From assembly GCF_017114865.1 (NCBI RefSeq), contig NZ_JADEYH010000003.1, forward strand, positions 62,001 to 126,000: 64,000 nucleotides of DNA, given 5' to 3'. Below, one piece after another: positions 1-64,000 of this stretch (position 1 is its first letter; the number at the start of each line of letters is the position of its first letter). Below the pieces are notes generated by a model that was given only the letters and a program-made list of their open reading frames with translations, had not been told where the DNA came from and made no database searches. The translations under genes and the position numbers were made by a program. Origin of the DNA: Streptomyces verrucosisporus. GTDB taxonomy: Bacteria > Actinomycetota > Actinomycetes > Streptomycetales > Streptomycetaceae.

Positions 1-200
1 TGTCCGCACCAATCGAGTGGTACGCCGCATCCTGCGGCCAAGGCGGCGGAAACAACTGCATCGAGATCGCACGGGACGGCGATCGCGTCCTCATGCGCGA
101 GAGCAGCAAGCCCGACGAAATCGTCGTGACCACGCCCGCCAAGCTCGACGCCTTCCTCAAGGGCATCAAGGCCGGCGAGTTCGACCACTTCGTCGAGTGA
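1..200 (+). CDS. DUF397 domain protein (5' edge cut by window)
   Basis: The reading frame runs from the first base to a TGA at 198-200 and encodes about 65 residues. It shows the DUF397 pattern: an early IEWYAASC segment, then NNCIEIARDGDRVLMRES, then a C-terminal AFLKGIKAGEFDHFVE. Bases 1-2 are TG followed by TCC GCA CCA, so the window probably starts at the second base of the start codon and the protein is essentially complete. DUF397 proteins are small actinobacterial proteins that usually sit beside an XRE-family regulator; here that partner would lie to the left, outside the window. Biochemical role is unknown. Confidence 0.85.
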   Translation, partial: SAPIEWYAASCGQGGGNNCIEIARDGDRVLMRESSKPDEIVVTTPAKLDAFLKGIKAGEFDHFVE

Positions 201-350
201 GCCCCGGCCGGAGCCGACGCGGCGCCCGGACCGGCTGTCCGGTTCCATGGCGGCTCCGGCGCGCCGAGCCCGCCGGAAGCGGCACCCGGGCTGCGCCGCG
301 CCCCGTGAGTCCCGGTTTCTGAGCCGCCGTGTGGGGGACGCCCACGGCTG

Positions 351-380
351 AGCGGGCCGCCGTCGACAGGCCGGCCCGCT
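351..380. terminator. hairpin after the DUF397 gene
   Basis: A 9-bp perfect inverted repeat (351-359 with 372-380, AGCGGGCCG and its complement) encloses a 12-base loop. It lies between the rightward DUF397 gene and the 3' end of the leftward gene at 403-780, so it could end transcription from both sides. There is no T-run, which is usual for Streptomyces. Confidence 0.6.
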
Positions 381-402
381 GATCAGGTCGGGCCGACCGG
401 GC

Positions 403-780
403 TCACCGGGGCGCCCGCCCGTGTGGTTCACGCCCCGTGGCGTGCTCGCGCAGCGTCTTGACCGGGTCGTCCCCCAGAACGTTCGCGAGATGCCTCACGA
501 CCCCGGACGAGGAGCAGGACCCCTTGTCGGACAGCCGGTTCTTGAAGTACATGGAGACGAAGTACAGCGTGAGATCCTCGAACCGCCCGCTGAACTCCCA
601 GCGTTTCCACTCGTAGCGCCTGCCGAACTCGCAGCCCCGGTAACTGGTGCGGATACCCCGGTAGCTGACGACGACGAAGGAGAAGTCGTAGCGCCATTTC
701 GTCACCACACGCGTCTTACGGCAGGGACGCCAGGTGCACCATCCCCAGTACCGCTCCTCGATCTGGACCTGTTCGGGCAT
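403..780 (-). CDS. hypothetical protein rich in Trp, Tyr, Arg and Cys
   Basis: This 125-residue protein starts at ATG 780-778, preceded by GGAAGG eight bases upstream. The frame is open much further upstream, but that part runs through a decayed regulator and is not coding. The first 75 residues are unusually aromatic and basic (YWGWCTWRPCRKTRVV near the start, then repeated SYRG, EWKRWEF), with four Cys in that part. The tail is ordinary. There is no signal peptide or membrane segment. I do not recognise the family. The clean ribosome-binding site and Streptomyces-like third-position bias favour a real gene; its role cannot be inferred. Confidence 0.6.
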   Translation of the reverse strand: MPEQVQIEERYWGWCTWRPCRKTRVVTKWRYDFSFVVVSYRGIRTSYRGCEFGRRYEWKRWEFSGRFEDLTLYFVSMYFKNRLSDKGSCSSSGVVRHLANVLGDDPVKTLREHATGREPHGRAPR

Positions 781-964
781 GGTCACTGCCTTCCGGGAGG
801 GATACCTCCGGTGGAGCGGGCGCCCGGAACCGCGGCGTTCGCCGGTCGGCCGCGCTCGGAGACCCGCCGGGACATGCCCCCCTCTTCTTTCTACGCCGCC
901 GCCCGGCGCCCGGCAACCGGACCGGGGCCCGGCCACCACCGGTCCCGGCCGCACACGCCGGGCG

Positions 965-1105
965 GCCTCCGGCGGCTCGGTGAGGGTGTGCTCGACGCGT
1001 GGCGGCACGGTGGGCGCACCGTCCACTCGACCATGCCGTCGCGTCCCAGCACGCGCGGGTTCCGTGTGAGCGCCTCGTGGCTGACTCCCCCGGTCTCCGT
1101 TCCTC
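965..1105 (-). pseudogene. HxlR-family regulator remnant
   Basis: The minus strand is clearly similar in DNA and translation to the intact HxlR gene at 2550-2930. A GVSHEALTRNPRVLGRDGMVEWTV stretch corresponds to the recognition helix and wing region of that gene. After a frameshift, PTVPPRVEHTLTEP matches its PTVPPRVEYTLTEP. Both the N-terminal third and the C-terminus are missing. It is therefore a truncated, frameshifted paralogue and not a functional gene. Confidence 0.75.
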
Positions 1106-1107
1106 AC

Positions 1108-1156
1108 TGAACGCTTCTCATCCTGAGCGCCAGGCGATCTCGGTGAGAAGCGTTCA
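1108..1156. promoter_or_regulatory. spaced 13-bp inverted repeat upstream of the gene at 1227
   Basis: TGAACGCTTCTCA at 1108-1120 is repeated as its exact complement TGAGAAGCGTTCA at 1144-1156, with 23 bases between. It lies 70 bp ahead of the gene at 1227. It could be a two-half-site operator or a weak terminator-like hairpin. No bound protein can be named from sequence alone. Confidence 0.45.
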
Positions 1157-1226
1157 CTCTCCGCTCTACCAGAGACACGTTCCGTACGCCACTATGGAGC
1201 CAGGAAGCCGAGCGGGGGGATCTCTC

Positions 1227-1889
1227 ATGATCGAGCAGGCGTACGTTCAAGCCGTCGACCGGACCACACCGACGATCCAGGACGTCAGGGACCGGATCTC
1301 GCAGGGGGTGGATGCGACGGCGGGCCCCGCCCTCGATCGCCTCAGGTTCTGGTTGCAGATGCCGACTGACTCGGAATTCCGCAAAATGATGGACAACGAC
1401 TGCCTGGTGCGCGCTAAAAGGGTCGGGGGCTCGTTGAGCCCTGGAACAGGCAAACCGCACATTCCTTCGAGCCTGTCGAGCAGGATTAACATCGAAGGAA
1501 AATGGGCCGCCATCGACGAAGCCGTGAAGACCAACCATGCCGTGGTCATCAAAGGTCCGGCCGAACATGTGGGCGGGAGCGAAAGCATGTTCAGAAGCAG
1601 CTTTCATGTGATCCTCTTCCTGGCCGTCGGGCAGGAGCACTCCGGGCGTCGCTACTATCTGGGTTTCGACCCGGACATCAGCGCCACGGTGGAGTCCCGG
1701 GCGGAGTGGGGACTGTTGATTCCCGGCGACACCAAGGAGAAAGTTCGGGAATTCGATGACGTGCGGAGCGTTCAGGTCGTCAAGGCCATGATCCTGGGCG
1801 ACTCGCAGAACGGCTTCGGCCCGCTGGTCCGCAAGTACTACGTCGAGACGGGCAAGGCTTTCCCCAGTATCAGCCTCGATCTTGCATGA
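1227..1889 (+). CDS. hypothetical protein, first gene of a two-gene unit
   Basis: The ATG at 1227 opens a 220-residue protein preceded by a GGGGGGA ribosome-binding site. Its stop overlaps the start of the downstream acetyltransferase (ATGATGA around 1886), so the two are translationally coupled. I do not recognise the family. The C-terminal half contains SSFHVILFLAVGQ followed by RRYYLGFDPDIS. This resembles the His-strand and Asp-strand of papain-like or C39-like folds, and a DNDCLVRA segment earlier could supply a Cys, but this is weak. There is no signal peptide or membrane helix. Codon choice is less GC-biased than in neighbours, suggesting recent acquisition. Confidence 0.7.
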   Translation: MIEQAYVQAVDRTTPTIQDVRDRISQGVDATAGPALDRLRFWLQMPTDSEFRKMMDNDCLVRAKRVGGSLSPGTGKPHIPSSLSSRINIEGKWAAIDEAVKTNHAVVIKGPAEHVGGSESMFRSSFHVILFLAVGQEHSGRRYYLGFDPDISATVESRAEWGLLIPGDTKEKVREFDDVRSVQVVKAMILGDSQNGFGPLVRKYYVETGKAFPSISLDLA

Positions 1890-2434
1890 TGACCACACTC
1901 TGTCTGCGGGAGATCACCCCGGCCAACTTCGACGCGGCGATCGGTCTGCGGGTCCGTCCGGATCAGGAACACTTGGTCGCTCCGGTCGTGAAATCTCTGG
2001 CCGAGGCATACGTCTATCCCGGCACAGCTTGGCCCCGCCTCATCCTTGACTGTGACCGTCCTGTCGGTTTCCTCATGGCCTTCTTCGACATCGACTGGAA
2101 GGGCGTCGGCACAGGCACCGACATCCGTTCCGGCCTCTGGCGGCTCAACATCGCAGATGGCGAGCAGGGTCGAGGTTACGGTCGCTTCGCGGTCGAGTCC
2201 GTTGCTGCTGAAATCCGCCATCGCGGCGGCACCCGCCTGACCACCACTTGGCATCCGGGCACGGGCGGCCCCGAAGGTTTCCACCTCGGGCTCGGATTCC
2301 GTCTGACGGGTGAGACCAGCGGAGGTCAGGCAGTCGGCGAGCTGGACTTGCGCTGGGCCTTATGGATTGAGTGTGAAATCAGTCAACCTGGCTTGAGAGT
2401 CAAGCTGCGCTTTTCCTCCCCTGAGGGGGCTTAA
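1886..2434 (+). CDS. GNAT family N-acetyltransferase (diamine-acetyltransferase-like)
   Basis: This 182-residue protein starts at the ATG overlapping the previous stop. It opens with LREITPANFDAAIGLRV, typical of the first strand and helix of PaiA/BltD-like GNATs. The acetyl-CoA pyrophosphate loop is QGRGYGRFAVESV, followed by a C-terminal GGPEGFHLGLGFRLTGE strand, the usual 'YxxxGF' position. It should transfer an acetyl group from acetyl-CoA to a small amine; the substrate is unknown. It has a TTA leucine codon at 2360-2362, so translation may depend on the bldA tRNA. Base composition is lower in GC than the window average. Confidence 0.82.
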   Translation: MMTTLCLREITPANFDAAIGLRVRPDQEHLVAPVVKSLAEAYVYPGTAWPRLILDCDRPVGFLMAFFDIDWKGVGTGTDIRSGLWRLNIADGEQGRGYGRFAVESVAAEIRHRGGTRLTTTWHPGTGGPEGFHLGLGFRLTGETSGGQAVGELDLRWALWIECEISQPGLRVKLRFSSPEGA

Positions 2435-2549
2435 AATCCTCGTTGCACGGGTTCGCGCCGACACCGAATCGACGCCCCGTAGGCACTACTGCATGACGGA
2501 CGGCGCTACCGCCCCCCCACTTCCGCAGCCCTGACCGCCTGAGGCTCGG

Positions 2550-2930
2550 TCAGGAATCGAATCGACCGCGGGCGGTCTCGATGTGGCCGAGGTAGCGGTG
2601 GGTCCAGTCGCACATCACGTCCACCGCCTTGCGCAGGGCCCGGCCCGGCTCGGTGAGGGTGTACTCGACGCGCGGCGGCACGGTGGGGTGCACCGTCCGC
2701 TCGACCATGCCGTTGCGCTCCAGCATGCGCAGGTTCTGGGTGAGCATCTTGTGGCTGACGCCCTCGACCTCGTCCCGCAGCTCGCTGAACCGCAGGGTGC
2801 GCTCCCCGAGGGCCTCGATGATCAGCAGGGCCCACTTGTTGGCGATGTCCGAGAAAATCTCCCGCGCCAGGGTGTCCGCGCGCCGCAGGTCCGCGTCCTC
2901 GGGGGAGTCCCCGAACTGCTTGGTCACCAT
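2550..2930 (-). CDS. HxlR family winged-helix transcriptional regulator
   Basis: This 126-residue protein has the full HxlR (MarR-like) domain: NKWALLIIEAL, RTLRFSELRDEVEGVSHKMLTQNLRMLERNGMVERTV, PTVPPRVEYTLTEPGRAL and a C-terminal MCDWTHRYL helix. GGGGAA lies upstream of the start. It is divergent from the RidA gene at 3053, and the 120 bp between them is the likely control region for both. HxlR regulators often sense electrophiles or redox stress, but no sensing cysteine stands out here other than the one in MCDW. A short dyad at 2530-2554 overlaps its stop and may terminate it. Confidence 0.9.
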   Translation of the reverse strand: MVTKQFGDSPEDADLRRADTLAREIFSDIANKWALLIIEALGERTLRFSELRDEVEGVSHKMLTQNLRMLERNGMVERTVHPTVPPRVEYTLTEPGRALRKAVDVMCDWTHRYLGHIETARGRFDS

Positions 2931-3052
2931 GAGGTTCCCCAGTCACTCAAAAGTGCGTTCTTCCAGGTCAGCGCAGACTCTCCTACGGTTTCCGGGTAAC
3001 CGCAAGTGACCACGGGCGCCCACGGGCGCCCGGACAGGAGAACGGAACGGAC

Positions 3053-3460
3053 ATGGCCATCACTCTGGTGAACCCCGACGGACTGCCCGCAATCGACGTC
3101 TACCGGCAGGTGTCGGTCGCGTCGGGCTCGAAGCTGGTCTTCGTCGCCGGGCAGGTCGCCTGGGACGCCGAGGGCAACACGGTCGGCGCGGGCGACCTGG
3201 CCGCCCAGGTCGAGCAGTGCTACCTCAACGTCGCCACCGCCCTGGCCGGGGTCGGCGGGACCTTCGACGACGTGGCGAAGCTGAACGTCCACGTCGTCGA
3301 CTGGACCCCCGACAGGATGCCCCTGCTCCTGGAGGGGATCTCCCGGGCGGCCGCGAAGCTGGGGACCACACCCGTCCCGCCGGCCACGCTGCTGGGCGTG
3401 GCGGCGCTGGACGTACCCGAGCACCTGGTCGAGGTCGAGGCCACCGCCGTCCTGGACTGA
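3053..3460 (+). CDS. RidA family protein
   Basis: The 135-residue length and motifs fit the RidA/YjgF/YER057c family: VFVAGQVAWDAEGN near residue 30, LAAQVEQCYLNVATALAGVG, and the C-terminal LLGVAALDVPEHLVEVEATAVL. RidA proteins are trimeric enamine/imine deaminases that clear reactive 2-aminoacrylate-type intermediates. The conserved Arg near residue 105 of canonical RidA (in the RVAR-type motif) is not present (PVPPATLLGV). This member may therefore belong to a non-deaminating subfamily. It is divergent from the HxlR gene, which probably controls it. Confidence 0.88.
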   Translation: MAITLVNPDGLPAIDVYRQVSVASGSKLVFVAGQVAWDAEGNTVGAGDLAAQVEQCYLNVATALAGVGGTFDDVAKLNVHVVDWTPDRMPLLLEGISRAAAKLGTTPVPPATLLGVAALDVPEHLVEVEATAVLD

Positions 3461-3498
3461 GCGCCCGGCACGGAGGACATGCGGAGGCCGGCACCGCC

Positions 3499-3966
3499 TC
3501 ACTGCTGGACCAGGCCGCCGACCGGGACGGGGGCGACGTGGCCGGTCGGCGGAAGGTCCCGCGCCAGGGCGAGGCCGACGTCGACCAGCGACAACCGGCG
3601 CAGGCCGGTGACCTCGGAGGCCGGAGTCCAGACCGACTCGACGATGTCGCCGTCCGGCTCGGGCCGGAGCCGGCCGCCGGTGATGCGGACCCGGTAGAAG
3701 ACGCCGACGTTCTGGTGCACGACTCCCTCTCGCGTGGCGGTCGCGGGGATCGCCCGCGAGTCCACTCCCAGCAGGCGGTCCACCACCGCCGAGCAGCCGG
3801 TCTCCTCGGCGACCTCCCGGATCACCGCGTCGAACGGATCCTCCGCGTGCTCGACCCCGCCGCCCGGAAGAGTCCATCTGCTCCCGCCGTCCGGCAGTAA
3901 GTGGCGAGCGAGCAGCACCCGCCCGTCCTCGACGCACACGGCGTACGCCGCCAGCCGGAAACTCAT
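3499..3966 (-). CDS. NUDIX hydrolase
   Basis: This 155-residue protein has a perfect Nudix box (G-x5-E-x7-REUxEExGU) from about residue 36 to 58, with the catalytic REVAEETG helix. NUDIX enzymes cleave nucleoside diphosphates linked to another group using Mg2+. The specificity of this one is not evident. It is convergent with the RidA gene, with only 38 bp between the stops. Confidence 0.92.
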   Translation of the reverse strand: MSFRLAAYAVCVEDGRVLLARHLLPDGGSRWTLPGGGVEHAEDPFDAVIREVAEETGCSAVVDRLLGVDSRAIPATATREGVVHQNVGVFYRVRITGGRLRPEPDGDIVESVWTPASEVTGLRRLSLVDVGLALARDLPPTGHVAPVPVGGLVQQ

Positions 3967-4089
3967 TTCCCCACTCCCCCCGCCGGACCTTGTCCGGCTT
4001 CCATGGTTCGCGCGTCAGCGTCACCACACGGAACGGAATCAGACGAGCGTGAGCGCCGCCAGACCGCACCGTGCCGCACCGGGGACGGG

Positions 4090-4587
4090 TCACGCGGCGG
4101 GCGGCAGTGCGAGCCAGTCCTGCCAGCTGATGTCACGGCCGATGCAACGGGGCCGCCGGAAGGGCCAGTCGGCGTCGATCCACCTCGGCACCAGCGCGTC
4201 GAGCGCGCGCTCCTCCTCGCCGCCGACGAGGTCGTCCACCACCCACCAGGAGATGTCCGCGTCGGAGCCGGTGCGCTCGGGCGGGTCGATGTAGACGCAG
4301 CCGTGGAGCGCCGTCTCCTCCTCATTCAGCAGGGCGTAGTTGAACGACTGGTGCGCGGCGATCTCCTCCTCGTGCCGCAGCAGGTCGACGCGGTCCTCCT
4401 CGTAGGTCATCGTCTCGGCGGGCCAGCCCCAGGCGGGGCCGAAGATCTCCCACAGGCGCTCGCGGGAGCCCATCACGGCGGGGTAGTCGATGGGGGTGTC
4501 CGCCTCCCGGATCGGCCGCAGATGAAGCGCGGTACCGGGGACGGGCACATGGACGGGGTGGACGAAGTCGTCGGGGAGCCAGCTCAT
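4090..4587 (-). CDS. GNAT-like N-acetyltransferase
   Basis: I chose the ATG at 4587, giving 165 residues. The frame stays open upstream, but that sequence (SKKAEGGSIGVPGAGG) looks non-coding. The protein opens with LRPIREADTPIDYPAVM, has YEEDRVDLLRHEEEIAAHQSFNYALLN, then ETALHGCVYIDPPE and a C-terminal WPFRRPRCIGRDISW. This layout matches small actinobacterial acetyltransferases, although the acetyl-CoA loop is poorly conserved. Substrate is unknown. Confidence 0.75.
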   Translation of the reverse strand: MSWLPDDFVHPVHVPVPGTALHLRPIREADTPIDYPAVMGSRERLWEIFGPAWGWPAETMTYEEDRVDLLRHEEEIAAHQSFNYALLNEEETALHGCVYIDPPERTGSDADISWWVVDDLVGGEEERALDALVPRWIDADWPFRRPRCIGRDISWQDWLALPPAA

Positions 4588-4823
4588 GAGGGCCGAAGCT
4601 ACCGCCGGCCGGTACCGGAGGGCCCGGCATTTTCCGCGCCCCGGCACCGGCGCGGGCATCGGCTCCCTGCCGCCCGCACCCGGTACGCCGATGCTTCCGC
4701 CTTCAGCCTTCTTTGAAGCTTCTCGGATGGCCGACGGGGAAGAACGGGGGGTTTCTTCGAAAAGCCTCACAGGGAAGTTCAATGAAACAATTCAACACAG
4801 GTATCACGACAAGGAGGCCCGAA

Positions 4824-5021
4824 GTGAAGTTCCGCCTTGAGGTCGACATGGACGACGCGGCGTCCGCCGAGGAGTCCGCCCGCGAGCTGGGCCGGATCCT
4901 GAGGTACTGGGGAGGGAACCTCCACCACTACGCCCTGCGGCCCGGCGACGGCTCGGCCGTCCACGACTCCGGCTACCGCGAGGTCGGCCGATGGAGCATC
5001 ATCTCCGCCGACGGGTCCTGA
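4824..5021 (+). CDS. small hypothetical protein with a strong ribosome-binding site
   Basis: A GTG at 4824 is preceded by AAGGAGG at 4811-4817 with six-base spacing, one of the best ribosome-binding sites in the window. It encodes 65 residues with a DDAASAEESARELGRIL helix and a GNLHHYALRPGDGSAVHDSGY segment. It is acidic and soluble. The upstream 200 bp is comparatively AT-rich, consistent with a promoter. I do not recognise the family. Confidence 0.72.
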   Translation: MKFRLEVDMDDAASAEESARELGRILRYWGGNLHHYALRPGDGSAVHDSGYREVGRWSIISADGS

Positions 5022-5318
5022 CCTCCCCGCCCCTCCGGTGCACGGGGTCCGCCGACATCCGCACGGGGGCCGCGATGTGGGGTGTCCTCCCGTCCGCGCT
5101 CGACCGCACCCGGTCCCGGCGCGCGGGGCGCGGGGCGCGGCCGCACCCGTGCCCGCACCGGCGCGGGACCCGTTCCGCGACACCGGTTCCGTTTCCATGC
5201 ACGGCGAGCCCGTGATTCACACCTTCCGGTGACACGGCGGCTCTCCGGGACCCGCCGGCCCCCGGCCGCGGCCACGCTGGGGCAGACCCCACGCCCCCGC
5301 GAACCCCGGAGCGACCCC
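5022..5318. other. gene-free stretch before the DUF2236 gene
   Basis: This 297-bp GC-rich stretch lies between the small gene ending at 5021 and the oxygenase-like gene at 5319. Long frames cross it on both strands, but none has a ribosome-binding site or recognisable protein. I see no strong hairpin or promoter. Confidence 0.5.
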
Positions 5319-6701
5319 ATGCCCAGCACCGACCTGCCCGGCCCCGGTTCCCTTCTGCGCCACACCCTCGGCGAGCGGCGCATCGCCCTGGTCGCCTGGC
5401 GGCTGCTGGTGCTCCAGACCGCGCACCCGGTCGTCGCCGCCGGGATGAGGGACCACTCCACCTACCGGGCGCACCCCTGGCGCCGCGTGCAGCACACCAT
5501 GGACAGCGGCAAGCGCCTGTTCTTCTCCGACGCCGACAGCCTGCGCCGGGAGGTCGCCCGGCTGGAGCGCACCCACCGCCGCATCCGGGGCTCCGACGGG
5601 CGGGGCGGGGCGTACACGGCCGAGGACCCCGAGGTGCGCGCCTGGGTACTGCTCACCCTCTACGAGTCGATGACGGCGATGCGGGAGCTGTCCGGCGATC
5701 CGTTCACCCCCGGGCGGCTCGACGAGCTGTACCGGGAGTTCCTCGCCGTCTGCGGCGAGTTCGGCCTGTCCGGCGACGTTCTGCCGCCGACCGCCGCCGA
5801 CGTGCCCGCGTACGTCGACCGCATGGTCCGCGAGCGGCTGGAGTACGGCGAGGAGGTGCGGTACCTGCTGTTCGGCATCCTCCGCGAGGCGCCCTGCCCG
5901 AGCCGGCTGCGGCGGCTGCGGCCCCTGTGGCCGCTGCTGCGGCCGGTGATCGCGCGCACCCTGGCCGCGCTGACCGTCGCCGATCTGCCGCCCGCCGTCC
6001 GGAAGCTGTTCGGACTGCCGCGCTCCCGTGCGGCGGCGCTGCTGTCCTACGTCCTGCACCACGGCGCACGGCACCTGCTGACCCGGCTGCCGGACCGCCT
6101 GCGCTACCGCGTGCCGCCCACCGGGGCCGTACCGCGCCCCCGGGCGCCGCGGCCCCCGCGGCACGACCCGCGCCCGCCCCGGCTGGACGCCTTCTTCCGG
6201 CAGGTCATGGACCAGACCGGGGACGGGTACGTCGATGCCGCCGACCTGCGGGCCATGGCCCACAACGCCTGCTGGCAGCTGGAACTCACCACGGAACAGG
6301 AGGACGAGGTCTACGCCGCCTTCGAGGCCTGGTGGCGGCACATGGCCGCCACGATGGACACCGACGGGGACGGCCGGGTCGGCCGGGCTGAGTTCGTGGC
6401 CGCCACCCTGGCGGGCTGCGACCGCGACCCGCGCTATCTGGAGGACGGCCTCCACATCGCCGTACGCGCCCTCTTCCGCGCGGGGGACACCGACGGGAGC
6501 GGGGAGATCGGCCCCGACGAGTACCGCACGCTCTTCGGCGGCTCCCGGGTGCACCCGGCCGAGCTGAACGACGGCTTCCGGCAGCTCGACACGGACGGCG
6601 ACGGGCGGCTGACGGAGGAGGAGTTCGTGCGCGGCTTCACGGAGTTCTTCACCGCCCGCGCCTCGACCGTCGCGGGCAGCCGGCTCCTCGGCCGGCCCTG
6701 A
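5319..6701 (+). CDS. DUF2236 (MpaB/Lcp-like) oxygenase fused to four EF-hands
   Basis: This 460-residue protein starts at ATG 5319. Residues 1 to about 270 are the DUF2236 fold shared by MpaB and the rubber oxygenase Lcp, with the typical QTAHPVVAAGMRDHS, WRRVQHTMDSGKRLFF and ERLEYGEEVRYLLFG segments. Members studied bind a b-type haem and cleave or oxidise lipophilic substrates. After a Pro/Arg linker come four calcium-binding loops near residues 298 (DQTGDGYVD), 347 (DTDGDGRVG), 390 (DTDGSGEIG) and 424 (DTDGDGRLT). This looks like a calerythrin-type Ca2+ module joined to an oxygenase. A 60-bp perfect palindrome follows. The substrate is unknown. Confidence 0.85.
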   Translation: MPSTDLPGPGSLLRHTLGERRIALVAWRLLVLQTAHPVVAAGMRDHSTYRAHPWRRVQHTMDSGKRLFFSDADSLRREVARLERTHRRIRGSDGRGGAYTAEDPEVRAWVLLTLYESMTAMRELSGDPFTPGRLDELYREFLAVCGEFGLSGDVLPPTAADVPAYVDRMVRERLEYGEEVRYLLFGILREAPCPSRLRRLRPLWPLLRPVIARTLAALTVADLPPAVRKLFGLPRSRAAALLSYVLHHGARHLLTRLPDRLRYRVPPTGAVPRPRAPRPPRHDPRPPRLDAFFRQVMDQTGDGYVDAADLRAMAHNACWQLELTTEQEDEVYAAFEAWWRHMAATMDTDGDGRVGRAEFVAATLAGCDRDPRYLEDGLHIAVRALFRAGDTDGSGEIGPDEYRTLFGGSRVHPAELNDGFRQLDTDGDGRLTEEEFVRGFTEFFTARASTVAGSRLLGRP

Positions 6702-6728
6702 ACGGCGGTCCTGAACGTCCTGAACGGC

Positions 6729-6788
6729 GGCCCCGTTCTCCGGGTCGTCCGCTCCCCGCGGGGAGCGGACGACCCGGAGAACGGGGCC
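6729..6788. terminator. 60-bp perfect palindrome, transcription terminator
   Basis: Bases 6729-6757 pair exactly with 6760-6788 (29 bp) around the two central bases. The palindrome begins 27 bp after the stop of the DUF2236-EF-hand gene and is followed by a T-rich stretch. It separates that gene from the TetR-MMPL unit. Confidence 0.9.
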
Positions 6789-6800
6789 GTTTCGATCCTT

Positions 6801-6853
6801 TTGCGTTTCGCTCCCGCGGCCCCCTACACTCCAGGTGTACGAAACGGTTTCGT
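6801..6853 (+). promoter_or_regulatory. promoter and TetR operator of the MMPL unit
   Basis: TTGCGT (6801-6806) and TACACT (6825-6830) are 18 bp apart and form a plausible housekeeping promoter. Immediately downstream, at the expected start point, ACGAAAC-G-GTTTCGT (6839-6853) is a perfect 15-bp palindrome. Its position over the transcription start, 19 bp before the TetR gene, suggests that the TetR protein represses its own unit here. Confidence 0.75.
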
Positions 6854-6871
6854 TCCCACCGGAGAGCACAG

Positions 6872-7474
6872 ATGTCCGATCAGGCGGCCTCCGCCACACC
6901 CGCCCGCCGCACCCGGCTGACCCCGGAGCGCGAGCACGAGGTGTTCACGGCCGTGGTCGACCTGGTGCGCGAACAGGGGTACGAGGCACTGACGATGGAC
7001 GCGGTGGCGACGCGCACCAAGTCCAGCAAGGCCACCCTCTACCGCCAGTGGGAGAGCAAGCCGAAGCTGGTCGCCACCGCTCTGCGACACCTGGGCAAGA
7101 GCCACACGGAGGACGCCGACACCGGTTCCCTGACCGGGGACCTGCGGCGGATGGTGAGCGACTTCATCTGCCACGCCTCCGAGGACACCGCCCTGCTGAA
7201 CGGCCTGGCACACGCCGTCTCCAAGGATCCCGAACTGTGGCAGGCCCTGTACGAGCTGCACATCCGGCCCGGTCTGGAGGCGTTCGACGCCGCCGTGCAC
7301 AGAGCCGCCGAACGCGGAGAAGTGGATCCCGCCAACCCTGCGATCGAGTTCGTCCCGCACCTGATCATCGGTGCGCTGGGCACCCGCAAGCTGATCGAGA
7401 ACCGGGACGCGGACGCCGCGTACATGGAGCGCTATCTGAACGCGGTCGTCTTCCCCTCGCTCGGCCTGGCCTGA
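6872..7474 (+). CDS. TetR family transcriptional regulator
   Basis: This 200-residue protein has an N-terminal helix-turn-helix at about residues 20-66 (REQGYEALTMDAVATRTKSSKATLYRQWESK) and a TetR_C-type ligand domain. It is followed after 109 bp by an MMPL exporter in the same orientation, a common regulator-efflux pairing. The palindrome at 6839-6853 is its likely operator. The ligand is unknown but is probably a substrate or inducer of the exporter. Confidence 0.93.
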   Translation: MSDQAASATPARRTRLTPEREHEVFTAVVDLVREQGYEALTMDAVATRTKSSKATLYRQWESKPKLVATALRHLGKSHTEDADTGSLTGDLRRMVSDFICHASEDTALLNGLAHAVSKDPELWQALYELHIRPGLEAFDAAVHRAAERGEVDPANPAIEFVPHLIIGALGTRKLIENRDADAAYMERYLNAVVFPSLGLA

Positions 7475-7583
7475 CCGGCCGGCCGGCCCCGCACGGTGCG
7501 AACCCGGCGGACGGACCGTGCCGGCCCCAGAACCTCCCGTCCTCTCCGAGTCCCATTCCTCCCAACCAGGAGTCCTCACTCTC

Positions 7584-9827
7584 ATGGCCACGTTCCTGTA
7601 CCGGCTCGGCCGCCTCGCCTTCCGGCGGCGCGGGCTGGTCGCCCTGTTGTGGGTGGTGGTGCTGGCGGTCGCGGGCGGCTTCGCCGCCTCCGCGTCCTCG
7701 GCGGCCTCCAGCAACATCACCATTCCCGGCACCGAGGCGCAGAAGGCGTTCGAGCTGCTGGAGGATCGTTTCCCCGGCAGCAGCCCCGACGGCGCCACCG
7801 CACGGGTCGTCTTCAAGGCGCCCGACGGCGAGAAGATAACCGACCCGGAGAACTCGGCCGCCGTCGGCGAGGTCGTCGCCGGGCTGGCCAAGGGCGACCA
7901 GGTCCAGCAGGCCGTCGACCCCTTCCGGGCCCGCGCCGTGAGCCCGGACCAGACCGTCGCCTACTCCCAGGTCACCTACGAGGTCTCCGGCTTCGAGCTG
8001 ACCGAGGAGTCGCGCGAGGAGCTCAAGGCCGCCGCCGAGGACGGCCGGGAGGCCGGTCTGACGGTGGAGACCGGCGGTGACGCGATGGCGGCGATCCCGC
8101 ACACCGGCGCCGCCGAGGTGATCGGTGTGGCCATCGCCGCGATCGTGCTGCTGATCGCCTTCGGCTCCCTGGTCGCCGCCGGGCTGCCGCTGCTCACCGC
8201 CCTGGTCGGCGTCGGCGTCACCGTCGCGGTCATCACCGCCGTGACCGTGCCGTTCGACCTCAACACCACCACCCCGATCCTGGCGACGATGATCGGCCTG
8301 GCCGTCGGCATCGACTACGCGCTGTTCATCGTCTCCCGCTACCGCGCCGAACTGGCCGAGGGCCGCGAGCCCCTGGAGGCCGTCGGCCGCGCCACGGGAA
8401 CGGCCGGCTCGGCGGTGGTCTTCGCCGGTCTGACCGTCGTCATCGCCCTGGTCGGCCTGTCGGTGGTCAACATCCCGATCCTGACCAAGATGGGTCTGGC
8501 CGCCGGCGGTTCGGTCGTCCTGGCCGTGCTGGTCGCCCTGACGCTGATCCCCGCTCTGCTCGGCTTCGCCGGGCAGAAGGTCCTGCCGCGCAAGCAGCGT
8601 GCGAAGACCGCCCCTGAGGACGGCCCGGAGGACGGCGAGGACGCCCCGGCGGCCGTCGGGGCCAAGGACGGCGCGGGCACCCGCTGGGCCCGCTTCGTGC
8701 TGCGCCGCCCGGTCGCGGTACTGCTGGTCAGCGTCGTCGGACTCGGCCTGCTGGCCGTCCCCGCCAAGGACCTCCAGCTCAACCTGCCCGACGACGGCTC
8801 CCAGCCCACCAGCACCACCCAGCGCCGCGCCTACGACCTGATCGCCGAGGGCTTCGGCCCCGGCACCAACGGCCCGCTGATCGTGACCGTGGACGCCGAG
8901 GACAGCGACGACCCCGAGGCCGCCGCCGGCGCCACCACCGAGAAGCTCCAGGGCCTGGACGGGGTCGCCGCCGCGATGCCGCCCACGTTCAACAAGGCCG
9001 GCGACACCGCGATGATCACGGTCATCCCGAAGTCCGCGCCCAGCAGCGCCGCGACCGAGGACCTCGTCCACGACATCCGCGCCGAGGCCGGCGGCATCGC
9101 CGAGACCACCGGCGCCGACGTCCTGGTCACCGGGCAGACCGCCATGGCCATCGACGTCTCGCAGAAGATGGACGACGCCCTGGCGCCCTACCTGGTCCTC
9201 GTGGTCGGCCTGGCCTTCCTGCTGCTGATCGTGGTGTTCCGCTCGATCCTGGTCCCGCTCAAGGCCGCGCTCGGCTTCCTGCTCTCGGTGGTCGCGGCCC
9301 TCGGCTCGGTCGTGGCTGTCTTCCAGTGGGGCTGGCTGGCCGACGTCTTCGGCGTGGAGCAGACCGGCCCGGTGATGAGCCTGATGCCGATCCTCATGGT
9401 CGGCCTGGTCTTCGGCCTGGCCATGGACTACGAGGTCTTCCTCGTGACCCGGATGCGCGAGGCCCACGTCCACGGCGAGACCCCGCACGAGTCGGTCGTC
9501 ACCGGCTTCAAGCTGGGCGCGCGCGTGGTGGCCGCGGCCGCGCTGATCATGATCAGCGTCTTCGCCGGGTTCATCGGCTCCTCCGAGTCGATGATCAAGA
9601 TGATCGGCTTCGGTCTGGCCGTCGCCGTCCTCTTCGACGCCTTCGTGATCCGCATGGCCGTCGTCCCGGCCGTCCTGGCACTGCTGGGCAAGTCCGCCTG
9701 GTGGCTGCCGAGCTGGCTGGACAAGGTCGTACCCAACGTCGACGTCGAGGGCGAGAAGCTCCAGCGCGAGCTGAACGGTTCCGCCGCGAAGGCGGACGAG
9801 CGCGAGCCGGTCGCCGCGCGCGACTGA
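7584..9827 (+). CDS. MMPL family (RND superfamily) transporter
   Basis: This 747-residue inner-membrane protein starts at ATG 7584 after AGGAG. The first helix (LVALLWVVVLAVAGGFAA) is followed by an extracytoplasmic domain. Next come helices with the MMPL signature IDYALFIVSRYR near residue 250, a cytoplasmic linker, a second extracytoplasmic domain, and the repeated half ending with MDYEVFLVTRMREA. The duplicated GxxxDY motifs carry the proton-relay Asp residues. MMPL proteins export lipids or hydrophobic compounds. It is probably controlled by the adjacent TetR. Confidence 0.94.
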   Translation: MATFLYRLGRLAFRRRGLVALLWVVVLAVAGGFAASASSAASSNITIPGTEAQKAFELLEDRFPGSSPDGATARVVFKAPDGEKITDPENSAAVGEVVAGLAKGDQVQQAVDPFRARAVSPDQTVAYSQVTYEVSGFELTEESREELKAAAEDGREAGLTVETGGDAMAAIPHTGAAEVIGVAIAAIVLLIAFGSLVAAGLPLLTALVGVGVTVAVITAVTVPFDLNTTTPILATMIGLAVGIDYALFIVSRYRAELAEGREPLEAVGRATGTAGSAVVFAGLTVVIALVGLSVVNIPILTKMGLAAGGSVVLAVLVALTLIPALLGFAGQKVLPRKQRAKTAPEDGPEDGEDAPAAVGAKDGAGTRWARFVLRRPVAVLLVSVVGLGLLAVPAKDLQLNLPDDGSQPTSTTQRRAYDLIAEGFGPGTNGPLIVTVDAEDSDDPEAAAGATTEKLQGLDGVAAAMPPTFNKAGDTAMITVIPKSAPSSAATEDLVHDIRAEAGGIAETTGADVLVTGQTAMAIDVSQKMDDALAPYLVLVVGLAFLLLIVVFRSILVPLKAALGFLLSVVAALGSVVAVFQWGWLADVFGVEQTGPVMSLMPILMVGLVFGLAMDYEVFLVTRMREAHVHGETPHESVVTGFKLGARVVAAAALIMISVFAGFIGSSESMIKMIGFGLAVAVLFDAFVIRMAVVPAVLALLGKSAWWLPSWLDKVVPNVDVEGEKLQRELNGSAAKADEREPVAARD

Positions 9828-9920
9828 GCGGCACCCGGGCCCGGGGCCGCCGGCGCGCGAGCGGAAGGCGCGGCGGCCCCGGCCGCACCGGCCCGTGGGG
9901 ACGGGGACCGGTGCGGCATC

Positions 9921-9970
9921 CGGGGCCCGGCAGCGGTCCTCCCGCGCGGGAGGACCGCTGCCGGGCCCCG
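9921..9970. terminator. 50-bp perfect palindrome after the MMPL gene
   Basis: Every base from 9921 to 9970 is mirrored around the centre (CGGGGCCCGG... and its complement). It sits between the rightward MMPL gene and a leftward small gene ending at 9996, so it can end transcription from both sides. Confidence 0.9.
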
Positions 9971-9995
9971 GTCGTGTACGGGGCGGCGCCCCGTA

Positions 9996-10154
9996 CTACC
10001 GCCGTGCGCTGCGCTTGACCAGATAGGCGGCGGCCAGACAGGCGGCCGCGATGGCGAGGAACACCAGGGTGATGGTCAGCCCGCCGGGGAGGCTCGTCCC
10101 CTCGGCGAGAAGCGCGGGTTCGCCGCCCTGCGCGGCGTCGGTGTACCGACTCAC
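9996..10154 (-). CDS. small single-pass membrane protein
   Basis: GTG at 10154 with GGAAGG nine bases upstream gives a 52-residue protein. An upstream GTG in the same frame lacks such a site. A short hydrophilic N-terminus is followed by a single helix, LTITLVFLAIAAACLAAAYLV, and a KRSARR tail. This predicts an N-out/C-in anchor. Function is unknown. Confidence 0.7.
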   Translation of the reverse strand: MSRYTDAAQGGEPALLAEGTSLPGGLTITLVFLAIAAACLAAAYLVKRSARR

Positions 10155-10310
10155 TGCGGTCTCCCTTCCGGAGGAATCCACATCGGGGGCTGCGGCGGCC
10201 ACGGGGAGGGTGCGCGCCCCGCGACCGCTTCCCTCTCCTCGTTTCCCGTCCCGGGCGGCGGCGCATGCCGCGTGTGCGCCCGGATGGCCGGACCACGGCG
10301 GGAACGGGAG

Positions 10311-10553
10311 TCAGAACGGAAGCCGGCCGCGGGCGCGGCGGCCCGCGGAACCGCTGCGTCCCACCGCCCGGGAACTCTTGCCGAACGGCTTGCTCAGCCA
10401 GCGCCCCAGCGGACCGGGGGCCTTGCCCCCCGCCCGGGCGCCCAGTCCCAGGGACCGCTGCGCGCCGCGCTCGGGGTGGCGGGACAGGCGCGGCACCACG
10501 AAGGCCAGAACGGCCAGGATCACGCACCCCGCTATCACACCGGCGACCACCAT
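10311..10553 (-). CDS. small membrane protein, DUF6411-like
   Basis: The ATG at 10553 has AGGAG five bases upstream and gives 80 residues. One N-terminal helix (VVAGVIAGCVILAVLAFVV) is followed by a strongly basic tail with GLGARAGGKAPGPLGRWLSKPF and KSSRAVGRSGSAGRRARG. This pattern of RLSRHPERGAQR plus a 'KPF' box occurs in many Streptomyces small proteins; I recall it as DUF6411 but cannot confirm the number. Function is unknown. Confidence 0.72.
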   Translation of the reverse strand: MVVAGVIAGCVILAVLAFVVPRLSRHPERGAQRSLGLGARAGGKAPGPLGRWLSKPFGKSSRAVGRSGSAGRRARGRLPF

Positions 10554-10739
10554 GGTCACTCCTCACGTCGTCTCTCATCCGGTCATATCGCTCCGTGTCG
10601 TCCCGACCACAGAAGCCGTATGTCGCATCCGTCTGCCCCGACTCGCGCCCGGCATCCCTGAGAACCGGATCGGTGGGCACAAGCAGACCGAGAGGATTTT
10701 CGATTCGGCGGAAGTCCGGGAGTCCGGGAGAGAAGGTCC

Positions 10740-11918
10740 ATGGGTGTCGTGGACGACGAGGCGGAGAAGCGCAAGCGGCGGCTGCGGCGGCGGCTGGAGC
10801 GGCTGATCGGGATCGCCGCCACCGAGGGGAACGAACTGACCGCGCTGCGCAACGGTGACGAGATCTTCCCGGCGATGCTGGAGAGCATCCGGGCCGCCGA
10901 GCACACCGTCGACATGATGACGTTCGTGTACTGGCGCGGCGATATCGCCCGCGAGTTCGCCCATGTCATGGCCGAGCGTGCCCGCGCCGGGGTGCGGGTG
11001 CGGCTGCTGCTGGACGGCTTCGGCAGCCGGCTGATCGAGAAGGATCTGCTGGAGGAGATGGACCGGGCCGGGGTGCGGGTGGCCTGGTTCCGCAAGCCGC
11101 TGTGGATCTCCCCGTTGAAGCAGAACCACCGCTGCCACCGCAAGGTGCTGGTGGTGGACGAGCGGACGGCCTTCACCGGCGGGGTGGGGATCGCCGAGGA
11201 GTGGTGCGGCGACGCCCGCGACGAGAGCGAGTGGCGCGACACCCATGTGCGGGTGCGCGGCCCGGCCGTGGACGGCATCGCCGCCGCGTTCGCGCAGAAC
11301 TGGGCGGAGTGTTCGGAGGTGCTGTTCGACGAGCGGGACCGCTTCGTCGAGCACGGGACGCGGGGCGGCTCGGTGGTGCAGGTGGTGCGCGGTTCGGCCA
11401 GTTTCGGCTGGCAGGACATGCAGACGCTGCTGCGGGTGGTGCTGGAGACGGCGCAGGAGCGCGTACGGCTGGCCACGGCGTACTTCGCGCCCGACCCGTA
11501 CTTCGTCGAGCTGCTGTGCGCCGCCGCGCGCCGCGGTGTGGAGGTGGAGCTGCTGCTGCCCGGCCCGCACACCGACCAGCGGGCGTCCCAGCTGTCCGGG
11601 CAGGGCCACTACGAGGAGCTGCTGGCGTGCGGGGTGCGGATCTGGCACTTCCAGCCGACGATGATGCACGCCAAGATCGTGACGGTGGACGGGATCGCCT
11701 CGCTGGTGGGATCCACCAACCTCAACCGGCGCTCGATGGACCACGACGAGGAGGTCATGCTCGTCGTCCTGGACGAGGACTTCACCGCGGGGCTGGACCG
11801 GGACTACGACGCGGACCTGGCCCGGAGCGTGCGCATCGTGGGCGCCCGCTGGCGCAGGCGGCCGGTGGTGCAGCGGGTGCGGGAGGCCGCCGTGGCGCCG
11901 ATCCGCCGGTTCCTGTGA
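10740..11918 (+). CDS. phospholipase D-like protein, cardiolipin synthase family
   Basis: This 392-residue protein carries two HKD motifs: H133-x-K135-x4-D140 (HRKVLVVD) and the C-terminal HAKIVTVD near residue 310, each followed by a GSTN-type strand. Two HKD motifs in tandem fit the PLD superfamily, and the length and spacing fit bacterial cardiolipin synthase. The N-terminal membrane helices of classical Cls are absent, so it would act from the cytoplasmic face. It is convergent with aspS. Confidence 0.88.
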   Translation: MGVVDDEAEKRKRRLRRRLERLIGIAATEGNELTALRNGDEIFPAMLESIRAAEHTVDMMTFVYWRGDIAREFAHVMAERARAGVRVRLLLDGFGSRLIEKDLLEEMDRAGVRVAWFRKPLWISPLKQNHRCHRKVLVVDERTAFTGGVGIAEEWCGDARDESEWRDTHVRVRGPAVDGIAAAFAQNWAECSEVLFDERDRFVEHGTRGGSVVQVVRGSASFGWQDMQTLLRVVLETAQERVRLATAYFAPDPYFVELLCAAARRGVEVELLLPGPHTDQRASQLSGQGHYEELLACGVRIWHFQPTMMHAKIVTVDGIASLVGSTNLNRRSMDHDEEVMLVVLDEDFTAGLDRDYDADLARSVRIVGARWRRRPVVQRVREAAVAPIRRFL

Positions 11919-11941
11919 GCCGCCGCCTCCCCCGGGACGCC

Positions 11942-11976
11942 GACGGGCCGGGACCGCGATGCGGTCCCGGCCCGTC
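11942..11976. terminator. bidirectional hairpin between the PLD gene and aspS
   Basis: A 16-bp perfect stem (11942-11957 with 11961-11976) closes a three-base GAT loop. It lies in the 78 bp between two convergent genes. Confidence 0.88.
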
Positions 11977-11996
11977 CCCGCGGCCCTGTGTGCCCG

Positions 11997-13775
11997 TCAG
12001 TCGGCCTGCTTGACCTGCGGCGGCTTGCGCACCGACAGATGCAGCTCCTTCAGCCGGGCCTCGTCGACCTCGCTCGGGGCGCCCATCAGCAGGTCCTGGG
12101 CGTTGCCGTTGAGCGGGAAGGCGATGGTCTCGCGGATGTTGGGCTCGTCCGCCAGCAGCATCACGATGCGGTCGATGCCGGGGGCGATGCCGCCGTGCGG
12201 CGGGGCGCCGAAGTGGAAGGCGCGCAGCATGCCGCCGAACTCGCGCTCGACCTCCTCGTGGCTGTAGCCGGCGATCTCGAAGGCCTTGTACATGATCTCC
12301 GGCTCGTGGTTCCGGATCGCACCGGAGGACAGCTCCACGCCGTTGCAGACGATGTCGTACTGCCAGGCCAGGATGTCCAGCGGGTCCTTGGTCTCCAGCG
12401 CCTCCAGGCCGCCCTGCGGCATGGAGAACGGGTTGTGGGAGAACTCGATCTGCCCGGTGTCCTCGTTCCTCTCGAACATCGGGAAGTCGACGATCCAGCA
12501 GAAGCGGAAGACGTTCTCCGCGAAGTGGCCGGTGCGGCGCCCGGCCTCGACACGGACCGCGCCCATGATCCTGGAGACCTCGTCGAACTCTCCCGCGCCG
12601 AAGAAGACGGCCGTGCCCGGCCCGGCGTCCAGGCGGGACAGCAGGGCGGAGACGTTCTCCTCGGTGAGGAACTTCGCGATCGGGCCCGTCAGCCTGCCGT
12701 CGTCGCCCACGCGCACCCAGGCCAGGCCCTTGGCGCCCTGTTCGACGGCGAACTCGCCCATCTGGTCGAAGAACTTGCGCGGCTGGTCGGCGGTGCCGGG
12801 CACGGCCAGGGCGCGCACGTGCCTGCCCGCGAACGCCTTGAACTCCGAGCCGGCGAAGACGTCGGAGACGTCGGTCAGCTCCAGCTCCACGCGCAGGTCC
12901 GGCTTGTCGCTGCCGTACTTGAGCATCGCCTCGCGGAAGGGGATGCGCGGGAAGGGCGAGGTGACGTGGCGTCCGTTGCCGAACTTCTCGAAGAGGTCGG
13001 TCATGACCTTCTCGATGACGCCGAAGACGTCCTCCTGCTCGACGAAGCTCATCTCCATGTCGAGCTGGTAGAACTCGCCCGGCGAGCGGTCGGCGCGGGC
13101 GTCCTCGTCGCGGAAGCAGGGCGCGATCTGGAAGTAGCGGTCGAAGCCCGCGATCATCAGCAGCTGCTTGAACTGCTGCGGGGCCTGCGGCAGCGCGTAG
13201 AACCTGCCCGCGTGCAGCCGGGAGGGCACCAGGAAGTCGCGCGCGCCCTCGGGGGAGGTGGCCGACAGGATCGGGGTGGCCAGCTCGTTGAAGCCGAGCG
13301 CCGTCATCTCCTGCCGGATGGTGGAGATGACCGCCGAGCGCAGCATGATGTTGCGGTGCATGCGCTCCTTGCGCAGGTCGAGGAAGCGGTACTCCAGGCG
13401 CCGCTCCTCGTTGACGCCGTCCTCGGTGTTGATGGTGAACGGCAGCGGGTCGGCGGCGCCCAGCACCTCGACCCCGGCGACCTCGACCTCGATCTCGCCG
13501 GTGGGCAGCTCGGGGTTGACGTTCTCCTCGCCGCGGGCGACGACCCGGCCGTCGACGCGGACGACGGACTCCTTGGAGATCGAGCTCAGCGCCTCGTAGG
13601 GGGCGGTGTCGGGACGGACGACGAGCTGGACGATCCCGTGGTGGTCGCGGAGATCGATGAAGAGGATGCCGCCCAGGTTCCGCCGATTGTGCAGCCAGCC
13701 GGAGAGGCGGACATCCGTGTCGATGTCCGCGGCACGGAGCTCGCCGCAGGTGTGGGACCGGTACCGATGCATCAT
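11997..13775 (-). CDS. aspS: aspartyl-tRNA synthetase
   Basis: This 592-residue class II synthetase has an N-terminal OB anticodon-binding domain ([23 protein letters not shown]). The motif 2 region is [19 protein letters not shown], a bacterial-type GAD insertion lies in the middle, and motif 3 is [13 protein letters not shown]. It charges tRNA-Asp; many actinobacterial enzymes are non-discriminating and also charge tRNA-Asn when asparaginyl-tRNA synthetase is absent. It starts with tandem ATGs at 13775 and 13772. It is divergent from the SpoIIE-type phosphatase, an arrangement I recall from S. coelicolor. Confidence 0.97.
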
Positions 13776-13891
13776 TCGTCCAAGTCGTCAGGTTGTCGGT
13801 TGGTGTCGGGCCGCCGGCCGCTCGTCGGCGAGGGGGCGCACACGCCCCACAGACTACCGTCCGGCCCGCCTTCCGCCGGGTGCCCCCACCA

Positions 13892-16180
13892 ATGAGCACA
13901 TATGGTGTAAAAGTGCACACAGAGGACATTCTCGCGGCCACCGGAGTCGGCCTGTGGCGCTGGGACAACACCGCCGGCGCCATCACGCTGGACGCCACCG
14001 CCGCCCGGCTGCTGGGCCTGCCGCCCGAGGAGACCGTCCTGACCGAGGAGGCCCTGCGCTCCCGCTTCCACGCGCTCGACTACGCCGAGCTGGCCAACGT
14101 CGCCGCCCTGGCCATCGCCGAGGGCACGATCGCGGAGGCACTGCAGCGGGTGGTGGCGCCGGACGGCACCGTCCTGCGGATCGTGCGCAACCGGCTGGCC
14201 CTGGCCGGGCAGAGCCTGATGGGGCCGGAGCCGGGCCAGTCCTTCGTGCTGTACGGGCTGCTGACCGAGGCCCCCTGGCCGACCCGCCCCGGCGGGGCCG
14301 GCGGGGACATCGAGGAGATCCCCCGGGAGGCGTACCCGGTGGAGATCACCGCCGAGCGGCCCCCGGGCGCCTCCACCCCCGCGGTGCGGTCCCCGGCCGC
14401 CCAGGTCCCGGCCGCCGCCCGGTGGCGGCACTCGCGCGAGGCGTTCCTGCTGGACGTGGGGAAGGCGCTGGCCGAGGCGCAGACCACGCAGGAGGTGCTG
14501 CGGGTGGTGGCCCAGATGTCGCTGCCCGGCCTCACTCCCTCCTCCCTGGTCATCTACGGCGTCAAGGGGGACAGGCTGACCCCCATCGGCTACTACGGGC
14601 CGGACGCGGACCGGCGGCCGGCCTTCGGCGAGACGACGCTGGAGAGCGACTACCCCGGCAGCGTGGCCGTCCGCACCGGCCGGGCCGTCTACCTGGCCTC
14701 CCCCGAGGAGTACCGCCGCCGCTTCCCCGCCGTCTGGCCCCTGGTCGCGGGCTACGGGCGCCGGGCCTGGTCCTATCTGCCGCTGATCGTGGGCGGCCGC
14801 ACGATCGGTGCCTGGCTGCTCGCCTTCGACACCCCCGTCGCCTTCACCCCCGACGAGCGTCAGCTGCTGGTGTCGGTGGCGCGGATGCTGGCGCAGGCCC
14901 TGTCACGGGTGTACGTCCAGGAGTCCAAGCGGGAGCTGGCCGACAGCCTCCAGCGCACCATGCGGCCCGCCCAGCGCACCACCGTCCCGGGCATGACGGT
15001 GGTCAGCCGCTACCTGCCGGTCGGCGGCGGCCTCCAGGTCGGGGGCGACTGGTACGACGTGATCCCGCTGCCTTCCGGCCGCACCGCCCTGGTGATCGGC
15101 GACGTACAGGGGCACGACGTGCGCGCCGCGGGGGTCATGACGCAGCTGCGGATCGCGCTGCGCGCCTACGCCGCGGAGGGGCACCGGCCCGACGCGGTGC
15201 TCGCCCGCGCCAACCGCTTCCTGGCCGGGATGGAGACCGGCGAACTGCCCGAGCCCGGCGGCGCCACCACCGAACAGGCGGACGTGGACGCGGCCGACGA
15301 CCACCGCTTCGCCACCTGCCTGTACGTGGAGGCCGATCCGTCCGGCGCGCTCGACATCGCCCGCGCCGGCCACCCCGACCCGGTGGTCCGCCTGGCCGAC
15401 GGCGCGGTGCTGACCTGCGCGGTGACGTCCGGACCGCCGCTGGGGATCGTCACGGGCGCCGACTACCCCATCACCCGGGTGGTGCTGGGCCGGGGCGAGA
15501 CGCTGCTGATGTGCACCGACGGGCTCGTCGAGGCCGGCGGCCTGGACTACGACGCCGGATGGGAGCGGCTGCGCAAGGTCCTGGGGGAGCACGGGGGATC
15601 GCCGGAGAACCTCGCCGACACGCTGATCCGCGCGATGCACGGCGCCCCGACCCGCCATGTGACCGGCACCGGTCACGGCATGGAACCGCGCGCGGGCGGG
15701 CGCGAGGACGACATCGCGCTGATGCTGCTGAAACGCGAGGGCGGCGCGCCGGAGAGGTTCCCGCACCCCCTCGCCCGCCGCCTGGTGATGTCGGTGTCCC
15801 AGACCGAGCAGGTCCGCATCTCCGACGCCCGCCACCAGCTGCGCGAGCTGCTGTTCGACTGGGCGGTGGACGACCAGGTGGAGGGCGCCGTCCTGCTGCT
15901 GTCGGAGCTGCTGACCAACGCCCTGGTCCACACCGAGTGGGACGCCGCGCTCACAGCCGAGCTGGAGGGCGAGCCGGGCTCGCGGCGGCTGCGCGTGGAG
16001 GTCGCGGACTCCAGCGAGGAGCTGCCCCACCGGCGCCACCCCGGCGAGCTGGCCTCCCGCGGACGCGGTCTGCTGCTGCTGGAGATGCTGGCGCACTCGT
16101 GGGGGGTCGAGCCCAGGGGCGCGGGCAAGAGCATCTGGTTCGAGCTCCACGAGGCCGGGGGAGAGCCGGACTGGGGGTGA
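13892..16180 (+). CDS. SpoIIE-type PP2C phosphatase with PAS-like, GAF and HATPase domains
   Basis: About 762 residues from ATG 13892; a GTG at 13913 is an equally plausible start, since neither has a good ribosome-binding site. Order: PAS-like sensor (TGVGLWRWDNTAGAITLD), low-complexity linker, GAF domain about 210-360, PP2C/SpoIIE phosphatase about 400-600 (GGDWYDVIPL, IGDVQGHDVRAAG, TDGLVEAGG, REDDIALMLL), and a C-terminal RsbW-like HATPase (LLSELLTNALVHT, GRGLLLLEMLA). Proteins of this build control partner-switching of anti-sigma antagonists. The upstream 116 bp is shared with aspS. Confidence 0.92.
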   Translation: MSTYGVKVHTEDILAATGVGLWRWDNTAGAITLDATAARLLGLPPEETVLTEEALRSRFHALDYAELANVAALAIAEGTIAEALQRVVAPDGTVLRIVRNRLALAGQSLMGPEPGQSFVLYGLLTEAPWPTRPGGAGGDIEEIPREAYPVEITAERPPGASTPAVRSPAAQVPAAARWRHSREAFLLDVGKALAEAQTTQEVLRVVAQMSLPGLTPSSLVIYGVKGDRLTPIGYYGPDADRRPAFGETTLESDYPGSVAVRTGRAVYLASPEEYRRRFPAVWPLVAGYGRRAWSYLPLIVGGRTIGAWLLAFDTPVAFTPDERQLLVSVARMLAQALSRVYVQESKRELADSLQRTMRPAQRTTVPGMTVVSRYLPVGGGLQVGGDWYDVIPLPSGRTALVIGDVQGHDVRAAGVMTQLRIALRAYAAEGHRPDAVLARANRFLAGMETGELPEPGGATTEQADVDAADDHRFATCLYVEADPSGALDIARAGHPDPVVRLADGAVLTCAVTSGPPLGIVTGADYPITRVVLGRGETLLMCTDGLVEAGGLDYDAGWERLRKVLGEHGGSPENLADTLIRAMHGAPTRHVTGTGHGMEPRAGGREDDIALMLLKREGGAPERFPHPLARRLVMSVSQTEQVRISDARHQLRELLFDWAVDDQVEGAVLLLSELLTNALVHTEWDAALTAELEGEPGSRRLRVEVADSSEELPHRRHPGELASRGRGLLLLEMLAHSWGVEPRGAGKSIWFELHEAGGEPDWG

Positions 16181-16263
16181 GCCGCCCCGGGTCCGGGCCC
16201 CGTCCGGTCCTCGCGTGTGCCCGCGCCGCGCCGTGCCGGACCCCGGCGTATCCCGGCGGACCG

Positions 16264-16288
16264 TGTCAGGCGGTGTCAGGCGGTGTCA
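16264..16288. repeat. three near-exact copies of a 10-bp unit at the end of the pirin gene
   Basis: The unit GTGTCAGGCG is repeated head to tail up to the TCA that is the complement of the pirin stop codon (16286-16288). It looks like a small slippage expansion just after the coding region. Confidence 0.6.
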
Positions 16289-17239
16289 GTGGGCTTCGGC
16301 CGGGACCGAGCCCAGCCGCCCTGCCCTGAAGTCCTCGAAAGCCCGGACCAGTTCGGCGTGGCTGTTCATCACGAACGGGCCGTAGTGGGCCATCGGCTCG
16401 CGGATCGGCAGACCGCCGAGCAGGATCACCTCGAAGTTCTCGCTGCGGGAGTCCTGGTCCTCGGCGGCGCGTACGGTGAGCGCGCCGCCGCCTCCGAAGA
16501 CGACCGTCCGGCCCATGCCGAAGGGGCGCCTCTCCCCGCCGGCGAAACCGTGGCCCGCCAGGCCGTACGCGAGGGCGTTGAAGTCCGGCCGCCAGGGGAG
16601 CGTGATCTCCGCGCCGGGGCTCACCGAGGCGTGGATCATCGTGATCGGCGTGTGCGTGACGCCCGGGCCCTCGTGGCCGTCCAGCTCCCCCGCGATGACG
16701 CGCAGCAGCGCGCCGCCGTCGCCCGAGGCCAGCAGCCTGACGCTGCCGCCGCGGATGTCCTGGTAGCGGGGGTCGGTCATCTTGGCCCTGGCCGGCAGGT
16801 TGACCCACAGCTGCAGGCCGTGGAAGAGGCCGCCGGAGACGACCAGCTCCTCGGGCGGCGTCTCGATGTGCAGCAGGCCGGAGCCCGCGGTCATCCACTG
16901 GGTGTCACCGTCGGAGATGGTGCCGCCGCCGCCGTGGGAGTCCCGGTGGACGAAGGTGCCGTCGATGATGTAGGTGACGGTCTCGAAGCCCCGGTGCGGG
17001 TGCCAGGGGGTCCCCTTGGGCTCGCCGGCCTCGTAGTCCACCTCGCCCATCTGGTCCATCATGATGAACGGGTCCAGGTACCTGTGGTCGATCCCGGCGA
17101 ACGCGCGGCGCACCGGGAAGCCCTCGCCCTCGAAGCCGGAGGGGGCCGTGGCCGTGTGCAGGACGCGGCGCCGGCGGGCGCCGGCCGGAGCGGCGACGCG
17201 GGGGAGCACGAGCGGGTTCTCGGCGGTGATCGCCGGCAT
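16286..17239 (-). CDS. pirin family protein
   Basis: I chose the ATG at 17239, which has GAGGAGG five bases upstream, giving 317 residues. The N-terminal cupin holds the pirin metal site: H80 and H82 in PWHPHRGFET, H124 and E126 in GLLHIETPPEE. The pirin C-terminal cupin follows (FGMGRTVVFGGGG, FEVILLGGLPIREPMAHYGPFVMN). Pirins bind Fe and act as redox-sensitive cofactors or quercetinases. The promoter region contains TTCAAC-G-TTCAAC (complement strand), possibly an operator. Confidence 0.94.
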   Translation of the reverse strand: MPAITAENPLVLPRVAAPAGARRRRVLHTATAPSGFEGEGFPVRRAFAGIDHRYLDPFIMMDQMGEVDYEAGEPKGTPWHPHRGFETVTYIIDGTFVHRDSHGGGGTISDGDTQWMTAGSGLLHIETPPEELVVSGGLFHGLQLWVNLPARAKMTDPRYQDIRGGSVRLLASGDGGALLRVIAGELDGHEGPGVTHTPITMIHASVSPGAEITLPWRPDFNALAYGLAGHGFAGGERRPFGMGRTVVFGGGGALTVRAAEDQDSRSENFEVILLGGLPIREPMAHYGPFVMNSHAELVRAFEDFRAGRLGSVPAEAH

Positions 17240-17409
17240 CTGGACCTCCTCGGGAAGCCTGGAGGAACCAGAGTATTTCAACGTTCAACAGAATGCCAGG
17301 GGCGCCCGGAGCGGGCGGTGCGACCTTCCGCTCCCCGCACGCCCCGGCAGCGCGCCCCGGCGGAGCGGCGGAGAGCCGGGGCCGGAGGCGGGCCGGGGCC
17401 GGAGGCGGG

Positions 17410-17949
17410 TCAGCCGTACATCCGGCGCATCGCGAAGTCGACCATCTCCTCGACCGCCTTGGCGTCGAAGACGATCCGGTGCTCGCCCTCCATGTCCAGT
17501 ACGAAGCCGTAGCCCGACGGCAGCAGGTCGAGCACCTCCGCACCGGTGATCACGAAGTACTTCGACTCCTTGCCCGCGTACGCGCGCAGCTCCTTGAGCG
17601 TGGTGAACATCGGGATCACCGGCTGCTGGGTGTTGTGCAGCGCCAGGAAGCCGGGGGTGTCACCGCGCGGGCAGTACACCTTCGACGTGGCGAAGATCGC
17701 CTGGAAGTCCTCGGGGGACATCACCCCGGTGGTGAAGGCCCGTACGGCCTCGGCCAGGGACGGCGGCGAGGGCTCCGGGTAAAGCGGCTGCTGCCCGTAG
17801 CCGGACGGCGGCGGCTGCTGCCCGTAGTGCTGGCCGGCGTGTGCTCCGTGCCCGGGATGGCCGGTGTGCCCCGGGTGGCCGGTGTGGCCGCCGTGACCGG
17901 CGTGCTGCCCCGCGTGCCCCGCGTTTCCGGTCTGGTCGTAGCCGTACAT
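17410..17949 (-). CDS. SseB family protein with a His/Gly-rich N-terminus
   Basis: This 179-residue protein begins at ATG 17949. Residues 9-45 are a repetitive His-Gly-Gln tract built on GHTGHPG units (about ten His), followed by a Tyr/Pro linker. Residues 60-175 form the SseB domain (SLAEAVRAFTTGVMSPEDFQAIF, PVIPMFTTLKELRAY, YFVITGAEVLDLLPSGYGFVLD). SseB-like domains in actinobacteria have no agreed function. The His tract could bind Ni or Zn or simply be a flexible linker. Confidence 0.85.
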   Translation of the reverse strand: MYGYDQTGNAGHAGQHAGHGGHTGHPGHTGHPGHGAHAGQHYGQQPPPSGYGQQPLYPEPSPPSLAEAVRAFTTGVMSPEDFQAIFATSKVYCPRGDTPGFLALHNTQQPVIPMFTTLKELRAYAGKESKYFVITGAEVLDLLPSGYGFVLDMEGEHRIVFDAKAVEEMVDFAMRRMYG

Positions 17950-18063
17950 GGGCGTAAGCGTAACGACTTCGAACCCCCTCCCGCCCCGCCGCGGGGGCTC
18001 TCCGGCGTCAGGGCGCGCACCGGGGAGTTCTGTCACAGTCGCGCGGATCGGGTTGCTTCTTAT

Positions 18064-18100
18064 TACCGGCGGGTAGCATGATGGGAGCTACTTTCTGGTA
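18064..18100 (+). promoter_or_regulatory. twin TACN6GGTA-type boxes ahead of the acyl-CoA dehydrogenase
   Basis: TACCGGCGGGTA (18064-18075) and TACTTTCTGGTA (18089-18100) are 12-bp imperfect palindromes exactly 25 bp apart. They overlap a plausible promoter (TTGCTT at 18053-18058). Their position 50-80 bp before the start suggests binding by a fatty-acid-responsive TetR- or GntR-type repressor; which one cannot be read from the sequence. Confidence 0.5.
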
Positions 18101-18147
18101 CGCGTAGGGAGGAGTCTCCTCCCCCTATCCACTACGGAGCCGTCGCC

Positions 18148-19974
18148 ATGGGGCACTACAAGTCGAATCTCCGCGACATCGAGTTCAACCTCTTCGAGGT
18201 ACTCGGCCGCGACACGGTGTACGGCACCGGCCCGTTCGCGGAGATGGACGTCGAGACCGCCAAGAGCGTGCTGGCCGAGGTCGCCCGCCTGTCCGAGAAC
18301 GAACTGGCCGCCTCCTACGAGGACGCCGACCGCAACCCGCCGGTGTTCGACCCCGAGACCAGCACCGCTCCGGTCCCGGAGTCCTTCAAGAAGAGCTACC
18401 AGGCGTACATGGACGCCGAGTGGTGGCGGCTGGGCATCCCGGAGGAGATCGGCGGCACCACCGTCCCGCGCTCCCTGCTGTGGGCCTTCGCCGAGACCAT
18501 CCTCGGGTCCAACCCGGCCGTGTGGATGTACGCGTCCGGCCCCGCCTTCGCCGGCGTCCTCCACGAGGAGGGCACCGAGGAGCAGAAGAAGATAGCCAAG
18601 CTCATGGCGGACAGGCAGTGGGGCTCCACCATGGTCCTCACCGAGCCCGACGCGGGCTCCGACGTGGGCGCCGGCCGCACCAAGGCGATCAGGCAGGACG
18701 ACGGCTCCTGGCACATCGAGGGCGTCAAGCGCTTCATCACCTCCGGTGAGCACGACATGTCCGAGAACATCGTGCACTTCGTCCTGGCCCGCCCCGAGGG
18801 ACACGGCCCGGGCACCAAGGGCCTGTCGCTGTTCGTCGTGCCCAAGTACGACTTCGACTGGGAAACCGGCGAGCTCGGCGAGCGCAACGGCGTCTACGCC
18901 ACCAACGTCGAGCACAAGATGGGCCTGAAGGCCTCCAACACCTGCGAGATGACCTTCGGCGCCAACGCCCCCGCCAAGGGCTGGCTGATGGGCGAGAAGC
19001 ACGACGGCATCCGCCAGATGTTCAAGATCATCGAGTTCGCGCGGATGATGGTCGGCACGAAGGCCATCGCCACCCTGTCCACCGGCTACCTCAACGCGCT
19101 GGAGTACGCCAGGGAGCGCGTCCAGGGCGCCGACCTGGCCCAGTTCACGGACAAGACCGCCCCGCGCGTCACCATCACCCACCACCCCGACGTGCGCCGC
19201 TCGCTGATGACGCAGAAGGCGTACGCCGAGGGCATGCGCTCGCTGGTGCTCTACACCGCCACCGTCCAGGACGAGGTCCTGGCCAAGGAGGCCGCCGGCG
19301 AGGACGCCTCCGCCGCCAAGCGCCTGAACGACCTGCTGCTGCCGATCGTCAAGGGCTACGGCTCGGAGAAGTCCTACGAGCAGCTCGCCCAGTCGCTGCA
19401 GACCTTCGGCGGCTCCGGCTACCTGCAGGAGTACCCGGTCGAGCAGTACATCCGGGACGCCAAGATCGACACCCTCTACGAGGGCACCACCGCGATCCAG
19501 GGCCAGGACTACTTCTTCCGCAAGATCGTCCGCGACCAGGGCCAGGCGATGACCGCCCTGTCCGAGGAGATCAAGAAGTTCCTGGCCGAGGCCGCCGGCG
19601 GCGAGGACCTGGCCGGCGCCCGCGAGCAGCTCGCCAAGGCCGCGGGCGACCTGGAGGCCATCGTCGGCACCATGCTGACCGACCTGGCCGCCACCGAGAA
19701 GGACGTCAAGTCCATCTACAAGGTCGGCCTGAACACCACCCGCCTGCTGATGGCCTCCGGCGACGTCGTCATCGCCTACCTGCTCCTCAGGGGCGCCGCC
19801 GTGGCCGCCGACAAGCTGCCGGGCGCCTCCGCCAAGGACAAGGCGTTCTACGAGGGCAAGATCGCCGCCGCGAAGTTCTTCGCCGCGAACATCCTGCCGG
19901 GCGTCGGCGTCGAGCGGCAGATCGCCGAGGCCACCGACCTGTCGGTGATGGAGCTGGACGAGGCCGCCTTCTGA
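18148..19974 (+). CDS. acyl-CoA dehydrogenase, long (FadE-type) form
   Basis: This 608-residue flavoprotein starts at ATG 18148. It has the ACAD core: [13 protein letters not shown], the FAD/acyl segment, and the catalytic glutamate in [15 protein letters not shown] near residue 444. It extends over 100 residues past the usual ACAD end with a helical domain ([23 protein letters not shown]), as in the large C-terminally extended family. It should catalyse the first step of beta-oxidation of longer acyl-CoAs. The twin palindromes at 18064-18100 probably regulate it. Confidence 0.93.
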
Positions 19975-19981
19975 GCCTCCT

Positions 19982-20044
19982 CCCCGGCCGGTTCTCCCGG
20001 CCGGGGTCCTGAGCGGGGCCGGCCGGGAGGACCGGCCGGCCCCG
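19982..20044. terminator. compound GC-rich hairpin after the acyl-CoA dehydrogenase
   Basis: GGCCGGTTCTCCCGGCCGG at 19986-20004 pairs with a near-perfect complement about 20 bases downstream (one mismatch), flanked by further C/G runs. It lies between two rightward genes. Confidence 0.75.
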
Positions 20045-20160
20045 GTTCCGTGCGACACCCGCGTCCGCCCGTCCTCGGAGGCGGGCGGACGCCGGGCAGG
20101 CGGGGGCCCCGTTCCCAGGTCAGGGGGGAGCGGGGCCCCCGCCGTTCGTATGCTGGACAC

Positions 20161-21450
20161 ATGAGCACTCCCAGCCGCTTCGACCGTGGCCACACCGACG
20201 ACCTGGCCTCCTTCCTCGCCGCCTCGCCCACCCCGTACCACGCGGTCGCGAACGCCGCCGAGCGGCTGGAGGAGGCGGGCTTCCGGCGGCTGGAGGAGAC
20301 CGACGCCTGGGACGGCGACGGCGGCGGCCGGTACGTGCTGCGCGGCGGCGCGATCATCGCCTGGTACGTGCCCGAGGGCGCCACGCCGGCCACCCCCTTC
20401 CGGATCGTCGGCGCCCACACCGACTCCCCCAACCTGCGCGTCAAGCCCGTGCCGGACACCGGCGCGGCCGGCTGGCGGCAGATCGCCGTCGAGATCTACG
20501 GCGGCACCCTGCTCAACACCTGGCTCGACCGCGACCTGGGCCTGGCCGGACGGCTGGCCCTGCGCGACGGCTCCACCCGCCTGGTGAACGCGGACCGCCC
20601 GCTGCTGCGCGTCCCCCAGCTCGCCGTCCACCTCGACCGGGAGGCCAACAGCGGCCTGAAGCTGGACCGCCAGCGCCACATGACGCCGGTCTGGGGCCTG
20701 GGCGAGCCCCGCGAGGGCGATCTGGTGGACTTCCTGGCCGCCGAGGCCGGCCTGGACGCCGCCGACATCGCCGGCTGGGACCTGATGGTCCACAGCGTCG
20801 AGCCGCCCGCCTACCTCGGCCGCGACCGCGAACTGCTCGCCGGACCGCGCATGGACAACCTGCTCTCCGTCCACGCCGGCGCCGCCGCCCTGATCGCGGC
20901 CGCCGGGGCCGGGGACCTGCCCCACATCCCGGTGCTGGCCGCCTTCGACCACGAGGAGAACGGCAGCCAGTCCGACACCGGCGCCGACGGCCCGCTGCTG
21001 GGCAACGTGCTGGAGCGCTCCGTCCTGGCCCGGGGCGGCGGACCCGAGGACCGCGCGCGGGCGTACGCGGGCACCCTCTGCCTGTCCTCGGACACCGGCC
21101 ACGCCGTGCACCCCAACTACCCCGAGCGCCACGAGCCGGGCCACCACCCGATGCCGAACGGCGGCCCGATCCTGAAGGTCAACGTCAACCAGCGCTACGC
21201 CACCGACGGCACCGGCCGCGCCGTCTTCGCCGCCGCCTGCGAGCGGGCCGGGGTGCCGTGGCAGTCGTTCGTCTCCAACAACGCCGTCCCCTGCGGCACG
21301 ACGATCGGCCCCATCACCGCCGCACGGCACGGCATCGCCACCGTGGACATCGGCGTGGCGATCCTGTCGATGCACTCCGCCCGCGAACTGTGCGGAGCGG
21401 ACGACCCGTTCCTGCTGGCGAACGCCCTGACGGCCTTTCTGGAGGCCTGA
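20161..21450 (+). CDS. M18 family metalloaminopeptidase
   Basis: This 429-residue protein starts at ATG 20161. It shows the M18 aspartyl aminopeptidase pattern: SPTPYHAVANAAERLEEAGF, the zinc/active-site stretch VGAHTDSPNLRVKP, PRMDNLLSVHAG, FDHEENGSQSDTGADG and a C-terminal SMHSARELCGADD with the last His ligand. M18 enzymes are dodecameric cytosolic dizinc peptidases that remove N-terminal acidic or neutral residues. Confidence 0.95.
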   Translation: MSTPSRFDRGHTDDLASFLAASPTPYHAVANAAERLEEAGFRRLEETDAWDGDGGGRYVLRGGAIIAWYVPEGATPATPFRIVGAHTDSPNLRVKPVPDTGAAGWRQIAVEIYGGTLLNTWLDRDLGLAGRLALRDGSTRLVNADRPLLRVPQLAVHLDREANSGLKLDRQRHMTPVWGLGEPREGDLVDFLAAEAGLDAADIAGWDLMVHSVEPPAYLGRDRELLAGPRMDNLLSVHAGAAALIAAAGAGDLPHIPVLAAFDHEENGSQSDTGADGPLLGNVLERSVLARGGGPEDRARAYAGTLCLSSDTGHAVHPNYPERHEPGHHPMPNGGPILKVNVNQRYATDGTGRAVFAAACERAGVPWQSFVSNNAVPCGTTIGPITAARHGIATVDIGVAILSMHSARELCGADDPFLLANALTAFLEA

Positions 21451-21616
21451 CGGGGAGGGCCGGCCGCCCCGCTCGCGGCGCCCCGTGACAGGCCGTCACG
21501 GGGCGCCCGGGCGGGCCGGATCGCAGGGTCCGCACGGTGCCCGGCATGCAAGTCCCGCCCAGGGGTACGCGGTTGGTTGAACGAGCCCTCAACCAGCCGG
21601 ACGGAGGCGGTTCTTC

Positions 21617-21847
21617 ATGGGCATGGCACTGACCATCGTACTGATCGCGGTGGGCGCGATCCTGACCTTCGGGGTGAACTGGGAGATCTCCGGGGTCAAC
21701 CTCGATGTGATCGGCCTGATCCTCATGGCGGTCGGCTTCATCGGGCTGGCGTCCTACGTGGCCATCTTCAAGCGCCGCCGTGTGCAGCCGCCGAGCCCGG
21801 CGGCCCCGGTCGTCGAGGAGAACCACCGCCACCAGTGGCGCGCCTGA
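21617..21847 (+). CDS. small two-helix membrane protein (DUF6458 family)
   Basis: ATG at 21617 follows GGAGG. The 76-residue protein has two membrane helices (IVLIAVGAILTFGV and VIGLILMAVGFIGLASYVAIF) separated by the conserved NWEISGVNLD loop, then a basic-polar tail. This is the layout of the widespread actinobacterial DUF6458 proteins. Function is unknown. Confidence 0.85.
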   Translation: MGMALTIVLIAVGAILTFGVNWEISGVNLDVIGLILMAVGFIGLASYVAIFKRRRVQPPSPAAPVVEENHRHQWRA

Positions 21848-21879
21848 CGCGGCGCCGGCGCGAAGGCACCGGCGGTAAG

Positions 21880-21950
21880 GCGTCCGCGGGACGTGTGCGC
21901 GGCCCGGGCCGGGAACGCCGGGCCGGGCCGCGCACACGTCCCGCGGACGC
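21880..21950. terminator. long convergent terminator hairpin
   Basis: A 28-bp perfect stem (21880-21907 with 21923-21950) closes a 15-base loop. It occupies nearly the whole gap between the rightward DUF6458 gene and the leftward NHL gene. Confidence 0.92.
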
Positions 21951-21959
21951 GCTCCGGCG

Positions 21960-23801
21960 CTACGCGTCGCCGTCCAGCCCCGCCAGCACCAGCGGCAGCC
22001 GGGAGGCGCCGTCCGCGGTGACGCGTACGGGCACGCCCCAGTCCTGCTGGTGGACGTGGCAGGCCGGATACTCGTTGGCCGGGTCGTCGTCGCAGGACGC
22101 GGCCATCGCCGAGACGTGCAGCACGCCCTCGGTCACGCCGTCGGCGAGCACCAGCTCCCGGCTCAGGTCGGTGCCCTGGCCCGCCCCGTCCGCCAGCAGC
22201 TCCGGCGGCGTGGAGCCGACCAGCAACCGGGTGGAGGGCCCGTAGCGGGTGTCCAGCTTCTGGCCGGGCGGGGCCTGGAAGACCACGTCCAGCCGGAGCG
22301 TCCCCGGCGCCACCCCGGTCGCCTCGCGCCGGGTGCGGTGGGCGACGGACTCGACCCGCACCGCCTCCTCGGGCAGCCGCAGCCGGGTCAGCCGGTGGCG
22401 GGCGGACTCCACGACCACGATGTCGTCCTCCGACAGGACGGCGTCGGACGGCTCGCGCAGATCCGTGGCCAGCGTGGTGACCTCGCCGCTCGCCGGGTCG
22501 TAGCGGCGCAGGGCGTGGTTGTAGGTGTCGCAGACGGCCACCGATCCGTCGGGCAGCGCGGTGACGCCCAGCGGGTGCTGGAGCAGGGCCTGGCCGGCCG
22601 CTCCGTCGCGGTGGCCGAAGTCGAACAGACCGGTGCCGACCGCCGTGCGCACCACGAACCCGCCGCCGTCCGCGGCGCCCTCGCCGCCGTCGCGCTCGAC
22701 CCAGCGCAGCGCCGAGGTCTCGGAGTCGGCGATCCACAGCCGGTCCCCGGCCGCCGCGAGCCCGGACGGCTGCGCGAACCACGCCTGGCCGGCCGGGCCG
22801 TCCACCAGGCCCTCGTTGGTGGTGCCCGCCGCGACCGAGACCGTCCCCGCCTCCGGGTCGTACGCCCAGAGCTGGTGGACGCCCGCCATCGCGATCCACA
22901 GCCGCCCCTCCCACCAGGCCACGTCCCACGGCGAGGACAGGTCCACCTCGCGCGCCGGCCCGGCCGTCGGCGAGCCCTGCCACCACTGGCGGCCCGTGCC
23001 GGCGAGCGTGGTGACCTCGCCGGAGGCCGGATCCCAGGCCCGCAGCGCGTGGTTGACGGTGTCGGCGACGGCCACCTGGCCGTCCGGGAGCGGCGCCAGG
23101 CCCTGCGGCTCGTTGAACCGGGCCTTCTCCCCCGGCCCGTCGGCCAGCCCGCGCGTCCCCTCGCCGACACGCCGCACCACCGTCTCGCCGTCCGGCTCCA
23201 GCTCCACCAGCTGGTGCCGGGTGGTGTCGGTGACCAGCAGGTTGCCCGAGGGCAGGAGGAGCGCCTTGCCGGGGAAGCGCAGGTCGGTCGGCTCCGGCTC
23301 CGGCGGCACGTAGGGGCCGTCACCGCGCCGCAGGGTGCCCTTGGCCTCGTGCTCGGCCTCCAGCTCCGTCACCAGCTTCTCGATGGCGTGGACGTGGCCC
23401 TCGCCCGCGTGCTGGGCGACGACGTACCCCTCGGGGTCGATGACGACGAGGGTGGGCCAGGCGCGCACCGCGTACTGCTTCCAGGTCGCCAGCTCGGGGT
23501 CGTCCAGGACGGGGTGGTGCACCCCGTAGCGCTCGACGGCGTCGACGACGGCCCGGTGCTCGGCCTCGTGGACGAACTTGGGCGAGTGGACGCCGACGAC
23601 CACCACGGTGTCGCCGTGGCGCTCCTCCAGCTCGCGCAGCTCGTCGATGACGTGCAGGCAGTTGACACAGCAGAAGGTCCAAAAATCTACCACCACTAGA
23701 CGACCTCGGAGGTCAACCAGCGAGAGATCCTTCCCGCCAGTATTGATCCATCCGCCCTTGCCGATCAGTTCGGGGGCGCGGACACGCGCTCGCTTCGCCA
23801 T
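21960..23801 (-). CDS. thioredoxin-like / NHL-repeat protein (NHLRC2-like)
   Basis: This 613-residue protein starts at ATG 23801. Residues 30-165 are a thioredoxin-like domain with WTFCCVNC (C45-V-N-C48) and AWPTLVVIDPEG. Residues 185-480 are six-bladed NHL repeats (FNEPQGLAPLPDGQVAVADTVNHAL, HPLGVTALPDGSVAVCDTYNHAL), and the last 120 form a beta domain. Codons 1 to about 41 are AT-richer than the rest and derive from an inserted recombinase element; the displaced original 5' end lies at 24511-24639. The gene remains open across the junction, so the element restored it. Role unknown; a redox or quality-control function is usually suggested. Confidence 0.93.
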   Translation of the reverse strand: MAKRARVRAPELIGKGGWINTGGKDLSLVDLRGRLVVVDFWTFCCVNCLHVIDELRELEERHGDTVVVVGVHSPKFVHEAEHRAVVDAVERYGVHHPVLDDPELATWKQYAVRAWPTLVVIDPEGYVVAQHAGEGHVHAIEKLVTELEAEHEAKGTLRRGDGPYVPPEPEPTDLRFPGKALLLPSGNLLVTDTTRHQLVELEPDGETVVRRVGEGTRGLADGPGEKARFNEPQGLAPLPDGQVAVADTVNHALRAWDPASGEVTTLAGTGRQWWQGSPTAGPAREVDLSSPWDVAWWEGRLWIAMAGVHQLWAYDPEAGTVSVAAGTTNEGLVDGPAGQAWFAQPSGLAAAGDRLWIADSETSALRWVERDGGEGAADGGGFVVRTAVGTGLFDFGHRDGAAGQALLQHPLGVTALPDGSVAVCDTYNHALRRYDPASGEVTTLATDLREPSDAVLSEDDIVVVESARHRLTRLRLPEEAVRVESVAHRTRREATGVAPGTLRLDVVFQAPPGQKLDTRYGPSTRLLVGSTPPELLADGAGQGTDLSRELVLADGVTEGVLHVSAMAASCDDDPANEYPACHVHQQDWGVPVRVTADGASRLPLVLAGLDGDA

Positions 23802-23874
23802 CCGTCCATCGTGCCTGATGACGGGCGAGGCCTGGACGCCGGGCACTGCTGCCCGCTGGACGCGAGCAACACAA

Positions 23875-23900
23875 ACGCCCCGACCAATGGGCCGGGGCGT
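23875..23900 (-). terminator. intrinsic terminator after the recombinase remnant
   Basis: Read on the minus strand, ACGCCCCG and its exact complement (23893-23900 with 23875-23882) close a ten-base loop, followed by TTGTGTTGC. It lies 34 bp beyond the recombinase stop and isolates it from the NHL gene. Confidence 0.8.
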
Positions 23901-23933
23901 CGTACCGGGCGGTCAGCGGGGCGTCAGGCGCCC

Positions 23934-24473
23934 TTACGGCATCCGTCGCACCAGTCGGCGGAACGCGGGAGCACCTTCCAAGCGTCGCGGTGCGTCCGGA
24001 CCGCCGATCCACTGCCCGCGTGCGCGGAGATACTGCTTGGCGTGTCCGACGCGCGCTCCGAGGTTGCGGGATTCGTTCCGGGCGAGCTCAGCGAGCAGGG
24101 CGACGGTGATGCGGGCGCTGTCGTTCGAGGTGTCGAGCCCGTCCATGACGGATATGAGGCGGCCCCCGGCTTTGCCGATGGCGTCGAGCGCTGTCCCGAC
24201 CTCGCCGATGCCCTTGCGCGACAGCCGGTCGAGCTTCCAGACGATGAGCGTTCCGACGACGCCGGACGTCACGGCGGCGAGGGCGGACCGGAAGCCCTGG
24301 CGTTCGACCTCCTTATAGCCGGAGATGCCTCGGTCGATGTGGACCTTGCGGACTTCCAGGCCGTTGCGTTCGGCCCAGGCGCGGCAGTCGATCTCCTGCC
24401 GTTCGATGGCGGTCTTCCCGTCGCGGTCGAGTGACAGGCGAAGGTACAGGTCAGCAAGCGTGTGATGGTGCAT
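23934..24473 (-). CDS. large serine recombinase, N-terminal catalytic domain only
   Basis: The 179-residue product has the resolvase-type catalytic fold: DLYLRLSLDRDG with the nucleophilic Ser near residue 14, IDRGISGYKEVERQGF, LIVWKLDRLSRKG, and the E-helix stretch ELARNESRNLGARV leading to GQWIGG. In full-length serine integrases, WIGG is followed by PYGY and 250-350 residues of DNA-binding recombinase and zinc-ribbon domains. Here the frame diverges to PDAPRRLEGAP and stops. No Hin-type helix-turn-helix is present either, so it is probably inactive for site recognition. Composition is a little lower in GC than its neighbours. Confidence 0.85.
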   Translation of the reverse strand: MHHHTLADLYLRLSLDRDGKTAIERQEIDCRAWAERNGLEVRKVHIDRGISGYKEVERQGFRSALAAVTSGVVGTLIVWKLDRLSRKGIGEVGTALDAIGKAGGRLISVMDGLDTSNDSARITVALLAELARNESRNLGARVGHAKQYLRARGQWIGGPDAPRRLEGAPAFRRLVRRMP

Positions 24474-24494
24474 GGACGTCTTCCGAGTTCGTTA

Positions 24495-24520
24495 CTCGAT
24501 TATGGACGTCCGAAGTCGAG
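24495..24520. repeat. partly symmetric site at the right junction of the element (attR-like)
   Basis: The site is CTCGA, four bases, the perfect palindrome GGACGTCC (24504-24511), four bases, TCGAG. It straddles the junction between element and displaced gene. A second copy of ATGGACGTC lies at 24472-24480, over the recombinase start codon. Imperfect symmetry around a short core is what serine-integrase att sites look like. Confidence 0.5.
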
Positions 24521-24639
24521 GACGGTGATGCGTCCCCGCAGGTAGGCGAGGGTCAGCTCCTTGCCGCCGGTGTTCAGCCAGCCCCCCTTGCCCACCAGCT
24601 CGGGGGCACGGACACGGGCACGGCGGCGGGGTTGTTCAT
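24511..24639 (-). pseudogene. displaced original 5' end of the NHL gene
   Basis: The minus-strand translation RRARVRAPELVGKGGWLNTGG, then KELTLAYLRGRITVLDF, matches residues 3-40 of the intact NHL protein closely but with Streptomyces-like GC-rich codons. The ATG at 24639 overlaps the DoxX stop (ATGA), so the native arrangement was a coupled doxX-NHL operon. A one-base shift between the ATG and the conserved part, and the abrupt end at GTCC, show that it is dead. Confidence 0.85.
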
Positions 24640-25147
24640 GCCCTCCAGTGTGTCAAGGCCCCGCGCGCGTCCTCACGCGGCTCCCCGCGGCCCGCGCGGA
24701 GGGCGTCCAGCGACCAGCGGCCGGGGCCGAGGGCGGCTATGAGCAGGAAGGCCCAGCAGAACACCGCGGCGGACTCGCCGCCGTTCTCGATGGGGAGCAG
24801 GCCCTTGGGCTGGTGCACGGTGAAGTACGCGTAGGCCATCGAGCCGGAGCAGACCACCGCCGCGGTCCGGGTGAACAGGCCCGCCGCCACCAGGAGGCCG
24901 CCGGCGAGCTGGATGACCGCCGCCCACCAGGAGGGCCACTGGCCGATGTCCGGTACGCGGCCGCCGTGCGGGCCGCCGAGCACGTCGAAGAGGGTGGCCG
25001 CGCCGTGGCAGGCGAAGAGGAGGCCGACGACGGCACGGAAGAGCGCGACGACGTGGTCGCGGCTCCCGTCCAGGAGGACCGGGGGGGGGCGGCCGGGGCG
25101 GTGGGGGCGGTGGGGACGGTGGGGACGGTGGGGGGCTTCCTTCGCAT
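24636..25147 (-). pseudogene. DoxX family membrane protein with a frameshift in a G9 run
   Basis: The DoxX domain is clear: four helices with FRAVVGLLFACHGAATLFDVLGG, WWAAVIQLAGGLLVAAGLFTR, SMAYAYFTVHQPKGLLPIENGGE and FCWAFLLIAALGP, ending at TGA 24636. No start codon exists in that frame. The best start, ATG 25147 with AGGAG ahead, enters a Thr/Pro-rich leader in another frame and meets the domain only if a base is gained in the run of nine G at 25081-25089. It may be a true frameshift, slippage-controlled expression, or a sequencing error. DoxX proteins act in membrane redox and thiol metabolism, which fits the thioredoxin-like partner gene. Confidence 0.75.
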
Positions 25148-25227
25148 GGTGTGCTCCTGGGGGTGGGGGTCCGCGAGCTTTCCGGACATGCGACGAGGTG
25201 TGACCGGGCGGTGCCAGACCGCAGGAC

Positions 25228-25282
25228 ATTGGTCTAGACCTAGCGCACCGTAGCCATGCGCCGATCGGTTGTCTAGACCACT
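25228..25282 (-). promoter_or_regulatory. two DasR-responsive-element-like boxes upstream of doxX
   Basis: GGTCTAGACC at 25231-25240 and TGTCTAGACC at 25270-25279 are centred 39 bp apart. Extended to 16 bp they match the dre consensus ACTGGTCTAGACCACT at 12 and 13 positions respectively. DasR is the GntR-type repressor of N-acetylglucosamine use and development in Streptomyces. The boxes are 80-135 bp before the DoxX start codon. Confidence 0.65.
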
Positions 25283-25358
25283 CGCGAGTATCTCCCCCCG
25301 GAAACGGCCCGGCGGGTTTCAGCGCCATGGGCCCGCCCCGCCGACGGCGGCGGGCATG

Positions 25359-25396
25359 CCGGAGGCGGTCGTCCCCGCGGGGACGACCGCCTCCGG
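25359..25396. terminator. 38-bp perfect palindrome after the GT2-GtrA gene
   Basis: The sequence from CCGGAGGCGG to its complement is fully symmetric. It lies about 110 bp beyond the stop of the leftward glycosyltransferase gene ending at 25505. Confidence 0.88.
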
Positions 25397-25504
25397 GACA
25401 CGCACCGGGCGGAGTCCGTCGGCCCCCGCGGCTCCTCCCCCGGCAGGGCGGCGCTCCCGTCCCGCCGCCCCGTGTCGGAGCCGGTGGCGCGGACGCGGCC
25501 GGCC

Positions 25505-26884
25505 TCAGCTCGGCGGCCCCGCGGCCTTCGGCCGCCGGCGGGCGAACACGGCCAGCTTCAGCACCAGGAACCGCACCACGGTGACCACCACGCACGCGGC
25601 GGCCAGCACCAGGGCCTCGGCCGCGAGGGTGGGATCGTCCGCCACCTGCCGGAAGCCCAGGACCGCGCCCACCGTCAGCAGATAGCCGAACACGAAGAGC
25701 AGACCGGCGCCGACGTGGGCGCGGACCAGGCCCGTCGCGGACCCGCGGAAGGTCAGGCGCCGGTTGGCCTCGGTGTTGGCGAGGGTGAGGACCGTCTGCG
25801 CCACCAGGTTGGCCACCAGCGGCGGCCACCAGGTCCGCAGCAGCCAGTAGAGCAGGGCGTGTCCGGCCGTCGAGGCGATCCCGATCGCGATGAAGCAGCT
25901 CAGTTCCCAGGTCAGGGCGCCGCGTCCGCCCCGCTCGGCGACCACCGCGTCGGGGTGCTCGGCCTTCGGTCCGGGGCGCGGCGGCAGCTCGGCCACCGCC
26001 CCGCCGGCGGCCTTCAGCCGCGCCACGCGCCACAGACCACGGATGTCGCCGACCGCGGTGCCCACCAGGTTGACCCGGGTGTCGAGGTCCTCGACCCAGT
26101 CGACCGCCACCTCGTGCACCCGCAGACCGTTGTGGTCGGCCAGCAGCAGCAGCTCGGTGTCGAAGAAGAAGCCCTCGTCCCGGGTCAGCTCCAGCAGCGG
26201 CCTGAGCACCTCGGTCCGGGCCGCCTTGAAGCCGCACTGGCCGTCGCTGAACCGGACGCCGTGGGTGAGGCGTATGAGCGCGTTGTACGAGCGGGACACG
26301 AACTCGCGCCGCAGCCCGCGCAGGGTGCGGGCGCCCGGAGCGAGCCTGCTGCCGATCGCGAGGTCGGAGTGGCCGTTGGCCAGCGGGGCTATGAGGGGCA
26401 GCAGGCCGTCCAGGCCGGTGGACAGGTCGACGTCCATGTAGGCGACGATGTCGGCGTCGCTGGCGCCCCAGACGGTGCGCAGCGCCACCCCCTTCCCCTT
26501 GCGGTCGAGGTGGACCACCCCCACTCCCGGCAGCTCGTCGGCCAGTTCGCGGGCCACCTCCAGGGTGCGGTCGGTGCTGGCGTTGTCCGCGACGGTGATG
26601 CGCCACGGGTAGGGCAGCTCGTCGCGGAGCCGCGCGTGCAGGGTACGCAGGCAGCCGGGCAGGGCCCGCTCCTCGTTGTACACCGGGACGACGACCTCGA
26701 CGGTGGCGGTGTCCCGGGCGGCGCGGGGGAAGCGGACGGACCTCTGGAAGGGGCCCGGTCGTAAGGCGGCCGGGCCGGAGGGGAAGGTTCCGGAGGGACC
26801 GGAAGGACCGGAAGGAGGGGCCCCGGGCGGGGCGGCCGGCCTGCCGGCGGTTCCGGCGGTGGTGCCGTGGGGTGTGTTCACCAT
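25505..26884 (-). CDS. bifunctional GT2 glycosyltransferase / GtrA-like protein
   Basis: This 459-residue protein has a Pro/Gly/Ser-rich leader, then a GT2 domain of dolichyl-phosphate-sugar synthase type. That domain has VEVVVPVYNEERALPGCL, VADNASTDRTLEVA, VAYMDVDLSTGLDGLLPL and GQCGFKAARTEVLRPLL. After residue 325 come four helices of a GtrA domain (FIAIGIASTAGHALLYWLL, NTEANRRLTFRGS). Such proteins transfer a sugar from a nucleotide donor to polyprenyl phosphate and may help flip it for extracytoplasmic glycosylation. The next gene upstream is a polyprenyl-phosphate-sugar-using GT87, a sensible partner. Confidence 0.9.
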   Translation of the reverse strand: MVNTPHGTTAGTAGRPAAPPGAPPSGPSGPSGTFPSGPAALRPGPFQRSVRFPRAARDTATVEVVVPVYNEERALPGCLRTLHARLRDELPYPWRITVADNASTDRTLEVARELADELPGVGVVHLDRKGKGVALRTVWGASDADIVAYMDVDLSTGLDGLLPLIAPLANGHSDLAIGSRLAPGARTLRGLRREFVSRSYNALIRLTHGVRFSDGQCGFKAARTEVLRPLLELTRDEGFFFDTELLLLADHNGLRVHEVAVDWVEDLDTRVNLVGTAVGDIRGLWRVARLKAAGGAVAELPPRPGPKAEHPDAVVAERGGRGALTWELSCFIAIGIASTAGHALLYWLLRTWWPPLVANLVAQTVLTLANTEANRRLTFRGSATGLVRAHVGAGLLFVFGYLLTVGAVLGFRQVADDPTLAAEALVLAAACVVVTVVRFLVLKLAVFARRRPKAAGPPS

Positions 26885-26930
26885 CGCTCCTCGTGTGGGT
26901 GGAGTGGATGTGGCCCCGGTCGCGGACGGG

Positions 26931-26966
26931 CGGGAGGGCGGGCGCCGCTCGGCTCCCGCCCTCCCG
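26931..26966. terminator. hairpin between the two glycosyltransferase genes
   Basis: A 12-bp perfect stem (26931-26942 with 26955-26966) closes a 12-base loop. It sits between the GT87 stop and the GT2-GtrA start, so the latter may have its own promoter. Confidence 0.7.
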
Positions 26967-27019
26967 TGGCCCCTGCGGGGGGTGTCCGGACCGGTGGCCC
27001 TGCGCCGTGTCCGTTCTCG

Positions 27020-28363
27020 TCAGGCTGTTCCGGCTCCCGCGCGCTCGTGGGCGGCGTCCCCGCCCCCGCCCGGCGGGTCCGGGAGGCGGCCGGGGCCGGC
27101 CCGGCGAGCGCCCCCGGCCGACGGCGCGGTGCCGTCCGCGACCGGTGGGATCCGCCTGAGCCACAGGGGCCCGAGGGTGAGCAGCGCCAGACCGGTCAGC
27201 GGGTACGCCGCGGCCACCACCTGCTCCCACGCCGCCAGGGCCATCGGGGCCGGTGGCGACTCCTGGATGCCGACGAGCATGAAGATCCGGACGGTGAAGA
27301 CCGTGACCAGCACCGCCGTGGCGACGGCGACCGGCAGGGAGCGCGTCCGGTGGGCCCGTACGGCCAGCCAGACCAGCAGCGGGATCACGTAGACCCAGTG
27401 GTGCTCCCAGCTGACGGGCGAGACCAGCAGGCCGGTGACCGCGGTAGCCGAGAACCCCAGGAGATCGGAGCCGCGGCGGAACGCGAGGAGGGCCACGGCG
27501 ATCCCCCACAGTCCGACCACCGCCATGACCAGCAGCCACCAGCTCGCGAACTGCTCGCTGGAGAGCACCCGCGCCATCGCGCCGGCCAGGGACTGGTTGG
27601 GGGTGTCGAAGACACCGCCCGCACGGGAGGAGTGGAGGACCAGGCCGCCCCAGTACCGCGCCGCGTCCCCCGGCAGGACCAGGAAGCCGATGGCCACGGT
27701 GACCAGGAAGGCGGCCAGTGCGTTACGGGCCGCGGCCCAGCGCCGGGTGACGAGCAGGTAGACGATGAAGATCAGTGGGGTGATCTTCAGACCCGCCGCG
27801 ATGCCGATGCCGACACCCCGCAGGCGGTCGGACCGGCGGCTGAAGTCCAGCAGCACCAGCAACAGCAGGAACATGTTGATCTGGCCCGCGATGAGCTGGA
27901 TCCGCACCGGGAGCAGGCAGGCGGCGAGGACGAGCCCGACGACGGTCAGCGCGGACCGGGTCCGGTCGTCGCGCACGCCCGCCATGCCCAGCGACAGCCA
28001 CACCACGGCTCCGAGGGCCACCAGCGAGGCACTGTTCCACACCAGGGCGGCCGCGCCCGCCGGCAGGAACGACAGGGGGACGAAGAAGAGCAGCGCGGTC
28101 AGGGGCGGGTACAGGTAGGGCATCTCCCCGTACAGGGGGGAGATGATGACGAGGTCGTAGAGGGAGGCTCCCTCCCGGACGGTCTCGCCGCTGGCCAGGT
28201 AGACGGTCAGGTCGACCGTCCACCTCTGGCTCCAGTAGTCGTCGCGGGTGTAGATCCAGGACGCGGCCAGGGCCAGCGCCACCGAGACCGCGACGACCGC
28301 GGACCAGGTGAGCAGCGGGCGGCGGTCCCTGCGCCGTTTCGGGGACGTGGTGGGTCGGGGCAT
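27020..28363 (-). CDS. GT87 (DUF2029) polytopic glycosyltransferase
   Basis: This 447-residue protein has about ten membrane helices. After the first helix comes WSQRWTVDLTVYLASGETVREGASLYDL, with the conserved Asp expected to be catalytic. PYLYPPLTALLFF, FDTPNQSLAGAMARVL and SWEHHWVYVIPLL are typical of GT87 alpha-mannosyl/arabinosyl transferases that use polyprenyl-phosphate sugars on the outer face of the membrane. It lies 37 bp after the transglutaminase-like gene and may be cotranscribed with the left part of the biosynthetic cluster. Confidence 0.9.
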   Translation of the reverse strand: MPRPTTSPKRRRDRRPLLTWSAVVAVSVALALAASWIYTRDDYWSQRWTVDLTVYLASGETVREGASLYDLVIISPLYGEMPYLYPPLTALLFFVPLSFLPAGAAALVWNSASLVALGAVVWLSLGMAGVRDDRTRSALTVVGLVLAACLLPVRIQLIAGQINMFLLLLVLLDFSRRSDRLRGVGIGIAAGLKITPLIFIVYLLVTRRWAAARNALAAFLVTVAIGFLVLPGDAARYWGGLVLHSSRAGGVFDTPNQSLAGAMARVLSSEQFASWWLLVMAVVGLWGIAVALLAFRRGSDLLGFSATAVTGLLVSPVSWEHHWVYVIPLLVWLAVRAHRTRSLPVAVATAVLVTVFTVRIFMLVGIQESPPAPMALAAWEQVVAAAYPLTGLALLTLGPLWLRRIPPVADGTAPSAGGARRAGPGRLPDPPGGGGDAAHERAGAGTA

Positions 28364-28400
28364 GTCGTCACCTCTCCGGTCTCCTCGGTCTCCGCCGCGC

Positions 28401-29099
28401 TCAGGCGGAGGCGTCCGAGCCGGCGGCGTCGGCGACCAGTGATCCCCTGGCCGTGGTGTCGCGGCTCTCGAACAGGCGCGGGTGCGCCTGGCGTATGCCG
28501 CCCACGACCAGGTCGTAGGGGACGTCGTCGAACTCCCCGTGCGAGCGGAGGAACTCCATGTGCCTGCGGCCGTCCTCGTCGTACGGGTGGTACATGCTGT
28601 CGCGGCGGCCGTCGAACTCCAGCGGCTTGATCTTGTACAGGCGGCACAGCAGTGCGTTGAACACCGGCGTCGTCCTCACCCACCTCCCGTCCAGCAGGAG
28701 CGTGGTGAGGCTGTGGAAGGTGAAGACCTTGCCGCCCATCAGCTCCTCCAGCTTCGGGGAGGCCAGGTGGTTGCGGACGTCGCCGTAGTAGAGGCGGCTG
28801 GGCACGCCGACCGCCCGCATGGCGGCCGCGTACACGATGGACTTGTGGACGCAGAAGCCCATTCCGCGTCCGATGACCGAACTGGCCCTCAGTCCCTCCC
28901 GGGATAGATCGGCCCCGTAGACCTCGTAGTGGATGCCGTCGCGGACCTCGTAGTAGAGGGCGCGGGCCCGCTCGATGTCGCTCATCCCCCGGCCCCCGTC
29001 GGGCAGGACCCGGTGGACGAACTCCTGTACGGCGTCGCTGTCGTGGTCGAGGAACTCGGTGGCCCTCAGCAGGTGGTCGGTGGCGGTCGGTGCGGTCAT
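28401..29099 (-). CDS. transglutaminase-like domain protein
   Basis: The 232-residue protein has the papain-like transglutaminase core: GMGFCVHKSIVYAAAMRAVGVPSRL with the nucleophilic C83, then FTFHSLTTLLLDGRW with H129. The third position has TTPVFN in place of the usual Asp, as in a common actinobacterial subgroup ending in PLEFDGRRDSMYHPYD. It is 13 bp after the acyl-CoA dehydrogenase, so the two are cotranscribed. Transglutaminase homologues in other pathways (AdmF of andrimid) make amides from carrier-protein thioesters. Here it could release or aminolyse the carrier-bound intermediate, which is inference. Confidence 0.82.
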   Translation of the reverse strand: MTAPTATDHLLRATEFLDHDSDAVQEFVHRVLPDGGRGMSDIERARALYYEVRDGIHYEVYGADLSREGLRASSVIGRGMGFCVHKSIVYAAAMRAVGVPSRLYYGDVRNHLASPKLEELMGGKVFTFHSLTTLLLDGRWVRTTPVFNALLCRLYKIKPLEFDGRRDSMYHPYDEDGRRHMEFLRSHGEFDDVPYDLVVGGIRQAHPRLFESRDTTARGSLVADAAGSDASA

Positions 29100-29112
29100 G
29101 GCGGGTGTCTCC

Positions 29113-30252
29113 TCACAGTCCGATCATGGTGGCGATGCGCTGGCGCTGGATCTCGGAGGTACCGGAGTAGATGGTTCCGGCGACCGCGTTGCGAAGGTCC
29201 TTCTCCAGGCCGTACTCGGTCGTGTAGCCGTAGCCGCCGAACACCTGGACGGCGGCGAGTGCGGTGCTGACGTTGCTCTCGCTGGTCACCAGCTTGCTGA
29301 TGGCGATGTCGACGGTGGCGTTCTCGCCGGCGTGGAGCTTGTCCGCCGTGTCGTAGAGCCACTTGCGGGAGGTCTCGACGGCCATCGTCATCTCGACGAT
29401 CTTGTTCGCGACCGACTGGTAGGAACCGATCGGCTGCCCGAACTGGGTGCGCGTACGGGCGTACTCCACGCAGCGCTCCAGCCGGTGCTGCATCTCCCCG
29501 AGGTTGATGACGAAGGAGCAGAGGATCTCCCACCTCATCACGTGGTCCAGGATCAGGAACCCGGCGCCGGGGGACCCCACGACGTTCGCCGCCGGGACAC
29601 GGCAGTCGTCGAGGAACAGCTCGCTCAGCGGGGAGGTGCGCAGCCCCATCTTGGAGATGGGCCGGCCCACCGACAGGCCCGGTGTGCCGCTCTCGACCAG
29701 GAACGCGGTGAGCGCCGCCGGACTGCCCTTGCGGCCGGTGCGGGCATAGACGACGAACACGTCGGCCACCGGGCCGTTGGTCACGAACGCCTTGCTGCCG
29801 TTGAGCACGTACTCGTCACCGTCGCGCACCGCCGTGGTGCGCATCGACATGACGTCCGAGCCGCCCTCCGGTTCGGTGATGGCGTGGGCGCCGATCAGTG
29901 AACCGTCGCAGACCCGCGGCAGGAAGCGCCGCTTGAGCTCCGCCGAGCCGAAGCGCTGGACCGGGACACCGGTGCTGACCATGTGCGTCGAGGCGGAGAA
30001 GCTCAGACCGCCGTCCCGGCAGGTGTTCCCCAGGCCCTCCAGCACGTACATCGTGGTGGGCAGGGACTGGCCGAGACCGCCCCACTCCGTGCCGAAGGGC
30101 AGACCCAGCAGGCCCGTCTCCCGCAGCAGTCTCCACGCCCCGGCGGCGAACTCGCCGGCGGCGTCGCGCTCGACGTGCCCCTCGCCCAGCGCCGGGCCCA
30201 GCCGCTCGGCCGCCGCGCGCAACTCGCGCTGCTCGTCGTTCCACACCGTCAC
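29113..30252 (-). CDS. acyl-CoA dehydrogenase acting on a carrier-bound or cyclic substrate
   Basis: The 379-residue flavoprotein has ITEPEGGSDVMSM, GSKAFVTNGPVADVFVV, SKMGLRTSPLSELFLDDCRVP and the C-terminal GGYGYTTEY...IYSGTSEIQRQ. The glutamate normally found in IYEGT is Ser, but E242 in MRWEILCSFVINLG aligns with the helix-G catalytic glutamate of isovaleryl-CoA dehydrogenase. That position is also used by aminoacyl-carrier dehydrogenases. It is downstream of the adenylation gene and upstream of the transglutaminase-like gene. In the proposed pathway it aromatises an aminopyrroline to an aminopyrrole. Confidence 0.88.
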   Translation of the reverse strand: MTVWNDEQRELRAAAERLGPALGEGHVERDAAGEFAAGAWRLLRETGLLGLPFGTEWGGLGQSLPTTMYVLEGLGNTCRDGGLSFSASTHMVSTGVPVQRFGSAELKRRFLPRVCDGSLIGAHAITEPEGGSDVMSMRTTAVRDGDEYVLNGSKAFVTNGPVADVFVVYARTGRKGSPAALTAFLVESGTPGLSVGRPISKMGLRTSPLSELFLDDCRVPAANVVGSPGAGFLILDHVMRWEILCSFVINLGEMQHRLERCVEYARTRTQFGQPIGSYQSVANKIVEMTMAVETSRKWLYDTADKLHAGENATVDIAISKLVTSESNVSTALAAVQVFGGYGYTTEYGLEKDLRNAVAGTIYSGTSEIQRQRIATMIGL

Positions 30253-30319
30253 TGCACTCTCCTTCGTCGGTTCCGTCGGTTCCGCGGATTCCGCCGGTGC
30301 TCGCGGGGCGGGCCCGCGT

Positions 30320-31837
30320 TCACGCCGTGACGGCCGGTCCCGGGGCCGGCTCCGTGTCCGGCCCCGGGCTGCGGAGCCGGCGCAGCGCGTCGCGGTCCAC
30401 CTTTCCGGTGGAGGTCACGGGCAGCGGTTCGTCCCCGATCTCGAACGCCCCGGGGATCGCGGTCCTGGGCAGCGCGGCCGCGCAGTGGACGCGCAGCCCG
30501 AGGCTGTTGAGCGACGAGCCCGGCGCTCGGCGCACCACGGCGTGCAGGACGTTGTCCCCGGCGGCGTCCGGCACCGCCAGGACGACGGCCTCGCCGACCT
30601 GGGGGTGGTCGAGGACGACCCTCTCGACCTCCGCGAGGTTGGTGCGCACCCCGCGGACCTTCACCTGGTGGTCGGCCCGGCCGGTCAGGAACACCAGTCC
30701 CCGCTCGTCGCGGCGCACCAGGTCGCCGGTGCGGAACCAGCCGTCGCGCCACCTGTCCCGGTCCGTCGTCCGGCCGAGGTAGCCGTGCGCCTGGAAGGGG
30801 GTGGACACCAGCAGCTCGCCGGAACCCGCGCCGGCCACCTCGTGGCCTTCGGCGTCCGCGATCCGCACGCCGACACCGTCGATGGGCCCGCCGATCGGCA
30901 CCGCGCCGCCCGACCCGATCTCCTCGGGGGTGATGCGGTGCAGGAAGCTGTCGTTGGTCTCGGTGCAGCCGTACACGTTCCACAGCCGCGCGCCGGGGAA
31001 CGCGGCGGCGATCCGCTCCAGCAGACCGGGCGGGGCGGCGTCCCCGGTGAGCAGCACGTCCCGCGCCTCGGGGAAGACCAGGCCGAGCGCGGCCGCCGCC
31101 TCGGTGACGTGCCGGAAGAACAACGGCACCGCCTGGAGCACGTGCGGTGCGCGGGTGGCGCACAGTTCCGCCAGGCGGGCGCCGTCCACCCCGTGGTCGG
31201 GGTCGACGAGTTCGGCGCAGCCGCCCGCCGCGAGCGTGGCCCACACGTCCAGCAGGCAGAGGTCGAAGTTGAGCGGGGCGTAGTTGAGCACGCGTGTTCC
31301 GGGGCCGATGCCGAAACGGTCCGCCGCCCAGTACATGAAGCGGTCGGCGCCCTGGGAGTCGAGTACCACCGTCTTGGGCGTACCGGTCGATCCGGAGGTG
31401 GTCAGCAGCAGGCCGGCCCCGGGCGGGACCTCCTCGCACTCCCCCCGCTCCCGCGCCGGGGCACCGGAGGGCCGCGCGACGAGGGCGGGGGCTCCGCCCG
31501 GTCCGGTTCCGCCGGCGCTCAGGACGTGCGTACAGCCCGCCCGTGCGCAGAGCGCGGCGAGCGCCCGCGCGCCCAGCCCGGCGGAGGGCAGCAGGACCCG
31601 CCGTCCGGCCCGGAAGCAGGCGATGAGGAGCGCGATGGTCTCCGGGGACTTCCGCGCGGGCACGCACACCGGCGCGCCGTCGGCGATGCGCAGTGCCGTG
31701 AGCTCCGCGTGGGCCGTGTCGGCCCACGCGGCCAGCTCGGCGTACCGCAGTACGCGGCCGTGCCAGGACAGGGCCGGGGCGTCCGGCCGGGTCCGTGCCT
31801 GTTCGGCGAGGAGTTCCGTGAACGATCGGGACGGCAT
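30320..31837 (-). CDS. stand-alone amino-acid adenylation enzyme (AMP-dependent ligase)
   Basis: ATG at 31837 follows GGGAGAG and gives 505 residues. NRPS-type core motifs are present: LLLTTSGSTGTPKTV (A3), NVYGCTETNDS (A5), GELLVSTPFQAHGYLGR (A6), WFRTGDLVRRDERG (A7), GRADHQVKVRGVRTNLAEVE (A8) and STGKVDRDAL with the A10 lysine. No carrier or condensation domain is fused, so it should charge the free carrier protein at 36442-36690. The substrate cannot be read reliably; glutamine is expected from the pathway hypothesis. A terminator precedes it, suggesting its own promoter. Confidence 0.9.
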   Translation of the reverse strand: MPSRSFTELLAEQARTRPDAPALSWHGRVLRYAELAAWADTAHAELTALRIADGAPVCVPARKSPETIALLIACFRAGRRVLLPSAGLGARALAALCARAGCTHVLSAGGTGPGGAPALVARPSGAPARERGECEEVPPGAGLLLTTSGSTGTPKTVVLDSQGADRFMYWAADRFGIGPGTRVLNYAPLNFDLCLLDVWATLAAGGCAELVDPDHGVDGARLAELCATRAPHVLQAVPLFFRHVTEAAAALGLVFPEARDVLLTGDAAPPGLLERIAAAFPGARLWNVYGCTETNDSFLHRITPEEIGSGGAVPIGGPIDGVGVRIADAEGHEVAGAGSGELLVSTPFQAHGYLGRTTDRDRWRDGWFRTGDLVRRDERGLVFLTGRADHQVKVRGVRTNLAEVERVVLDHPQVGEAVVLAVPDAAGDNVLHAVVRRAPGSSLNSLGLRVHCAAALPRTAIPGAFEIGDEPLPVTSTGKVDRDALRRLRSPGPDTEPAPGPAVTA

Positions 31838-31877
31838 GGGGACTCTCCCTTCACGTCGGACGGGCGTGGTGTAGCGG

Positions 31878-31910
31878 CCCGGACGGGCCGGTGGTGCCGG
31901 CCCGTCCGGG
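31878..31910 (-). terminator. hairpin between the two halves of the cluster
   Basis: CCCGGACGGGCCGG (31878-31891) pairs exactly with 31897-31910 around a five-base loop. It lies 30 bp beyond the isomerase stop and 40 bp before the adenylation start, dividing the leftward cluster into two transcription units. Confidence 0.82.
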
Positions 31911-31940
31911 CGGGCCCGGTCGGGGGTTCGGGACGCCGGC

Positions 31941-32741
31941 TCACACCGCGGCGGCCGGGCGGCGGCCCAGGAGCCGGCCGCCGCCCGGCACACCGGCGCC
32001 CAGACCGGTCAGGTCGAGCAGCTTCCACAGGCACGCCTGGTTGGAGGTCACCACCGGTACGCCGAGCGCGTCCTCCAGCGGTTCGACCGCCTCGAAGGAA
32101 CGGAACCCGCTGCCCGGTATCAGCACACCGTCGGCGTCCGCCGGGAACCTCCGGGCGACCTGGCGGCACACCTCGTCGGGGCGCACCTCCCAGCGGCCCC
32201 CGCGGTCGAACAACTGGTGGCGGCGGATCTCGCTCCACTCGTCGTCGAGCTGGTACTGGACCAGGTCGGCGGCGCCCCTGCCGGCCTCCTCCAGATAGCC
32301 GCGCGCGGCGACGAAGGTCGGCGCGGTGAACCACGGCGGGACCACGAGCAGCGGTCGCTCCACACCGGTCTCGGCGAGAGCTCCCAGGATCGCCTGGCCC
32401 GCGGTGTACACCTCGGTGCCGCCCGCCACCTCGCGGGCCGCGGCGGTGAAGCCCTCGTCGAACCCGGCGCCGCCGAAGAAGCTGGCCGAGCCGAAGCACA
32501 GGCAGATCGCGGACAGGTCCATCCGGCCGAGCTGGTGCAGCCCGCGCCGGACGTCCGGCGCGTCCAGCATCTCCTGCCAGGGGGTGCCGGTGTACTCGGC
32601 GCCGTTGCTGGTCGGACTCTCGAACCGGGCCGCGTGGACGGTGACGCCGGCCGGCGCCATGGCCCACAGTTCGGCCTCCACCACGGGGTCGTTGTGGATT
32701 ACCAGGACCCCCAGCTGCGCCACCCAGGAGTGCCGTCTCAT
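31941..32741 (-). CDS. aspartate/glutamate racemase superfamily protein, maleate-isomerase-like
   Basis: This 266-residue protein starts at ATG 32741, overlapping the MFS stop (ATGA). The fold is that of maleate isomerase and arylmalonate decarboxylase: GVLVIHNDPVVEAELW, LSAICLCFGSASFFGGAGFDE near the first catalytic Cys, and the family hallmark PVVTSNQACLWKLLDLTGLG. The first half keeps C80/C82, but the second-half Cys position reads IPGSGF, so the two-cysteine racemase mechanism is not available. In a maleimide-nucleoside pathway it could act on a maleamate or maleate product, or give self-resistance. This is inference. Confidence 0.82.
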   Translation of the reverse strand: MRRHSWVAQLGVLVIHNDPVVEAELWAMAPAGVTVHAARFESPTSNGAEYTGTPWQEMLDAPDVRRGLHQLGRMDLSAICLCFGSASFFGGAGFDEGFTAAAREVAGGTEVYTAGQAILGALAETGVERPLLVVPPWFTAPTFVAARGYLEEAGRGAADLVQYQLDDEWSEIRRHQLFDRGGRWEVRPDEVCRQVARRFPADADGVLIPGSGFRSFEAVEPLEDALGVPVVTSNQACLWKLLDLTGLGAGVPGGGRLLGRRPAAAV

Positions 32742-34192
32742 GACAGCCTCTCCTCCTGGCGGGGGCCGGTCCCGGCCTCCGTGCCGCCGGCGGTCTCCGG
32801 TCCGGGCCGGGCCGCGGCGGTGCGCACCAGGCCGAACCAGGCCAGTGCGGCGCCGAGGAGGGCGGCCACCGCCGTGGCGACGAACGCCCGGCCGAAGTCG
32901 TCCTGTCCGGGGTCGGTGCCGAGCACCAGGACCAGGACGGCGATGCCGAGCGCACCGCTCATGTACTGGGCGGTCGTCATCATCGCGCCCGCCACGCCCT
33001 GGTTGCGGTCCTCGACGTCGGCCGTGCCCGCGATGAACATCACCACGTAGGTGACGCCGTGCGCGAAGCCCGTGACCAGCAGCCCCGGCAGCAGGTCGGC
33101 CACATAGCTGTCCCCCCTGACCTGGAACGCGAGCATCAGCAGGCCCGCGGCGTCGGCGAGGAAGGCCAGTGTGAGGGTGAGCCGGACCCCCAGCGCGTCC
33201 ACCAGGCGGGCCGCCACCGAGTTCGCCACGGTGATGGCCACGGCCATGGGGAGGAACGCCAGCCCGGCGGAGAGCGGACCGTAGCCGCGCAGCTCCTGCA
33301 GCAGCAGTGTCACCACGAAGAACATGTTCCCGACGCTGGCCATGTAGAGCGCCGTCGAACCGCAGCCCACCAGCAGGGAGCGGGTGCGCCGGACCATCGG
33401 GTCCACCAGCGGCCGTTCGCTGGTCCGCTCCCGCAGCACGAACAGGGCCAGCAGCACGGCGGCCGTCCCGAGGGCGGCGAGGGTGCTCCAGTGGGACCAG
33501 CCCCGGCTGGACGCCTGGGTGAGTCCGAGTGCCGCGAGGAGGACCGTGCCGGTGCACAGCACCCCGTTGGGCACGTTGAGGGTGGTGTCGCGGCGGGGCG
33601 CCGCCGTCTCCTTCGGCAGCAGACGGGGCGCGCCCAGGATGCACAGCAGCGCGATGGGCAGGTTGATCAGGAAGATCCAGCGCCAGGAGACGGTGGTCAG
33701 CAGGCCGCCCGTCATCACGCCGGCCGCCAGGCCGGACGCGCCGACGGTCCCCCAGACCGACAGCGCCCGGTTGCGTGCCGGGCCCGCCTCGAAGGAAGTG
33801 TTGATCAGCGCGATGACGGCCGGCTGGAGCATGGCCGCGGCGACGCCCTGGAAGCCGCGGGCGACCAGCAGGACGGCCGTGTCGGAGGCGAGTCCTCCGG
33901 CCAGTGAGGAGACGCCGAACAGCAGCATCGCCGCGATGTACAGGTTGCGGGGGCCGAAGCGGTCCGACGCCCGTCCGCCGACGATGAGGAATCCGGCGAA
34001 GAACACGGCGTAGCCGCTGACGACCCACTGGACCGAGCTCTCGGTCAGGCCGAACTCGTTGCCGACGCTCGGCAACGCGATGTAGACGATGGAGTAGTCG
34101 AGGGCGAGCAGGAACTGCGCCACGGCGAGGATCGCCAGTGCGGCGCGGGTCGCGCCGCGGGACGCGGCGCCGGTGGTGCCTGTCGGAGACAT
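32738..34192 (-). CDS. MFS transporter, DHA2 (14-helix) drug exporter type
   Basis: I chose ATG 34192, eight bases after AAGGA; the ATG at 34201 has no room for a ribosome-binding site. The 484-residue protein has the DHA2 pattern: LDYSIVYIALPSVGNEFGLTESSVQWVVSGYAV, GGRASDRFGPRNLY (motif A), LLVARGFQGVAAAMLQPAVIALI (motif B), and SWRWIFLINLPIALL after motif C. It is the likely exporter of the cluster product and may confer resistance. It sits between the HAD gene (five-base gap) and the overlapping isomerase gene. Confidence 0.93.
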   Translation of the reverse strand: MSPTGTTGAASRGATRAALAILAVAQFLLALDYSIVYIALPSVGNEFGLTESSVQWVVSGYAVFFAGFLIVGGRASDRFGPRNLYIAAMLLFGVSSLAGGLASDTAVLLVARGFQGVAAAMLQPAVIALINTSFEAGPARNRALSVWGTVGASGLAAGVMTGGLLTTVSWRWIFLINLPIALLCILGAPRLLPKETAAPRRDTTLNVPNGVLCTGTVLLAALGLTQASSRGWSHWSTLAALGTAAVLLALFVLRERTSERPLVDPMVRRTRSLLVGCGSTALYMASVGNMFFVVTLLLQELRGYGPLSAGLAFLPMAVAITVANSVAARLVDALGVRLTLTLAFLADAAGLLMLAFQVRGDSYVADLLPGLLVTGFAHGVTYVVMFIAGTADVEDRNQGVAGAMMTTAQYMSGALGIAVLVLVLGTDPGQDDFGRAFVATAVAALLGAALAWFGLVRTAAARPGPETAGGTEAGTGPRQEERLS

Positions 34193-34197
34193 GGGGA

Positions 34198-34902
34198 TCA
34201 TCCTTGGTCGGAGCCGAGTGGAAGGGGGGCGGGGGCCGTGGCCGCCGAGAGCGCCGCGCGCAGTTCGCCGACCGAGCCGGACACCGACAGCGCACCGGCG
34301 TCCATGAGCTGAGGCCGGGTGGCGACCCCGAACCCGACACCGAGGGCCTCCATGCCGGCGCCGCGCGCCATGCGCATGTCGTCCACCGCGTCGCCGACGA
34401 CCAGGCAGCTTCCGGCCGGCACGCCCAGCTCGCCGCAGGCGAGCAGCGCGAGGTCCGGGGCGGGCTTGCCCCGCGGGGCCATGCCGTGGCACGAGAGGGT
34501 GTCGAACGAGTCCAGCAGTCCGGCCGCCTCCAGCAGTTCGACCGCGCTGCGCCGGACCTTGCTGGTGACGACGGCCAGCGGCAGACCGCGGCCGCGCAGT
34601 TCGGCGAGCATCTCCGGCACCCCGGGGAAGACCAGGTCGGCCGCGCTCGGGATCACCGTCTCGGTGAACAGCCGCCGGGCACGCTCCACGGCGCGTGCCA
34701 CCTCCTCGTGCTCCCCGGGGAGCTCCAGGAGGGCGGCGAACGAGGCCGCCAGGGGGCGTCCGACCGTGGCGCGCAACCGCTCCCGGTCCACTTCCCGGCC
34801 CGTCTCCCGCACCACCGTGTCCAGCACCGACGCCATACCGCCGGGGGTGTCGACCAGGGTGCCGTCGACGTCGAAGAGCACCGCTGTGCACGGGCCGCTC
34901 AC
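34198..34902 (-). CDS. HAD superfamily phosphatase
   Basis: A GTG at 34902 overlaps the psuG-like stop (GTGA), giving 234 residues. HAD motifs are complete: DVDGTLVDT with nucleophile D11 and acid D13, VVTSK (motif II), GKPAPD with the motif III Lys, and VGDAVDDM (motif IV). The cap is the C1 helical type of phosphoglycolate phosphatase relatives. C-nucleoside clusters of alnumycin and minimycin pair such a phosphatase with a PsuG-type enzyme. Here it should dephosphorylate the C-ribosyl 5'-phosphate. Confidence 0.92.
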   Translation of the reverse strand: MSGPCTAVLFDVDGTLVDTPGGMASVLDTVVRETGREVDRERLRATVGRPLAASFAALLELPGEHEEVARAVERARRLFTETVIPSAADLVFPGVPEMLAELRGRGLPLAVVTSKVRRSAVELLEAAGLLDSFDTLSCHGMAPRGKPAPDLALLACGELGVPAGSCLVVGDAVDDMRMARGAGMEALGVGFGVATRPQLMDAGALSVSGSVGELRAALSAATAPAPLPLGSDQG

Positions 34903-35846
34903 GCGGCGCCCACCGGGGCCCCGTCGCGGCTCATGGCGACGGCCACCTCGGCCGCGAGCGCGCAGGTGGACAGCAGTACGGAGCGGTTGGCCTCCGCGGT
35001 GCGGCCCTTGGTCGCGGCCGACACCGCGCCCAGGATGCGCGGTGTCATCGCCGGACCGCTGACGCCCTCGCGCTCGGCCTCGGCCTGCTTCTCCCGGATC
35101 AGCGCGTAGATGTGCTCCGAGGGCAGCGCGTCCTGCTCGGCGATCGGGTGGGTGACGACGAATCCGCCGCGGTTCCCGGCCGCCCAGTGCAGGCGGACGG
35201 AGGCCGCGAGCTCCTCCATGTCGTCCGTGCGGCGCGGGTTGGGCCGCCCGCTGGACACGCAGTAGTAGGCGGGGAAGTCGTCGCAGCGATAGCCGACCAC
35301 CGGGACGCCCTGGGTCTCCAGGTACTCCAGTGTCAGCGCCGGGTCCAGTACGGTCTTCGCCCCCGCGCACACGGTGGCGACCCGGTGCCGGGTGAACTCG
35401 ATCAGGTCGGCCGACACGTCGAAGCTGTGCTGCGCGCCGAAGTGCACCCCGCCGATGCCGGCGACCGCGAAGACCTCGATGCCCGCCCGGGCGGCGGCCA
35501 CCAGCCCGGCGGAGACGGTCGTGCCTCCGGGCTTCCGGGAGGCGAGGGCGGGACCGATGTCCCGGGTGCTGACCTTGGGCAGGTCCGGCGTGGTGGCGAA
35601 CCGCTCCACCATCGAGTCGGACATGCCGATCACGAAACGCCCGTCGAGGAGGCCGATGCGGGCGGGCACCGCGCCGCCCGCCCGGATGGCCTTGTGCATG
35701 TCGAGCGCGGTCTCCAGGTTCATCGGGTAGGGCAGACCGTGGGCCACCCCCGAGGACTCCATCGCGACCACCGGCAGCCCCGACGCCACCGCGTCGGCCA
35801 CCTCGTCCGATATCGAGAACAGTTCGGTCCGGTCGTGTGCGGACAT
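34899..35846 (-). CDS. pseudouridine-5'-phosphate glycosidase family C-glycosynthase
   Basis: ATG 35846 follows GGAGGAAGG and gives 315 residues. It aligns over its full length with PsuG (YeiN): AMESSGVAHGLPYPMN with the catalytic E30, KVSTRD with K91, GGVHFGAQHSFDVSADL with H135 and D143, and GAKTVLDPALTLEYLETQG with K164, the lysine that opens ribose 5-phosphate. PsuG enzymes make or break a C-C glycosidic bond to ribose 5-phosphate. In C-nucleoside clusters (AlnA, MinB, SdmA) the synthetic direction is used. No psuK-type kinase is adjacent, so a biosynthetic role is favoured over pseudouridine catabolism. The accepted base may be an aminopyrrole. Confidence 0.93.
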   Translation of the reverse strand: MSAHDRTELFSISDEVADAVASGLPVVAMESSGVAHGLPYPMNLETALDMHKAIRAGGAVPARIGLLDGRFVIGMSDSMVERFATTPDLPKVSTRDIGPALASRKPGGTTVSAGLVAAARAGIEVFAVAGIGGVHFGAQHSFDVSADLIEFTRHRVATVCAGAKTVLDPALTLEYLETQGVPVVGYRCDDFPAYYCVSSGRPNPRRTDDMEELAASVRLHWAAGNRGGFVVTHPIAEQDALPSEHIYALIREKQAEAEREGVSGPAMTPRILGAVSAATKGRTAEANRSVLLSTCALAAEVAVAMSRDGAPVGAA

Positions 35847-36019
35847 CGGTCCTTCCTCCTTGCTCCGGCCCGCGGTCGGGCGCTGGGGTGGGAAGCGGTG
35901 ACGAGCTGTCACGGTGGGCCCGGCCGGCGCGCCCGGGGGAGGGGGGATCGGGTGCGCCGGCCGGCGTCGGGTGCCCCGCGCCCGTGGGGGACGCGGGTCA
36001 CCGGATCGGTGGCACCGGC

Positions 36020-36394
36020 TCAGTAGTGGGAGTACTCGGCGGCGTCGAAGCTGTGCCGCTCGTCACCTTGCAGCGGCGGGTTGAAGACACTGACGAGCTC
36101 CATGTCCTGGTCGGGCGCGGCGATCAGGAAGTGCTTGTCGTGCTTGTCGAGCGCGTAGAGGACCCCGGGCTCGATCTCGTGCACCGAGCCCTCCTCGGTG
36201 ACCACCTGGCCGCGGCCGGCGATGCAGTAGCAGGCCTCCAGGTGCCTCCTGTAGTGCAGGGGCGACTTCGAGCCGGCCTTCACGACCGTGTGGGCCACCG
36301 TGAAGCCCATCCGGTCCCTCTCGACGAGGAACCGGTAGCTCAGGCCGTTGCCCCAGTCGACGCCCTCGACCTCTTCTTTTCCGCGAACGATCAT
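36020..36394 (-). CDS. ectoine synthase (EctC)-like cupin cyclase
   Basis: The 124-residue protein starts at ATG 36394 after AGGAGGAG. EctC features are unmistakable: RDRMGFTVAHTVVKAGSKSPLHY, RHLEACYCIAGRG, VLYALDKHDKHFL and SVFNPPLQGDERH. The iron ligands of EctC correspond to E53, Y80 and H88, all present. EctC closes N-acetyl-diaminobutyrate to ectoine by loss of water, and has a known side reaction closing glutamine to 5-amino-3,4-dihydro-2H-pyrrole-2-carboxylate. No ectA, ectB or ectD is nearby and the setting is a C-nucleoside cluster, so glutamine or carrier-bound glutamine is the likely substrate. Confidence 0.9.
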   Translation of the reverse strand: MIVRGKEEVEGVDWGNGLSYRFLVERDRMGFTVAHTVVKAGSKSPLHYRRHLEACYCIAGRGQVVTEEGSVHEIEPGVLYALDKHDKHFLIAAPDQDMELVSVFNPPLQGDERHSFDAAEYSHY

Positions 36395-36441
36395 CTTCTC
36401 CTCCTCTTGTGGCCCCGAACGGGACTGACCGCCGTGCCGGC

Positions 36442-36690
36442 TCAGCCGACACGTGCTCCTCGGACGAAGCCCGCGATGGCTTCCACCGAGCTGAACTGGT
36501 GCGGCGCGATATCGAGATCGGCGACCGGGATCCTGTACTCGTCGCCGACCCAGGTGATGAGGCGCAGCAGACCGAGGCTGTCCACCACTCCGTTCTCCAG
36601 CAGGTCGAGATCGGAGGAGAGCTGGTCGGCGGGAACGTCGGGAAGGAAGTTTCCGATGATGAAGCGCTTTATCTCGCCTTCTACGGACAC
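36442..36690 (-). CDS. acyl/peptidyl carrier protein
   Basis: GTG 36690 follows AGAGGA and gives 82 residues. The phosphopantetheine site is S38 in ENGVVDSLGLLRLI, flanked by the four-helix pattern EIKRFIIGNFLP, ADQLSSDLDLLENG and a C-terminal SVEAIAGFVRG. It is a free-standing carrier, presumably loaded by the adenylation enzyme at 30320-31837. It lies 47 bp before the EctC-like gene and is cotranscribed with it. Confidence 0.93.
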   Translation of the reverse strand: MSVEGEIKRFIIGNFLPDVPADQLSSDLDLLENGVVDSLGLLRLITWVGDEYRIPVADLDIAPHQFSSVEAIAGFVRGARVG

Positions 36691-36992
36691 GGTTATCCTC
36701 TCGTGGGTTTCACGGATCCGGGCGGGCCCATGGCCGTGCGGGACGGTTCACGGACGGAATGGGGACGGGCCGCGCAGGCCCGGGGGGCCCGGGGGGCCCG
36801 GGGGGCCCGGGGGGCCCGGGTGCCGTCGCAGGCACCGGGCGGTGCGGGCGCGGAGCCGGGAGCGGGGATCACGGGGCACCACTGCCCGGCGCGGACTGTT
36901 CGGCATACGCGTGTCCTCACTACGAGGCGGTCGGGGGGACGGGCGCGGCCGCGCCCGGGGCGGAACACACGGGAGAACCGGGGGCCGAGCCG
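36691..36992. other. gene-free stretch with a GC repeat inside the cluster
   Basis: This 302-bp gap lies between the carrier protein and the ornithine-cyclodeaminase homologue, both leftward. It contains a G6C3 repeat (36779-36820) and probably a promoter for the carrier-cyclase-psuG unit close to 36700-36760. Gly/Pro-rich frames through the repeat are composition artefacts. Confidence 0.55.
36779..36820. repeat. tandem 9-bp GGGGGGCCC repeat
   Basis: Four consecutive copies of G6C3, with flanking CCC and GGG, make a 42-bp self-complementary stretch. It could fold on either strand and is prone to slippage in replication and to sequencing error. Confidence 0.85.
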
Positions 36993-37898
36993 TCAGCCGG
37001 GTGAGGGGACGCCCAGGCGGTGTCGCAGCGCGGCCCGGTGGATCCGTTCCGCGAGCGCCAGATCCAGCCTCATGTGCGAGGCCGCACCGCTCAGGAGCTC
37101 CACCAGCAGGATGTGGTCGGCGCAGGCACGGCCGGGGTGCTCACCCGTGAAGACCTGGCGCAGGTCGGCCTCGACGCCGAGGTGTTCCTGCGCCGGAGCG
37201 GAGGGGCCCGCCGCGGCCCCGGAGCGGGGGCAGCCGCACCCGGCCCCCTCCAGCAGGCCGAGATCGTCGACGTAGACGGCGCTGACGCAGCCCGCCATCT
37301 CCGCCGGCAGACCGCGGCCGGTGGCGTTGACCAGTACGGACCCCGGCGCCAGATGGCCCAGACACAGTTCGTTCACGACCGGCTCCGTGACGACGACCAG
37401 ACTGGCGCCGAACGTGGCCTCCGCCGCGCGCCGGGTGACGGTCAGTCCGATGCCCGTCGCCTCCAGGGCACCGGCGACCCCGTGGTCGACCGGTGAGTCG
37501 CGCCGGCCCCCCGGCGAGTGGACGGCGATGTGGCTGACGTCCGGTACGCTGCGCGAGATCACCAGCAGCTGTATGCGCCCCGCGGTGCCCGAGCCGATCA
37601 GCGAGACCGTCACCACCCCGGGGTCCAGCAGCTGGTTCGCCGCCAGCGCGGTCAGGGCGGCGGTCCGGCAGGCGTACAGGCCCGACGCCGGCAGCTCGCA
37701 CAGGTCGCCGGCGCGGGGGTCGCGTAACACCACCGTCGGGCCGCGCAGTTCCAGTAAGCGTCCGCCCGGCCCGCCGGGCCGGGCGGGGCCGTGGTCAGGG
37801 TGTGCCAGCAGTTCCTCGGCAGCCGCCTCCGCGGGGTCGAAGTCGGAGACGAGGGCGCACAGGTCCTCCGTGTCCAACCTCAGAAAGTGACTGTCCAT
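36993..37898 (-). CDS. ornithine cyclodeaminase / mu-crystallin family protein
   Basis: ATG 37898 gives 301 residues, shorter than the usual 320-350. It has the family substrate segment LYACRTAALTALAANQLL, the NAD-binding VSLIGSGTAGRIQLLVI (Gly-rich loop at residues 102-107), and LVVVTEPVVNELCLGHLAPGSVLVNATG. Members are NAD(P)-dependent cyclodeaminases or imine reductases. In this cluster it could supply or recycle a cyclic imine precursor of the pyrrole ring. It is the first gene of the leftward biosynthetic run and is divergent from the small peptide gene. Confidence 0.83.
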   Translation of the reverse strand: MDSHFLRLDTEDLCALVSDFDPAEAAAEELLAHPDHGPARPGGPGGRLLELRGPTVVLRDPRAGDLCELPASGLYACRTAALTALAANQLLDPGVVTVSLIGSGTAGRIQLLVISRSVPDVSHIAVHSPGGRRDSPVDHGVAGALEATGIGLTVTRRAAEATFGASLVVVTEPVVNELCLGHLAPGSVLVNATGRGLPAEMAGCVSAVYVDDLGLLEGAGCGCPRSGAAAGPSAPAQEHLGVEADLRQVFTGEHPGRACADHILLVELLSGAASHMRLDLALAERIHRAALRHRLGVPSPG

Positions 37899-38086
37899 CC
37901 GGCCGTGGCCCCCTCGCGTCAGGAGATCGTGCACACGACAATGAGGAGAAGGCCTCCTGATGCGCTGTCGATCCGCTCCTGTTGTGCCGAGAGCGCACCG
38001 GGAGCGAGGAGATGGCGCTTCGATGGGGTCCTGCGCTCCACTTGTCAACGAACCGCACACAGACCGCAAACCACCGGGGAGAACAC

Positions 38087-38278
38087 ATGTCCGCCAGCCG
38101 GCAGCTCACCGCCACGCTCCTCATCGCACTCGCGGCCGTCCTCGGGCCGGCCGCCGCGGGCATGGCGCCCCAGGCCGGGCCGCAGGTGACGGCGACCGGG
38201 GCGGCGGAGGGCGACTGCCCGGCGGACACCCGCGAAGGTTCGGTCACGGGCGGCTGCACGGACGACACCCACTGGTGA
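38087..38278 (+). CDS. small secreted peptide precursor
   Basis: ATG 38087 follows GGGGAGA and gives 63 residues. Residues 1-25 form a signal peptide (MSASRQLTATLLIALAAVLG, then AAAGMA). The mature part is short and acidic, with two Cys about 13 residues apart and ending TDDTHW. It is the only rightward gene of the cluster region, divergent from the cyclodeaminase homologue and convergent with the SARP gene. I do not recognise it. A disulfide-closed extracellular peptide is possible. Confidence 0.65.
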   Translation: MSASRQLTATLLIALAAVLGPAAAGMAPQAGPQVTATGAAEGDCPADTREGSVTGGCTDDTHW

Positions 38279-38282
38279 GCCC

Positions 38283-38322
38283 GCGCCGGTGCGGACGCGC
38301 GGACGCGTGTCCGCACCGGCGC
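38283..38322. terminator. convergent hairpin between the peptide gene and the SARP gene
   Basis: GCGCCGGTGCGGAC (38283-38296) pairs exactly with 38309-38322 around a 12-base loop. It lies in the 68-bp gap between two convergent stops. Confidence 0.85.
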
Positions 38323-38346
38323 CGACTCCGCCTTCGCCGACCCGGC

Positions 38347-41300
38347 TCACATGGCGGCGGGACCGCCGACCTCGGTGCCCGAGCCGAGCAGTTCCGCCGC
38401 CGGCAGATCCGGATGGGCGGCCCGGAGCTCCGCCAGGAGCTTCGCGGACTCCCGTGAGTCGACCGACGACAGCAGCCGCACGGCACCCTCCAGGTCGTGC
38501 CGGGCGAAGGCGCCCTCGGTACGGGCCTCCGACAGCAGGATGAGCGCCTTGGCCTGCCAGAGCGCCGAGCCCAGTGTCCCGAAGATCTCCTGTGCCGCCA
38601 CCAGATGACCGGCGGCGCTCGTACCGCCCCCACGGGCCAGCGCGATCTCGCCGAGCGCGTACAGCGCCTTCGCCTCGATGAGCCGCTCCCCCACCCGGCG
38701 GGCCAGTCCCAGGGCGTGCGCGAGGGTGGTCTCGGCGGTGTCCAGCCGGCCCTCCCTGTGCCGCAGCAGCCCCAGGCCGTAGACCACGTGGACCTCCCCG
38801 ATGCGGTCACCGGTGTCACGCACCATGCGCAGCACCCGGTGCAGTGCCTGCCGGGCGAGGTCGATCCGGCCGGTGGCCATGTACAGCTCGGCGAAGCGGT
38901 GCACGATCTGCACCTCCACCCTCGGGCACGACACCTCCCGGCATATGGCCAGGGCCTCCTCCAGCAACCTGCCCGCGGTCTCCGTGTCCCCTTCCCCCAT
39001 GTGGAACTTGGCGAGGCTGCGCAGGATGTGCGCCTCCCCCACACGGTCGCCGACGGCGCGCATCGTCCGGAGCGACTCGCCGTACTTGTCGAGCATTCCG
39101 CGGATGTCGCCGTACAGACCGTCGATGTGCGCGGCGTTGCGCAGCACCAGGGCGCAGCCGTGCGCCTCACCCTCCGCCCGGAAGAGGGCGAGCGCCGCGT
39201 CGAAGCAGTGCCGCGCGTCGGCCATCTGGGTCTGGAACATGTGCAGGGTCCCCAGGGAGTACAGCATCGCCGCCGTGCCCGTGCGGTTGCCGGCCCGCTC
39301 GGCGGCCTCCCTGGCGACCGTGGCGCACTCGCGCCAGTCGTCGAAGTAGCCCTTCGCCTCGAAGAGGGTGACCGCGGTCAGTGCCAGATCCCAGCACAGC
39401 TCGTCCAGCCCGGCATGCGCGGCCTGCCGCACGGCCGCGGTCAGGGCGCGCCGCTCCGCCTCCCACCAGTACGCGGGATCGCCGACGCCGTCCGCGTCCC
39501 AGCCCCCCGCCGGGCGCCAGCGCGGAGCACCACCGTGCAGGATCGTGTAGTCCCCGCCGTACTCGCTGCGGTGCGCCTCCTCGGCCAGGGCCAGCCAGCC
39601 GCCCAGGAGACGGGACATCGCCGAAGCGCGCTCGTGCTCGTCCTCGTCCGCCAGCAGCCGCTCCCCGGCGTAGATCCGTATGAGGTCGTGGAAGCGGTAA
39701 CGCGGTGCACAGACACCCGGGTACACCACGACGTCCAGCAGCTGCGCGTCCACCAGTGTGTCCAGGAGCTCCCTGCCCTCGGCCAGCGGGACGTCGAGCA
39801 TCGCCGCCGCGGTCCAGTCGGGGAAGTCGAGGACCTTGACCATGGACAGAAGGCGGAACAACCGAGCGGCGGACTCGCCGAGACCCCGGTGGGCCAGCTC
39901 CATGTTGGACCTCAGCTCCAGCCCCTGATGGGCCAGCTCGTCCAGCCTGCGCGCCTCGTCGCGCAGCCGCCTCACCAGGCCCTCGATCTGCCAGTGGGGC
40001 CGTGAGGCCAGCCGCGCCCCGGCGATCCGCAGTGCCAGCGGCAGACCGCCGCAGAACGTCACCAGTTCCACGGCCGCCTCGCGCTCCGCCTTCACGCGGT
40101 CCTCACCCGCGATCCTGGCAAGGAGCTCGATGGACTTGTCGACGTCGAACACGTCTATGTCGAGCCGGTAGGCGCCGGTCAGACCGCCCAGGCGCCTGCG
40201 GCTGGTGGTGATCACCGCACAGGTGGGGCTGCCCGGCAGCAGGGGCCGCACCTGCTCCTCCGAAGGGGCGTCGTCGAGCACCAGCAGCAGCCGCCTGCCC
40301 GACAGCTTGCTGCGGAAGAGTTCGGCGCGTTCGTCCGTGTCCTCCGGCACCGCGGTGCCCGGGACCCCGAGGGCCCGCAGGAAACGGGCGAGAAGCCGGG
40401 CCGTGCGGTCCTCTCCGCCGGGGATTCGCATGTCCGCGTAGAGCTGCCCGTCGGGGAAGAGGGCGCTCAGCTCGTGCGCGGCCCGTACCGCGAGACTGGA
40501 CTTGCCCACTCCGCCCTTGCCGGAGATCGCGACGATCGGCACGCTCCAGCGCGGTCCGTCCTCCTCGTCCCTTCCCGTCAGGATGCTCTTGATCTCACCC
40601 AGGTATCCCTCACGCCCCGTGAAGTCGGCGATGGTGGGCGGAAGTTGCCGAGGGACGAGCGCCTTCCCCTCCGCGTACGGGCCGGCGGGGCGCTGTTCAC
40701 GGGCGCCGGATCCGGGAGGACGGGACGGGAGGGGGCGCGAATCCGCGGGCAGGTCGAGCGACGGGTCGCGGTTCAGGATCGCCCGGGTCAGTTCCTGGAA
40801 CTCCTGGCTGGGCTCGACGCCCACCTCCTCCACCATCACGGTGCGTGCGAGGCGTCCCGCCTCCAGCGCCTCGGCCTGGCGGCCCGCGCGGTACAGCGCC
40901 AGCATCAGAAAACGGTGGAGCCGCTCGCGCAGCGGATGTTCAGCCACCAATGCGCGTAATTCGTGACTGATCTCCTCGTGCCTGCCCAGCACGAGGTCGA
41001 GCCGCACGAGTTCCTCGACGGCGGCCATCCGCCGGTCCTCCAGGACGGTGGCCCCGCGCCGCGCCACCCCGCTGAGGACACCGGCGAGCGCGGTCCCCCG
41101 CCAGAGGGCCAGCGCTTCGCGCAGCACCGCGGCGGCCCGCTCCTCGCGTCCCTCGTCCGCGTGCCCGCGGGCCTCGGCCACCAGCGCGGAGAACCGCAGG
41201 ACGTCGAGCTCCTCACGGCCGCTCCTCAGCATGTATCCGGGCTGACGCGTGGTGATGGCGTCGGGGCACCCGGCGTCGGAGAGGATTCTGCGCAGCGCGG

Positions 41301-41499
41301 AGATGCAGGTCTGTATCTGCCCGCGGGCCGTGGAGGGGGGATCGGTCTCCCATACGGCGTCGATGAGCTGCTCGACGGGGACGACGCGGTTCGCGTTGAG
41401 GCCCAGCACGGCCAGTACGACACGTTGCCGGGGGCCCCCGAGGTCGATCGACCGACCGTCCGCCACAAGTTCGACCGGACCGAGGAGCCTCAGGTCCAT
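38347..41499 (-). CDS. AfsR/SARP family transcriptional regulator with NB-ARC and TPR
   Basis: The 1050-residue protein has a winged-helix trans_reg_C domain (residues 1-95, LGGPRQRVVLAVLGLNANRVV and RGQIQTCISALRRIL) and a bacterial transcriptional activation domain (97-242). An NB-ARC ATPase follows, with P-loop GKGGVGKSS at 327-335 and the LLLVLDDA Walker B, then a long TPR array from about 700 to 1040. It is an AfsR-like SARP and the probable activator of the adjacent cluster. Codon 181 is TTA (40957-40959), so its translation, and hence the pathway, may need the bldA tRNA. Confidence 0.95.
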   Translation of the reverse strand: MDLRLLGPVELVADGRSIDLGGPRQRVVLAVLGLNANRVVPVEQLIDAVWETDPPSTARGQIQTCISALRRILSDAGCPDAITTRQPGYMLRSGREELDVLRFSALVAEARGHADEGREERAAAVLREALALWRGTALAGVLSGVARRGATVLEDRRMAAVEELVRLDLVLGRHEEISHELRALVAEHPLRERLHRFLMLALYRAGRQAEALEAGRLARTVMVEEVGVEPSQEFQELTRAILNRDPSLDLPADSRPLPSRPPGSGAREQRPAGPYAEGKALVPRQLPPTIADFTGREGYLGEIKSILTGRDEEDGPRWSVPIVAISGKGGVGKSSLAVRAAHELSALFPDGQLYADMRIPGGEDRTARLLARFLRALGVPGTAVPEDTDERAELFRSKLSGRRLLLVLDDAPSEEQVRPLLPGSPTCAVITTSRRRLGGLTGAYRLDIDVFDVDKSIELLARIAGEDRVKAEREAAVELVTFCGGLPLALRIAGARLASRPHWQIEGLVRRLRDEARRLDELAHQGLELRSNMELAHRGLGESAARLFRLLSMVKVLDFPDWTAAAMLDVPLAEGRELLDTLVDAQLLDVVVYPGVCAPRYRFHDLIRIYAGERLLADEDEHERASAMSRLLGGWLALAEEAHRSEYGGDYTILHGGAPRWRPAGGWDADGVGDPAYWWEAERRALTAAVRQAAHAGLDELCWDLALTAVTLFEAKGYFDDWRECATVAREAAERAGNRTGTAAMLYSLGTLHMFQTQMADARHCFDAALALFRAEGEAHGCALVLRNAAHIDGLYGDIRGMLDKYGESLRTMRAVGDRVGEAHILRSLAKFHMGEGDTETAGRLLEEALAICREVSCPRVEVQIVHRFAELYMATGRIDLARQALHRVLRMVRDTGDRIGEVHVVYGLGLLRHREGRLDTAETTLAHALGLARRVGERLIEAKALYALGEIALARGGGTSAAGHLVAAQEIFGTLGSALWQAKALILLSEARTEGAFARHDLEGAVRLLSSVDSRESAKLLAELRAAHPDLPAAELLGSGTEVGGPAAM

Positions 41500-41677
41500 T
41501 CAGCACCCCCGTACATGGCGACTCCGTGGTCGAGACCACTTTGACCGGCCTCGACGTTGCCCCATCTTCTGTCCTCTGTCAACGACGCCCCCGTGGAACC
41601 GGACGCCCCCCCGTCCGGCCCGCCCGGCAAGGCGGTGACATGGCGAAACGCCCCCAGTCCCGGCATGCGCCGGCATA

Positions 41678-42706
41678 TCACCGTCCGGGCCGTATGCCCT
41701 GCGCGGCCGGGAGCTCGATCCGGGCGGCGACCGGGAGGTGGTCGCTGCCGGTGGCGGGAAGGACCCACAGGCGGGTGACGGCGGCGCCGCGGGCCATGAC
41801 GTGGTCGATCCGGGCGACGGGGAAGGCCGTGGGCCAGCTGAAGGAGAAGCCGTCCGCCGCCTCCCGGCCGGTGGAGCCCACACCGTTCAGGACAGGGGCG
41901 AGCCCGCGGTCGTCCAGGGTGCCGTTGAAGTCGCCGAGCACGATCACCCGGGGCAGTTCCTCCGCCCGCAGCTCCTCCCCCAGCAGGGCGGCGCTCTCGT
42001 CCCGCCACCCGGTGTCGAAACCGGTCGCGCGGACGCGGACCGAGGGCAGATGGACCACGTGCACGGCGATGTCACCGTGCGGGGTGCGCACGGCGGTGCG
42101 CAGTCCGCGGTTCCAGTCGGGGCCGAGGTCCGCGGGGCGGATGTCCAGCGGACGGGTGCCGGTCAGGGGGTGCCTTGACCACAGGCCGACGGTCCCCACC
42201 ACGGCGTGGTGCGGGTACTCCCGCGCCAGCGCCTCGCCGTAGGCGGGCAGGGCGGCGGGGGTCAGCTCCTGCAGCGCGACGATGTCGGGGCCGGCCGCGG
42301 CGAGGGCCCGCGCGGTGGCGGCCGGATCGCGGTTCTCGTCGCTCGCGTTGTGCTGGACGGCCGTGAGGAGGGCGGTACGGGCGGCGCCGGTGGCGTCCCC
42401 GCCCCGGGGGGACAGGGCGTCGTGGAAGAGGGCGAGCCAGACCGCCGACGGCAGCACCAGCGCCACCAGGGCGAGGGCCGAGCGGCGTACCAGCGCCACG
42501 ACCAGCAGCAGCGGGACGGCGAGACCGAGCCACGGCAGGAAGGACTCCAGCAGGCTGCCCAGACCGAGTACGGCACCCGGCACCAGAGGGTGGAACGCCG
42601 CCGCCCCGGCCGTGAGCACGGCGAGCGCGGCGGGCACGCGGCCCCGCGTCCAGGCGGTGCGTCCCGCACCGCCCCACCACCGCCGTGCTCCCGCCGCCCG
42701 TGCCAT
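41678..42706 (-). CDS. endonuclease/exonuclease/phosphatase family membrane protein
   Basis: ATG 42706 follows GGAGGGAGAG. The 342-residue protein has three N-terminal membrane helices (about residues 22-95). An EEP domain follows: VQHNASDENRDPAATARAL, DIVALQELTPAALPAY, VVHLPS, VIVLGDFNGTLDD and ARIDHVMARG...GSDHLPVAARI. All catalytic EEP residues (Glu, Asp-Asn, Asp, His) are present. Such membrane-tethered enzymes act outside the cell on phosphodiesters or nucleic acids; the substrate is unknown. Confidence 0.9.
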   Translation of the reverse strand: MARAAGARRWWGGAGRTAWTRGRVPAALAVLTAGAAAFHPLVPGAVLGLGSLLESFLPWLGLAVPLLLVVALVRRSALALVALVLPSAVWLALFHDALSPRGGDATGAARTALLTAVQHNASDENRDPAATARALAAAGPDIVALQELTPAALPAYGEALAREYPHHAVVGTVGLWSRHPLTGTRPLDIRPADLGPDWNRGLRTAVRTPHGDIAVHVVHLPSVRVRATGFDTGWRDESAALLGEELRAEELPRVIVLGDFNGTLDDRGLAPVLNGVGSTGREAADGFSFSWPTAFPVARIDHVMARGAAVTRLWVLPATGSDHLPVAARIELPAAQGIRPGR

Positions 42707-42798
42707 GCGCTCTCCCTCCGTGGCCTACGGGAGCAGGACGTCCCGCGGCGGCGGCGCGGTTGCCCGGTGGGCGGGGGCGGGGGCGGGGGCTCGCGCGC

Positions 42799-43623
42799 TC
42801 AGCGCAGCACCCGGTCCCGCAGGACGGGGAAGTCCTGGCGGACCTCGTCGACGTACGCCGGGTCCAGCTCGGCGGTGACGACCCGCTCCCCGGCGTCCGG
42901 CGCCTCGGCCAGCGTCTCGCCCCAGGGGTCGATGATCGCGCTGCGGCCCGCCTGGGGGACGCCCGCGTGGGTGCCCGCGGTGCCGCAGGCCAGGACGTAC
43001 GCCTGGTTCTCCACGGCGCGGGCACGGGCCAGCAGGGACCAGTGGGAGGCGCGGCGGTCGGGCCAGCCCGCCGGGACCACCAGCGCCCGGGCGCCCGCGT
43101 CGGTCAGCGCGCGGAACAGCTCGGGGAAGCGCAGGTCGTAGCAGGTGGCCAGGCCCAGGGTGATGCCGGGCAGGGCGACGGTGACCGGTTCGGCGCCGGC
43201 GGACATCAAGGTGGCCTCGCCGCGGTCGAAGCCGAAGCGGTGGATCTTGCGGTACGCGGCGGCCCGCTCGCCGTCGGGGGAGAAGACCAGGGAGGTGTTG
43301 TACAGGGCCGTTCCCGCCCCCGTTCCGCCGGGGCCGCCGGGGCGCCCGGCGCGTTCCACGACGGACCCGGCGTGCAGCCAGACGCGCGCCTCGCGGGCCG
43401 CCTCGGACATGGCCCGCGCGGTGGGTCCGTCCAGCGGCTCGGCGCCGGCCTCGAAGGAGTCGAAGGCGAAGGCGCCGACCGTCCACAGCTCGGGCAGGAC
43501 GACCAGGTCGGAGGCCGTCTGCTCGCGGACGAGCGAGGCGGCCCGCAGGCGGCGTGCTTCGACCGTTTCGTCCTCGTCCACACCGATCTGGATGAGAGAG
43601 GCGCGCACCGTACCACCGTCCAT
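42799..43623 (-). CDS. carbon-nitrogen hydrolase (nitrilase superfamily)
   Basis: From ATG 43623 the protein has 274 residues; a GTG five codons inside is also possible, as neither site has a clear ribosome-binding site. The catalytic triad is E45 (VVLPELW), K126 (AYRKIHRFGF) and C161 (LATCYDLRFPELF), followed by the second Glu region. The order and spacing fit the omega-amidase/Nit branch, which hydrolyses small amides such as 2-oxoglutaramate or deaminated glutathione. It lies near the C-nucleoside cluster but beyond its regulator, so a link is not claimed. Confidence 0.92.
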   Translation of the reverse strand: MDGGTVRASLIQIGVDEDETVEARRLRAASLVREQTASDLVVLPELWTVGAFAFDSFEAGAEPLDGPTARAMSEAAREARVWLHAGSVVERAGRPGGPGGTGAGTALYNTSLVFSPDGERAAAYRKIHRFGFDRGEATLMSAGAEPVTVALPGITLGLATCYDLRFPELFRALTDAGARALVVPAGWPDRRASHWSLLARARAVENQAYVLACGTAGTHAGVPQAGRSAIIDPWGETLAEAPDAGERVVTAELDPAYVDEVRQDFPVLRDRVLR

Positions 43624-43785
43624 GGGTTCGAGGGGGCCAAACGCCGGTCGAAAGCCGGTCGAAAGCAGCCTACGATCGTCACCCGAAAGGCCTGTCAGGC
43701 TGCTCGCCCGCAGCGTAACTTGAGAGCACCCAGTCCGCGAACCCACACCATCCACACGTATTCAGCACGTATCCGAGGGGTCCCG

Positions 43786-44610
43786 TTGACCGACCACCCT
43801 AGCCTTCAGCCCTACGCCGACGCCTGGGCCCACTCCATCGAGGCGATATCCGAGCTGGTCTCCCCGCTGGCCGAGGGCGAGTGGAACCGCGCGACCGAGT
43901 GCCCGGGGTGGTCGGTCCGCGACATCGTTTCCCATGTCATCGGGTCGGAGTGCGAGATGCTGGGCGACCCCCGTCCCATCCACACGCTGCCGCGGGACCT
44001 GTTCCATGTGAAGGACGAGGTCAGCCGCCGCGTCGAGGTCCAGGTGGACGTGCGGCGCTGCCACACCGCCCCGGAGATGACCAGCGAGCTGGAGTACACG
44101 GTCATCCGCCGCTCCCGCCAGCTGCGGAACGAGAAGCGCGAGCCGTCGACGATGGTGATGACCCCGCTCGGCCGGGAGATGACGCTGGAGCGGGCGCTGC
44201 GGCTGCGGGCGTTCGACGTGTGGGTGCACGAGCAGGACCTGCGGCGGGCGCTGGGCAGGCCGGGCAACCTCGACTCCCCCGGCGCCCACGTGGCGCGGGA
44301 CGTGCTGGTGGACGGGCTGCCCAAGGTGGTCGCCAAGGACGCCGGGGCGCCGCCGAACTCGGCGGTCGTCATCGACGTGAGCGGGCCGGTGGAGTTCATG
44401 CGGACCGTGCGCGTGGACTCCGAGGGCCGGGGCACGGTGGACGGCAGCGTCTCGCTGGGTCCGGCGGTCACGCTGGCGACGGACTGGGAGACGTACCTGC
44501 GGCTGGCCTGCGGGCGGGTGCGGCCCGCGGCGGTGCGCGAGGACCTCAAGATCGAGGGCGATCAGGCCCTCGCGGACGCGATCCTCGCGCACTTCGCCGT
44601 CACGCCCTGA
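43786..44610 (+). CDS. maleylpyruvate isomerase / DinB-like mycothiol-dependent family protein
   Basis: TTG 43786 with GAGGGG upstream gives 274 residues starting LTDHPSLQPYADAW. The DinB_2 / MDMPI four-helix bundle is visible: ECPGWSVRDIVSHVIGSECEMLG with the conserved Trp and His, then RRCHTAPEMTSELEY, and LRAFDVWVHEQDLRRALG with the second His-Asp pair. A C-terminal SCP2-like domain follows. Members are mycothiol-dependent transferases or isomerases, or of unknown activity. The gene is divergent from the nitrilase-family gene. Confidence 0.85.
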   Translation: MTDHPSLQPYADAWAHSIEAISELVSPLAEGEWNRATECPGWSVRDIVSHVIGSECEMLGDPRPIHTLPRDLFHVKDEVSRRVEVQVDVRRCHTAPEMTSELEYTVIRRSRQLRNEKREPSTMVMTPLGREMTLERALRLRAFDVWVHEQDLRRALGRPGNLDSPGAHVARDVLVDGLPKVVAKDAGAPPNSAVVIDVSGPVEFMRTVRVDSEGRGTVDGSVSLGPAVTLATDWETYLRLACGRVRPAAVREDLKIEGDQALADAILAHFAVTP

Positions 44611-44659
44611 ACCCGAAGACCCTCGGCCCGAAGACCCGGTCCCCCGGCGGGAGCCCTTC

Positions 44660-45979
44660 TCACACCGGTACGTGCACCGCCTCGACGCGGCTGGCCACCA
44701 CCCGCTCGCGCTCGCGGCGGTGCGCCCGGCCGCGCAGCCGCAGGATCTGGGCGGCGCCCAGCGCCTGGAGGACGAAGACGGAGGCGAACGCGATCCGGTA
44801 GTCGTCGCCGGTCGCGTCCAGCAGGACGCCCACCGCCAGCAGGGTGGCCATGGACGCGGTGAAGCCGCCGATGTTGACGATGCCCGAGGCCGTGCCCTGC
44901 CGCTCGGGCGGATTGGCCGGACGGGCGAAGTCGAAGCCGATCATCGAGCCCGGACCGCAGGCTCCGAGCACCACGCACAGCAGGGCCAGCGCCCACAGCG
45001 GCGCCCTCCCCGGCCAGCACAGCACCATCGCCCAGAAGGCGGCAGTGGCCAGCACCGTGCCGAGCGCGATCGGCGCCCGTGCGCTGTGGTGCCGGGCTAT
45101 GACCTGGCCGTAGACCAGGCCGATGGCCATGTTGGAGAGCACCACCACGGTCAGCAGGGTGCCGGCCTCGGCGCGGGTGCGGCCCTGCGCCTCGACGAGG
45201 AACGGCATCCCCCACAGCAGCAGGAAGACCATGCCGGGGAACTGGGTGGTGAAGTGCACCCACATGCCCAGCCGGGTGCCCGGCTCGCGCCACGCCTCGG
45301 CGAGCTGGCGGCGTATGTAGCCGGGTTCGCGCGCCGGCCCCGGACCGGCCGCGGAGGCGGGTCCGGCGCCCTCGGGCCGGTCCCTGAGGAAGAGCAGGAC
45401 GAGCACCAGGACCAGCACGCCCAGCCCGGCGCTGCCCGCGAAGGTCGGCGTCCAGCCGAAGGCGGCCAGCAGACGCGCCAGGACCAGTGTGGTCAGCAGG
45501 TTGCCCGCCATCCCGAACAACGCCGCCACCTGGGTGATCAGCGGACCGCGGCGGGGCGGGAACCAGTTGGAGCCCAGCCGCAGCACGCTGATGAACGTCA
45601 TGGCGTCGCCGCAGCCCAGCAGCGCGCGGGCGGCCAGCGCCATGGCGTACGAGCCGGAGAGGGCGAAGGCGAACTGGCCGGTGGTGAACAGCACGATGCC
45701 CAGGAGCAGGACCTTCCTGGTGCCCCAGCGGTCCACCAGCAGGCCGACGGGTATCTGCATCCCGGCGTAGACCAGGAGCTGGAGGATGGAGAAGGTCGAC
45801 AGGGCCGAGGCGTTGATGTGGAAGCGGTCGGCGGCGTCGATGCCCGCGACGCCCAGCCCGGTGCGGTAGGTGATGGCGGTGAAGTAGACGGCGACGCCCA
45901 GGCCCCACACGAAGGCGGCCCGCGGGCCGCCGAGCCGCACTCCGGAAGCCGGGTTTCCGGGTGTGTTCCCGCCGCTCAC
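44660..45979 (-). CDS. MFS transporter
   Basis: The 439-residue protein has twelve predicted helices and the motif A loop VDRWGTRKVLL after helix 2. A YTAITYRTGLGVAG-like start and PERQGTASGIVNIGGF in the second half resemble the nitrate/glucarate and phthalate permease branch more than drug exporters. Its start overlaps the stop of the upstream GntR gene (45976-45979), so the two form an operon. Substrate is unknown. Confidence 0.9.
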   Translation of the reverse strand: MSGGNTPGNPASGVRLGGPRAAFVWGLGVAVYFTAITYRTGLGVAGIDAADRFHINASALSTFSILQLLVYAGMQIPVGLLVDRWGTRKVLLLGIVLFTTGQFAFALSGSYAMALAARALLGCGDAMTFISVLRLGSNWFPPRRGPLITQVAALFGMAGNLLTTLVLARLLAAFGWTPTFAGSAGLGVLVLVLVLLFLRDRPEGAGPASAAGPGPAREPGYIRRQLAEAWREPGTRLGMWVHFTTQFPGMVFLLLWGMPFLVEAQGRTRAEAGTLLTVVVLSNMAIGLVYGQVIARHHSARAPIALGTVLATAAFWAMVLCWPGRAPLWALALLCVVLGACGPGSMIGFDFARPANPPERQGTASGIVNIGGFTASMATLLAVGVLLDATGDDYRIAFASVFVLQALGAAQILRLRGRAHRRERERVVASRVEAVHVPV

Positions 45980-46632
45980 CGGACCTCACCGCGCAGCAGG
46001 TGCCGCACGGAGCCGACATGGCCGCGCACCGCCTCGGCGGCGGCCTCCGCGTCCCCCGTGCGCAGTGCGCGCAGGATCTCGGTGTGCTCGGTGATGTTCT
46101 TGGCGATGCGGTCGGGGTGGGAGTGCATCACCGCGACGCCCATGCGCAGCTGGCGGTCGCGGAGCTGGTCGTACAGGCGCTCCAGGATCCGGTTGCCGGC
46201 CGCCCCGACCACGGCGGCGTGGAAGCAGCGGTCGGTGACGGCCACCGCCGCCAGGTCGCCTGTCTCGGCCTGGCGGCGCTGCTGCTCCAGGAGTTCGCCG
46301 AGCCGGTCCAGCAGATCGCCCGGCGCGGGGGTGACCTTGCGCACGGCGTGCTCCTCGACCAGCAGCCTGGTCTCGACGACGTCGCCGATCTCCTGGACGG
46401 AGACGGGCAGGACGAGCGCGCCCTTCTTGGGGTAGAGCCTGAGCAGGCCCTCGGCCTCCAGGCGCAGCAGCGCCTCCCGCACGGGGGTGCGGGAGACCCC
46501 GGCCGCCCTGGCCAGCTCGCCCTCGGTGAGCAGGGTGCCGCCCTCGTAGCGGCGTTCCAGGACGGCCTGCTTGACGTGGGTGTAGACGCGCTCGGCGGCG
46601 GGCGGTGCGGGGGGCGGGGTCAGGGAGGGCAT
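45976..46632 (-). CDS. GntR family regulator, FadR-type
   Basis: I used ATG 46632 (218 residues); a GTG two codons earlier is possible. The N-terminal winged helix has RVYTHVKQAVLERRYEGGTLLTEGELARAAGVSRTPVREALLRLEAEGLL. The C-terminal FCD domain has VVETRLLVEEHAV, DRCFHAAVVGAAGNRIL and the third His in ITEHTEIL. FCD regulators bind small carboxylates through a metal. It probably controls the overlapping MFS gene. ATAGATACAACAGGTAT just upstream is a candidate operator. Confidence 0.92.
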   Translation of the reverse strand: MPSLTPPPAPPAAERVYTHVKQAVLERRYEGGTLLTEGELARAAGVSRTPVREALLRLEAEGLLRLYPKKGALVLPVSVQEIGDVVETRLLVEEHAVRKVTPAPGDLLDRLGELLEQQRRQAETGDLAAVAVTDRCFHAAVVGAAGNRILERLYDQLRDRQLRMGVAVMHSHPDRIAKNITEHTEILRALRTGDAEAAAEAVRGHVGSVRHLLRGEVR

Positions 46633-46736
46633 GGACACACCATAGATACAACAGGTATGCGCGTCCGTCCCCGTCCGCCATCCGGGACGGGGACGGGCTC
46701 GGCGGAAACGGGCGGGGCGGTACGGGGCCGGACATG

Positions 46737-46777
46737 CGGCGGGGCCCGCCGCACGGTGCGTGCGGAGGGCCCCGCCG
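46737..46777. terminator. terminator of the first bkd operon
   Basis: CGGCGGGGCCC (46737-46747) pairs exactly with 46767-46777 around a 19-base loop, about 60 bp beyond the bkdC stop and in the gap before the GntR promoter. Confidence 0.8.
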
Positions 46778-46820
46778 TGGTCCGCCGGGACGGACGGAGC
46801 CGGTCGGCCCGTCAGGCCGC

Positions 46821-46848
46821 CAGGCCCAGGTGATCAGGCCCAGGTGAT
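46821..46848. repeat. tandem 14-bp duplication at the bkdC stop codon
   Basis: CAGGCCCAGGTGAT occurs twice in a row (46821-46834, 46835-46848). The second copy encodes the last residues of BkdC on the minus strand and the first overlaps the stop, so the duplication copied the gene end without changing the product. Confidence 0.7.
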
Positions 46849-48336
46849 CAGGCGCTTGGGGTGCTCCAGGACGGCCGCGATGTCGGCCAGCACCTTGGAG
46901 CCCAGCTCGCCGTCGACCAGGCGGTGGTCGAAGGAGAGCGCCAGAGTGGTGACCTGGCGCGGCTTGACCTTGCCCTTGTGGACCCACGGCTGGAGCTTGA
47001 CCGCGCCGAAGGCCAGGATCGCCGACTCCCCGGGGTTGAGGATCGGGGTGCCGGTGTCGACGCCGAAGACGCCGACGTTGGTGATCGTGACCGTGCCGCC
47101 GGACATGTCCGCCGGGGAGGTCTTGCCCTCCCTGGCGGTGGCGACCAGATCGCCCAGCGCCCTCGCCAGCTCCGGCAGGGTCTTGGCGTGCGCGTCCTTG
47201 ATGTTCGGCACGATCAGACCGCGCGGGGTGGCCGCGGCGATGCCCAGGTTCACGTAGTCCTTGTGGACGATCTCCTGGCTGGCCTCGTCCCAGGCGGCGT
47301 TGACCTCCGGGTTGCGGCGGATGGCGACCAGCAGCGCCCTGGCCACCAGCAGCAGCGGGTTGACCCGCAGGCCCGCCATGTCCGGGTCCTGCTTGAGCTC
47401 CTGCACCAGCTTCATCGTGCGGGTGACGTCGACGGTGACGAACTCCGTGACGTGCGGCGCGGTGAAGGCGCTGGAGACCATCGCCTGCGCGGTCGCCTTG
47501 CGCACGCCCTTGATCGGCACCCGGCGCTCGCGCTCACCGGTGCTCCACACCGCCGGAGCCGGGGCCTGGGCCGGGGCCTCGGCCGGAGCGGGGGCCGCCT
47601 GGGGGGCGGTCCCGGTCACGGCGGCGGCCTCGTGCGAGGGCGCCGGGGCCGCGGCGGCGTGCACGTCCTCGCGGGTGATGATCCCGTTCGGGCCGGTCGG
47701 GGTGACCGCGGCCAGGTCCACGCCCAGGTCCTTGGCGAGCTTGCGCACCGGCGGCTTGGCCAGCGGACGGCCCGAGGCCGGCTTCACCGAGTCCTCGGTG
47801 GTGGGTGCCACGGCCGGGGGCGTGGTGGTGGCGTCCATATCCGCCTGGACGGCGACCTGCGCGTCCCGCACGTGGTTCTGCTGCTGCTTGCGCGGGCGCC
47901 GCTTGGTCGAGGCGGTGCCGACGCCGTAGCCGACCAGCACCGGCCGGCGCTTGGCGCCCTCCTCCTCGGCCGCCTCCGGCTCGGCCGGGGCGGGCGCGGC
48001 GGGCGCGGCCTCACCGGCGGCCGGCGCTCCGGCGGGAGCGGCCGGCCCCGCCGACGGGTCGGTGTCCACCGTGATGATCGTGGTGCCCACGTCCACGGTG
48101 ACGCCCTCTTCGAAGCGCAGCTCGTGCACCACGCCGTTGTACGGGATGGGCAGCTCGACGGCCGCCTTGGCCGTCTCCACCTCGCACACCACCTGGCCGT
48201 CGGTCACCGTGTCACCGGGCCCGACGTACCACTTGAGGATCTCGGCCTCGGTCAGGCCCTCCCCCACGTCCGGCATCCTGAACTCTCGGATGCGCTGGGC
48301 AGCGGCCCCGGCGGCAGCCGTATCAGTCATCGTCAC
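46834..48336 (-). CDS. bkdC: branched-chain 2-oxoacid dehydrogenase E2 (dihydrolipoyl acyltransferase)
   Basis: The 500-residue protein has one lipoyl domain with K57 in EVETAKAAVE, then an Ala/Pro linker. The E3/E1-binding domain is PPVRKLAKDLGVDLAAVTPTG, and the catalytic domain ends with LSFDHRLVDG (His near 474). Position after E1-alpha and E1-beta and the family type fit BkdC, which transfers acyl groups derived from Val, Leu and Ile to CoA. These feed branched-chain fatty acids and polyketide starters. A plain pyruvate dehydrogenase E2 is less likely, as Streptomyces uses an AceE-type E1 for that. Confidence 0.92.
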   Translation of the reverse strand: MTMTDTAAAGAAAQRIREFRMPDVGEGLTEAEILKWYVGPGDTVTDGQVVCEVETAKAAVELPIPYNGVVHELRFEEGVTVDVGTTIITVDTDPSAGPAAPAGAPAAGEAAPAAPAPAEPEAAEEEGAKRRPVLVGYGVGTASTKRRPRKQQQNHVRDAQVAVQADMDATTTPPAVAPTTEDSVKPASGRPLAKPPVRKLAKDLGVDLAAVTPTGPNGIITREDVHAAAAPAPSHEAAAVTGTAPQAAPAPAEAPAQAPAPAVWSTGERERRVPIKGVRKATAQAMVSSAFTAPHVTEFVTVDVTRTMKLVQELKQDPDMAGLRVNPLLLVARALLVAIRRNPEVNAAWDEASQEIVHKDYVNLGIAAATPRGLIVPNIKDAHAKTLPELARALGDLVATAREGKTSPADMSGGTVTITNVGVFGVDTGTPILNPGESAILAFGAVKLQPWVHKGKVKPRQVTTLALSFDHRLVDGELGSKVLADIAAVLEHPKRLITWA

Positions 48337-48357
48337 GACTCTCCTCAGCCCCTACTC

Positions 48358-49338
48358 TCAGTACGCCAGCGCGCGGTCGACGGCATCGAGCACCCGGTCC
48401 AGGTTCGGCAGGTACTCGTCCTCCAGCCTGGCCGGCGGGTACGGCGCGTGGAACCCGCCCACCCGCAGCACCGGCGCCTCCAGGTGGTAGAAGCACCGCT
48501 CGGTGATCCGGGCGGCGATCTCCGAGCCCGTGCCCAGGAAGACCGGCGCCTCGTGGACCACCACCAGGCGGCGGGTCCTCTCCACCGAGGCCTGGATCGC
48601 GTCGAAGTCGACCGGGGACATCGACCGCAGGTCCAGCACCTCCAGCGACCTGCCCTCCTCCTCGGCCGCCGCGGCGGCCTCCAGGCAGGTCTTCACCATC
48701 GGCCCGTAGGCCGCCAGCGTCAGGTCGGTGCCCTCGCGGGCGATTACCGCCCCGTGCAGCGGCCCGGGGATGGCCTCGGTGTCGACCTCGCCCTTGTCCC
48801 AGTAGCGGCGCTTGGGCTCGAAGAAGATCACCGGGTCGTCGGAGGCGATCGCCTGCTGCATCATCCAGTAGGCGTCCGAGGCGTTGGACGGCGAGACGCA
48901 CTTCAGGCCCGCCACGTGCGCGAACAGCGCCTCGGGCGACTCGCTGTGGTGCTCCACCGCGCCGATGCCGCCGCCGTAGGGGATGCGGACGACGACCGGC
49001 AGCTTGACCTTGCCCAGCGCGCGGGCGTGCATCTTCGCGAGCTGGGTGACGATCTGGTCGTAGGCGGGGAAGACGAACCCGTCGAACTGGATCTCCACCA
49101 CCGGCCGGTAGCCGCGCAGGGCCATGCCGATCGCGGTGCCGACGATGCCGGACTCGGCCAGCGGGGTGTCGATGACCCGCTCCTCGCCGAAGTCCTTCTG
49201 CAGGCCGTCGGTGATGCGGAAGACGCCGCCGAGCTTGCCGACGTCCTCACCCATGATCAGGACCTTGGGGTCGGTCTCCAGTGCCTTGCGCAGCGACTCG
49301 TTGAGCGCCTTGGCCATGGGCATCTTGGTGTTGGCCAT
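48358..49338 (-). CDS. bkdB: branched-chain 2-oxoacid dehydrogenase E1 beta subunit
   Basis: ATG 49338 lies one base past the E1-alpha stop. The 326-residue protein has the transketolase-like pyrimidine domain (LIMGEDVGKLGGVFRITDGL, ESGIVGTAIGMALRGYRPVVEIQF, GGGIGAVEHHSESPEALF) and a transketolase C domain (HEAPVFLGTGSEIAARI, GGFHAPYPP). With BkdA it decarboxylates branched 2-oxoacids using thiamine diphosphate. It is the middle gene of the bkdA-bkdB-bkdC operon. Confidence 0.95.
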   Translation of the reverse strand: MANTKMPMAKALNESLRKALETDPKVLIMGEDVGKLGGVFRITDGLQKDFGEERVIDTPLAESGIVGTAIGMALRGYRPVVEIQFDGFVFPAYDQIVTQLAKMHARALGKVKLPVVVRIPYGGGIGAVEHHSESPEALFAHVAGLKCVSPSNASDAYWMMQQAIASDDPVIFFEPKRRYWDKGEVDTEAIPGPLHGAVIAREGTDLTLAAYGPMVKTCLEAAAAAEEEGRSLEVLDLRSMSPVDFDAIQASVERTRRLVVVHEAPVFLGTGSEIAARITERCFYHLEAPVLRVGGFHAPYPPARLEDEYLPNLDRVLDAVDRALAY

Positions 49339-49339
49339 C

Positions 49340-50509
49340 TCAGCGGCCCTCCTCGTCGGCGAAGGACGCCAGGTACTCGGCGAACTGGGCGCGCTCCTCG
49401 TCCACCAGCGCGTGCCCGTCGGCGTAGACGTTCTCGAAGATGGCCATGGTGTCCGGGTCCGGCATGGTCCGGATGGCCTCGCGTACCCGCAGCGCCAGCG
49501 CGTCGCTCTCCCGGTCGAGCCCGGCGAGCCAGTCGGCGTCGACCAGGCCCTCCTTCTCCAGGTAGGTGCGCAGCCGCAGGATCGGGTCCTTGGCCTCCCA
49601 CTCCTCGCGCTCGGCGTCCTTGCGGTAGCGGGTGGGGTCGTCGGAGGTGGTGTGGGCGCCCATCCGGTAGGTGAACGCCTCGACCAGGGTCGGGCCCTCG
49701 CCGGCACGGGCGCGCTCCAGGGCGGCCCGGGTCACGGCCAGCACCGCCAGCACGTCGTTGCCGTCCACCCGGACGCCGGGGAAGCCGAAGCCCGCGGCGC
49801 GCTGGTAGATCGGGACGCGGGACTGCTTCTCGGTGGGCTCGGAGATCGCCCACTGGTTGTTCTGGCAGAAGAACACCACCGGCGCGTTGTAGACCGCGGA
49901 GAAGGTGAACGCCTCCGCCACGTCGCCCTGGCTGGAGGCGCCGTCGCCGAAGTAGGCGATCACCGCGCTGTCCGCGCCGTCCTTGGCCACGCCCATCGCG
50001 TAGCCCGTGGCGTGCAGCGCCTGCGAGCCGATGACGATGGTGTAGAGGTGGAAGTTGTTGCTGTAGGGGTCCCAGCCGCCGTTGTTGACGCCGCGGAACA
50101 TGCCCAGCAGGTTGGTCGGGTCCACCCCGCGGCACCAGGCCACGCCGTGCTCCCGGTAGGTCGGGAAGACGTAGTCGTCGTCCCGCAGCGCCCGGCCCGA
50201 GCCGATCTGCGCGGCCTCCTGGCCCAGCAGCGACGCCCACAGGCCCAGCTCGCCCTGACGCTGCAGCGCGGTGGCCTCGGCGTCGAACCGGCGGGTGAGG
50301 ACCATGTCGCGGTACAGACCGCGCAACTCGTCGGGGGTCAGGTCCAGCGAGTAGTCCGGGTGCTCGACCCGCTCGCCCTCCGGCGTCAGCAGTTGTACGA
50401 GCTCGGGGCGCGCTGCCGACTGCGAGCGCTTCCTCGCCCCGCTCGTCGTGGTGCGCTTTCCGCTGCTGCGGCGCGGCTTGCTGCGCGCGGCAGTGCTCTC
50501 CACGGTCAC
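49340..50509 (-). CDS. bkdA: branched-chain 2-oxoacid dehydrogenase E1 alpha subunit
   Basis: I chose GTG 50509, with GGAGGAG seven bases ahead, giving 389 residues; the frame continues upstream through the AT-rich control region and is not coding there. After a basic leader come LLTPEGERVEHPDYSLDL, RDMVLTRRFDAEATALQRQGELGLW, and the thiamine-diphosphate motif GDGASSQGDVAEAFTFSA ending in NN (CQNNQW). EAFTYRMGAHTTSDDPTRYR follows. It is the first gene of the operon, downstream of a strong dyad. Confidence 0.95.
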   Translation of the reverse strand: MTVESTAARSKPRRSSGKRTTTSGARKRSQSAARPELVQLLTPEGERVEHPDYSLDLTPDELRGLYRDMVLTRRFDAEATALQRQGELGLWASLLGQEAAQIGSGRALRDDDYVFPTYREHGVAWCRGVDPTNLLGMFRGVNNGGWDPYSNNFHLYTIVIGSQALHATGYAMGVAKDGADSAVIAYFGDGASSQGDVAEAFTFSAVYNAPVVFFCQNNQWAISEPTEKQSRVPIYQRAAGFGFPGVRVDGNDVLAVLAVTRAALERARAGEGPTLVEAFTYRMGAHTTSDDPTRYRKDAEREEWEAKDPILRLRTYLEKEGLVDADWLAGLDRESDALALRVREAIRTMPDPDTMAIFENVYADGHALVDEERAQFAEYLASFADEEGR

Positions 50510-50985
50510 TTGTGCTCCTCCGTCTGTCCGGCCCCCGGGGTCGCCGGGAAGCCTGGGGGTTCCCCGCCGGTGGCAGGGAGAGGCTCGCCCGGATCCGTAC
50601 GGCCCACGGGGTAGGTGCGGCGCGGACGGAACCGAGCGGTGACAGGTGTCCCGTTCGACGGCCCGCTGCCAGCACGTTACCCAGTACCTCCGCACATGCG
50701 CGAAGGGTCCCTGACCTGCAATTTTGCTTGGGTTTCCAAGTAAATCGCAAAAGCCTGGAACGTCACTGGTCACAGCCTCGCAAGCGCCTGGGACAAGCGC
50801 ACGTTATCCCGGTACCGAAGTGACGGGAAGAGCTGTGGATGAGTGACGCGGAGTTGGTGCCCGATCGGTATGTGAGACGGACACGGAGGGTGAAGGGGCA
50901 CACGGTCCCGCAGGAGCCGTATACCACCCATATGGGCCCGTGTAACGCCTACGGGCGGAAGTACGGCCGGATCCGGCGGGCGGGA
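50510..50985. other. control region of the bkd operon
   Basis: This 476-bp gap lies between bkdA and the 3' end of the phosphotransferase-like gene, both leftward. It contains an AT-rich dyad at 50722-50752 and the palindrome CCCATATGGG near 50936-50945. I see no coding frame of its own. Confidence 0.65.
50722..50752 (-). promoter_or_regulatory. nested dyad upstream of bkdA, likely BkdR/Lrp-type operator
   Basis: TTTTGC (50722-50727) mirrors GCAAAA (50747-50752), and inside it CTTGG-GTTT-CCAAG (50727-50740) is a second perfect dyad. This 31-bp block is about 60% A+T in a 72% GC genome and lies 215-245 bp ahead of the bkdA start. Lrp/AsnC-type BkdR regulators bind such sites before bkd operons. 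Confidence 0.6.
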
Positions 50986-52014
50986 CTACAGGCAGAAGGC
51001 GTCGCGCACCGCCTCGTAGCGGCCGGTCCACCACACCACCAGCGCGGAGGCCGCCGGGAACTGCGGATCGGTGCGGCGGTCGCGCAGCTGGTAGCGCCAG
51101 CGCAGCATCCAGAAGTCGTTGAGCCGCTCCCACCACACCCGGTGGACGGCCGCGGCCATCTCGTCCGCCCCGGCCCCGGTGGCGGCGCGGTAGGCGCGGG
51201 CGTAGGCCCGGATCTTGGCCAGGTCCAGGGTGCCGCCGGGCCGCAGGAAGAAGATGACGGCGGCCCGCACCGCCTCCTCCGCGCGCGGCTGCACGGCGAG
51301 CCGGTCCCAGTCCACGATCGCGACGGGCTCCCAGGGGGCCCGGTCCCGGTAGAGCAGGTTGAGGGGGTGGAAGTCGCCGTGCACCCACCCGGCGACCGGC
51401 TCGGCCCCGGCGGGCGGGCGGCGGTGGGCGTGGCGCTCCAGCAGGGCTCGGCGCTCGCGCAGCCGGTGGTCGGCCAGCTCGTCGAAGCAGTCGCGCCGGG
51501 CCCGGGTGCGCACCCGGGCCAGCAGCTCGTCGATGAGGCCGAAGGTGACCTCCGGATCGGCGCTGGGCTCGGCCGCGCACTCGGCGCCGGGCACGGGTGC
51601 GACCTGGCCCAGCCGTACGTGCACCAGGCCCAGCAGCGCGCCCAGGCGGCGCGACTGCCCGCGCGAGAGCTCGCCGCCGTCGCGGTGGCGGCCGTCCACC
51701 CACGGGTGGAGGGCGTAGCAGCGGTCCTCCACCACCGCGACGGTCCGCCCCGAGACGTCCTCGACCGCCGGTACTACCGGCACCCCCAGGGCGCCGAGGC
51801 GGACGGTGACGCGGTGCTGGTACTCGATGCGGGCCGGGTCGCGCGGATCGCCGTCGAGGTGGTGCTTGAGGAAGAACCGGCCCCGCGTTGTGGACAGCCG
51901 GTAGCCGCGGTTCAGCAGCCCCTGCGTCACCGGCTCGCAGGAGATCGGCTCCCCGGCGCCGAAGCGCCGCACCAGCGTGGCGAGGGTGAAACGGGAGAGG
52001 TGGGGAGACTGCAC
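50986..52014 (-). CDS. aminoglycoside phosphotransferase (APH)-like kinase
   Basis: The 342-residue protein starts at GTG 52014. It has the APH/choline-kinase fold: FFLKHHLDGDP with the ATP lysine, CYALHPWVDG hinge, WVHGDFHPLNLLYRD catalytic loop (HGDxxxxN) and VAIVDWDRLAVQPRAEEAV with the metal-binding Asp. It should phosphorylate a small hydroxylated metabolite. The gene context (between bkd and Ser/Thr kinases) does not reveal the substrate, and drug resistance is not implied. Confidence 0.88.
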   Translation of the reverse strand: MQSPHLSRFTLATLVRRFGAGEPISCEPVTQGLLNRGYRLSTTRGRFFLKHHLDGDPRDPARIEYQHRVTVRLGALGVPVVPAVEDVSGRTVAVVEDRCYALHPWVDGRHRDGGELSRGQSRRLGALLGLVHVRLGQVAPVPGAECAAEPSADPEVTFGLIDELLARVRTRARRDCFDELADHRLRERRALLERHAHRRPPAGAEPVAGWVHGDFHPLNLLYRDRAPWEPVAIVDWDRLAVQPRAEEAVRAAVIFFLRPGGTLDLAKIRAYARAYRAATGAGADEMAAAVHRVWWERLNDFWMLRWRYQLRDRRTDPQFPAASALVVWWTGRYEAVRDAFCL

Positions 52015-52201
52015 GCCGGGGATCGTAGATCACCGAGAGCCACCGTCCGGACGCGTTGTGCGCCGGGAGCGCGGAGGTGGTATGGGCGGTCGGAGCCGCC
52101 CGGGTGTGCCGGGGATGCCCGGGCATTGGGGGCGCCGGGCTCTGCCCGAGCCCGGCGGCCTGCCGGCCGGAGGCTGCGGAGGCCGTCCGTCGTGGGCCGG
52201 G

Positions 52202-53956
52202 TCAGCCGCCGGAGCCGCCGCCGGGAGTGCCCGGCGCTCCCCCGGCCGTGGCCGCCCCGTCGCCGGCTGTGGTGCCGCCGTCGGTGGTGTCGGCGCCGCC
52301 GGTGGTGGTGCCGCCGTCGCCGCCGGCGCCGCCCTCGGTCGTGCCGCCGTCGCCCGTGCCCCCGGTCTCCGTGCCGCCGCCGTCGGTGGTGCCCTCGGTC
52401 GTGCCGCCGGTGTCCGTGCCGCCGTCGGTGGTGCCGCCGTCGGTGGTGCCCTCGGTCGTGCCGCCGTCGGGCTCGCTGGGCTCGCCGCTGGTCGAGGGCT
52501 TCGGGCTGCTCTCCCCGCCGCCCGTCCCGCCGGTGCTCCCACCGCCGTTCTGCCAGCCGCCCGTGCCGCCGGGCTGGGTGTCGTCGCCCTGGCCGGGCTC
52601 CTCGGTCTCCTCCTCGTCGGGCGAGGGCTCCGACGAGCTCTCCTCCGGGGAGGGCGTGGAGGTGGTCTTCTCCGGCGCCTTCTGCTCCTGGCCGCCCTCG
52701 TTGCCGTTGACGGCCAGGAAGATGCCCGCGGCGATGGCGAGGACGGAGAAGAAGGCGATCAGCCCGTACTTCAGGCCGCTGCCGCCCCGGCCCCCGTCGC
52801 CGTAGCCGCCGCCCGTGTCGTATCCGCCGCCGCCGTACGAGCCGCCGCCGGGGGCGCCCATCAGCAGCGGCGGGCCGACCCGGGTCGCGGCGTCGTCGGG
52901 GTAGCCGCCCGCGGGGGTGGCGGAGGGGGTGTCGCCGCCCTGGTGGACGCCCGGGGTGCCCATGGCGGGCGTGGCGCCGGTGGAGACCACCGCGCCGGTG
53001 TTCCACAGGCCGCCGGTGTGGCCACCCTGCTCCTGGAGCATGCGCAGCGCGTACTGCACCAGGCCGCGCATCTCCTCGGCGGTCTGGAAGCGGTCGTCCG
53101 GGTCCTTGGCCAGCGCCCGCATCACCAGGCCGTCCAGCTCCGGCGGCACCGAGTCGTTCACCCGCGAGGGCTGCACCGGCTCGTCCTGGACGTGCTGGTA
53201 GACCACTGACAGCGGGGTCTCGCCGGTGAACGGCGGGCGCAGGGCGAGCAGCTCGTAGAGCATGCAGCCCGTGGCGTACAGGTCGGAGCGGGCGTCCACC
53301 GTCTTGCCGAGCGCCTGCTCGGGGGAGAGGTACTGCGGGGTGCCCATGACCATGCCCGTCTGGGTCATGGTGGTGGACGCGCCGTGCAGGGCGCGGGCGA
53401 TGCCGAAGTCCATCACCTTCACGGCGCCGTTGCCGGTGATGATGACGTTGGCGGGCTTGATGTCGCGGTGCACGATGCCGTGCTGGTGGCTGTAGGCGAG
53501 CGCCTCCAGCACCCCGGAGATGATGATCAGCGCCTGCTCGGGCGGCGGCGCGTCGGCGTTGAGCAGGAGGTCGCGGATGGTGCGGCCCTCGACCAGCTCC
53601 ATGACGATGTACGGCACGGTGTTGCCGCCGACCACGTCCTCACCGGAGTCGTAGACGGCCACCACGGCATGGTGGTTGAGGCCGGCGACGGACTGCGCCT
53701 CGCGCGTGAAGCGGGCCTTGGAGATCGGGTCCTCGGCGAGGTCCGCGCGCAGCAGCTTGACGGCGACGGTGCGGCCCAGGCGTACGTCCTCGGCGGCGAA
53801 CACCTCTGCCATGCCGCCGCGGCCGAGCCGGCCCGTGAGACGGTAACGCCCGTCGCCCACCACACCGCCGCCACCCCACGACTCGGGCGAATCGGACACC
53901 CCACCAGCAGTCTCGTCGGGCTCCGAAGGCCCTCCGGCGGCTTGTGTCTGTGCCAT
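52202..53956 (-). CDS. Ser/Thr protein kinase with a Thr/Gly-rich extracellular tail
   Basis: ATG 53956 gives 584 residues. The Hanks-type kinase domain spans about 38-300: GRLGRGGMAEVF, K67 in VAVKLLRADL, HRDIKPANVII, DFGIARAL, GTPQYLSPEQALG and the SDLYATGCMLYELL helix. A Gly/Pro/Tyr juxtamembrane linker leads to one helix (IAFFSVLAIAAGIFLAV). The tail of some 170 residues is built from GTTEG/TDGG repeats and ends without PASTA domains. It is divergent from a second kinase at 54383, a pairing I recall from the SCO3820-3821 region. Confidence 0.93.
   Translation of the reverse strand: MAQTQAAGGPSEPDETAGGVSDSPESWGGGGVVGDGRYRLTGRLGRGGMAEVFAAEDVRLGRTVAVKLLRADLAEDPISKARFTREAQSVAGLNHHAVVAVYDSGEDVVGGNTVPYIVMELVEGRTIRDLLLNADAPPPEQALIIISGVLEALAYSHQHGIVHRDIKPANVIITGNGAVKVMDFGIARALHGASTTMTQTGMVMGTPQYLSPEQALGKTVDARSDLYATGCMLYELLALRPPFTGETPLSVVYQHVQDEPVQPSRVNDSVPPELDGLVMRALAKDPDDRFQTAEEMRGLVQYALRMLQEQGGHTGGLWNTGAVVSTGATPAMGTPGVHQGGDTPSATPAGGYPDDAATRVGPPLLMGAPGGGSYGGGGYDTGGGYGDGGRGGSGLKYGLIAFFSVLAIAAGIFLAVNGNEGGQEQKAPEKTTSTPSPEESSSEPSPDEEETEEPGQGDDTQPGGTGGWQNGGGSTGGTGGGESSPKPSTSGEPSEPDGGTTEGTTDGGTTDGGTDTGGTTEGTTDGGGTETGGTGDGGTTEGGAGGDGGTTTGGADTTDGGTTAGDGAATAGGAPGTPGGGSGG
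52240..52470. repeat. imperfect GTGGTGCCGCCGTC-type coding repeats in the kinase tail
   Basis: This stretch is made of 9-15-bp units encoding Thr-Thr-Asp/Glu-Gly-Gly on the minus strand. The repeated codons are nearly identical, so length variation by slippage between strains is expected. Confidence 0.75.
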
Positions 53957-54382
53957 CAGTCCTCGCCGTAGATCAGGTCCGCGAGCGCGGATCCGTACGC
54001 TCTGCTCCCTGAGCACGCTAACAGGGTCCGAGGGCCGTGCCCCTCGGCGAAGGCGAAGAGAGCGGCGCGGAACTGCGGTACCGGGAGCGCTGGGGGCAGC
54101 AACGGACCATCCAACCCGCTCGGGTGTCCGGCTGGCAAGTTACGATGTCGGGCGCCCTCGCGAGCACGTGTGACGTGTATGCGCGCATCGGGTCACGGAA
54201 CGGGCAAGCGCCTTGACGTGTCCGGCCGCTGGGGCAGACTTGGCCTGGAATCACGGGTGGACCGGTACCCCGCCCGGCGTTCTCGAAGGCCGGGCGGGGG
54301 CATCACGGATACCGGCAGAGCAACCGCACACGCGCAGGCCCGTAAGACGGCAGTCCTGCGGCGCCGAGGGGGAAGCAGTCAG
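53957..54382. other. divergent kinase intergenic region with a leader hairpin
   Basis: This 426-bp region lies between two divergent kinase genes. TTGACG (54213-54218) and CAGACT (54235-54240), 16 bp apart, are a possible rightward promoter. An 11-bp perfect hairpin (54268-54278 with 54289-54299, ten-base loop) follows inside the presumed leader, ahead of the kinase ribosome-binding site. I accept no coding frame here. Confidence 0.55.
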
Positions 54383-56098
54383 ATGAGCGACGACGGCGCG
54401 CAGGCCGCGTACCGGGGGCGTACGGTCGGCGGCGGGCGCTACCAGCTGCGCGATCTGCTGGGCCAGGGCGGCATGGCGTCGGTTCACCTCGCCTACGACA
54501 CGGTGCTCGACCGGCAGGTGGCGGTCAAGACCCTCCACACCGAGCTGGGCCGCGAGCAGTCCTTCCGGGAGCGCTTCCGCCGTGAGGCGCAGGCGGTCGC
54601 CAAACTGACGCACACCAACATCGTCTCGGTCTTCGACTCCGGCGAGGACGAGGCCGACGGCGCGACGGTGCCCTACATCGTCATGGAGTACGTCGAGGGC
54701 AAGCCGCTGCGCACCGTCCTCGACGAGGACGTGGCCCGGCTCGGGGCGATGCCGAGCGACAAGGCGCTGACGATCGTCTCCGAGGTGCTCGCCGCGCTGG
54801 AGGCCAGCCACGAGGTGGGCCTGGTGCACCGGGACATCAAGCCGGGCAACGTCATGCTCAACAGACGCGGCACGGTCAAGGTGATGGACTTCGGCATCGC
54901 CCGCGCCATGCAGTCCGGCGTCACCTCGATGACGCAGACGGGCATGGTCGTCGGCACCCCGCAGTACCTCTCCCCCGAGCAGGCGCTGGGGCGCGGCGTG
55001 GACGCCCGCTCCGACCTGTACTCGGTGGGCATCATGCTCTTCGAGCTGCTCACCGGGCGCCTCCCCTTCGACGCGGACTCACCGCTGGCCATCGCGTACG
55101 CGCACGTCCAGGAGGAGCCGCCCGTACCGTCGTCGGTCAACCGGTCGCTGCCCGCGGCCGTGGACGCGCTGATCGCGCGGACGCTGCGGAAGAACCCCAA
55201 CGAGCGGTTCCCGACGGCCGAGGCGATGCGCCAGGAGTGCGAGCGCGTCCGCAACTCGGTGGTCGCCTCGAACACCACCCCGCTGATCGCCGGCGGCGCC
55301 CCCGGCCCCAACAGCGGGGCGGCCGTCTCCCAGTCGGTCTTCCCGCCGGTGGACGCCCAGACCACCCCGCCGCCGCCGAACGTGCAGCAGCCGTACCAGC
55401 CGCACTACGCGCCGGCGGCCGGTTTCGGGGCCGCGGGGCCGGTCCAGCAGGGCTACTCCACGCCGGTACCGGGCCCGTACGGTCCCCAGGGCGGTGCGCC
55501 GACCCCGCCGCCGTACACCGTCCCGCCCCAGCCCTCGGGCGGCAGGAACACCGGGGTGATCGTCGGATCGGCGGTCGCGGCGATCATCGTCGTCGCCGCC
55601 GTGATCATCGCCGTGACGCTCAACGGCGGCAGCGGGGAGGATCCGCGGGCGGGCGAGTCCCCGGGGCCCGTCCGGACGGCCGAGCAGCCCGCGGGCACCG
55701 GCGGGGGCGACTCCGGCGGCACGGGCGGCCAGGAGACCGAGGGCGAAGGCACCGGCACGGACACGGACGACGGCGGTGACGACGGCGACGACGGCGACGA
55801 CGGCTTCAAGGACGAGGACACCTCGAAGACCATCGATCCGGCCAAGTGCACGGAGGCCTCGGAGAGCCTCTTCGACAAGGGCAAGACGAGCATGCCCGAC
55901 CTGACGTTCAAGCACCTGGACTCGGTCAAGGACTGCGTCCGCGAGGCGGGCTGGGTCCTGGAGGACGTCGAGTACGAGGACGAGAACCTGTACGGGAAGA
56001 ACACCGTCCTCAAGCAGTCCCCGGAGGCCTACGACGGCTTCGACCCGAAGAAGGACAAGATCACGCTGACCGTCTCCACCGGCCACCCGGAGGGCTGA
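54383..56098 (+). CDS. PknB-like Ser/Thr protein kinase with a PASTA domain
   Basis: ATG 54383 follows GGGGGAAG and gives 571 residues. The kinase domain occupies about 20-285: LLGQGGMASVHLAYD, K49 in VAVKTL, HRDIKPGNVML, DFGIARAM and GTPQYLSPEQALG. A Pro/Gln/Tyr linker leads to one membrane helix (VIVGSAVAAIIVVAAVIIAV, about 395-415). An acidic Gly/Asp stretch follows, then one C-terminal PASTA-like unit with two Cys (AKCTEASESLF, VKDCVREAGWVLEDVEYEDENLYGKNTVLKQSP). It probably senses cell-wall material outside the cell. Confidence 0.93.
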   Translation: MSDDGAQAAYRGRTVGGGRYQLRDLLGQGGMASVHLAYDTVLDRQVAVKTLHTELGREQSFRERFRREAQAVAKLTHTNIVSVFDSGEDEADGATVPYIVMEYVEGKPLRTVLDEDVARLGAMPSDKALTIVSEVLAALEASHEVGLVHRDIKPGNVMLNRRGTVKVMDFGIARAMQSGVTSMTQTGMVVGTPQYLSPEQALGRGVDARSDLYSVGIMLFELLTGRLPFDADSPLAIAYAHVQEEPPVPSSVNRSLPAAVDALIARTLRKNPNERFPTAEAMRQECERVRNSVVASNTTPLIAGGAPGPNSGAAVSQSVFPPVDAQTTPPPPNVQQPYQPHYAPAAGFGAAGPVQQGYSTPVPGPYGPQGGAPTPPPYTVPPQPSGGRNTGVIVGSAVAAIIVVAAVIIAVTLNGGSGEDPRAGESPGPVRTAEQPAGTGGGDSGGTGGQETEGEGTGTDTDDGGDDGDDGDDGFKDEDTSKTIDPAKCTEASESLFDKGKTSMPDLTFKHLDSVKDCVREAGWVLEDVEYEDENLYGKNTVLKQSPEAYDGFDPKKDKITLTVSTGHPEG

Positions 56099-56115
56099 CG
56101 GCGGCGGACGCGGAC

Positions 56116-56148
56116 GAGGGGCGGCACGCGGATCGCGTGCCGCCCCTC
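56116..56148. terminator. convergent terminator after the PASTA kinase
   Basis: GAGGGGCGGCACGCG (56116-56130) pairs exactly with 56134-56148 around a GAT loop, in the gap between convergent kinase and bpa genes. Confidence 0.9.
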
Positions 56149-56211
56149 GCGCGTGCGGAGCCCGGGCCGCCCGGGGCGGGCGCCCGGGGCGGCGCTCTCA
56201 GGGGTGGCCGC

Positions 56212-56781
56212 TCAGAGGTAGGGGCCGCCGGAGCGGATCTGGCCGCCGCGCCCGTCGCCCTCCTCCTCGGGCATCACACCCGCCGGAAGCGCGCGGCGCA
56301 TCTGCTCCAGCTGGGCGCGGGCCGCCATCTGCTGGGCGAACAGCGCCGTCTGGATGCCGTGGAACAGCCCCTCCAGCCAGCCCACCAGCTGGGCCTGGGC
56401 GATCCGCAGCTCGGCATCGGTGGGCACCGCGTCGTCGGTGAACGGCAGCGAGATCCGCTCCAGCTCCTCGATCAGCTCGGGCGCCAGACCGTCCTCCAGC
56501 TCCTTGACCGAGCTGGCGTGGATCTCCTTGAGCCGGGCGCGGCTGGCCTCGTCCAGGGGGGCCGACTTGACCTCCTCCAGGAGCTGCTTGATCATGCTGC
56601 CGATCCGCATGACCTTCGCGGGCTGCTCGACCATCTCCGTCACGGGGATCTCGCGCGGCTCGTCGTCGGAGCCGCCGTCCCCGCTCCTGGGAGCGGCGGC
56701 GCTGCCGAGGGCCATTCCGTCCGGCCCGACGACCAGGACGTGCTGGCTCTCCTGCGAGCGTTCGTTCATCGGCTGAGTCAT
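56212..56781 (-). CDS. bpa: bacterial proteasome activator Bpa (PafE)
   Basis: I chose ATG 56781 after GGGGGT, giving 189 residues. It is the actinobacterial Bpa family: VLVVGPDGMAL, VTEMVEQPAKVMRIGSMIKQLLEEVKSAPLDEASR, then three more helices (SSVKELEDGLAPELIEELERISLPF; ELRIAQAQLVGWLEGLFHGIQTALFAQQMAARAQLEQMRR). The C-terminus GGPYL resembles the GQYL motif that docks into the 20S alpha-ring pockets and opens the gate, with Pro for Gln. It acts ATP-independently as a dodecameric ring. Confidence 0.93.
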   Translation of the reverse strand: MTQPMNERSQESQHVLVVGPDGMALGSAAAPRSGDGGSDDEPREIPVTEMVEQPAKVMRIGSMIKQLLEEVKSAPLDEASRARLKEIHASSVKELEDGLAPELIEELERISLPFTDDAVPTDAELRIAQAQLVGWLEGLFHGIQTALFAQQMAARAQLEQMRRALPAGVMPEEEGDGRGGQIRSGGPYL

Positions 56782-56849
56782 ACCCCCATTCTGCAATGCC
56801 CGCCCGTGCGGCCGAAGGGCGATCCCCCCGGGGGGCGACGCGGCCCTTC

Positions 56850-57512
56850 TCAGCGCCGCAGCCGCAGGGCGAGCGAGGCCAGGCCCAGGCCCAGGAAGGT
56901 CAGCCCCGCGCCGAGCGGCAGCACCGGGAGGAGCTGACCGCCGGTGGCGGGAGTCGCACGGTGCCGGGCCGGCTCGTCGGCGCTTCGGCCGTCGTCGTAC
57001 ACGTAGTCGTCGTAGTGGCCGCCGCCGCTCTGCCGGTCGACGATCTGCTCGGCCCGGCCCTGGGGGGTCTGCCGCGGCGTGCCCGGCGGTCCGGCGGATT
57101 CGGTGGGGCCGCGCTCCTCGTCGCCGTCCCCGCCGGGGGCCGTACCGGACGGTTCGCCGGAGGGCTCACCGGAGGAGGGCTCCGGCGTGGGTGTGGACGT
57201 GGACGACGGGTCAGGGCCGGGGGAGGAGCCGTCCGGCGGCCACGGCGGCAGGGTGAGCCTCGGGGGGCGTTCCGTCTCCTCCGGGTCGTCCGTCTCCTCC
57301 GGGTCGTCCGGCTCCCCGCTCTCCTCCGGGTCGTCCGGGGAGGCGGTGGGGGAGGACGAGGGCTTGCCCGGACCCTCAGCCCGGGGCTCCACCGCGTCCC
57401 GCGCGCCGCCGGGCACGGCCGAAACGGCCGCGGACTGCTGGGAGGCCAGGGCGACGGGTGCCGGAACCAGCACCATCGCGCAGGCCAGCAGGGTGATCGC
57501 GGCTTCCCTCAC
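56850..57512 (-). CDS. secreted Pro/Glu/Ser-rich protein with a C-terminal membrane anchor
   Basis: I chose GTG 57512 because GGAGGGGG lies seven bases ahead, giving 220 residues; an ATG at 57539 lacks a ribosome-binding site. The protein begins with a signal peptide (REAAITLLACAMVLVPAPVALA). It continues with a low-complexity region (DDPEESGEPDDPEETDDPEE, then Ser/Thr/Pro repeats). It ends with PATGGQLLPVLPLGAGLTFLGLGLASLALRLRR, a PATG-helix-basic pattern like a weak sortase-type anchor. It is a wall-spanning surface protein; no enzyme domain is visible. Confidence 0.8.
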   Translation of the reverse strand: MREAAITLLACAMVLVPAPVALASQQSAAVSAVPGGARDAVEPRAEGPGKPSSSPTASPDDPEESGEPDDPEETDDPEETERPPRLTLPPWPPDGSSPGPDPSSTSTPTPEPSSGEPSGEPSGTAPGGDGDEERGPTESAGPPGTPRQTPQGRAEQIVDRQSGGGHYDDYVYDDGRSADEPARHRATPATGGQLLPVLPLGAGLTFLGLGLASLALRLRR

Positions 57513-57609
57513 CGCTACGCCCCCTCCCGTACCAGGCATCGAATGGTGTAACAAGCGTCACACGAACGCGCGGACCCGGCATCCCGGCCCGGCCCGCCGG
57601 ACCGGCGCC

Positions 57610-58599
57610 TCAGACGGTGAGGACGACCTTGCCCACGTGATCGCTCTCCTCGAGTACCCGGTGAGCCCGGGAGGCATTACTCATCGGCACCGTGCGGTCC
57701 ACGACCGGGCGGACCCGCCCGGCGGCGATCAGCGGCCAGACGTGCTCGCGCACCGCGGTGACGATCTCCGCCTTCTCCTCCAGCGGACGGCCGCGCAGCG
57801 ATGTGGCCGAGACCGTACCGCACTTGGCGAGCAGCGCACCCAGGTTCAGCTCCCCCTTGACCCCGCCCTGGAGCCCGATGACGACGATCCGTCCGCCGCG
57901 GGCGAGCGCCCTGACGTTCCGCTCCAGGTACTTGGCGCCGATGATGTCGAGGACCACGTCCGCGCCGCGTCCGCCGGTGGCCGCCCGGACCTCCTCGGCG
58001 AAGTCCTGCTCGCGGTAGTCGATCAGGACGTCCGCGCCCAGCTCCGCGCAGCGCTCCAGTTTCCCACGGCTGCCCGCGGTGACCGCCACCCGCGCGCCGA
58101 CGGCCTTGGCGAGCTGGATCGCCATGGTGCCGATGCCGCTGGCCCCGCCGTGGACCAGCAGGGTCTCGCCGGGGCGCAGCCTCGCCTGCATGAAGACGTT
58201 CGACCAGACCGTGCACACGACCTCGGGGAGGGCGGCGGCGGCGACCGGGTCGAGCGGGCCGTCGGGAGTCTCGGGCAGCGGCAGGAGCTGGCCGTGCGGC
58301 ACGGCGACCTTCTGCGCGTACCCGCCGCCGGCGAGCAGCGCGCACACCTGGTCGCCGGTCCTCCAGCCGCCCACGCCCGGCCCCAGCCCGGCGATCCGGC
58401 CCGCGCACTCCAGCCCGGGGTAGGGCGACGCGCCCGGAGGCGGGTCGTAGAAGCCCTGCCGCTGGAGGATGTCGGCCCGGTTGACGGCGCCGGCCGCCAC
58501 CTCGACCAGGACCTCCCCGTCGCCGGGCACGGGGTCGTCCACCTCCGTCCAGGCGAGGACGTCGGGGCCGCCGGGTTCGGTGATGGTGATCGCGTGCAT
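57610..58599 (-). CDS. NAD(P)H-quinone oxidoreductase (zinc-independent MDR family)
   Basis: The 329-residue protein has the quinone-reductase MDR layout: EVAAGAVNRADILQRQGFYDPPPG, YPGLECAGRIAGLGPGV, LPEVVCTVWSNVFMQARLRPGETLLVHGGASGIGTMAIQLAKAVGARV with the GxGxxG-type NADPH loop, then DVVLDIIGAKYLERNVRALARGGRIVVIG. No zinc-binding cysteine cluster is seen. PIG3/QOR-like enzymes reduce quinones. It is followed 9 bp upstream by the K+ channel gene in the same direction. Confidence 0.93.
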   Translation of the reverse strand: MHAITITEPGGPDVLAWTEVDDPVPGDGEVLVEVAAGAVNRADILQRQGFYDPPPGASPYPGLECAGRIAGLGPGVGGWRTGDQVCALLAGGGYAQKVAVPHGQLLPLPETPDGPLDPVAAAALPEVVCTVWSNVFMQARLRPGETLLVHGGASGIGTMAIQLAKAVGARVAVTAGSRGKLERCAELGADVLIDYREQDFAEEVRAATGGRGADVVLDIIGAKYLERNVRALARGGRIVVIGLQGGVKGELNLGALLAKCGTVSATSLRGRPLEEKAEIVTAVREHVWPLIAAGRVRPVVDRTVPMSNASRAHRVLEESDHVGKVVLTV

Positions 58600-58608
58600 G
58601 GGGTGACG

Positions 58609-59670
58609 CTACCTCCGCGGGGTCTCCGAGGGCATGACGGTGGTGGAGGGGGTGGCACGGCGGATGACGACGAGGCGGTCGGTCAGCTCCAGGACGGCCG
58701 CGTCCGGGTCGTCGTAGCCCAGCACCCGGTGGCCGCGGACCACGGAGACCACGAGGTCCCTGCACTCGCGAGGGGAGCGGCCGGCCTCGGCCTTGGTGAC
58801 CGGGCGCTCGGTGAGGTTCAGCCCCGTGCCCTGGTGGATCAGGTCCTCCATCACCGCGCCCGCGCTCGGGCTGAGCATGGACATCCCGAGCAGCCGTCCG
58901 GCGGCGCTGGCACTGGTGATCACGGAGTCCGCGCCGGACTGCCGCAGCAGCGGCGCGTTCTCCTCCTCGCGCACCGCCGCGACGATGCGCAGACCGCGGT
59001 TGAGCTGGCGGGCGGTGAGCGTCACCAGAACCGCGGTGTCGTCGCGCTGGGTGGAGATGACCACCTGGGCGGCCCGCTGCACCTCCGCCTTCAGCAGGAC
59101 GTCGCTGCGGGTCGCGTCGCCGACGACGCCGGTGTAGCCGTCGGCGTTCGCCGCCTCGACGACCTTGCGGCTCGGATCGATTATCACGATCCGCTCCCGG
59201 GGGACCCCGGTCGAGATGAGCGTCTCGGCCGCGGAACGCCCCTTCGTGCCGAAGCCGATGATGACGGTGTGGTCGCGCAAGGAGGACCTCCAGCGGGCCA
59301 GGCGGAACTGCTGGCGGGTCCGTTCGGCCAGCACCTCCAGGGTGGTGCCGATCAGGATGATCAGGAACAGGACGCGCAGCGGGGTGATGACCAGGACGTT
59401 GACCAGCCGGGCGCTGTCGCTGACCGGGGCGATGTCGCCGTAGCCGGTCGTGGAGAGGGTGACGGTGGTGTAGTAGAAGCAGTCCAGCAGCGAGACCTCG
59501 CCGTCGGCGTTGTCCGTGTAGCCGTCACGCTCGAGGTACACCAGGAACACCGTCACGAGCAGCACGATCAGCGCGGCCACCAGCCGCCGCAGCACCTGCC
59601 GCAGCGGCCCGGCCGCGGGCTCGGGCAGCTGCACGAAGTGCTGCAGTTCCTCGGGCGAGGTGTGGTTCAT
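58609..59670 (-). CDS. two-helix potassium channel with an RCK (TrkA-N) domain
   Basis: The 353-residue protein has an outer helix (VAALIVLLVTVFLVYL), a pore loop with the selectivity filter TTGYGD at 74-79, and an inner helix (LVNVLVITPLRVLFLIILIG). A cytoplasmic RCK domain follows, with VIIGFGTKGRSAAETLI, VIIDPSRKVVEAANADGYTGVVGDATR and a TrkA-C-like end. It matches MthK/Kch-type channels gated by a ligand bound to the RCK ring. It is cotranscribed with the quinone oxidoreductase. Confidence 0.95.
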   Translation of the reverse strand: MNHTSPEELQHFVQLPEPAAGPLRQVLRRLVAALIVLLVTVFLVYLERDGYTDNADGEVSLLDCFYYTTVTLSTTGYGDIAPVSDSARLVNVLVITPLRVLFLIILIGTTLEVLAERTRQQFRLARWRSSLRDHTVIIGFGTKGRSAAETLISTGVPRERIVIIDPSRKVVEAANADGYTGVVGDATRSDVLLKAEVQRAAQVVISTQRDDTAVLVTLTARQLNRGLRIVAAVREEENAPLLRQSGADSVITSASAAGRLLGMSMLSPSAGAVMEDLIHQGTGLNLTERPVTKAEAGRSPRECRDLVVSVVRGHRVLGYDDPDAAVLELTDRLVVIRRATPSTTVMPSETPRR

Positions 59671-59674
59671 GCCG

Positions 59675-61123
59675 TCACGCCCACGGGAGTCTCAGGAGGT
59701 GTACGCCGGCCCCGGTGGGGACGCCGCCGGGCGGCACGACCGCCAGGGCGGTGGCCGCCGCGATGCCGCGGAGCATCGCGGGGCCGCTGAACCGCAGCGG
59801 CCGCACGCCACCGCCATCCTGCACGACCGGGACCAGCCGTGTGTCACGGGGGTGGCCCTGGACCTCGCCTAGGAGGGCGGCGCGGGGCAGGGGGTCGTCC
59901 GCCGCGGACCGCTCCCCGTGCCGCGCCTCGGCCGGACCGGCGCCGGTGGCGGCCCGCAGCAGCGGTTCGGCGAGGGTGAGCAGCCCGGACACGGCCGCCA
60001 GCGGGTTGCCGGGCAGCCCGACCAGATGCGCGCCCGAGGGCAGCCGTGCCAGCAGCATCGGGTGGCCGGGACGTACGCGCACCCCGTCGACCAGCAGCTC
60101 CGCCTCCAGGCGGCGCAGGGACGGATGGACGTGGTCGACGGGACCGGAGGCCGTGCCGCCGGTGGTGACGACGAGGTCGGCGGCGGTCTCCTCCAGTGCG
60201 GCGTGCAGCGCCCCGGCGTCGTCGCCCAGGCGGCGGGTGGTGGTGACCTCGGCGCCCAGAGCCGTCAGCCAGGGACCGACCATCGGGCCGAGCGCGTCGC
60301 GGACCCGGCCGCCGGAGGGGATGCCGGAGGCCAGCAACTCATCGCCCAGCACCAGGACTTCGGCGCGGGGGCGGCGCACCACCGGCAGCTCGTCCCAGCC
60401 CGCGGCGGCGGCCAGGCCCAGCACGGCCGGGGTGACCGGCGTACCGCCGGGCAGCAGGTGGTCGCCCGCACGGCACTCCTGGCCGCGGGGACGGATGTCC
60501 GCACCGTGCTGGGGCGCGCCGCTCGCACGCAGCCGCCGGTCGCGGACCTCGCCGTACTCGGAGCGCAGCACGGCGGTGGTGCCGGGCGGGATGCGGGCGC
60601 CCGTGGCGATGCGGACGGCGTGGCCGTCCGGGAGCGGGGCCGGGCGGTCGTCGCCGGCCAGGATGCCGTGGGGCGTGGTGTGGGGGGTGCCCTGGGATGT
60701 GCCCTGGGGGGTGCCGTCCTCGGGGTCGAGCGGCTCCCACGGGCCGGGGCCGGAGACGGCCCAGCCGTCCATGGCCGAGGCGTCGAACGCCGGCAGATCG
60801 GTGAGCGCGGTCAGGGGGGCGGCGAGACGGTGGCCGAGGGCCTCGTCCAGGGGGACGGCGGCGGGCTCGGGCCACCGGCCGGCCCCGGCGCGGGCGGCGG
60901 CGGCACGGGCGGCGGGCCAGTCGCGGTGCCGTACCGCGTCCTGCGCGTCGTGGGGGGCGCGGGGGTCGTGAGGGCCGCTGCCCCGGGAGGCCGGTCCGGG
61001 TTCCCGTCCCACCGGCCGACCGTCACCGCGGATGCCGCCGTGCGTGCCGCCGGGGACGGTGCCGCGTGTGTCGCCACGGCCGTTGGCCAGGGCCAGGGCG
61101 TCGGCCAGCTCGTCGCCGCTCAT
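59675..61123 (-). CDS. moeA: molybdopterin molybdenumtransferase MoeA
   Basis: ATG 61123 overlaps the stop of the upstream MobA-like gene, giving 482 residues. After an unusual 90-residue Gly/Arg/His-rich leader comes the MoeA core: VPLDEALGHRLAAPL, LPAFDASAMDGWAV, RIATGARIPPGTTAVLRSEYG, PEVLVLGDELL-type strand, VTTGGTASGPVDHV (the MPT-binding TGG motif) and LVGLPGNPLAAVSGLLTL. It inserts molybdenum into adenylylated molybdopterin. The leader is longer than in typical MoeA and may be partly non-essential. Confidence 0.92.
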   Translation of the reverse strand: MSGDELADALALANGRGDTRGTVPGGTHGGIRGDGRPVGREPGPASRGSGPHDPRAPHDAQDAVRHRDWPAARAAAARAGAGRWPEPAAVPLDEALGHRLAAPLTALTDLPAFDASAMDGWAVSGPGPWEPLDPEDGTPQGTSQGTPHTTPHGILAGDDRPAPLPDGHAVRIATGARIPPGTTAVLRSEYGEVRDRRLRASGAPQHGADIRPRGQECRAGDHLLPGGTPVTPAVLGLAAAAGWDELPVVRRPRAEVLVLGDELLASGIPSGGRVRDALGPMVGPWLTALGAEVTTTRRLGDDAGALHAALEETAADLVVTTGGTASGPVDHVHPSLRRLEAELLVDGVRVRPGHPMLLARLPSGAHLVGLPGNPLAAVSGLLTLAEPLLRAATGAGPAEARHGERSAADDPLPRAALLGEVQGHPRDTRLVPVVQDGGGVRPLRFSGPAMLRGIAAATALAVVPPGGVPTGAGVHLLRLPWA

Positions 61124-62085
61124 CCGGCGTCCGTTCCCTCTCCGCCGCGCGGCTGCCCGCTGCCGCCGGTCTTCCCCGTGCCCTCCGCCCCGGCGGCCCC
61201 GGCGGACTCGGCGGCTTCCCCGGCCCAGCGCCGGGCCAGTTCGGCGGCCTTGCGCGCGGCCTCGGCCACGTCCTCGGGGCTTCCGCCCGCACGCGCCGCC
61301 GCGTATCCGACGAGGAAGGTCGTCAGCGGGGCGGCGGGCCGGGCCACGCCGTGCGCGGCGTCCCGCGCGAGGTCGAGGAGGGCGGCGGTGTCGACGTCGA
61401 GGTCGACACCGAGTTCGGTCTTGGCCGCGGTCATCCATTCGTTCAGCACACGTCCATGCTCCCTGATGCGGGAGCGGGCCGAGGCGAGTTCCTCCCAGGT
61501 GTCGCAGTCACGGGCCTCCTCGGGGCCGGCGGGGGCGATGCGGCGCAGTACGAGCTCGTCCGTGAGCAGCCGCAGGGGAAGGTTCGCCGGCCGCCCGTGC
61601 TCGGCGGCGAGCAGGGCCAGTTCGCGGCGGAGGGACTCGGCGCGGTAGGCGCCCAGGAGGGGCTGGGCACGCCCGCCGTCCACCACGACCGCCCCGTCGG
61701 GGGCGGCCGTGCCGCCGGTGCCGGGAGCCGTGCCGTGCGTGCCGTGCACGGCACGCACGGCGTCCAGCAGCGCCCGCACTGTGGCGGGCGTCAGGAACGG
61801 CAGATCGGCGGAGAGCACCAGCACCGTCCCGCTCCCGGTGCGGCGCAGTCCGGCGTCGAGGGCCGCCAGCGGTCCGCCGCCGGGCGGAGTCTCGCGCGTC
61901 CAGTCCACCGGCCGGGCCGTCGGCCTGCGCGGGCCGACGACCACCGTCCGCGCCGCGTCCGCGCAGGCGTCCAGCACCCGGTCGAGCAGCGTCCGGCCCC
62001 CGACGGTGAGGGCGGGCTTGTCCGTCCCGCCGAGCCGGCGGGCGGCGCCGCCGGCGATGACGACGGCGTCGTACACATCAGTCAT
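61120..62085 (-). CDS. MobA-like NTP transferase fused to a DUF6457 domain
   Basis: The 321-residue protein has the nucleotidyltransferase signature VVIAGGAARRLGGTDKPAL near the start, DLPFLTPATVRALL, and PLLGAYRAESLRREL, typical of MobA/MocA. From about residue 225 a second domain starts (LNEWMTAAKTELGVDLDVDTAALLDLARDAAHGVARPAAPLTTFLVG), which I recall as DUF6457, a frequent partner of molybdenum genes in actinobacteria. It should attach GMP or CMP to molybdopterin. It overlaps moeA by four bases. Confidence 0.9.
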   Translation of the reverse strand: MTDVYDAVVIAGGAARRLGGTDKPALTVGGRTLLDRVLDACADAARTVVVGPRRPTARPVDWTRETPPGGGPLAALDAGLRRTGSGTVLVLSADLPFLTPATVRALLDAVRAVHGTHGTAPGTGGTAAPDGAVVVDGGRAQPLLGAYRAESLRRELALLAAEHGRPANLPLRLLTDELVLRRIAPAGPEEARDCDTWEELASARSRIREHGRVLNEWMTAAKTELGVDLDVDTAALLDLARDAAHGVARPAAPLTTFLVGYAAARAGGSPEDVAEAARKAAELARRWAGEAAESAGAAGAEGTGKTGGSGQPRGGEGTDAG

Positions 62086-62101
62086 GTCCCGAGTGTGACC
62101 C

Positions 62102-62146
62102 CCGCCTCCCCGGTCCGGGCGAAGGGGGCCCGGGCCGGGGAGGCGG
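62102..62146. terminator. terminator between the second bkd operon and mobA/moeA
   Basis: CCGCCTCCCCGGTCCGGG (62102-62119) pairs with 62129-62146 with one mismatch around a nine-base loop. It is 30 bp past the bkdC-like stop on the minus strand and also precedes the MobA-like gene. Confidence 0.78.
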
Positions 62147-62179
62147 ACGTCAGACGGACGTCAGGACGTCAGGACGTCA
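62145..62179. repeat. four GGACGTCA repeats at the end of the second E2 gene
   Basis: GGACGTCA occurs at 62145, 62156, 62164 and 62172; the last three are strictly tandem. The final copy contains the complement of the E2 stop codon. It looks like a slippage expansion similar to the ones at 16264 and 46821. Confidence 0.7.
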
Positions 62180-63583
62180 AAGGGTGCGCAGCAGTACCGC
62201 CGGGTGCTCGACGCAGTCCGCCACGTACCGCAGGAAACCGCCCGCCGTACCGCCGTCGCACACCCGGTGGTCGAAGGTGAAGGACAGCTGCACGACCTGG
62301 CGCACCGCCAGCTCGCCCTCGTGCACCCACGGCCTGGGAGTGATGCGGCCGACCCCGAGCATCGCCGCCTCGGGGTGGTTGATGATCGGAGTCGAGCCGT
62401 CCACCCCGAACACGCCGTAGTTGTTGAGGGTGAAGGTGCCGCCGGTCAGCTCGGCGGGCGTCAGTCTCCCCGCGCGGGCGGACTCGGTGAGCCGGGCGAT
62501 CTCCTCGGACAGTCCGGCCGCGCCGCGGGTGTGGGCGTCGCGTATGACGGGGACCACGAGTCCGCGGTCGGTCTGCGCGGCGAAGCCCAGGTGGACCTCG
62601 GGCAGCCGGACGATCTCGCGCGCGGCCGTGTCCACCGTCGCGTTCAGCTCGGGGAACCGGGCGAGGGCGGCCGTGCAGATGCGGGCGAGGAGCGCGAGCA
62701 GGGAGATCTTCGGCCCCGCGGCGTTCATCGCCCGACGGGCGGCGAGCAGTTCGGTGGCGTCGGCGTCCACCCAGCAGGTGGCGTCCGGGATCTCGCGCCG
62801 GGAGGTGGAGAGCTTGTCGGCGACCGTACCGCGCAGCCCGCGCAGCGGGATCCGCTCGCCGTGCGCGGCGGGCGCGGGTGCGGACACGGCGGTGGCGGCG
62901 GCCGGGGCGGGCTCCACCCGGGCCGCCGCCACCGCGCGTTCGACGTCGGCGCGCAGGATCAGCCCCCGCGGGCCGGAGCCGGCGACCTGCCGCAGATCGA
63001 CCCCGTGCTCCCGCGCGAGTCGCCGTACCAGCGGCGAGATCACCGGGACGGGTCCGTCGGCAGGGCGGATGTCCACGGGCGCCGCGGGCCGGCCGGCCGC
63101 CACGGGTGCGGCGGGCTCCGGAGCCGGAGCGGCGGGGGCGGCGGGCTCCGGAGCCGGAGCGGCGGGGGGCGGGACGGGCACGCCGTTCGCCGGGCGGACC
63201 CGCCTGCGGCGGGCGGCGGGCGCGCCCGTGCCGTACCCCACCAGCACGTTCCCGGACTTCTCCGAGGTGTCTGCCGGAGCGTCGGCCCGCGCCTCGGCGG
63301 GGGCGGCGGCGGCCGGCCCGCCCGCCGGGACGGCGGACGCTCCGACGGCCACCGTCACCAGCGGCGCGCCGACGGGGATCTCGGCGCCCTCCTCCCCGAA
63401 CCGGGCGGTGACCACACCGCCGTACGGGCACGGCACCTCGACCATCGCCTTGGCCGTCTCGACCTCCACCACCGGCTGGTCGACGGCGACGACGTCGCCC
63501 ACGGACACCAGCCAGCGGACGATCTCGGCCTCCGTCAGCCCCTCGCCCAGATCGGGCAGGGCGAACTCGCGGACCTCGGCCAT
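62177..63583 (-). CDS. second 2-oxoacid dehydrogenase E2 component
   Basis: I chose ATG 63583, which overlaps the E1-beta stop by one base (TGATG), giving 468 residues. Domains: lipoyl (K45 in VVEVETAKAMVEV), Ala/Pro linker with a duplicated APAPEPAAP unit, E1/E3-binding domain (ISPLVRRLAREHGVDLRQVAGSGPRG), and the acyltransferase domain ending in SFTFDHRVCDGGTAGGF with the catalytic His. It parallels the bkdC gene at 46834-48336 and probably belongs to the second bkd operon seen in Streptomyces (bkdA2-B2-C2). Confidence 0.9.
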   Translation of the reverse strand: MAEVREFALPDLGEGLTEAEIVRWLVSVGDVVAVDQPVVEVETAKAMVEVPCPYGGVVTARFGEEGAEIPVGAPLVTVAVGASAVPAGGPAAAAPAEARADAPADTSEKSGNVLVGYGTGAPAARRRRVRPANGVPVPPPAAPAPEPAAPAAPAPEPAAPVAAGRPAAPVDIRPADGPVPVISPLVRRLAREHGVDLRQVAGSGPRGLILRADVERAVAAARVEPAPAAATAVSAPAPAAHGERIPLRGLRGTVADKLSTSRREIPDATCWVDADATELLAARRAMNAAGPKISLLALLARICTAALARFPELNATVDTAAREIVRLPEVHLGFAAQTDRGLVVPVIRDAHTRGAAGLSEEIARLTESARAGRLTPAELTGGTFTLNNYGVFGVDGSTPIINHPEAAMLGVGRITPRPWVHEGELAVRQVVQLSFTFDHRVCDGGTAGGFLRYVADCVEHPAVLLRTL

Positions 63584-64000
63584 CAGCGGCCACCCCTTCC
63601 GGTGGCTCCGAAGGCCTCGGGCCGCTCGGTCCACTCCGACTCCCACTGGAGCCGGGCGACGGCGTCCAGGACCCGGTCCACTCCGGGCAGGTGGTGGCGC
63701 TCCAGCATCGGCGGCGGGTAGGGGATGTCGAATCCGGCCACCCGCAGCACCGGCGCCTCCAGGTGGTGGAAGCAGCGCTCGGTGATCCGGGCGGCGATCT
63801 CGCCGCCCGGGCCGCCGAAACCGGAGGACTCGTGGACGACCACGGCCCGCCCGGTGCGCCGCACCGACTCGCAGACCGTCTCGTCGTCGAAGGGGACCAG
63901 GGAGCGCAGGTCGACGACCTCCAGGTCCCAGCCCTCCTCGCGGGCGGCCTCGGCCGCCTCCAGGCAGACGGGCACCGACGGGCCGTAGGTGACCAGCGTC
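63583..64000 (-). CDS. second 2-oxoacid dehydrogenase E1 beta subunit (5' part outside window)
   Basis: The frame is open to the window edge and the visible 138 residues are the C-terminal transketolase domain: LVTYGPSVPVCLEAAEAAREEGWDLEVVDLRSLVPFDDE, VVHESSGFGGPGGEIAARITERCFHHLEAPVLRVAG and IPYPPPMLERHHLPGVDRVLDAV. This is closely parallel to the bkdB gene at 48358-49338. It is translationally coupled to the E2 gene. Confidence 0.93.
   Translation of the reverse strand, partial: TLVTYGPSVPVCLEAAEAAREEGWDLEVVDLRSLVPFDDETVCESVRRTGRAVVVHESSGFGGPGGEIAARITERCFHHLEAPVLRVAGFDIPYPPPMLERHHLPGVDRVLDAVARLQWESEWTERPEAFGATGRGGR

Follow-up and report, generated by a model that had tools for sequence, protein, structure and literature searches.

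A divergent EctC-like protein of Streptomyces verrucosisporus as the likely glutamine cyclase of a showdomycin-type C-nucleoside cluster

What is the role of an ectoine synthase-like protein whose gene lies beside that of a free carrier protein, with none of the other ectoine genes around it? This question is raised by one locus in the window (hereafter, the whole 64,000-nt stretch of Streptomyces verrucosisporus DNA that was analysed). The gene at 36020..36394 (minus strand) encodes an EctC-like protein of 124 aa, which matched the Pfam family Ectoine_synth (PF06339) over residues 1-117 with 122.8 bits (cut-off 27) and the NCBIfam "ectoine synthase" model PRK13290 with 141.1 bits (cut-off 128). 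The closest sequences in the PDB were ectoine synthases (best E 1.4e-25), and when the AlphaFold model (mean pLDDT 92.7) was compared with PDB structures the eight best matches were again ectoine synthases, at 1.1 to 1.5 Å rmsd (1.2 Å for 5onm). The iron ligands of P. lautus EctC are Glu57, Tyr84 and His92 (PMC6344544), and E53, Y80 and H88 of the window protein aligned to them, in agreement with the original prediction. The EctC-type motifs that it listed were read as RHLEACYC, YALDKH and VFNPPL, and the carrier protein gene it had placed 47 bp ahead was found at 36442..36690 (minus strand), upstream and with exactly that gap.

The claim that ectA, ectB and ectD are missing held for the cluster and failed for the genome, as ORFs for ectA, ectB, ectC and ectD lie together on contig C1. 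With a full ectABCD elsewhere in the genome, the protein at 36020-36394 is thus a second, divergent EctC, 38-39% identical to the EctC of the host's ectABCD.

The genes around it are all on the minus strand and are given here in the direction of transcription. A SARP/AfsR-type regulator of 1050 aa (38347..41499; PF03704 BTAD and PF00931 NB-ARC) comes first, followed by an ornithine cyclodeaminase/mu-crystallin-family protein (hereafter, OCD-like; 36993..37898; PF02423, 31.4 bits, cut-off 24) and the free carrier protein (PCP) of 82 aa, which cleared the PF00550 cut-off only narrowly (21.2 vs 20.8 bits) and carries Ser38 in VVDSLG, a serine column conserved in 95% or more of the 78 proteins aligned. 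Beyond the EctC-like gene lies a PsuG/AlnA-type C-glycosynthase of 315 aa (34899..35846; PF04227, 332.5 bits), whose PDB neighbours are pseudouridine-5'-phosphate glycosidase and AlnA; its E30 and K164, which we take to be the catalytic residues of the family, are conserved in 13 of 13 aligned proteins. A HAD phosphatase of 234 aa (34198..34902; PF13419, 105.5 bits) and an MFS exporter of 487 aa (32738..34201; PF07690, 162.4 bits), which may serve export or self-protection, precede an arylmalonate-decarboxylase-family protein of 266 aa (31941..32741; PF17645 Amdase, 58.8 bits, cut-off 25.9), which matched arylmalonate decarboxylase in the PDB at E 6.7e-12 and may act in decarboxylation or detoxification. 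The stand-alone adenylation enzyme (A-domain) of 505 aa follows (30320..31837; PF00501, 161.8 bits when scored as a somewhat longer ORF, 30320-31846), and then an acyl-CoA-dehydrogenase-family protein of 379 aa (29113..30252), assigned to the prolyl-carrier-protein dehydrogenase kind by its nearest NCBIfam models, PigA (376.8 bits) and RedW (367.2 bits), both below their cut-offs (500 and 650 bits), and by its PDB match to prolyl-ACP dehydrogenase 4irn (E 1.2e-93). A transglutaminase-core protein of 232 aa (28401..29099; PF01841, 51.2 bits) has one Cys and one His column conserved in 95% or more of the 61 proteins aligned, and a PDB search gave no relative of it at E 0.1. The last gene, a possible cluster edge, encodes a GT87 glycosyltransferase (27020..28363; PF09594, 163.2 bits).

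Smaller features were also seen between these genes. Between the SARP and OCD-like genes, the opposite strand encodes a peptide of 63 aa (38087-38278, plus strand) that begins like a signal sequence and ends in CTDDTHW; it has a relative in locus L003, and weakly similar, diverged versions that carry DTHW motifs were seen in L004 and L008. Upstream of the PCP gene, at 36777-36820, a 9-bp unit made up of G and C only, GGCCCGGGG, is repeated perfectly in tandem, in 4.9 copies.

For showdomycin, made by the sdm cluster of S. showdoensis ATCC 15227, PMC8724604 describes a cyclase, SdmE, that converts L-glutamine to 2-amino-1-pyrroline-5-carboxylate (ADPC), an activating enzyme, SdmC, and a carrier, SdmD, followed by oxidation, hydrolysis, the C-glycosynthase SdmA, the phosphatase SdmB and non-enzymatic steps, and calls the pathway incompletely understood. 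The window cluster shares with it a putative glutamine cyclase, the stand-alone A-domain, the PCP, an oxidation step, the YeiN/PsuG-like C-glycosynthase and the phosphatase, and by family matches each enzyme kind named for showdomycin has a candidate gene here; this likeness is one of enzyme set, not of sequence, and the published cluster comprises 16 genes over 12.2 kb (PMC8724604). The cluster is therefore likely to make a C-nucleoside of the showdomycin type, with the EctC-like protein as its glutamine cyclase and, by role, the presumed counterpart of SdmE. That SdmE is itself EctC-like would follow from the shared gene set; the text of PMC8724604 lacks the word "ectoine".

In this strain, the iron cupin would close L-glutamine to ADPC, and the stand-alone A-domain would activate ADPC and load it onto the free PCP, where the PigA/RedW-like dehydrogenase would oxidise the carrier-bound ring to a 2-aminopyrrole. 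A hydrolase, perhaps the transglutaminase-like protein, would then free the 2-aminopyrrole from the carrier, and the PsuG-type enzyme would make the C-C bond between it and ribose 5-phosphate. Finally, the phosphate would be removed by the HAD enzyme and the ring would become a maleimide, with a showdomycin-type C-nucleoside as the expected product. The primary showdomycin study of Ren et al. 2021 reportedly has 2-aminopyrrole-5-carboxylate as an intermediate.

The idea that the EctC fold was recruited to cyclise glutamine into a five-membered amidine is thus probably right, as it fits a neighbourhood that corresponds to the reviewed showdomycin enzyme set. The chemistry originally suggested is nearly as published, and what it overlooked are the C-glycosynthase, the phosphatase, the adenylation enzyme and the dehydrogenase; because these adjoin, the amidine is probably an intermediate that is oxidised to the aminopyrrole and then joined to ribose. 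The reaction was also said to be known from ectoine synthase alone, as a side activity. The EctC of H. elongata forms ADPC from L-glutamine in a weak side reaction of very low efficiency (PMC5924519), but a dedicated cyclase is already proposed in PMC8724604, so this part has to be given up. Glutamine cyclisation of this kind is already proposed in print, and the window probably holds a further showdomycin-type cluster, adding a likely producer of such a C-nucleoside.

The window may also differ from sdm, as its OCD-like, transglutaminase-like and arylmalonate-decarboxylase-like genes are unmentioned in the passages of PMC8724604 on sdm. A trpF gene is reported near the showdomycin cluster (PMC13055916), whereas TrpF-like queries found no match in the window or in the 12 C-glycosynthase loci described below. 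The prodigiosin-type pyrrolyl-carrier cassette consists of a prolyl-AMP ligase, a PCP and a prolyl-PCP dehydrogenase, and the window cluster likewise has a dissociated A-domain and PCP (the latter barely above its Pfam cut-off), together with a dehydrogenase nearest to that type although below the curated cut-offs; here, however, an EctC-like cyclase is added and the ring would bear an amino group. Alnumycin AlnA and PsuG belong to the same C-glycosynthase family as the window enzyme but have a different ring partner, and AlnA too has a phosphatase partner, AlnB (PMC8724604). Unlike them, the window C-glycosynthase is set in a cluster with EctC, A-domain, PCP and dehydrogenase genes.

Relatives of the locus were collected by a scan of 84,980 species genomes, which gave 415 stretches, 382 of them encoding relatives, and the best 80 were kept. 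The HMMs used to count genes were derived from these very loci, at thresholds of >300 bits for the A-domain, >250 for the dehydrogenase, >150 for ectB and >100 for ectD. Streptomyces radiopugnans has the most closely related cluster, with an EctC 90% identical; no S. showdoensis record was among the best 80 of the 382 loci, a set from which the window's own genome and very near ones may have been excluded. S. showdoensis possesses a class II drimenol synthase, DMS (PMC12365925), and the window's genome gave no match to PF13249, a model that may miss that enzyme. A total of 77 of these 80 loci had the PCP, 78 the A-domain and 78 the dehydrogenase, with all three in 75 (the other five are L009, L030, L055, L065 and L080); as the loci are the nearest relatives, 75/80 is no rate for orphan EctCs. 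The transglutaminase-like gene was found in 60, the decarboxylase-like gene in 29 and the C-glycosynthase in 12. Neither ectA, ectB (>150 bits) nor ectD (>100 bits) was found in any of the 80, the distant ectB-like matches in L021 and L037 reaching 124 and 118 bits. Canonical EctC controls had ectA and ectB in 10 of 10 cases, and a PCP, A-domain or dehydrogenase in none of the 10. The eleven-gene order from SARP to the transglutaminase-like gene was the same as in the window in seven of the 12 C-glycosynthase loci; L006 keeps this order without SARP and OCD in the retrieved stretch, and L010, L056, L059 and L064 have a different one.

The same C-glycosynthase loci bear on a different end product. 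The showdomycin steps could be combined with trimming, retention of the carboxylate or further glycosylation of the C-nucleoside through the OCD-like, decarboxylase-like and GT87 proteins, a tentative possibility that we hold to be rather unlikely. The arylmalonate-decarboxylase-like gene does recur in all 12 loci, and the OCD-like gene in seven of 12, as does SARP, whose position in the gene order is unchanged there; GT87 was also matched in seven, mostly partially, as in five of them the best piece was just 88-253 residues long. The core set is nevertheless complete for showdomycin, and GT87 may be a mere neighbour. The arylmalonate-decarboxylase-like and OCD-like proteins have no evident place among the showdomycin steps.

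The A-domains of the related loci were compared at ten specificity positions, mapped with our own anchors in 76 proteins (75 loci plus the window). By this mapping, the window A-domain has the code DLLQLTVDSK and the consensus is DLLQ[LIVMA]T[VIL]DSK with few exceptions: Asp235, Thr301 and Lys517 were found in all 76, Leu236, Gln278 and Asp330 in 75, Ser331 in 74 and Leu239 in 73. The code may resemble those of prolyl ligases. Being nearly invariant, it suggests that one substrate is common to the A-domains of these loci.

The EctC tree (152 rows, 129 columns, midpoint-rooted, with 34 of 146 inner branches open) has one clade of 92 rows (support 98/93) that takes in every one of the 80 rows carrying the gene set, the window's among them; 67 of these 80 lack the C-glycosynthase and 13 have it. 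The other 12 rows of the clade are those of L009, L030, L055, L065 and L080 and of seven loci without the set (L088, L092, L095, L103, L115, L116 and L118). All 11 rows linked to ectAB fell outside. The C-glycosynthase rows are not one group, as ten, counting the window's, cluster together (eleven if the short contig L009 is added), whereas those of L056, L059 and L064 lie elsewhere.

Alignment to P. lautus EctC showed what the clade keeps and what it changes. The cupin fold, the iron ligands and the Arg25, Thr40, Tyr52 and Phe106 positions are shared between ectoine synthase and the window protein, and the ligands are conserved in 92 of 92 clade rows and in 11 of 11 ectAB-linked proteins. The window protein differs in its separate clade, in lacking EctA, EctB and EctD neighbours and at the Trp21 and Asn38 positions. 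The former is Gly17 here and Gly in 92/92 clade rows against Trp in 11/11 ectAB-linked proteins, in an alignment that is unsure at this point, with a gap there and a nearly invariant Trp14 nearby in the clade. In P. lautus EctC, Asn38 is the residue in contact with the carboxylate of the substrate (PMC6344544), and its position is Ala34 in the window protein, Ala, Thr or Cys in 92/92 clade rows, and His in 10 and Ala in one of the 11 ectAB-linked proteins. Since Asn38 is itself His in 10/11 of the latter, the two positions are a weak criterion for ectoine production. Among the 48 orphan rows outside the clade, Trp is kept at the first position in eight and His or Asn at the second in ten, the second being Ser in 22/48 and Thr in 12/48 of these set-less proteins.

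The loss of the carboxylate contact in all clade rows, as if the carboxylate were not free, together with the carrier gene that adjoins the cyclase gene, would suit a cyclase acting on Gln-S-PCP, with the A-domain activating glutamine itself. We consider this unlikely. Orphans outside the clade are often changed at Trp21 and Asn38 too, with Asn or His frequently replaced by Ser or Thr, and one of the 11 ectAB-linked proteins also has Ala, so such changes are no proof of a carrier-bound substrate; in addition, cyclisation is placed before activation and loading in PMC8724604, and Asp330, in 75 of the 76 A-domain codes, could pair with an amidine. A normal ectoine synthase, surviving as a leftover or spare copy, is a very improbable reading and was rejected, because, although the EctC fold and iron ligands are present and a solitary P. 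syringae EctC gave ectoine in an H. elongata ectC mutant (PMC5924519), the genome already has a full ectABCD whose EctC belongs to another clade and is 38-39% identical, 75 of the 80 nearest loci retain the gene set, which is not expected of a leftover, and both the Asn38 and the (less surely aligned) Trp21 positions are changed.

Glutamine cyclisation for a carrier-bound aminopyrrole remains the preferred reading, and the loci that carry the gene set may point beyond showdomycin. When each of the 80 loci was assigned once, with the precedence C-glycosynthase, TrpD-like, deaminase-like, TrpB-like, there were 12 with the C-glycosynthase, 27 with a TrpD-like gene (>200 bits), ten with a deaminase-like gene (>90 bits), 22 with a TrpB-like gene (>500 bits) and nine with none of these. 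The branch proteins were named by Pfam and NCBIfam from one to three representatives each; the TrpA-like and TrpB-like ones are above the curated NCBIfam cut-offs and the TrpD-like and TrpF-like ones below. The weak TrpB-like matches (about 30-60 bits) in C-glycosynthase loci were rejected as TrpB, the match in the window being only the transglutaminase-like ORF. All ten deaminase-like loci also have a DsbA-like gene. This deaminase-like, DsbA-like and arylmalonate-decarboxylase-like branch lies near the EctC genes at L043:12271-15070 (plus strand) and in nine more of the 80 loci, and eight of the ten are proteobacterial.

The EctC-like, A-domain, PCP and dehydrogenase genes may form a transferable unit, a module whose product, carrier-bound 2-aminopyrrole-5-carboxylate, would enter pathways of four or more kinds, with the Trp branch leading to a tryptophan isostere and the TrpB-like branch joining the pyrrole to serine; we see this extended proposal as evenly balanced between right and wrong. 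One 2-aminopyrrole building block would then supply several branches; the small gene set itself does recur next to other, uncharacterised genes of bacteria. As the showdomycin pathway itself is known, this possible supply of several branches by one module is the part worth following.

The Trp-like branch was found in 29 loci with a TrpD-like gene (27 of the best 80 plus the sampled L087 and L089). All 29 had a TrpA-like gene (>200 bits) and a TrpC-like match, two of the latter weak and at the locus end (43 and 66 bits), and 26 had a TrpF-like match (absent in L055, L076 and L080). The TrpA-like proteins of the module loci conserve LELAVPFP.S..DG, which we take to be the TrpA stretch with the catalytic Glu and Asp. 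Ten genomes from these 29 loci were examined, and all ten had a strong TrpA (at least 227 bits) and one or more divergent TrpA, as well as a strong TrpC and a divergent TrpC within about 5 kb of the divergent TrpA. Judged from these sequences, 2-aminopyrrole would replace anthranilate, and a pyrrolo[2,3-b]pyrrole would be assembled by the divergent TrpD, TrpC and TrpA, in most loci along with TrpF, on the way to a pyrrolopyrrole isostere of tryptophan. A tryptophan isostere from a Trp-like pathway may have been reported already. In a search of the open-licence literature, neither the Trp-like branch nor a 2-aminopyrrole module was the subject of any paper listed, and the module with its Trp-pathway paralogues points to products absent from the papers searched, perhaps a tryptophan isostere. 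The queries for this branch had no matches in the window. Its genome has a second, divergent TrpA-like gene at G000:C43:13813-14490 (plus strand; 154 bits vs 263 for the main one), and the two EctC matches of the genome are on other contigs.

The function of orphan EctCs has been called unresolved (PMC5924519, PMC6344544). To place the module among them, weaker EctC matches were sampled from the window's class (296 genomes), a second class, that of a Vibrio genome (369), and a third, that of a Leisingera genome (385), as 40 neighbourhoods in 32 genomes drawn evenly from the three. The window copy, the two class centres (L043, L061), matches below about 60 bits and six third-class places in genomes with other EctC matches (G786, G976, G886, G783 and two in G1052) were excluded. 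The PCP, A-domain and dehydrogenase occurred together in four of the 40 neighbourhoods, three of ten in the window's class, one of ten in the second (L104, which is L045 and already among the 80 loci) and none of 20 in the third; in 13 of the 40, the retrieved stretch reaches less than 4 kb beyond the match in one direction, and genes of the set could have been missed there. That all orphan EctCs belong to the module was thus rejected, and the module explains only one clade of them. To that clade it would, if the proposal is true, give a concrete role, and the conserved module with its almost invariant A-domain code makes the reaction testable.

Other arrangements of EctC-like genes were noticed among these matches. 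In the Leisingera genome's class, EctC-like domains occur in tandem arrays, several in double-domain ORFs, with eight within 3.3 kb at G976:C81:35-3343 and others in G1007:C106, G783 and G1052; ectA and ectB were unmatched in the retrieved stretches. The EctC rows of L117, L119, L121, L122 and L125 are in a separate clade of 27 rows. In L092 and L095, members of the 92-row clade without the usual set, an A-domain match comes directly after EctC, and at L092:9909-14013 an AMP-binding enzyme after EctC is followed by another acyl-CoA-dehydrogenase-family protein, perhaps a variant of the module.
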